From a virus, in the IMG/VR virus record IMGVR_UViG_3300023175_001379, positions 1 through 21,935 of that record: a stretch of DNA of 21,935 nt; one strand, written 5' to 3'. The notes under the pieces are model-generated. The model was not told the origin of the DNA. It saw only the letters and a list, made by a program, of their open reading frames with translations, and ran no database searches. The position numbers and the translations under genes are program-made. Shown here piece after piece: positions 1 to 21,935 of the stretch; the first letter of the stretch is position 1, and the number at the start of each line of letters is the position of its first letter.

Positions 1-453
1 ATTACTGAAGATTTTATCGGTGGTCTTAAATCTTTATTTGAGTCTCACTACATCAATGTTCCACAAGAGAAGTATGATGTAATTGAGAATCAAGCTGCTG
101 AGATAGAAAAGTTAAAAGAAGAAGTTAACAAAACTATCGAAAAAAACGTTGAGTTAAATTCAAAACTTGCAGAATCTACAAGAGAAGAAGTTATAAATGA
201 TGTATCATCTGATCTTGTTGCAACTGAAGTTGAGAAACTTAAAGGTTTAGCAGAGAGTATTGAATATAAAGACGCTGACAGTTTTAGAAAAAGTGTAGAA
301 ACTTTAAAAAATTCTTACTTCCCTAAAGCAAAAGCGAGTGATAACGAATCTAATGAAGTAGCAGAAAACAATGCTGGTTTAGACTTGTCTGAATCAATGG
401 CTGCATATACTGCTGCAATTAGTAAAACAAAGAAAAATCCTTACTTAAAGTAA
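1..453 (+). CDS. 22: Prohead core scaffold protein gp22 (3' part)
   Basis: The window opens inside a reading frame that runs to TAA at 451-453, leaving the last 150 residues. The visible part is highly charged, rich in Glu and Lys, with a predicted coiled-coil stretch (about residues 28-60) and a C-terminal tail ending in KKNPYLK. It lies directly upstream of gp23, the place of the T4 gp22 prohead core (scaffold) gene. In T4, gp22 forms the inner core around which the gp23 shell assembles and is then degraded by the gp21 protease. Position and composition carry the call, since scaffold proteins diverge fast. The N-terminus lies outside the window. Confidence 0.85.
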   Translation: MTEDFIGGLKSLFESHYINVPQEKYDVIENQAAEIEKLKEEVNKTIEKNVELNSKLAESTREEVINDVSSDLVATEVEKLKGLAESIEYKDADSFRKSVETLKNSYFPKAKASDNESNEVAENNAGLDLSESMAAYTAAISKTKKNPYLK

Positions 454-455
454 GG

Positions 456-469
456 GTTAGTTAACTAAC
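456..469. repeat. 14-bp perfect palindrome before gp23
   Basis: GTTAGTTAACTAAC reads identically on both strands. In RNA it can fold as a 5-bp stem with a TTAA loop. It lies between the gp22 stop and the gp23 Shine-Dalgarno sequence (AAGGAG, 475-480). It could modulate gp22/gp23 expression or mark an mRNA processing point; no function is shown. Confidence 0.5.
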
Positions 470-490
470 TAAAGAAGGAGAGATAGAAAA

Positions 491-1822
491 ATGTTTTTAT
501 CTGAATCAATACAACAAAAGTGGCAGCCCGTTTTAGAACATCCTGATCTTCCAAAGATCGAGGGTGCTTATAAAAGAGCCGTTACTTCAATGGTATTGGA
601 GAACCAAGAAAAAGCGTTAAAAGAAGATGCTGCTTTCTTATCAGAAGCTGCGCCTACTAACGCAACTGGTGCTTCAATCCAAAACTGGAATCCTATTTTA
701 ATTAGCTTAGTAAGAAGATCAATGCCTAACCTTATCGCTTACGATATTGCAGGCGTTCAACCAATGTCAGGTCCAACAGGCTTGATATTTGCTATGAGAA
801 GCAGATATGCATCTCAAGCTGGTGGTGAAGCTCTTTTTGACGAAGCTGACTCAGATTTTTCAGGCAGAAATGCTGCTGGATCATCTGTAAGTGGGGCTTC
901 AGCAACACAACACAGCGGAACTAATCCAGCTGTACTTAACGATGCTGCACCAGGAACTTATACAACTGGTACTGCTATGGACACTGATTACACAGAAGCA
1001 TTAGGTGATGCGTCTGGTAATGCTTTTGCTGAAATGGCATTCTCAATTGAGAAATCAACTGTGACTGCTAAGTCAAGAGCTCTAAAAGCTGAGTACACAA
1101 TGGAATTAGCTCAAGACCTTAAAGCAATTCACGGTTTAGATGCTGAAACTGAATTATCAAACATCTTATCTGCTGAGATCCTTGCGGAAATCAATAGAGA
1201 AGTTGTAAGATCAGTTTACATTGGATCTGAAAAAGGTGCTCAAACTAATACAACAACTGCAGGTATCTTTGACCTAGATACAGACTCTAACGGTAGATGG
1301 TCTGTTGAAAGATTTAAAGGCCTAATGTTCCAATTAGAGAGAGATGCTAACGTTATCGCACAAAGAACCAGAAGAGGAAAAGGTAACATGATTATCTGTT
1401 CTTCTGATGTTGCTAGTGCTTTACAAATGGCTGGTGTATTAGACTATACTCCTGCGTTAAACAACAACTTAAATGTTGATGACACAGGAAATACTTTTGC
1501 TGGTGTATTAAATGGTAAATATAAAGTTTACATTGATCCATATTCAGCAAATACAGCTGCTAAACAATACTTTGTAGTAGGTTACAAAGGTACTTCACCA
1601 TATGACGCTGGTATATTCTACTGCCCATATGTACCTCTACAAATGGTAAGAGCAGTTGGCCAAGACACTTTCCAACCAAAAATTGGATTCAAAACTAGAT
1701 ATGGTCTAGTAGCGAACCCATTTGCTGGTGCTGGTGCGTCTGACGCTATTACTGCTGATGGTTTAACATCTGCTAATGCAAACAGATATTACAGAAAAGT
1801 TCAAATTGCGAACTTAATGTAA
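491..1822 (+). CDS. 23: Major capsid protein gp23
   Basis: This is the precursor of the hexameric capsid shell protein of T4-like phages, 443 residues against 521 in T4. The stretch RRSMPNLIAYDIAGVQPMSG (residues 76-95) is the signature N-terminal-arm region of gp23. The HK97-type body follows, with an insertion region of Gly/Ala/Ser-rich sequence around residues 120-165. A likely prohead-protease (gp21) site is LSE|A at residues 50-53, matching the T4 consensus (Leu/Ile-X-Glu). It would remove a 52-residue propeptide, slightly shorter than T4's 65. The start is supported by AAGGAG ten bases upstream. A strong terminator follows directly, as expected for the most abundant late transcript. Confidence 0.97.
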   Translation: MFLSESIQQKWQPVLEHPDLPKIEGAYKRAVTSMVLENQEKALKEDAAFLSEAAPTNATGASIQNWNPILISLVRRSMPNLIAYDIAGVQPMSGPTGLIFAMRSRYASQAGGEALFDEADSDFSGRNAAGSSVSGASATQHSGTNPAVLNDAAPGTYTTGTAMDTDYTEALGDASGNAFAEMAFSIEKSTVTAKSRALKAEYTMELAQDLKAIHGLDAETELSNILSAEILAEINREVVRSVYIGSEKGAQTNTTTAGIFDLDTDSNGRWSVERFKGLMFQLERDANVIAQRTRRGKGNMIICSSDVASALQMAGVLDYTPALNNNLNVDDTGNTFAGVLNGKYKVYIDPYSANTAAKQYFVVGYKGTSPYDAGIFYCPYVPLQMVRAVGQDTFQPKIGFKTRYGLVANPFAGAGASDAITADGLTSANANRYYRKVQIANLM

Positions 1823-1842
1823 TACTTGTTACAAACAAATTT

Positions 1843-1876
1843 AAAAGGGCGGCCCTAAAAAGTCGCCCTTTTTTTT
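1843..1876 (+). terminator. Strong intrinsic terminator after gp23
   Basis: AAAAGGGCG (1843-1851) pairs with CGCCCTTTT (1864-1872) around a 12-base loop and runs into eight T residues (1869-1876). It lies 20 bases after the gp23 stop, so it should end the capsid transcript and insulate the next gene. Confidence 0.93.
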
Positions 1877-1878
1877 AG

Positions 1879-1886
1879 CATAAATA
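1879..1886 (+). promoter_or_regulatory. Late promoter box (CATAAATA)
   Basis: CATAAATA matches the T4-type late -10 element (TATAAATA; NATAAATA in marine relatives) read by gp55 with the host core polymerase. It lies just after the gp23 terminator and five bases before the ATG at 1892, so the start point would fall at or next to the start codon. Confidence 0.65.
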
Positions 1887-1891
1887 AAAGT

Positions 1892-2125
1892 ATGAAAACA
1901 CCATATAAAGAAATTTTAGGAGTACTAGCTGTAATTTTGTTTATGACCCTTGTTGCACAAGGGTTAAAATATCTTAATCCTAAACCAAATGTATTAGAAG
2001 AATTAGAGGAAAAGATTAAAAAGGTAGAACAAAAAGAGATTATTTTAACTGAACCTGAAAAACAACTAGAACGACAAGCTACTGAAAAAGAGTGGCAAGA
2101 AGTAGATAATCAAACAGATAAATAG
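1892..2125 (+). CDS. Small single-pass membrane protein, unknown function
   Basis: This 77-residue protein has one hydrophobic segment (about residues 8-25), then a charged Glu/Lys-rich tail likely to be helical or coiled coil. The N-terminal residues MKTPYK are basic, so the tail would be outside the cytoplasm if the segment acts as an uncleaved signal anchor. There is no cysteine for a lipobox. It sits between gp23 and a gp19-family gene, with a late promoter box five bases before its ATG and no Shine-Dalgarno sequence. Late expression suggests a role in lysis, membrane association or virion assembly, but I do not recognise a family. Confidence 0.75.
   Translation: MKTPYKEILGVLAVILFMTLVAQGLKYLNPKPNVLEELEEKIKKVEQKEIILTEPEKQLERQATEKEWQEVDNQTDK
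2117..2124 (+). promoter_or_regulatory. Putative late promoter box (GATAAATA)
   Basis: GATAAATA ends five bases before the ATG at 2130, the same spacing as the boxes at 1879 and 4684. It overlaps the last codons (Asp-Lys-stop) of the upstream gene, so chance coding content could produce it. The repeated spacing and the lack of a Shine-Dalgarno sequence argue that it is real. Confidence 0.5.
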
Positions 2126-2129
2126 TAGT

Positions 2130-2756
2130 ATGACTACTACAAACTCATACAATAGACAACCTACTAAGTTGGACTATGCAAGTCCTACACAGTTTAAGTT
2201 TGGTATTATTAAACTACCAAAAGTAGAATACTTTTGCACAGCTGCAAACATACCTGGTATTACATTAGGCACCTCAAATTTAACTACACCATTTAAAGAT
2301 GTACCAATGCCTGGTGATAAACTAGACTATGATACATTAAATATTTCTTTTTTAGTAGATGAAAATTTAGAAAACTATAGAGAAATACATGGATGGATGA
2401 CAGGTCTTGGATTTCCAAAAGATTATTCACAATATAGAACTTTGCAAAGTGCTGGAACAGATAGATACCCAACAACAACAAACGAAACTTATTCAAGTGA
2501 AATAGGAGTAACTTCTAAAAATACACCTGATGATGGTGGTTTGTATTCAGATGCTACATTGTTTGTATTGACAAGTAAAAATAATTCCAATATAGAAATA
2601 CGTTTTAGAGATATATATCCAATCTCTCTATCAGGATTAGATTATAATCAACAAGCTACTGATGTTGACTACTTAACAGCCAGTGTTACGTTTCAATATA
2701 AAATTTATGAATTTGCAAATATAAGTGCTAGTGGTACTGTAGAAACTACTTCTTAA
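2130..2756 (+). CDS. 19: gp19-family tail tube protein
   Basis: This 208-residue protein has the layout of the T4 gp19 tail-tube family (163 residues in T4). The N-terminal part (about residues 21-60) contains FGIIKLPKVEYFCTAANIPG and then a PGDKLDYDTLNISFLVDE strand pair (about 61-80). The C-terminal part has the conserved strands IEIRFRDIYPISLSGL and VDYLTASVTFQYKIYEF. Gp19 polymerises into the inner tube of the contractile tail. Its position after gp23 is odd: gp19 normally lies upstream with gp18 and gp20, and marine T4-like phages often have the tail terminator gp3 here. It may be the main tube protein, a paralogue, or a tube-fold protein that caps the tail. Confidence 0.85.
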   Translation: MTTTNSYNRQPTKLDYASPTQFKFGIIKLPKVEYFCTAANIPGITLGTSNLTTPFKDVPMPGDKLDYDTLNISFLVDENLENYREIHGWMTGLGFPKDYSQYRTLQSAGTDRYPTTTNETYSSEIGVTSKNTPDDGGLYSDATLFVLTSKNNSNIEIRFRDIYPISLSGLDYNQQATDVDYLTASVTFQYKIYEFANISASGTVETTS

Positions 2757-2795
2757 TTACCTACTAAATAATTAAAACAATATAATGGAGATATT

Positions 2796-3224
2796 ATGAC
2801 CTTTGATGAATTGCAGGCGTTAGCCGAAAAAGACCTGAAATTAAATGATACTGAATTAGATTTAGAATCATTAAAGACACCACAACTACATAACAAGTAT
2901 TGTAAATTTCATAATCAATATATTAATCTATTAAAAAAGACCGAGCAAGATAGAGATAGATTATTAAGAGAAAAATGGGAATACTATACTGGTAAAGCTG
3001 ATCCACAAGTTTACCAAGAAAAACCTTTTAATATAAAGTTACTCAAACAAGATGTTGACAAATATATTAAATCGGATGATGATCTAATTAAACTAGAACA
3101 AAAGGTAACCTATATACAAAGTGTTGTGGATTACTTAGATAAAACAATTCGTATTATTTCAAATCGTACATTTCAAATTAAAAATGCCATAGAGTGGAAA
3201 AAGTTCACTTCTGGTATTATCTAA
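2796..3224 (+). CDS. uvsY: UvsY recombination mediator
   Basis: At 142 residues this is close to T4 UvsY (137). It shares the central YYTGKAD motif (T4 YYSGRGD) and the C-terminal pattern ISNRTFQIKNAIEW (T4 IKSRGFAIKHIQDM). UvsY loads the RecA-like UvsX onto gp32-coated single-stranded DNA during recombination-dependent replication and repair. A GGAG Shine-Dalgarno sequence lies just before the ATG. One base separates its stop from the UvsW start, so the two recombination genes are co-transcribed. Confidence 0.92.
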   Translation: MTFDELQALAEKDLKLNDTELDLESLKTPQLHNKYCKFHNQYINLLKKTEQDRDRLLREKWEYYTGKADPQVYQEKPFNIKLLKQDVDKYIKSDDDLIKLEQKVTYIQSVVDYLDKTIRIISNRTFQIKNAIEWKKFTSGII

Positions 3225-3225
3225 A

Positions 3226-4692
3226 ATGCAAAATATTATCGTTGATAAAATCAATGACGTATATATTCGGATTGACGCTGATGCCTCTATTCGTAGAGAA
3301 CTTTCAGATTACTTCTCATTTGAAGTGCCTGGATATAAGTTTACACCACAGTTTCGTAATCGAGTTTGGGATGGAAAAATAAGATTATATTCTTATGCTA
3401 CAGGTCAAATGTACGTAGGACTATACCCATATCTAAAAGATTGGTGTAAAAAGAAAGATGTTCATATAGTTGAATCCAGTGATATTTTAACACGTAGCAA
3501 CGTCTCAGCCGCCGATATAGACGGTATGATTGATGAATACGATCTGCCCATTAAACCAAGAGATTATCAAATAAACGCATTTAAATTTGCCTTAGAATAT
3601 GAAAGAGGTCTTATATTATCACCGACAGCTTCTGGTAAGTCGCTTATAATCTATATGTTAGTTAGACACTATCTTAATTCAATAAACAATAATGTTTTAA
3701 TTATTGTGCCGACCACATCATTGGTTGAACAACTATATAAAGATTTTAAAGACTATGGATATGATGTAGAAACAAATGTTAGTAGAAAATATCACGGCTA
3801 TGATATTGATGAAGATAAAAGAGTAGTCATTTCAACATGGCAATCATTATATAAAATGCCTAAAAAGTTTTTTGAAGATTACGGTGCTGTTATAGGTGAT
3901 GAAGCACATTTATTTAAGGCCGTATCATTAACAAAGATAATGACAAAACTTACCGATTGTAAATATCGTATTGGTTTGACAGGTACTTTAGATGATAGTA
4001 AAACACATAAGTTAGTATTAACAGGTCTATTTGGTGTAGTTAATAAAGTGGTCTCTACTAAACAACTTATAGATAAAAAACAACTAGCAAATTTAAAAGT
4101 GGTTTGTTTAAACCTAAAATATCCTGAAACTGAATCTAAAAAAGTATATGGTGTAAAATACTTTGAAGAATTAGAATATCTTACTCAAAATACTGCTCGT
4201 AATAAATACATACGAAATCTAGCCCTAGCACTAAACGGCAATACTTTATGTTTGTTTCAGTTAGTAGAAAAACACGGTGAAATTTTATATAACTTAATCA
4301 AAGAAAAAGCAGATCCAAAACGAAAAATATTTTTTGTTTATGGTGGAACAGAAACAGATGATAGAGAAAAAATTAGAGCAATCACAGAAAAATCGGATAA
4401 CGCAATTATTGTCGCTTCTTTCGGGACGTTTAGCACTGGTATCAATATTCGTAATTTACACAACATTGTTTTTAGCAGCCCTAGTAAAAGCCCTATAAGA
4501 GTATTACAAAGTATTGGCCGTGGTTTAAGAGTTGGTGATAAGAAACAGTCAGCTACAGTCTATGATATATCTGACGATTTAACATATAAAGATAAAAAAA
4601 ACTTTACTTTAACACACTTTCAGGAAAGAGTTAATATCTATAATCGGGAGAGTTTTAACTATGAAATTCACACCGTTAGTTTAGATAAATAG
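3226..4692 (+). CDS. uvsW: UvsW superfamily 2 helicase
   Basis: This 488-residue protein (T4 UvsW 503) is a branch-migrating DNA/RNA helicase that unwinds R-loops and processes stalled forks, shifting T4 from origin-dependent to recombination-dependent replication. The N-terminal domain (about residues 1-105) carries the FRNRVWDGKIRLY segment typical of UvsW. Then come motif I SPTASGKS (132-139), motif II DEAH (225-228), motif III LTGTL (251-255) and motif VI QSIGRGLRVG (from 428). All catalytic motifs are intact. It has no Shine-Dalgarno sequence and probably depends on coupling to uvsY one base upstream. Confidence 0.96.
   Translation: MQNIIVDKINDVYIRIDADASIRRELSDYFSFEVPGYKFTPQFRNRVWDGKIRLYSYATGQMYVGLYPYLKDWCKKKDVHIVESSDILTRSNVSAADIDGMIDEYDLPIKPRDYQINAFKFALEYERGLILSPTASGKSLIIYMLVRHYLNSINNNVLIIVPTTSLVEQLYKDFKDYGYDVETNVSRKYHGYDIDEDKRVVISTWQSLYKMPKKFFEDYGAVIGDEAHLFKAVSLTKIMTKLTDCKYRIGLTGTLDDSKTHKLVLTGLFGVVNKVVSTKQLIDKKQLANLKVVCLNLKYPETESKKVYGVKYFEELEYLTQNTARNKYIRNLALALNGNTLCLFQLVEKHGEILYNLIKEKADPKRKIFFVYGGTETDDREKIRAITEKSDNAIIVASFGTFSTGINIRNLHNIVFSSPSKSPIRVLQSIGRGLRVGDKKQSATVYDISDDLTYKDKKNFTLTHFQERVNIYNRESFNYEIHTVSLDK
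4684..4691 (+). promoter_or_regulatory. Putative late promoter box (GATAAATA)
   Basis: GATAAATA overlaps the uvsW stop codon and ends exactly five bases before the ATG at 4697, the third case of this spacing in the window. The downstream gene has no Shine-Dalgarno sequence. Confidence 0.5.
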
Positions 4693-4696
4693 TTAT

Positions 4697-5179
4697 ATGC
4701 AAACCTTAGATACTCAAAATGTAAAGATTATTCGTTTGGTTTCTGGAGAAGAAATTTGTTGTAAAATAGATGGTACAACAAAAGAGCTTCCAGACAAATC
4801 CCGTTTATTAAAGATACTTAATCCAATGTTAATAAAATATATACCTCAACTAACTGACAGAGGTGTAACAGATTATATAGCATTAGTTAAGTGGGTTGGA
4901 TTTACAAATGATACAATTATTACTTTACCTATAAACAAAATTATTACTATATGTAATGCTACACCTGAATTTAACAATAGATATACTCAGATTGTAGGTA
5001 AACTTCATACTGTAAAAGAAAACCTACCAAGTTACATTGAAAGAGATTTATCTAAAGAGGAGCTTGAAGAGGAAAATAATATTGAACCAACTAGAGATTA
5101 TGATAAAGAAATAACTGATAAAAATGATATAAAAGAGTTAAGTGAATTGTTAAATATGCCTAGTAAGAAGATACACTAG
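4697..5179 (+). CDS. Conserved phage protein, possible Sm-like N-terminal domain
   Basis: This protein has 160 residues. Residues 9-95 look like a compact beta barrel: VKIIRLVSGEEICCKI, NPMLIKYIP, LVKWVGF and a final strand with PINKIITIC. The pattern of a GEE turn followed by NP and a late I..I strand recalls Sm/LSm-like folds in other marine phage proteins; I infer this from strand pattern only. The tail (about 110-160) is acidic and probably disordered. It follows uvsW behind a late-type promoter box. If the Sm-like reading is right, RNA binding is possible, but the function is unknown. Confidence 0.7.
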   Translation: MQTLDTQNVKIIRLVSGEEICCKIDGTTKELPDKSRLLKILNPMLIKYIPQLTDRGVTDYIALVKWVGFTNDTIITLPINKIITICNATPEFNNRYTQIVGKLHTVKENLPSYIERDLSKEELEEENNIEPTRDYDKEITDKNDIKELSELLNMPSKKIH

Positions 5180-5252
5180 ATAGGTAGCCACGGTTCTACT
5201 GAACAACCCACATGGGTATTATATCAACAACTTAGAAAAGAGTCAAGCGCCT

Positions 5253-5498
5253 ATGAAAATTAGATTTTACAAAAGATTAGATGGTATGAGATGGCTAGGC
5301 TTTGTACTGGCCATGATAGGTGCCTACATACTATCAAATGCAAATCCTAGCACTCAATGGGTAGGATGGTCAATTGCAACAGTATCCTGTAGTATATGGA
5401 TATATATGGGTATAAAAGATAAAGACATACCTAGAGCACTTATGGAACTTATGTATTTGTTACTTGCATTAAGGGCCATTTATAATTGGTTAATATGA
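5253..5498 (+). CDS. Small polytopic membrane protein, unknown
   Basis: This 81-residue protein has two to three hydrophobic helices: about residues 13-30, 36-53 and 61-79. The C-terminal half (WVGWSIATVSCSIWIYMG, then PRALMELMYLLLALRAIYNW) loosely resembles the final helices of PnuC-type nicotinamide riboside transporters, but it is far too short to be a full transporter. The upstream gap (5180-5252) has no clear promoter and only a short ACCCA/TGGGT inverted repeat near 5208-5219. The stop codon overlaps the next start (ATGA), so the two genes are translationally coupled. Confidence 0.7.
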   Translation: MKIRFYKRLDGMRWLGFVLAMIGAYILSNANPSTQWVGWSIATVSCSIWIYMGIKDKDIPRALMELMYLLLALRAIYNWLI

Positions 5499-5677
5499 AA
5501 GAAGAATGGACAATAAAAGCGACATATAATAGTGACAATCCTAAAAAATATTGTCAAGTGTGTTATCCATTTAAAGGAACAATTAAACAGCTTGAAAAAA
5601 AGATATGGAAACACTATAATGAAAATTATGAAGAATATGGTAAAGCAGAAGCTGTGGAGGTCGAACTTATAACATAA
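5495..5677 (+). CDS. Hypothetical protein, 60 residues
   Basis: I chose the ATG at 5495 because it overlaps the upstream stop as ATGA; an in-frame TTG at 5486 is less likely. The product is a small soluble protein with a beta-like start (MKEEWTIKATYNSD), a CxxC-like pair (CQVC, residues 20-23), a lysine-rich helix and a beta-like end (AEAVEVELIT). A single CxxC cannot bind zinc alone unless the protein dimerises. No family is recognised. Confidence 0.65.
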   Translation: MKEEWTIKATYNSDNPKKYCQVCYPFKGTIKQLEKKIWKHYNENYEEYGKAEAVEVELIT

Positions 5678-5681
5678 ACCG

Positions 5682-5710
5682 TTGACAAAAACAACAAAAT
5701 ATACTATAAT
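5682..5710 (+). promoter_or_regulatory. Perfect sigma70 promoter for gp55 operon
   Basis: TTGACA (5682-5687), exactly 17 bases, then TATAAT (5705-5710). The expected start point, about seven bases on, coincides with the ATG of gp55 at 5717, and no Shine-Dalgarno sequence is present. The transcript should be leaderless or nearly so. Host RNA polymerase can read it before any phage factor exists, which suits a gene that switches on late transcription. Confidence 0.9.
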
Positions 5711-5716
5711 AATATT

Positions 5717-6268
5717 ATGACTAAAACAAGAAAAAGATCAGCACATTATGTAGATAACAAAAAGTTTCTACAGGCGATGATAGAATATAAGGACAAGTGT
5801 GATAAGGCCGAAAAAAGAAATAGAAAATCACCACCAGTTACAAATTATATTGGTGAATGTTTTTTAAAAATAGCAAATCACTTATCTTATAGACCTAATT
5901 TTATTAACTATACTTTTAGAGATGATATGATTTCTGATGGTATAGAAAACTGTTTACAATATCTTAAAAATTTTAATCCTAAGAAATCAAATAATCCATT
6001 TGCTTATTTTACACAAATCATTTACTATGCTTTTATAAGAAGAATACAAAAAGAAAAGAAGCAAACAAATATCAAGTATAGAATGATTGAACAAGGAAAT
6101 ATAGATGAGTTTTCTGTATTGCCTGGTGATACAAATAGTGATTATAAAAATCAGTTTTTAGAATTTTTAAGAAAAAATAAACCATCAACTGAAGAACAAC
6201 CAAAAGTTAATGAGATTAAAGTTAAAAAAAGAAAGAAAAGAACTTATAGCTCAGTATTAGATATATAA
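5717..6268 (+). CDS. 55: Late transcription sigma factor gp55
   Basis: At 183 residues this is almost the same length as T4 gp55 (185). Gp55 replaces sigma70 on the host core RNA polymerase and recognises the TATAAATA late promoter, activated by the gp45 clamp. The core at about residues 60-120 has the sigma region 2-like pattern: DDMISDGIENCLQYLKNFNP, then NPFAYFTQIIYYAFIRRIQK. The C-terminal tail is basic (KVKKRKKRTYSSVLDI); in T4 the C-terminus contacts gp45. It lies behind a consensus host promoter, and its stop overlaps the gp47 start (TAATG). The late boxes at 1879 and 19575 are its expected targets. Confidence 0.93.
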   Translation: MTKTRKRSAHYVDNKKFLQAMIEYKDKCDKAEKRNRKSPPVTNYIGECFLKIANHLSYRPNFINYTFRDDMISDGIENCLQYLKNFNPKKSNNPFAYFTQIIYYAFIRRIQKEKKQTNIKYRMIEQGNIDEFSVLPGDTNSDYKNQFLEFLRKNKPSTEEQPKVNEIKVKKRKKRTYSSVLDI

Positions 6269-7335
6269 TGAAAATAGCACTGCTAAATGATACACACTTC
6301 GGTGTTCGTAATGATAGCGAAGCGTTTAGAAACTATCAACTAAGATTTTATAATGAAATCTTTTTTCCTTACTTAGAAGAACACAATATAAAAACATTGG
6401 TTCACTTAGGTGATGTTGTTGATAGAAGAAAGTTTATTAACTTTCAAACAGCTTCTATTTTTAGAAAACAATTTTGGGATCGCTTATACGAAGATCAAAT
6501 TGATACTCATATCATTATAGGTAACCATGATACTTATTTCAAAAACACAAATGATGTAAACGCAATTGAAAACCTTTACACTTCATTTGATAAAAGACAT
6601 GAGCCGTGGATATATACAAAGTCAACTGTTGTAGATTTTGATGGTACACCTATTTTATTTGTGCCTTGGATTTGTGATGACAACTATGATCACTCTATGG
6701 AAATGTTAAAAACAGCCAAAGCAGATTTATGTTTTGGTCATTTAGAAATCAAAGGCATTGAGATGCAAAATGGTGTAATCAATGAGCATGGTTTAGCAAA
6801 ATCAGATTTTAATAGATTTGATAGAGTTATATCAGGCCATTTTCACAAACATACAGATGATGGTCAAATACACTACAATGGCGCTCAATATGAAATGACA
6901 TGGTCAGACTACCAAGACCCTAAAGGATTTCATATCTTTGATACAGAAACTAGAGAAATAACAAGAGTGCGTAATCCACTTACCATACATAAAAAAATAA
7001 TTTATGATGATAAAAAGAAAGATTATAAAAACTTTGACATTGCAGAATATAATAATCACTTTATTAAATTGATTGTATTAAATAAAAATGATGAAGAGGT
7101 GTTTGACAAATTTGTTGAAAGATTGTATAATGAAATTACGGTACATGATTTAAATATTGTAGAAGATTATTCTGATATTAAGGCAAGTGTAAGAGAAGAC
7201 ATTTTAGAAATGGGTGAAGATACGGTTACATTCCTAAACAACTATGTTGACCAATTAGAAACAGATGTAAATAAAACAAAACTAAAAGAATTTTTAAAGT
7301 CAATCTATATAGAGGCAAATGACACTAAAGTATGA
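6268..7335 (+). CDS. 47: gp47 recombination nuclease (SbcD/Mre11-like)
   Basis: This 355-residue protein (T4 gp47 339) is a metallophosphoesterase nuclease working with gp46 to resect DNA ends, making single-stranded DNA for UvsX/UvsY. All motifs are visible: DTHFG (D8, H10), GDVVDRR (D49), GNHD (85-88), FGHLE (157-160) and GHFHKH (190-195). The C-terminal part is probably the gp46-binding region. The ATG overlaps the gp55 stop (TAATG) and the stop overlaps the gp46 start (ATGA). This keeps nuclease and ATPase subunits co-expressed. Confidence 0.96.
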   Translation: MKIALLNDTHFGVRNDSEAFRNYQLRFYNEIFFPYLEEHNIKTLVHLGDVVDRRKFINFQTASIFRKQFWDRLYEDQIDTHIIIGNHDTYFKNTNDVNAIENLYTSFDKRHEPWIYTKSTVVDFDGTPILFVPWICDDNYDHSMEMLKTAKADLCFGHLEIKGIEMQNGVINEHGLAKSDFNRFDRVISGHFHKHTDDGQIHYNGAQYEMTWSDYQDPKGFHIFDTETREITRVRNPLTIHKKIIYDDKKKDYKNFDIAEYNNHFIKLIVLNKNDEEVFDKFVERLYNEITVHDLNIVEDYSDIKASVREDILEMGEDTVTFLNNYVDQLETDVNKTKLKEFLKSIYIEANDTKV

Positions 7336-9041
7336 TATATTTTAAAAAGTTAAGATGGCGAAATTTTTTATCTACTGGTAATCAGTTTATAGAAGTTGAT
7401 TTAGCAAAGTCACCATCAACGTTGATTATTGGAACAAATGGTTCAGGTAAATCTACAATGCTAGACGCATTGTGTTATGCCTTATTTAATCGTTCATTTA
7501 GAAATATTAAAAAAGAACAACTAGTAAATACAATCAATTCAAACGATTGTGAAATAGAATGTGAGTTTGAAACTAACAATAAAAAATATAAAGTTATAAG
7601 AGGTATTAAACCAAACAAGTTTGAAATTTATTGTAATAATGTATTGATAAATCAGGATGCTTCAAATGTTGATTATCAAAATATGTTAGAACAAAATATC
7701 TTAAAGTGTAACTATCGTGCCTTTTGTCAAGTTGTTATTTTAGGTTCATCATCATACGAACCATTTATGCACCTACGTGCTAGATACAGACGAGAAGTAG
7801 TTGAAGAAATATTAGACATACGAGTTTTTAGTTATATGGACTTATTGATAAGACATAAACAAGGTGAGTTAAGTAAGGCCATTACAGATGTTAGACATAG
7901 ATACGACTTAATGACTGAAAAATATGAGTTACAAAAAAAACACTTTGAGCAAATACAAAATAGAGATACCTCTGATATAGAAAATAGAAAACAACAACTA
8001 AAAGAAAATGAGCAAAGTAACTACGACTATAATCAAAAACTACAACTACTTAATGAAAAAATAATTTCAACAAAGGCGGAAATATGGGGTGGAGATAAAC
8101 ATAATAAGAAGGCAGCTCAACTTTCTAAATTAGAAACAAAGATAGAAACTAACTTATCAAATCATAAAAAGAATTTACAGTTTTTTGAAGAAAATGATAA
8201 CTGTCCTACTTGTACACAACCTATTGATAAAGTATTTAAACAAAGTAAAATATCAACAGAAAAAAATAAAATATCTGAATTAGAAAGTGGCCTAAAAGAT
8301 TTATTAAACGAAATAGACAAAACTCAAAACAAGATAAAAGAAATGAATAAGATAAATGAAAAGTTATCTGAATTAAATATATCTGTAGCAAAAATCAATA
8401 CCTCTATTTCAGAAATTAATAGACACTCAAATAGACTAGATACAGAAATTGCTAAACTTGAAAGTGATAGACAAAATACAAATAAGGTTGCTGAAGAAAT
8501 AGAACAATTAAAAAATGAATTGTTAGAGATAAATGTTGAAAAAGAAAAGGTTATAGAAAACAAAAAATACACAGATATTGCTAGAGAAATACTTAATGAC
8601 ACAGGTGTTAAAGCAAACATTATTAAAAAGTATCTACCTATAATGAATAACTTAATTAATAAGTATTTACAATCTATGGATTTCTTTGTTAACTTTCATT
8701 TAGATGAGGAGTTTAATGAAACAATAAAAAGTAGATTTAGAGATACTTTTAACTATAACAGTTTTAGTGAAGGTGAAAAGTTAAGAATAGACCTTGCATT
8801 ATTATTTACTTGGAGAACTATTGCCAAAATGAAAAATAGTACAAATACAAATCTTTTAATATTAGATGAAATATTTGATAGTAGTTTAGATGGTCAAGGA
8901 ACTGAAGACTTTTTTAAAATACTTAAAACGTTAACAAATGAAAATACCTTTATTATATCACATAAAGGAGATATATTATTTGACAAATTTACCAACATAA
9001 TTCGGTTTGAGAAATATAAAAACTTTACGAGGTTAGCATAA
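7332..9041 (+). CDS. 46: gp46 recombination ATPase (SbcC/Rad50-like)
   Basis: At 569 residues (T4 gp46 560) this is the SMC-like ATPase partner of gp47. Walker A is GTNGSGKS (34-41). Long coiled-coil arms flank a zinc hook, CPTC, with cysteines at 291 and 294. The ABC signature FSEGEKLRID and Walker B LLILDEIFDSSLD lie in the C-terminal lobe. The complex resects double-strand ends for recombination-dependent replication and, in T4, host DNA breakdown. The start overlaps gp47 (ATGA) and the stop overlaps peptide deformylase (TAATG). Confidence 0.96.
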   Translation: MIYFKKLRWRNFLSTGNQFIEVDLAKSPSTLIIGTNGSGKSTMLDALCYALFNRSFRNIKKEQLVNTINSNDCEIECEFETNNKKYKVIRGIKPNKFEIYCNNVLINQDASNVDYQNMLEQNILKCNYRAFCQVVILGSSSYEPFMHLRARYRREVVEEILDIRVFSYMDLLIRHKQGELSKAITDVRHRYDLMTEKYELQKKHFEQIQNRDTSDIENRKQQLKENEQSNYDYNQKLQLLNEKIISTKAEIWGGDKHNKKAAQLSKLETKIETNLSNHKKNLQFFEENDNCPTCTQPIDKVFKQSKISTEKNKISELESGLKDLLNEIDKTQNKIKEMNKINEKLSELNISVAKINTSISEINRHSNRLDTEIAKLESDRQNTNKVAEEIEQLKNELLEINVEKEKVIENKKYTDIAREILNDTGVKANIIKKYLPIMNNLINKYLQSMDFFVNFHLDEEFNETIKSRFRDTFNYNSFSEGEKLRIDLALLFTWRTIAKMKNSTNTNLLILDEIFDSSLDGQGTEDFFKILKTLTNENTFIISHKGDILFDKFTNIIRFEKYKNFTRLA

Positions 9042-9595
9042 TGACATACGAACTATTACCACCAACTGATCCAAGAGTGCTATCAAGTATAGCACCATTT
9101 GACATAGAGGCATTTAAAAAAGAAGAAAAAATAGAAGTAAAAGAATTTGTTGATAATATGTTTGAAACAATGAAAAGATATGGTGGTATTGGACTGTCAG
9201 CAAATCAAGTGGGTAAACCATATCGTATGTTTATTATGGGTGGCCATCCTGAAATACATAAAAGTAAAAAGTGGACTTGTATCAATCCTGAAATTGTAGA
9301 AACAAGTAAACAAACAACCAGATTAAAAGAAGGTTGTTTAACTTTTCCTTTTTTATTTTTAGATATAGAAAGACCAAGTGCTATTAAAGTTAAATACCTT
9401 GACGAAGAACTAAAAGAACAAGAAGAAGAAATGATTGGTATTGTGGCAAGGTGTTTTTTACACGAATACGACCATATGCAAGGTATTGTGTTTACAGAAA
9501 AAGTAACTAAATTTAAATTAGATTACGCTCTTAAAAAAAGAGATAAAGAAATAAAACGAGCACAAAAGTTATGGCAACAGCAAAATCAAAAGTAA
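9041..9595 (+). CDS. def: Peptide deformylase
   Basis: This 184-residue enzyme removes the N-formyl group from nascent proteins. Motif 1 is GIGLSANQVG (49-58; the usual form is GxGLAAxQ), motif 2 is EGCL (97-100, metal ligand C99) and motif 3 is HEYDH (141-145), giving two metal-binding histidines and the catalytic Glu142. All residues for activity are present. Deformylases are known in marine T4-like phages, where they are thought to sustain processing of phage or host proteins during infection. It is embedded in the gp46 transcript by a TAATG overlap and overlaps the next gene by 25 bases. Confidence 0.95.
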   Translation: MTYELLPPTDPRVLSSIAPFDIEAFKKEEKIEVKEFVDNMFETMKRYGGIGLSANQVGKPYRMFIMGGHPEIHKSKKWTCINPEIVETSKQTTRLKEGCLTFPFLFLDIERPSAIKVKYLDEELKEQEEEMIGIVARCFLHEYDHMQGIVFTEKVTKFKLDYALKKRDKEIKRAQKLWQQQNQK

Positions 9596-9822
9596 AGAAA
9601 ACTTATATTCATGTTAATCAACACGTTATACGTGCCAATAAAAAACATAATAAAAACGATCCTGTAATTACAGTAAAGTTTGGTAAAGACAATACATATT
9701 GCCATGAAGTAGAAATATTAGGTCCATCTAAAGTTATCTATGGTGGAAATGAAAAAGCAATATTAAGTTGTGGTGCTAGAGTTGTGATTGAAACAACAAG
9801 TGAGGTAAATATCGTAAAATGA
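9571..9822 (+). CDS. Small conserved phage protein, unknown
   Basis: This 83-residue basic protein contains YIHVNQHVIRANKKHNKNDP, then VITVKFGKDNTYCHEVEI and a final LSCGARVVIETTSEV. I recall similar small proteins in many tailed phages, but none with a known function. The sequence suggests an all-beta fold. It starts 25 bases inside the deformylase gene, and its own stop overlaps the next start (ATGA), so the three genes are coupled. Confidence 0.75.
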   Translation: MATAKSKVKKTYIHVNQHVIRANKKHNKNDPVITVKFGKDNTYCHEVEILGPSKVIYGGNEKAILSCGARVVIETTSEVNIVK

Positions 9823-10931
9823 AACCTTGGCAAAAAGGATATGAAATAGACACATTATTAGAGTGGGTTGATAAATTTAAAAACTATAATCAATATTGTC
9901 ATAGTCCATTTTTAGAAGCAAAGAAAAATACAATTGCAGGCGCTTTAAGTGAAGGACAGATAATAGAAAAGAACAACATAGTTTATTTAATTAGAACTGC
10001 TAAAACAACCTCTAAAGTAAATATGTTTAATGCAGGTCCACAAATTGCTACAGTATTAAAGGGTGATAAAGTTATACAAAAAATATCTGTTAATACAAAA
10101 TCTGAAAGTGATATTATTAATGTATTAAAAGAAATATCAGAACCTGTTTGGTGTCATGTATTTGAAGAAAATGAAATTGTAAAATCTGCTGTAGTTAAAT
10201 CAGATTTTAAAAAAATAGGTACAAAAGTAAACACGTTTAGTGATGTCATTGGAATATATTATAAAGGCAATAGAACATTTGAGTCTGTAACCGATACTGA
10301 AAATATTAATATGACAAAAACATCACTTAAATTTGATGAAAAGATTATAGATAAATTAGTAGATGAATTGCAAAAATTAAATTTAAAATATACAAATCAC
10401 AATAGTAACTATAATAAAAAACAATCTTGGCAGGCCTTATCTATTTTAGGATTTGAAAAAGACAGCAAATATGTAGATAAAAAAGCAGCCAATACAGAAA
10501 ATAGACCTCTAGTGCAAACTGATTTATATGATTTATTAGAAGGTGAAAAAAAACTATTAGGTGAATTTTTAGATAAGATACCTGGTGAATTTGATAGAGT
10601 TAGATTTATGACATTAAAACCAGGTGGTGGTGAACTTAAAAGACATACAGACCAAACAGACCCAACGTGGGGAACAACAGACGGCAAAATGGTCAGACTA
10701 CATATACCACTTAAAACAAATGAAAATGTTATATTTACATCTTGGAATAATAACGGTGAAAGAAAAAAATACAATATGAAAAAAGGTGAATGTTGGTTTT
10801 TAGATACAAGAAGACCACATACAGCAATAAACAATGGGAATGATATAAGAATACATTTAGTTGCTGATGTATGGTCAAACGATAAAGTAAGAAACATATT
10901 AAGACAAAACGAAACAATTGTCTCGCCTTGA
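9819..10931 (+). CDS. 2-oxoglutarate/Fe(II) oxygenase-like protein (AspH/cupin type) with extra N-terminal domain
   Basis: This protein has 370 residues in two parts. The C-terminal half (about 195-360) is a double-stranded beta-helix oxygenase of the aspartyl/asparaginyl hydroxylase kind. H276-x-D278 lies in KRHTDQTD and the distal metal ligand is H334 (RRPHTA). R344 ten residues later is placed to bind 2-oxoglutarate. The N-terminal 190 residues, with WCHVFEENEIV near 118-128, are not recognised and may be a separate domain. Substrate could be a protein side chain, a nucleobase or a small molecule. Its stop codon lies inside the -35 box of the next operon. Confidence 0.8.
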   Translation: MKPWQKGYEIDTLLEWVDKFKNYNQYCHSPFLEAKKNTIAGALSEGQIIEKNNIVYLIRTAKTTSKVNMFNAGPQIATVLKGDKVIQKISVNTKSESDIINVLKEISEPVWCHVFEENEIVKSAVVKSDFKKIGTKVNTFSDVIGIYYKGNRTFESVTDTENINMTKTSLKFDEKIIDKLVDELQKLNLKYTNHNSNYNKKQSWQALSILGFEKDSKYVDKKAANTENRPLVQTDLYDLLEGEKKLLGEFLDKIPGEFDRVRFMTLKPGGGELKRHTDQTDPTWGTTDGKMVRLHIPLKTNENVIFTSWNNNGERKKYNMKKGECWFLDTRRPHTAINNGNDIRIHLVADVWSNDKVRNILRQNETIVSP

Positions 10932-10956
10932 CATTTTCACTATAATATAGTATAAT
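10928..10956 (+). promoter_or_regulatory. Perfect sigma70 promoter for the modification operon
   Basis: TTGACA (10928-10933), 17 bases, TATAAT (10951-10956). The ATG of the first operon gene is at 10964, eight bases after the -10 box, and no Shine-Dalgarno sequence is present, so the mRNA should be essentially leaderless. The -35 box overlaps the stop codon of the upstream oxygenase gene. Confidence 0.9.
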
Positions 10957-10963
10957 ATATACT

Positions 10964-11779
10964 ATGAAACTAAACACACCAGTTGAAGAATATACACTAA
11001 AAGGTAAAAAGGTACTTGTAAAAAGAGATGACCTTGTTGGAGATAATAACGTATTACCACCTTGGGGTAAGATTACTGGTATAGACGCATTACTTGAAAA
11101 ACATATTAATCCTAAATATCCATTAATACATTTAGCAGTAAATGGTTCTTGGTCTGGTTGGGCATTATCTGAATTATGTAAAAGACGAGGTATAAAATTT
11201 ATCTATGCCTATCCACCATCAAAAACATATTCACAATTTATATTAGATAAAGCAAAAGCAAATAAATGTGAGTTTTTAGAACTTAAACCAAATATGATGG
11301 CAATACTTTATAATAGAGTTAAAAAATATGCAAAAGAAAATGATATACAAATGTTACCTTATGCGTTTGACCATGGAGATTACAGAAACGATTTAAAGTT
11401 AAGAGCAGAAAAAACTTTTAAAGAACATTTAGTAGACCATTTAGTTATATCAGCAGGTTCAGGTGTAACTTGTTCTGGTATTATCGAAGCATTTTCTCCA
11501 GGTAGTGATTTGTTTTCTAATTCACAAAAACAAGCACACGTTATTACAGTTTCAAATATATCAACAATAGATAGTAAGTTTAAAAAAGATTATAATATGA
11601 CCTCTGATTCTATTCACATATATAAAACAAAGTATGCTTTTGAAGATATGATGACAGATTATGAAGTACCTTTTCCTTGTAATGGTACTTGGGATAGAAA
11701 AGCGTGGTGGTGGTTAGAACAAAACATAGAACAACTTGAAGGTGATATAATGTTTTGGAATATAGGTGGTAATATATGA
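10964..11779 (+). CDS. PLP-dependent enzyme, ACC deaminase/D-cysteine desulfhydrase-like (fold type II)
   Basis: This protein has 271 residues; family members usually have 320-340. The start TPVEEYT...VLVKRDDL (residues 5-24) matches the ACC deaminase/D-cysteine desulfhydrase opening. The family then has GGNK with the PLP lysine; here the stretch is PPWGK with K36 as candidate Schiff-base lysine. A Gly/Ser-rich phosphate-binding loop SAGSGVTCSG lies at 163-172. Related enzymes cleave ammonia or sulfide from amino acids to give 2-oxoacids. The substitution around the lysine and the short length suggest an altered substrate. The stop overlaps the next start (ATGA). Confidence 0.75.
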   Translation: MKLNTPVEEYTLKGKKVLVKRDDLVGDNNVLPPWGKITGIDALLEKHINPKYPLIHLAVNGSWSGWALSELCKRRGIKFIYAYPPSKTYSQFILDKAKANKCEFLELKPNMMAILYNRVKKYAKENDIQMLPYAFDHGDYRNDLKLRAEKTFKEHLVDHLVISAGSGVTCSGIIEAFSPGSDLFSNSQKQAHVITVSNISTIDSKFKKDYNMTSDSIHIYKTKYAFEDMMTDYEVPFPCNGTWDRKAWWWLEQNIEQLEGDIMFWNIGGNI

Positions 11780-12762
11780 AAATTTGTTTTGCTAGTTTAA
11801 GAAAGAAGGTCAACTATACTGAAGTATTAGAATATGGTATGGACGTTTTTTATGAATGTTTTAGAGAATATGCCAAAAATAATAAACAACATAAGTACAG
11901 TTATTATAATTTTGCGTTTGCTAATAAAGGTGCAGAAAGAAATTTAGAAAGTCTTAAAAACGCTGAAGTAATTATATTTCCTGCCGTACAAGAGTTCATT
12001 TACTTTGCAGATGCTATGCATCCACGAGATGTAGAAAAATCACAAGCAGAAATTAGAAAGGCATACGAGTATCTTAATAACAAACATATTATCTTACTTA
12101 CGCAAGATAGAGGTGTGAATGAAAATCTTATAATGAAATATACATTTGAAAACAAAGTAAAACCTAAATCATTTACAACAATAGATGAAATGGATTTTAA
12201 ATTAGGATTACATGCTTTAAAATATCATTATATACAAAGAAAACATAGATTTCCAGACAAGAAGAAATTTGATTTTATATATTGGGGTTCAGATAAAAGT
12301 AAGAACGCAGGAGGTATTAAGACATGTGATGATAGACTTAAAATTATAAAAGAGATAAACAAAGACAAGGAAATATCATCAACTATTATAGGTAGATGGC
12401 CTTTTCCTGTAGAAAAGAAGTGGATTAAAATGAACGAAATTGTAGGATACCTAGATGAGGCAATTGCAACCGTTTGTTTTAATTGGATTGACCAAACTGC
12501 TGTTACAGGTAGATATCCAGAAGCCCTTGCTTGTGATGTTTTTCCATTTGTATGGAAAGAATATGATACAAACAATATACTAGTAGCAGACACTTTCCAG
12601 AGAGTCTTTACAAAAGACGAGTTATGTGATAAAATAAAAGAAGTAAAAAAGTCAGATAAGTGGTTAAATAAAATAAAGTCAGATTTTTTAAATAAACTAC
12701 CTACTGAAAAAGAATATTATAAACAATTTGAAAGTATATTAAATGATCGTTTTAAAAGATAA
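11776..12762 (+). CDS. Glycosyltransferase resembling T4 beta-glucosyltransferase (GT-B)
   Basis: This 328-residue protein (T4 beta-gt 351) shows the same C-terminal layout: FDFIYWGS (165-172; T4 LDVIYGGS), then GRYPEALACD (245-254) against T4 RVWETMASD. It keeps the R-x-x-E pair (R246, E249) that contacts UDP in the T4 enzyme. EYDTNNILVAD and a helical KKSDKWLNKI-type tail follow as in T4. T4 beta-gt puts glucose on 5-hydroxymethylcytosine in DNA. Donor and acceptor here are unknown; DNA base, glycan or small molecule are all open. I compared by memory, so the homology needs a profile search. It overlaps the next gene by 20 bases. Confidence 0.7.
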   Translation: MKICFASLRKKVNYTEVLEYGMDVFYECFREYAKNNKQHKYSYYNFAFANKGAERNLESLKNAEVIIFPAVQEFIYFADAMHPRDVEKSQAEIRKAYEYLNNKHIILLTQDRGVNENLIMKYTFENKVKPKSFTTIDEMDFKLGLHALKYHYIQRKHRFPDKKKFDFIYWGSDKSKNAGGIKTCDDRLKIIKEINKDKEISSTIIGRWPFPVEKKWIKMNEIVGYLDEAIATVCFNWIDQTAVTGRYPEALACDVFPFVWKEYDTNNILVADTFQRVFTKDELCDKIKEVKKSDKWLNKIKSDFLNKLPTEKEYYKQFESILNDRFKR

Positions 12763-13546
12763 AAAAGATATTAAATTTGCACCTAAAGATTTTCTAAAAG
12801 ACTATCAGTGGGAGTTGCACGGACAATATGATAGTTTACAATTTGTAAATGAAGACATTAAAGTACTATCCGTGCAATCAACAAAAGTAGGTGAAAAAAC
12901 TTACAACGCATTTCCTAATTTAGAATGGATTATTGTTAGACAGCACGGTTATGATAATATTAATTTAAATGAATGTGAAAAACGAGGTATTGGTGTTGTA
13001 ACCACTAAACCATTTGCACAATCAACTGCTGATTGGATAAATCAATATATAACTGATAATGATAAGATTGCATTAATCGGTAATGGTGCTATAGGATCTA
13101 AAGTAAGATCAGATATTATTATTGATAAAAAAACTTCTAAAGATAAAAACTATTGGGAACATTATTATTGGAATGAATACGATACTTTAATTGTTACTGT
13201 ACCACCCGAAAACAATAAACATTTAATAAATGAAAATGTACTTTCAAAGTTTAAAGGAAAACTAATTTCAGTAAGTCGATCTACCGTTATTGACAATGAG
13301 GCATTACTTAAATATATTGATAATATATCACATGCATATGTGGATACTTTAGATGAACATCTAAGAGATGAGTTATTGCAGACAGGCAAAGTAACATATT
13401 CTAAACACACAGCATTTGCCCATAACTTTACTTATGAAAATAACACAAATTATTTTAAACACTTAGAAAACATAATTTTAGAATGTTTAAATAACAATTG
13501 TAATAATCCTGTTTTACCTAGAAGTGAAAAAATAACATTTGAGTAA
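12743..13546 (+). CDS. Compact D-isomer 2-hydroxyacid dehydrogenase-like protein
   Basis: This protein has 267 residues against the usual 310-330. FPNLEWIIVRQHGYDNINLN followed by RGIGVV (57-85) is the family's catalytic-domain signature. The Rossmann motif is IALIGNGAIG (109-118), followed by TVPPENNKHLINENVL and a GKLISVSRS segment giving the substrate-binding Arg179. H222 (KHTAFAHN) fits the catalytic histidine. The segment after the Rossmann glycines is shortened, so NAD specificity is unclear. It would reduce a 2-oxoacid to a D-2-hydroxyacid, or the reverse. The neighbouring PLP enzyme is of a type that yields 2-oxoacids, so the two may act in sequence. Confidence 0.8.
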   Translation: MIVLKDKKDIKFAPKDFLKDYQWELHGQYDSLQFVNEDIKVLSVQSTKVGEKTYNAFPNLEWIIVRQHGYDNINLNECEKRGIGVVTTKPFAQSTADWINQYITDNDKIALIGNGAIGSKVRSDIIIDKKTSKDKNYWEHYYWNEYDTLIVTVPPENNKHLINENVLSKFKGKLISVSRSTVIDNEALLKYIDNISHAYVDTLDEHLRDELLQTGKVTYSKHTAFAHNFTYENNTNYFKHLENIILECLNNNCNNPVLPRSEKITFE

Positions 13547-13547
13547 T

Positions 13548-14627
13548 ATGTCAAACGCAAAAGAAGTAATTAAAGATTGGAAAGAAAATAAAGGGTTTCC
13601 TTATTATCCTACAGATAAGAAATGGAAAGATAAAGAATATCAAAATTTATTATCATTTAATAGAGATACAATCCTAGACGCAAAAAATCAAATCATAGGA
13701 CAGTCAACACATGGACTGTCACTTGCATGGTCGTATATGCCACACGCATGGAGTGTTAAATGTGGTAAAATGAAAACACCTATGGAGATATGGGAAGATG
13801 AAGAACATTTAGAAAAAGGTATTAATAAGATTTTGACAGGCACTTTCTTTAAACAAAAGAGTGCTAACAACATAACAGACTCAGACATGAGAGCAATGTT
13901 AAGACGTTATAGTGGTACTCAAATGGTATCTAATTTTAGACCTACAGCTGCCGCAACTTTATATGACATCTTTGTAGAAAAAGATAGTCCACTTGAAGGT
14001 ACAGAAGCGGGCACAGTATGGGATCCTAGTATGGGTTATGGTGGTCGTTTAATGGGTGCTATTGCAGCTGGCGTTAATTATATAGGTACAGACCCTTGTG
14101 TTCCTACTTATGCAGGTTTAGAAAAAATACGAGATGAATATGGTCACTCTCACAAAAAATATACACTGTTGAAACAAGGATCGGAAACGTTTATACCTGA
14201 AGATAATAGTTTAGATTTTGTATTTACAAGTCCACCTTATTTAGGACACGAACAATATGGTGATGAAGAAGAACAATCATTTAACAAATTTCCACAACAA
14301 GACGCATGGCGTAATGGTTTCTTATTACAGACTATTAAAAATGCATACAAAGGGTTGAAACCAGGCAAATATGCAGGTTTCAATGTTGCAAATGTAAAAT
14401 CATATAAAACTTTTGAAGAAGACACTTACGATTGTATGGTTGAGGCAGGTTTTAAAGATATACAGATATGGTGGCTATCACTATCAACACAACAAGGTAC
14501 TCAAACGCAATCCACATTAGAGGGTGATTCGATAGAGTCTAAACAAAAGAACAACTATATAGGACGATTCGCAAGACCTGACATTCCAGGACGTAAATAT
14601 GAGCCTATATTCATAGGAATTAAGTAA
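13548..14627 (+). CDS. SAM-dependent DNA methyltransferase-like protein (SPPY motif)
   Basis: I chose the ATG at 13548, one base after the upstream stop; an in-frame TTG at 13539 is an alternative. The 359-residue protein has motif I DPSMGYGGR (159-167) with IGTDP (179-183) and the catalytic motif TSPPY (227-231). The (D/N/S)PP(Y) motif marks N4-cytosine and N6-adenine DNA methyltransferases. The N-terminal 130 residues are an unrecognised helical region, and no separate target-recognition domain is obvious. Options are a protective DNA methylase, or a methylase-like enzyme working with the glycosyltransferase in a base modification pathway. No restriction gene is nearby. Confidence 0.8.
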   Translation: MSNAKEVIKDWKENKGFPYYPTDKKWKDKEYQNLLSFNRDTILDAKNQIIGQSTHGLSLAWSYMPHAWSVKCGKMKTPMEIWEDEEHLEKGINKILTGTFFKQKSANNITDSDMRAMLRRYSGTQMVSNFRPTAAATLYDIFVEKDSPLEGTEAGTVWDPSMGYGGRLMGAIAAGVNYIGTDPCVPTYAGLEKIRDEYGHSHKKYTLLKQGSETFIPEDNSLDFVFTSPPYLGHEQYGDEEEQSFNKFPQQDAWRNGFLLQTIKNAYKGLKPGKYAGFNVANVKSYKTFEEDTYDCMVEAGFKDIQIWWLSLSTQQGTQTQSTLEGDSIESKQKNNYIGRFARPDIPGRKYEPIFIGIK

Positions 14628-14628
14628 A

Positions 14629-14648
14629 AAAACAAATGTTCTTGTTTT
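14629..14648 (+). terminator. Weak AT-rich hairpin at operon end
   Basis: AAAACAA (14629-14635) can pair with TTGTTTT (14642-14648) around ATGTTC, directly after the methyltransferase stop. The stem is A-T rich and lacks a clean T tract, so termination would be partial at best. Confidence 0.3.
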
Positions 14649-14688
14649 GTTCTCATTAAAAACCTAGTAAAATCGTGGATTTAAGTGC

Positions 14689-14717
14689 TTGACTTTTATG
14701 CCGTTTTAGTATAGCAT
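14689..14717 (+). promoter_or_regulatory. sigma70-like promoter (TTGACT / TAGCAT)
   Basis: TTGACT (14689-14694), 17 bases, TAGCAT (14712-14717). The ATG at 14727 is nine bases after the -10 box without a Shine-Dalgarno sequence, so the leader would be a few bases at most. The promoter at 16884 has the same TTGACTTTTA start and TAGCAT -10 box, suggesting paired control of the CobT-like and CobS-like genes. Confidence 0.7.
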
Positions 14718-14726
14718 AATTAGTAT

Positions 14727-16865
14727 ATGACAGATAACACTATGAATAAAAAATCACAACTTGCAAAATTACTTGCAACAGAAAATATTGAAGTACAAGA
14801 AAATGCTGTACAAACTGCTTCGTTTGATGTAGTCAATAGAATATTAACAATTCCTATCTTTAAAGAAGAACAAAAATCCAAACATGTTTATGACATGTTG
14901 GTTGGTCATGAGGTATCTCATGCTTTACATACTCCTGCTGAGTCATGGAAAGATATGGCAAATAGAACTAAAGAATTTAAATCATTTGTAAACGTTATTG
15001 AAGACGCTAGAATTGATAAACTTATACAGAAAAAATATCCTGGTCTTACTGACGACTATATCAAAGGTTTTGATAAAATGTACAAAGATAATTTCTTTGG
15101 TACTAAAGGTAAAAACATACAAACTGATTATTCATTAATTGATAAAATTAATTTATACTATAAATCATCTAAAAACCTTGATTTTAAATTTACTAAAAAA
15201 GAAAAAATATTAGTTGACGCTGTTGATAAATGTAAAACGTTTGATGATGTTTTAAAACTATCAGAAGAAATACTTGGTTATTGTAAAGATGAATTAAAGA
15301 AAAAAACTGAATTACAAAAAGTTTATGTATCATCATCAATGGGTGATAAACAATCAGATTCAGATATGGATAGTAATGACTCAAATAAAACTTCAGATGA
15401 AAAATTAGATGAATGGTTAGAAAAAAAATCAGAGTCAGATGAATCAGATGATGAGGCAAACAAAAAAGACTCTAAACAAACTGGTGGTAGTGGTGCAGGC
15501 ACAACTGATAATACACCAAGTGAATTAAGACCTCTTACTGCTGAGATGTATGAAACATCGGTTAAAGGTATTACAGATGATAAAGCCCATGACAGATGTT
15601 ATGCTGAATTACCAAAAGTTAATCTTAAAAAATTAATTATTCCTTATTCTAAATTTATTAGAGATGTTATGGTATACGACAATTCATATAATAATACAGA
15701 ATATGATAAACAACAAATTAATAAGGCAAAAGTTAGAACTCAAAAATTTATGAAAGAGTCTTCTAATGTTGTTAATTTTTTAGTTAAAGAATTTGAGATG
15801 AAAAAAAATGCTAAGTTATATGCTCGCGCTTCACAAGATAAAACAGGTATTATTGATCCTCTTAAATTACATACTTACAAGTTTGCTGAAGATATATTTA
15901 AAAAGATAACTACTATACCTAATCAAAAAAATCACGGTATGATTTTATTACTTGATTGGTCTGGTTCTATGCAAAAACACATATTACCTACAGTTGAACA
16001 ATTATTAAACTTAACTTTATTCTGTAAAAAGATTAATATACCTTTTTCAGTTTATGCATTTATGAATAATTGTAGAGATTCAAAAAATGATTATTCAGAG
16101 TCTGGTTTTACTGTTAATAGTAAAACAATATTACCTGACGCTTCTACAAAACTTGTACAATTGTTTTCACATAAACAATCAAAAGTTGATTATATGAGAT
16201 GTGCTACTATATTACACAGAGCTGCAATGTACTTTGGTGATTATTATACTTCCAGACGTTACGATCCAATGAATGAAGATCAAACTGTTCCTTCAATTTC
16301 AAATGATTATTATTTATCCTCAACACCACTTAATGAGTCGTTAATCGGTATGGATCATATTATCAAAAAATTCAAAAAAGATTACAATACTGATAAGTTG
16401 TCACTTGTTACTTTAACAGACGGCGCCTCTAACAGTATGGACAGACATGGTAGTGGTGAATTGTATATTAAACTAAACGGCAAATATCAAATGGCAGGTA
16501 GTTATTATATGGAACGTAAAGATTTCACTAGTGTTATGTTAAGATACTTAAAAAAGAAGTATGATTTACAAACTATTGGTTTCTATCTAGTTTCAAAATA
16601 TAGAGAATTACAATATCAGTTAAGAGTGCCTTACAATAAAGAGTTGTTGGCTAAAAAAATGTTTACTAAAGACAAATTTATCGCTGATTATAATACTGCT
16701 TATGATGTTTACTTTTATGTTAACTCTGGCACTAGAGTTGCTAATCAAGTATTCGAATCAGATTCAACTGATAAGAGAACTTTAAAAAAGATGTTTATGT
16801 CGGGAATGAAAAAACGAATCAATTCCAGAGTATTATTACAAAACTTTATCAAAAGGATCGCATAA
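14727..16865 (+). CDS. CobT-like VWA protein with HExxH metallopeptidase motif
   Basis: This protein has 712 residues. The N-terminus has HEVSH (61-65) inside GHEVSHALHTP and then NVIEDARID (89-97), whose E92 could be the third zinc ligand, a gluzincin-like arrangement. A Ser/Asp/Glu-rich low-complexity stretch (about 205-255) is typical of CobT. The C-terminus is a von Willebrand A domain with MIDAS motif DWSGS (410-414) and TDG around D565. Marine T4-like phages carry such genes next to a CobS-like ATPase, often annotated as cobaltochelatase. A general MoxR/VWA metal-insertion or chaperone machine is equally likely. Transcription probably starts just upstream of the ATG. Confidence 0.85.
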   Translation: MTDNTMNKKSQLAKLLATENIEVQENAVQTASFDVVNRILTIPIFKEEQKSKHVYDMLVGHEVSHALHTPAESWKDMANRTKEFKSFVNVIEDARIDKLIQKKYPGLTDDYIKGFDKMYKDNFFGTKGKNIQTDYSLIDKINLYYKSSKNLDFKFTKKEKILVDAVDKCKTFDDVLKLSEEILGYCKDELKKKTELQKVYVSSSMGDKQSDSDMDSNDSNKTSDEKLDEWLEKKSESDESDDEANKKDSKQTGGSGAGTTDNTPSELRPLTAEMYETSVKGITDDKAHDRCYAELPKVNLKKLIIPYSKFIRDVMVYDNSYNNTEYDKQQINKAKVRTQKFMKESSNVVNFLVKEFEMKKNAKLYARASQDKTGIIDPLKLHTYKFAEDIFKKITTIPNQKNHGMILLLDWSGSMQKHILPTVEQLLNLTLFCKKINIPFSVYAFMNNCRDSKNDYSESGFTVNSKTILPDASTKLVQLFSHKQSKVDYMRCATILHRAAMYFGDYYTSRRYDPMNEDQTVPSISNDYYLSSTPLNESLIGMDHIIKKFKKDYNTDKLSLVTLTDGASNSMDRHGSGELYIKLNGKYQMAGSYYMERKDFTSVMLRYLKKKYDLQTIGFYLVSKYRELQYQLRVPYNKELLAKKMFTKDKFIADYNTAYDVYFYVNSGTRVANQVFESDSTDKRTLKKMFMSGMKKRINSRVLLQNFIKRIA

Positions 16866-16883
16866 ATGCAGGGTTTTTTTCGC

Positions 16884-16912
16884 TTGACTTTTACCCCAAA
16901 AAATGATAGCAT
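16884..16912 (+). promoter_or_regulatory. sigma70-like promoter (TTGACT / TAGCAT) with normal leader
   Basis: TTGACT (16884-16889), 17 bases, TAGCAT (16907-16912). The start point near 16919 gives a leader of about 28 bases with AAAGGA (16933-16938) eight bases before the ATG. It shares both boxes with the promoter at 14689. Confidence 0.7.
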
Positions 16913-16946
16913 ATATGTATAACTTAAATATGAAAGGACTTATATT

Positions 16947-18146
16947 ATGATTGAGTTAAACAAAAAACAAAAATCCGTGTTGAAAGTATTAAAAGATACT
17001 TACAAAAAAGACACGGTTACTAGACAAGAAATAAATGCTCTAGTTGATAAGAAGGTAATATCAAATCCTTCTTGGTTAAAATCAGACAAATTTAAAGTTG
17101 GCAGAGGAGTTTATACTCTTAATGTTGACTCTATGAATGATACAACCACAGTTGATACAACTGATACTAAAATTTCAAATGATACAAAGGCTGCCTATAT
17201 TGTGTCTTCATTGACCGACAATGTAGTTCCTCAAAAGGATACTGACTTTGTTAAGTTTGGTAACTATACTGACATAAACAGTATTGTAAAATCTAAAAAA
17301 TTCTATCCTGTTTTTATCACAGGTCTTTCTGGTAACGGTAAGACACTTGCTGTGACTCAGGCATGTGCCGAGGCAAAACGTGAAATGATTAGATGTAACA
17401 TTACAATTGAAACTGATGAGGATGATTTACTTGGTGGTTACAGACTAAAAGATGGTCAGACCGTATGGCAAAATGGTCCTGTAATTGAGGCCATGGAACG
17501 TGGCGCTGTTCTTTTACTTGATGAGATTGACCTTGCAAGTAATAAGATTATGTGTTTACAACCTATCCTTGAGGGTTCAGGTGTCTATGTTAAAAAGATA
17601 AACAAGTTTGTTAAACCTAAACTTGGCTTCAATGTGATTGCAACTGCTAACACTAAAGGTCAAGGTAGTGATGACGGTAAGTTTATCGGTACTAATGTTC
17701 TTAACGAGGCATTCCTTGAGAGATTTCCTGTTACATTTGAACAAGAATATCCAAGTGCTAAGATTGAAGAAAAAATTGTTAGTACAAAATTAAAATCTGC
17801 TGGTAAGTCTGATGACAAGTTTGCTCACAATCTAGTAACGTGGGCTGATGTGATTAGAAAAACCTACAAAGATGGCGGTGTTGATGAGATTATAAGTACA
17901 AGAAGACTTGTACATATCGCTGAGGCATACGGCATCTTTAAAAATAAAATGAAGGCAATATCTGTATGTACTAATAGATTTGATGATGATACCAAAACAT
18001 CATTTGTTGATCTATACAGTAAAGTAGATAGTGGTGCTTCTGTAGATGAAATCCTTGACGCTAAGAAGAAGGCTGATGAGGCAGAAATTCTACAAGAGAA
18101 TTCCAATGATAGTGAGGATGACGAAGACGGAGACATAAATGTCTAA
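16947..18146 (+). CDS. cobS: CobS/MoxR-like AAA+ ATPase
   Basis: This 399-residue protein has an N-terminal winged-helix-like part (1-60), a linker rich in Thr/Asp, then an AAA+ domain. Walker A is GLSGNGKT (126-133), Walker B LLLDEID (189-195), the sensor-1 asparagine lies in ATANT (232-236) and a likely arginine finger in FLERF (256-260). The C-terminal tail is acidic (SEDDEDGD). CobS with CobT forms the ATP-driven part of cobaltochelatase; MoxR relatives act with VWA proteins as metal-insertion chaperones. The VWA partner is immediately upstream. No CobN-like chelatase subunit is in the window, so cobalamin synthesis itself is not supported. Confidence 0.9.
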   Translation: MIELNKKQKSVLKVLKDTYKKDTVTRQEINALVDKKVISNPSWLKSDKFKVGRGVYTLNVDSMNDTTTVDTTDTKISNDTKAAYIVSSLTDNVVPQKDTDFVKFGNYTDINSIVKSKKFYPVFITGLSGNGKTLAVTQACAEAKREMIRCNITIETDEDDLLGGYRLKDGQTVWQNGPVIEAMERGAVLLLDEIDLASNKIMCLQPILEGSGVYVKKINKFVKPKLGFNVIATANTKGQGSDDGKFIGTNVLNEAFLERFPVTFEQEYPSAKIEEKIVSTKLKSAGKSDDKFAHNLVTWADVIRKTYKDGGVDEIISTRRLVHIAEAYGIFKNKMKAISVCTNRFDDDTKTSFVDLYSKVDSGASVDEILDAKKKADEAEILQENSNDSEDDEDGDINV

Positions 18147-18186
18147 CCTATTGAGTAGTCAAAAATCTATCCATAGTGTAAGTCCG

Positions 18187-18220
18187 CTTGTGGGGGTTGT
18201 GCCCCACAAGTTAAACTTTT
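18187..18220 (+). terminator. Stable hairpin terminator after cobS-like gene
   Basis: CTTGTGGGG (18187-18195) pairs perfectly with CCCCACAAG (18202-18210) around GTTGTG, followed by TTAAACTTTTT. The GC content is striking for this genome. The T tract is interrupted, so it may be a terminator, an attenuator or an mRNA-stabilising hairpin for the short gene and bS21 gene downstream. Confidence 0.75.
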
Positions 18221-18232
18221 TACAGGAGAATA

Positions 18233-18559
18233 ATGAGTAATTTTAAAGATAACAGTGGTTTAGAAAAAATAAAACCAAAAATGTCACAAGAAGAACGTGA
18301 TAAATTAATGAAAAAGTTTTTAGAAAAAGGTGGCAAAATACAAAAGTTAAAAGCAGGTTATCCTACTAATGTAGGTAGTTTAGATAGGTCTAAGAAACCT
18401 GCCTATACAAAAGAAGATATTGAAAAAGGTATAACTGGTAAAGCACCAAGACCTGATTATAAGACTTATAAAAAAGGTTCGTACCATGACTTTGATGTGG
18501 GTGGTGATAAACCACCTGTATGGGAAAAACAACCAAAAAATGAGATGGGAGGTAAATAG
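18233..18559 (+). CDS. Small basic hypothetical protein
   Basis: This 108-residue Lys-rich protein has a helical N-terminal third (SQEERDKLMKKFLEKGGKIQ) and a Gly/Pro/Tyr-rich, probably disordered rest. AGGAG lies just before the ATG. It comes three bases before the bS21 start, so the two are coupled. No family is recognised. The charge and its pairing with a ribosomal protein make RNA or ribosome binding a reasonable guess, nothing more. Confidence 0.7.
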   Translation: MSNFKDNSGLEKIKPKMSQEERDKLMKKFLEKGGKIQKLKAGYPTNVGSLDRSKKPAYTKEDIEKGITGKAPRPDYKTYKKGSYHDFDVGGDKPPVWEKQPKNEMGGK

Positions 18560-18562
18560 TTA

Positions 18563-18805
18563 GTGTCAATTACAGTAGAAGTAAGAGGTGGCAATTTAGA
18601 AAAGGCTTTGCGTGTACTTAAAAAGAAAGTACAAAAAGCAGGTATTATCAAACAGATAAGAGATAAAAAATACTTTATGAAACCGTCTGAAATCAAACGT
18701 GAAAAGGCCAAAGAACGATCTAAGATTATTAGAAAAGCACAAAAAGCTAATGATGAAATTTTAGGATATCGTTGGGTAAAAGGCGTAAAAGTAAAGAAAA
18801 TATAG
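18563..18805 (+). CDS. rpsU: Ribosomal protein bS21 (phage-encoded)
   Basis: This 80-residue protein opens ITVEVRGGNLEKALRVLKKK, the near-invariant start of bacterial 30S protein bS21, followed by VQKAGI and the basic helical region KREKAKERSKIIRKAQKAN. The C-terminal GYRWVKGVKVKKI extends beyond short bS21 forms. The start is GTG with GGGAGG (18547-18552) at good spacing. bS21 sits by the anti-Shine-Dalgarno end of 16S rRNA and affects initiation. Viral bS21 genes, including in pelagiphages, are known from published surveys. It may replace host bS21 and favour phage messages. Confidence 0.93.
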   Translation: MSITVEVRGGNLEKALRVLKKKVQKAGIIKQIRDKKYFMKPSEIKREKAKERSKIIRKAQKANDEILGYRWVKGVKVKKI

Positions 18806-18847
18806 GAATTCTATGCCGTCTGTGTTGAATGATTATATATATTATTA

Positions 18848-18986
18848 CTACAAGGCTATTCGTAAGACCTTGTAGAGGTATAGATAGGTTAGGGTAGTGC
18901 CTTGATTTTAATCTAAAACTACCCATAAAAAACGGTGACGTTTGGTAGTTTAACTCCGTGACAAAACGAAACTACCATTTTATTTT
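18848..18986 (+). other. Non-coding spacer with three inverted repeats
   Basis: The 287-base gap 18806-19092 has no convincing gene. It holds three hairpins: CTACAAGG (18848-18855) with CCTTGTAG (18868-18875); GGGTAGT (18892-18898) with ACTACCC (18918-18924); and GGTAGTTT (18944-18951) with AAACTACC (18969-18976), followed by ATTTTATTTTAT. The last looks like a terminator for the bS21 operon. The GGTAG/CTACC arms can also pair between hairpins 2 and 3, so a structured RNA with alternative folds is possible. No tRNA features were found. Confidence 0.6.
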
Positions 18987-18996
18987 ATAAGAAGGG

Positions 18997-19026
18997 TTGA
19001 CATTTCACAAATCGTTCTTATATAAA
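18997..19026 (+). promoter_or_regulatory. Hsp20 promoter, sigma70 boxes merged with a late box
   Basis: TTGACA (18997-19002) is followed at 18 bases by TATAAA (19021-19026). The same bases form TATAAATA (19021-19028), the T4-type late element. The gene could be read by host sigma early and by gp55 late. The start point near 19033 leaves a leader of about 60 bases. Confidence 0.75.
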
Positions 19027-19028
19027 TA

Positions 19029-19089
19029 ATATTGAATATGCCAAATGGGTATTCGATATAAAGATAACTTTGCTTAAACAAGGAGGTTA
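19029..19089 (+). promoter_or_regulatory. Hsp20 5' leader, candidate RNA thermometer
   Basis: ATATTGAATA (19029-19038) can pair with TATTCGATAT (19050-19059), partly upstream of the predicted RNA start. TAACTTT (19065-19071) can pair with GAGGTTA (19083-19089) through seven pairs, two of them G-U, covering the Shine-Dalgarno core AGGAGG (19081-19086). A weak wobble-rich stem over the ribosome site before a heat-shock gene is the arrangement of ROSE/fourU-type thermometers. This is inferred by hand pairing. Confidence 0.45.
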
Positions 19090-19092
19090 ATT

Positions 19093-19536
19093 ATGACTAA
19101 TAAAGCATTATCTATTTTCAATCAATTAAGACCACTAACTGTAGGATTTGATGACACGTTCAGACATTTTGAATCAATGTTTGATCATCAGTTAGATCAT
19201 ATCCAAACTACAGCTTTTCCTTATTACAATATAGTAAAACAGGATAAGAATAAGTACGATATTGAAATCGCACTTGCTGGTTATAATAAAAAAGATATAA
19301 ACATCGACCTTGAGGATGGTGTTTTATCTATTGAGTCTAAAAAAGACGAAAAGGAAGATACTAAAGATGGAGAAGTAATCCATAAAGGTATCGCTAAAAG
19401 ATACTTTAAAAAATCTTTTACAATCGCTGAAGACGTTGAAGTTAAAGGCGCTGAACTAAAAGACGGCTTGTTAAGGGTGTCTTTAGAGAGAATAGTTCCA
19501 GAACATAAAAAGCCTAGAACTATCTCAATCAAATAA
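19093..19536 (+). CDS. hsp20: Small heat shock protein Hsp20 (IbpA-like)
   Basis: This 147-residue ATP-independent chaperone holds unfolding proteins. The N-terminal region (about 1-38) has the IbpA-like TVGFDDTFRHFESMF. The alpha-crystallin domain runs about 39-140, with YDIEIALAGYNKKDI and the hallmark LKDGLLRVSL near the end. The C-terminal ISI (I-x-I) tail motif mediates oligomer assembly. Hsp20 is a common gene of marine T4-like phages and is thought to protect folding of virion proteins or host machinery during infection. AAGGAGGT precedes the ATG. Confidence 0.95.
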   Translation: MTNKALSIFNQLRPLTVGFDDTFRHFESMFDHQLDHIQTTAFPYYNIVKQDKNKYDIEIALAGYNKKDINIDLEDGVLSIESKKDEKEDTKDGEVIHKGIAKRYFKKSFTIAEDVEVKGAELKDGLLRVSLERIVPEHKKPRTISIK

Positions 19537-19544
19537 TAAAACCA

Positions 19545-19577
19545 ATATCTGGTATGTTTTAAACGCATACCAGATAT
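19545..19577 (+). terminator. 12-bp perfect hairpin after hsp20, overlapping a late promoter
   Basis: ATATCTGGTATG (19545-19556) pairs perfectly with CATACCAGATAT (19566-19577) around a nine-base loop, nine bases after the hsp20 stop. No T tract follows on this strand, so it is more likely an RNA 3'-end protector or attenuator than a classical terminator. Its right arm shares bases 19575-19577 with the TATAAATA box. Confidence 0.6.
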
Positions 19578-19582
19578 AAATA
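19575..19582 (+). promoter_or_regulatory. T4-type late promoter (TATAAATACTTT)
   Basis: TATAAATACTTT is almost the full T4 late consensus (TATAAATACTATT). The start point should fall near 19588-19590, at the first base of the glutamine-riboswitch-like fold. This is the best late promoter in the window. Confidence 0.8.
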
Positions 19583-19588
19583 CTTTAT

Positions 19589-19642
19589 ATCGTTCATCTT
19601 TTTAAAAGACGGAAGTAGGCATATGCCGAAGGAACGCACCTA
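19589..19642 (+). ncRNA. Glutamine riboswitch (glnA / Downstream-peptide type)
   Basis: The conserved segments of the glutamine aptamer are present in order: CGTTCATC (19591-19598), GACGGAAGTAGG (19608-19619) and CCGAAGGAACGCACC (19626-19640). P1 is CGTTC/GAACG (19591-19595 with 19632-19636), P2 is TCTTT/AAAGA (19597-19601 with 19605-19609) and P3 is GGC/GCC around ATAT (19618-19627). Downstream CCTA (19639-19642) can pair with TAGG (19649-19652), the edge of the Shine-Dalgarno sequence, a plausible switch element. RNAs of this class precede glutamine-metabolism genes or short peptides in cyanobacteria, cyanophages and marine metagenomes. I identified it from memory of the consensus; glnA versus Downstream-peptide subclass is not settled. 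Confidence 0.88.
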
Positions 19643-19660
19643 ACTTTATAGGAGGGTGTT

Positions 19661-19816
19661 ATGAATTTTAAATGGGACTTGAAAAATCTTTTTACTCAAA
19701 AGAGTAGAGAAGAATCAACAAAAGCTCAATTAAGAAAAAGAAGTAAAGACTCTATTGCTAGACCAAAGGCAGAGAAAAACATTACTTCAAAAGATCCACG
19801 TTTACAAGGAATATAG
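19661..19816 (+). CDS. 51-residue basic peptide under riboswitch control
   Basis: A short frame begins at ATG 19661 behind AGGAGGGTG (19650-19658) and stops at 19814-19816. It starts MNFKWDLKNLFTQKSREEST, continues with an Arg/Lys-rich centre (AQLRKRSKDSIARPK) and ends SKDPRLQGI; there is no cysteine, signal peptide or membrane segment. It occupies the place of the 17-100-residue 'downstream peptides' that follow this riboswitch class. In cyanobacteria the glutamine riboswitch controls a small basic inhibitor of glutamine synthetase. A similar host-enzyme modulator role is a hypothesis; I see no clear similarity to IF7/IF17. Confidence 0.85.
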   Translation: MNFKWDLKNLFTQKSREESTKAQLRKRSKDSIARPKAEKNITSKDPRLQGI

Positions 19817-19820
19817 AGTA

Positions 19821-19849
19821 TTGACTTTGTGAATTGAATCGAGTATAAT
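19821..19849 (+). promoter_or_regulatory. sigma70 promoter for peroxiredoxin
   Basis: TTGACT (19821-19826), 17 bases, TATAAT (19844-19849). The start point near 19856 gives a leader of about 23 bases with TGAGGA before the ATG at 19879, so this message is leadered. Confidence 0.88.
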
Positions 19850-19878
19850 ATATAATTAAATAATATGAGGAATATAAT

Positions 19879-20400
19879 ATGAAACAAGGTGATAAATTAC
19901 CACAAGTAAATTTTAGAGTAAGGTCACTAGGTGAGTGGCAAAATACAAATACAGATACTTATTTTAAAGACAAAAAAGTAATCTTATTTTCACTACCTGG
20001 TGCCTTTACTCCAACATGCTCAAACCAACAACTACCTGGCTTTGAAAAACTTGCTAATGTTTTTAAAGAACATGGCATAGATGAAATTTATTGTATGTCA
20101 GTAAATGATTCGTTTGTTATGAACGCATGGGCAGATAAACAAAAACTAGAAAATATAAAAGTCATACCAGATGGTAATGGTGAGTTTACAGAAAAAGTTG
20201 GAATGTTGTGTTCAAAAAGAGATAAGTGTTTTGGTGACAGGTCTTGGAGATATGCTGCTATTATCAATGATGGTGTAGTAGAAAAAGTGTTTGAAGAACC
20301 TGGAAAAGCAGATGACTTATCTGAAGATCCATATGGCGAATCTTCACCAGAAAATGTTTTAAAATTTTTACAAGCAACTACTAATGGTAATAGAATATAG
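19879..20400 (+). CDS. Peroxiredoxin (Prx5/type II, AhpC/TSA family)
   Basis: This 173-residue thiol peroxidase reduces hydrogen peroxide and organic peroxides. The active-site motif PGAFTPTCS (40-48) places the peroxidatic cysteine at C47, with Thr44 in the usual position. The catalytic arginine is probably in GDRSWRYAAII. Extra cysteines lie at DEIYCMSV and in MLCSKRDKC, possible resolving partners. Prx5 enzymes are reduced by glutaredoxin or thioredoxin; no such partner is in the window. Carried by a phage, it is an auxiliary gene that would protect infected cells from oxidative stress. It has its own host-type promoter. Confidence 0.93.
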   Translation: MKQGDKLPQVNFRVRSLGEWQNTNTDTYFKDKKVILFSLPGAFTPTCSNQQLPGFEKLANVFKEHGIDEIYCMSVNDSFVMNAWADKQKLENIKVIPDGNGEFTEKVGMLCSKRDKCFGDRSWRYAAIINDGVVEKVFEEPGKADDLSEDPYGESSPENVLKFLQATTNGNRI

Positions 20401-20404
20401 GTCA

Positions 20405-20433
20405 TTGACTAACCTATATGTTTGTGATATAAT
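20405..20433 (+). promoter_or_regulatory. sigma70 promoter for DUF3310-gp45-gp44 genes
   Basis: TTGACT (20405-20410), 17 bases, TATAAT (20428-20433). The ATG at 20440 is seven bases after the -10 box with no Shine-Dalgarno sequence, predicting a leaderless mRNA. The 16 bases TATAATAATATTATGA spanning -10 box to start codon are identical to those at gp55 (5705-5720). Confidence 0.88.
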
Positions 20434-20439
20434 AATATT

Positions 20440-20703
20440 ATGAAATACAATGAAGATAAAATATGTAAAGAGATTTTAGATTATATAAAATCTACATATG
20501 GTCAACATTACTCATCTGGTAAAGATGGTATTCAAACTTTAGATTTATTAAAGTCTATTGGTATTAAAAGTGATTTTTGCCAAGCCAACGCAATTAAATA
20601 TTTGTCTAGGTATGGTAGAAAAAATGGTTATAATCGTAAAGACTTGTTAAAAGCAATTCATTATGTTATACTATTATTAAATAATGATAAGGAGAAAATA
20701 TAA
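20440..20703 (+). CDS. DUF3310-type protein
   Basis: This 87-residue protein carries SSGKDGIQTLDLLKSIGI, then FCQANAIKYLSRYGRKNGYNRKDLLKAIHYVILLL, the full signature of the DUF3310 phage family, sometimes labelled nucleotide kinase without proof. The family is common next to phage DNA-replication and nucleotide-metabolism genes. Its place directly before the sliding clamp fits a replication-linked role. It heads the replisome transcript and should be translated from a leaderless mRNA. Confidence 0.88.
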   Translation: MKYNEDKICKEILDYIKSTYGQHYSSGKDGIQTLDLLKSIGIKSDFCQANAIKYLSRYGRKNGYNRKDLLKAIHYVILLLNNDKEKI

Positions 20704-20704
20704 T

Positions 20705-21370
20705 ATGAAAATAAGTGATAATACAATTAGTATATTGAGAAATTTCTCAGATATTAATGCTAACATTTTGTTTACACCTGGTAAAACATTAAGTACAATG
20801 TCAACTATGAAAAACATTATGGCAAAGGCAGACGTTGAGGAAGAGTTTGAAACAGAATTTGGCATATACGATTTGCCAGAATTTTTAAGAGCAGTAGATT
20901 CTTTTCAACAACCAGTTTTAAAGTTTAATGGTTCTGCTAATTTAAAAATACAAGATGAAAAAACAACATTATCAGCTAGATATGCGTTTGCTGATAAATC
21001 TACATTAAGATATCCATCTAAACAAATATCAATGCCAGATAAGACAGTTACATTCACACTAAACAATAGTGATTATGAATCTGTTAAAAAATTATATACA
21101 AATTTAAGTCTGCCTGATATTGCATTTAAAGGTGAAAAAGGCAAAATTAAATTAGTTGCTTTAGATAAAAAGAATAGCAACTCAAACGAATCATCAGTTA
21201 CAATAGGTGAAACGGATTTAGAGTTTACTGCATATGTTAAGGCTGAGAATATGAAAATTATTCCTGGCGATTATGATGTTGCTTTATCAAAGGCAAAGAT
21301 TGCTCACTTCATAAACAAAAAGGTTAAAGTACAATATTGGATTGCTTTAGAAGCAGACTCAACATTTTAA
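20705..21370 (+). CDS. 45: Sliding clamp gp45
   Basis: This 221-residue protein (T4 gp45 228) is the trimeric ring that tethers the gp43 polymerase to DNA and, in T4, activates gp55-dependent late promoters. It opens MKISDNTISILRNFSDINAN like T4 (MKLSKDTTALLKNFATINSG). It keeps the IYDLPEFL segment and the ENMKIIPGDYDVALSKAKI pattern, and ends with ALEADST as T4 does. I chose the ATG at 20705 because AAGGAG (20689-20694) precedes it; an in-frame ATG at 20684 would bury that site. It follows the DUF3310 stop by one base. Confidence 0.95.
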   Translation: MKISDNTISILRNFSDINANILFTPGKTLSTMSTMKNIMAKADVEEEFETEFGIYDLPEFLRAVDSFQQPVLKFNGSANLKIQDEKTTLSARYAFADKSTLRYPSKQISMPDKTVTFTLNNSDYESVKKLYTNLSLPDIAFKGEKGKIKLVALDKKNSNSNESSVTIGETDLEFTAYVKAENMKIIPGDYDVALSKAKIAHFINKKVKVQYWIALEADSTF

Positions 21371-21383
21371 TAAGGAGGTCTAA

Positions 21384-21935
21384 ATGTCAGATTTCCTTTG
21401 GGTTGAAAAATACCGTCCAAAGAAAATTGAAGATTGTATTTTAACTGAAGATTTAAAAAATACATTTTCTAAGTTTCTTAAACAAAAAGAAATACCAAAT
21501 CTTCTTCTTTCTGGCACAGCTGGTACAGGCAAAACAACAGTTGCTCGTGCCTTATGTGAAGAACTAGGTGCTGATTATATTATTATCAATGGTTCAGATG
21601 AAGGCCGACACATTGATACATTAAGAACTACAATCAAAAACTTTGCGTCTACCGTGTCGCTAGATGAAGGTGCAAGTCATAAAGTTGTGATTATAGATGA
21701 GGCAGATTATATGAATGCTGATAGTGTTCAACCTGCATTAAGAAACTTTATTGAAACGTTTTATAAGAACTGTAGATTTATATTTACTTGTAACTTTAAA
21801 AACAAAATCATACCTGCCTTACATAGTCGTTGTACTGTAATTGATTTTCGTATTACAAATGGTCAAAAAGTAAAAACTGCTACTGCATTTTTAGAAAGAC
21901 TAGGTGAAATACTTAAAACAGAAAACATAGAGTTT
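21384..21935 (+). CDS. 44: Clamp loader ATPase subunit gp44 (5' part)
   Basis: The first 184 residues are in the window; the T4 protein has 319. It begins MSDFLWVEKYRPKKIEDCIL, the standard RFC-type opening. Walker A is GTAGTGKT (44-51), Walker B VVIIDEAD (101-108), sensor-1 asparagine N137 in FTCNFKNK and the SRC arginine-finger motif at 148-150. With gp62 it loads gp45 onto primer ends. AAGGAGGT precedes the ATG, 13 bases after the gp45 stop. gp62 is expected beyond the right edge. Confidence 0.97.
   Translation, partial: MSDFLWVEKYRPKKIEDCILTEDLKNTFSKFLKQKEIPNLLLSGTAGTGKTTVARALCEELGADYIIINGSDEGRHIDTLRTTIKNFASTVSLDEGASHKVVIIDEADYMNADSVQPALRNFIETFYKNCRFIFTCNFKNKIIPALHSRCTVIDFRITNGQKVKTATAFLERLGEILKTENIEF

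Follow-up and report, generated by a model that had tools for sequence, protein, structure and literature searches.

The bS21 locus described here belongs to a SAR11-type T4-like phage, and in it the gene for ribosomal protein bS21 is followed directly by a structured RNA, H1. The RNA represents a previously uncatalogued family, supported by covariation and new to Rfam 15, and it travels with bS21 from virus to virus; within the pelagimyophage group, bS21 nearly always has this RNA at its side. The best explanation of the locus as a whole is that phage bS21 would redirect translation initiation and that a late RNA is inherited with it; we give this explanation a probability of about 0.45. SAR11 phages are among the ocean's most abundant biological entities, and the bS21-linked RNA and a predicted large-scale use of leaderless messages offer two handles on why many of them carry bS21. 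The phage bS21 gene itself is already known and is core to pelagimyophages, in which S21 has been said to belong to no gene cluster (PMC7029224).

The bS21 gene and its neighborhood

The whole stretch analyzed, here called the window, is the 21.9-kb IMG/VR virus record IMGVR_UViG_3300023175_001379. We assign the genome to the pelagimyophage type on the basis of T4-like gene neighbors and a major capsid protein that shares 83% identity with that of Pelagibacter phage Mosig. The gene and its surroundings include the following features.

18547-18553, + strand: Shine-Dalgarno (SD) site of bS21, GGGAGGT, within the 3' end of the preceding ORF (duplex with the anti-SD, -11.6 kcal/mol)
18563-18805, + strand: bS21 coding sequence, 80 aa, GTG start (PF01165, phrog_21469, AlphaFold model)
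18749-18802, + strand: C-terminal tail of bS21, residues 63-80, with a predicted beta-hairpin at 69-78 (dN/dS, comparison, model)
19093-19536, + strand: Hsp20 gene, the usual neighbor 3' of the RNA (PF00011, E 1.3e-17)

An earlier note on this DNA had read 18563-18805 as a complete bS21 with a longer C-terminus, and both parts of that description hold. The protein matches Ribosomal_S21 (PF01165) over profile positions 1-52 of 55 (E 7.7e-17; 61.2 bits against a curated cut-off of 27) as well as phrog_21469 (E 3e-11), and the tail, NDExLGYxWVKGxKVKKI (16-18 aa), is conserved in 80-aa phage homologs. The AlphaFold model (mean pLDDT 79) has helices at 12-26, 28-36, and 41-66, as expected for bS21, and places K40-P41-S42 (the KPS motif) at a helix junction; in the tail, a beta-hairpin is predicted with moderate confidence. 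Across 51 distinct 80-aa phage genes, dN/dS is 0.11 in the tail versus 0.14 in the core, and 0.08 in the N-terminal region, so that core and tail are both under purifying selection. Most of the 80-aa phage homologs retain an SD site of the GGGAGGT type. The window bS21 is a putative working paralog, predicted to be strongly translated from its own SD site.

The earlier note had also proposed a comparison of phage and host bS21. Once made, it showed that Pelagibacteraceae proteins are shorter by ∼13-14 C-terminal residues. The bS21s of Mosig and HTVC008M end similarly early and lack the 18-residue tail of the window protein. The window phage has K54, and the aromatic residue at this position, the anti-SD-blocking Tyr54 of Bacteroidota bS21, which stacks on the 16S tail, is absent; the alignment to 7jil chain z is ungapped over residues 8-53, and K54 is the next phage residue. 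Phage bS21s cluster apart from those of Pelagibacteraceae in a tree made from few columns and with weak resolution. A recent capture of bS21 from a host is unsupported by this tree, and the same separation makes gene and RNA look like a pair of long standing in phages.

The protein family is common to the window, HTVC008M, Mosig, and the Methylophilales phage Melnitz; bS21 has been described in the latter two (PMC9004378). Mosig and HTVC008M also share the neighborhood, with an AAA/CobS-like gene upstream of bS21 and Hsp20 and gp45/gp44 downstream, as in the window. In Mosig, other genes separate Hsp20 from the bS21 locus by ∼1.5 kb. In the phage collections searched, bS21 is also present in Pseudomonas jumbo phages and in siphophages Aegir and Kolga. 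Between the AAA/CobS-like gene and the ORF 5' of bS21, the window has a strong terminator-like hairpin (18186-18211; 10 bp and a T tail), an indication that the bS21 region is transcribed as a unit of its own.

A structured RNA on the 3' side of bS21

The RNA and the elements around it are located as follows.

18806-18884, + strand: structured RNA H1, with helices P1 and P2 and loop GGC-N-R-YYCRUAAG-N-CC (covariation, model R1)
18810-18817, + strand: P1 5' strand, TCTATGCC (covariation)
18834-18846, + strand: box TATATATATTATT, where many relatives have the T4-type late promoter TATAAATA (alignments; sole copy in the window)
18848-18855, + strand: P2 5' strand, CTACAAGG (covariation)
18868-18875, + strand: P2 3' strand, CCTTGTAG (covariation)
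18877-18884, + strand: P1 3' strand, GGTATAGA (covariation)
18932-18976, + strand: H-type pseudoknot, S1 ACGG/CCGT and S2 GGTAGTTT/AAACTACC (search of regions versus shuffles)
19022-19028, + strand: ATAAATA box, late-promoter-like, ahead of Hsp20 (sequence)

H1 begins at the base right after the bS21 stop codon, P1 starts 4 nt past the stop, and P1 and P2 have 8 bp each. The window RNA matches covariance model R1 with an E of 2.5e-20, and the stretch 18806-18990 folds with a z of -3.4. All but one of 63 distinct sequences downstream of bS21 have the conserved element; the exception, HTVC008M, has a diverged form of the RNA farther downstream. Compensatory changes occur at 6 pairs in the first 42 sequences, in an alignment that was not fitted to the model. 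With an extended covariance model and 54 distinct sequences they occur at 12 of 16 pairs, counts that lean toward the model since the alignments were fitted to it but that agree in direction with the unfitted alignment. Covariation reached 97 cells versus 23.7 in shuffles (0 of 500 equally high) and 192 versus 53 in an independent sample, and the signal was lost when partners were shifted by 1-3 columns. Neither the window element nor two divergent members matched any Rfam 15 family at gathering score or with a credible E-value, and the RNA is undescribed in the literature searched on bS21 of HTVC008M, Mosig, and Melnitz.

Several other identities for the element were rejected. A coding region is inconsistent with element lengths that vary freely, regardless of codons. 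Antisense action of the loop on start codons, by pairing of UUCRUAAG with CUUAUGAA, fails because CUUAUG occurs at essentially no gene starts in the window, Mosig, or HTVC008M. Resemblance of YUCRUAA to CAU/CGU anticodon loops is a curiosity only, given that purine 35 varies and the stem is non-canonical. In HTVC008M-type loci (L377, L413, L428, and others), a second hairpin lies 3' of P2; its loop repeats CUCGUAA in some and reads GAGGUAGAGUGUCUUCCGCAAAGACAC in others.

Linkage between the RNA and bS21 was evident in both directions of search. Two scans of IMG/VR used the RNA only, as its core alone and then as a looser core, with parts of the loop fixed by design and with counts taken among the matches listed. 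In the first, 59 of 62 listed sequences had the end of bS21 10-26 nt upstream; of the other three, L259 is a match by chance, L226 is a contig that stops exactly where bS21 ends, and L275 is a variant with only a bS21 fragment, farther upstream. In the second, which listed 83 contexts, bS21 was found at 72 of 72 listed loci with sufficient upstream sequence, and Hsp20 was downstream of the RNA at 72 of 83. A scan by bS21 alone, the unbiased direction, recovered the RNA at 64 of 80 loci. In every case it shared the strand of bS21 and lay downstream, either directly 3' of bS21 or past one small ORF (47 of the 64 matches with E 0.01 or better). The loop GGC-NN-YTCRTAAG-N-CC reappeared in these loci, where it had not been imposed. 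In most phages of the HTVC008M type (e.g., L376 and L381), the small ORF that separates bS21 from the RNA resembles HTVC008M AGE60444 (MGRxKxANSTKFLNA..).

No credible copy of the RNA was found in 60 Pelagibacter-family genomes, in which two weak matches lacked the loop motif, and borrowing of the RNA from the host was rejected on this basis. Melnitz, Syn9, T4, and Kolga likewise gave no credible copy. Melnitz and Kolga carry bS21 elsewhere, so phage bS21 can function without the RNA, which counts against the best explanation.

A WATAWATA box precedes P2. In many relatives it reads TATAAATAGTA, the late-promoter sequence, a few nt from P2; in the clade of the window it reads TATATATATT. With TATATATA instead of TATAAATA, the putative late promoter inside the RNA is expected to be weaker in this clade. 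After H1, an H-type pseudoknot is present in 105 of 173 regions versus 17 of 1,730 shuffles, with 33 different, covarying S2 stems. An intrinsic terminator had been considered for this element, but T's follow the window copy and not that of most relatives, and the pseudoknot fits better. At 19022-19060 of the window and in L413, L428, and L487, Hsp20 seems to have its own late box and then a short GTACGCCATAATGGGTAC-like hairpin near the expected transcription start.

Leader types and promoter geometry

The mixed leader types that the earlier note reported were borne out by SD energies at 28 window starts, with strong SD sites at some genes and SD-less starts at others. With the general anti-SD sequence, used because 16S rRNA is missing from the host genome examined, SD energies reach -6 kcal/mol or better at 11 of the 28 starts and fall short of -3.5 kcal/mol at another 11. 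The strongest are those of Hsp20 (-12.4 kcal/mol), gp44 (-12.3 kcal/mol), and bS21; values for gp55, the phrog_459 peptidase, and others are above 0. A promoter box lies 5-7 nt 5' of the ATG at seven SD-less starts (1892, 2130, 4697, 5717, 10964, 14727, and 20440), and at four of these (5717, 10964, 14727, and 20440) it is a TATAAT-like box 6-7 nt from the ATG. Six such arrangements are the following.

1880-1894, + strand: ATAAATA-5 nt-ATG, start of ORF 1892, predicted to be leaderless (box spacing)
2118-2132, + strand: ATAAATA-5 nt-ATG, start of ORF 2130 (tail tube/completion type), predicted to be leaderless (box spacing)
4685-4699, + strand: ATAAATA-5 nt-ATG, start of ORF 4697, predicted to be leaderless (box spacing)
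5682-5719, + strand: TTGACA-17-TATAAT-6-ATG, start, predicted to be leaderless, of the gene at the position of late sigma factor gp55 (boxes, SD energy)
10928-10966, + strand: TTGACA-17-TATAAT-7-ATG, start of ORF 10964, predicted to be leaderless or nearly so (boxes)
20428-20442, + strand: TATAAT-6-ATG, with TTGACT 17 nt upstream, start of DUF3310 ORF 20440, predicted to be leaderless (boxes, SD energy)

ATAAATA exactly 5 nt (three starts) or TATAAT exactly 6 nt (two starts) before the ATG is found at 5 of 25 gene starts versus 0 of 491 other window ATGs (p 2e-7, a post hoc value). Across four pelagimyophage records, the gap in ATAAATA-N(2-9)-ATG is exactly 5 in 35 of 64 cases, where 1/8 is expected; in T4 and Syn9 together it is 5 in 3 of 13. 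Under T4 late and sigma-70 promoter geometry, such gaps would make the A of AUG the first transcribed base. Transcripts of SD-less genes with a box 5-7 nt before the ATG should therefore begin at AUG, and leaderless messages are predicted, apparently on a large scale, in pelagimyophage genomes. The T4 late-promoter box TATAAATA occurs identically at many pelagimyophage genes, as it does 5' of P2 in many relatives of the RNA. In the T4 genes examined, however, the late box is 12-35 nt upstream, whereas the pelagimyophage box is 5 nt from the ATG and its transcripts would be leaderless. Syn9, a T4-like cyanophage, has SD-less genes without the ATAAATA-5-ATG geometry. Earlier work on pelagimyophages reported late-promoter prediction to be unsuccessful and none found (PMC7029224); the geometry adds candidates there.

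Readings of the locus and minor elements downstream

From sequence and comparison, we favor reading H1 as a separate late phage RNA, or a late leader, that is co-inherited with bS21. According to the best explanation, phage bS21 most likely takes the place of host bS21, which is only loosely bound to 30S subunits. This step is proposed by analogy with HTVC008M, whose bS21 is built into 70S ribosomes of E. coli with GFP synthesis at ∼5% of normal (PMC6375957). The exchanged protein would then bias initiation toward phage messages of two classes, strong-SD and leaderless. Transcription of the RNA most likely starts near P2 and yields either an independent late transcript or a late leader, because many relatives have the late box a few nt 5' of P2; such a start would leave the conserved P1 5' strand upstream, which counts against it, as does the weaker box in the clade of the window. 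The RNA probably acts in the same late reprogramming, on translation or on mRNA stability. The hypothesis that phage bS21 favors phage messages is already published (PMC6375957, PMC9723584). It was likewise proposed, for late infection, in freshwater Bacteroidetes phages that carry bS21 with late expression (PMC9723584), but these have other hosts and another gene context, and the window bS21 lacks the aromatic residue 54.

Hsp20 is also a common neighbor of the RNA, which could therefore belong functionally to Hsp20. In a related reading, the RNA works only in cis, as the 5'-terminal hairpin (together with the pseudoknot) of a late leader that protects bS21-Hsp20 mRNA from decay and has no special tie to bS21. 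The late box near P2 in many relatives, the high frequency of Hsp20 on the 3' side (72 of 83 listed loci), and the late box that Hsp20 itself has in the window and several relatives, with what looks like a further 5' hairpin after it, all fit this reading, which we regard as possible. Yet a generic stabilizer has no need of an invariant loop, the motif occurs once per genome instead of at every late start, and the distance of Hsp20 from the locus in Mosig also speaks against this reading. Binding of phage bS21 to P1/P2 in the 3' UTR of its gene, whether for autoregulation or within an RNP, would account for the near-exclusive co-occurrence and for the start of P1 only 4 nt past the stop in the window. 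The OLE RNA-bS21 complex of Halalkalibacterium likewise pairs a structured non-coding RNA with bS21 (PMC12054373) and is a precedent. OLE RNA, however, is ∼600 nt, cellular, and without a sequence relation to the phage RNA in an Rfam search; the anti-SD mimic CCUCCU of its bS21 site was not seen in the phage RNA, and a small ORF intervenes between bS21 and the RNA in many relatives. We consider bS21 binding a serious rival, but a rather unlikely one.

The earlier note had gone on to suggest that phage bS21 could specifically shift which messages ribosomes prefer, leadered or leaderless. Three systems make the idea plausible: E. coli 61S ribosomes without bS1 and bS21 favor leaderless mRNA (PMC12186496), Flavobacterium ribosomes without bS21 favor strong SD sites (PMC9976891), and the HTVC008M protein is able to join E. 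coli ribosomes (PMC6375957). SD-led and leaderless classes are moreover both predicted in one genome. But Syn9, in which bS21 was not looked for, has SD-less genes without the box-ATG geometry, and the window protein has Lys in place of the anti-SD-blocking Tyr54. Overall, so specific an effect is plausible but not likely. The ∼5% GFP of ribosomes with HTVC008M bS21 could reflect inhibition rather than redirection and counts against the best explanation. Pure inhibition, in which phage bS21 would stop host initiation without redirecting ribosomes, is rather improbable: the authors note that species incompatibility may account for the low GFP of the reconstituted E. coli system (PMC6375957), late phage proteins still have to be made, and selection on the N-terminal region is strongly purifying (dN/dS 0.08). 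The most elaborate form of redirection is a long shot. It would be a two-part pelagimyophage translation switch, in which bS21 replaces the host protein and the partner RNA of the same locus acts on ribosomes or on bS21, jointly steering ribosomes between strong-SD and leaderless late messages.

Other elements were noted downstream of bS21. The gp45 clamp gene probably starts at 20705 and not at the first ATG of the frame, 20684; the later start is served by an AGGAGG site and agrees with the N-terminus of T4 gp45. The stretch 19576-19640, ahead of a 51-aa ORF, holds a glutamine riboswitch (RF01739, E 1.9e-13); an ATAAATA box is at 19576-19582, the riboswitch starts a few bases later, and the arrangement resembles a late-transcript start. 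In L019, L042, and L082, a third conserved stretch lies 3' of bS21, ATTGGTCTT..TAGGCT.AGTAAGAT, and is possibly another RNA element.
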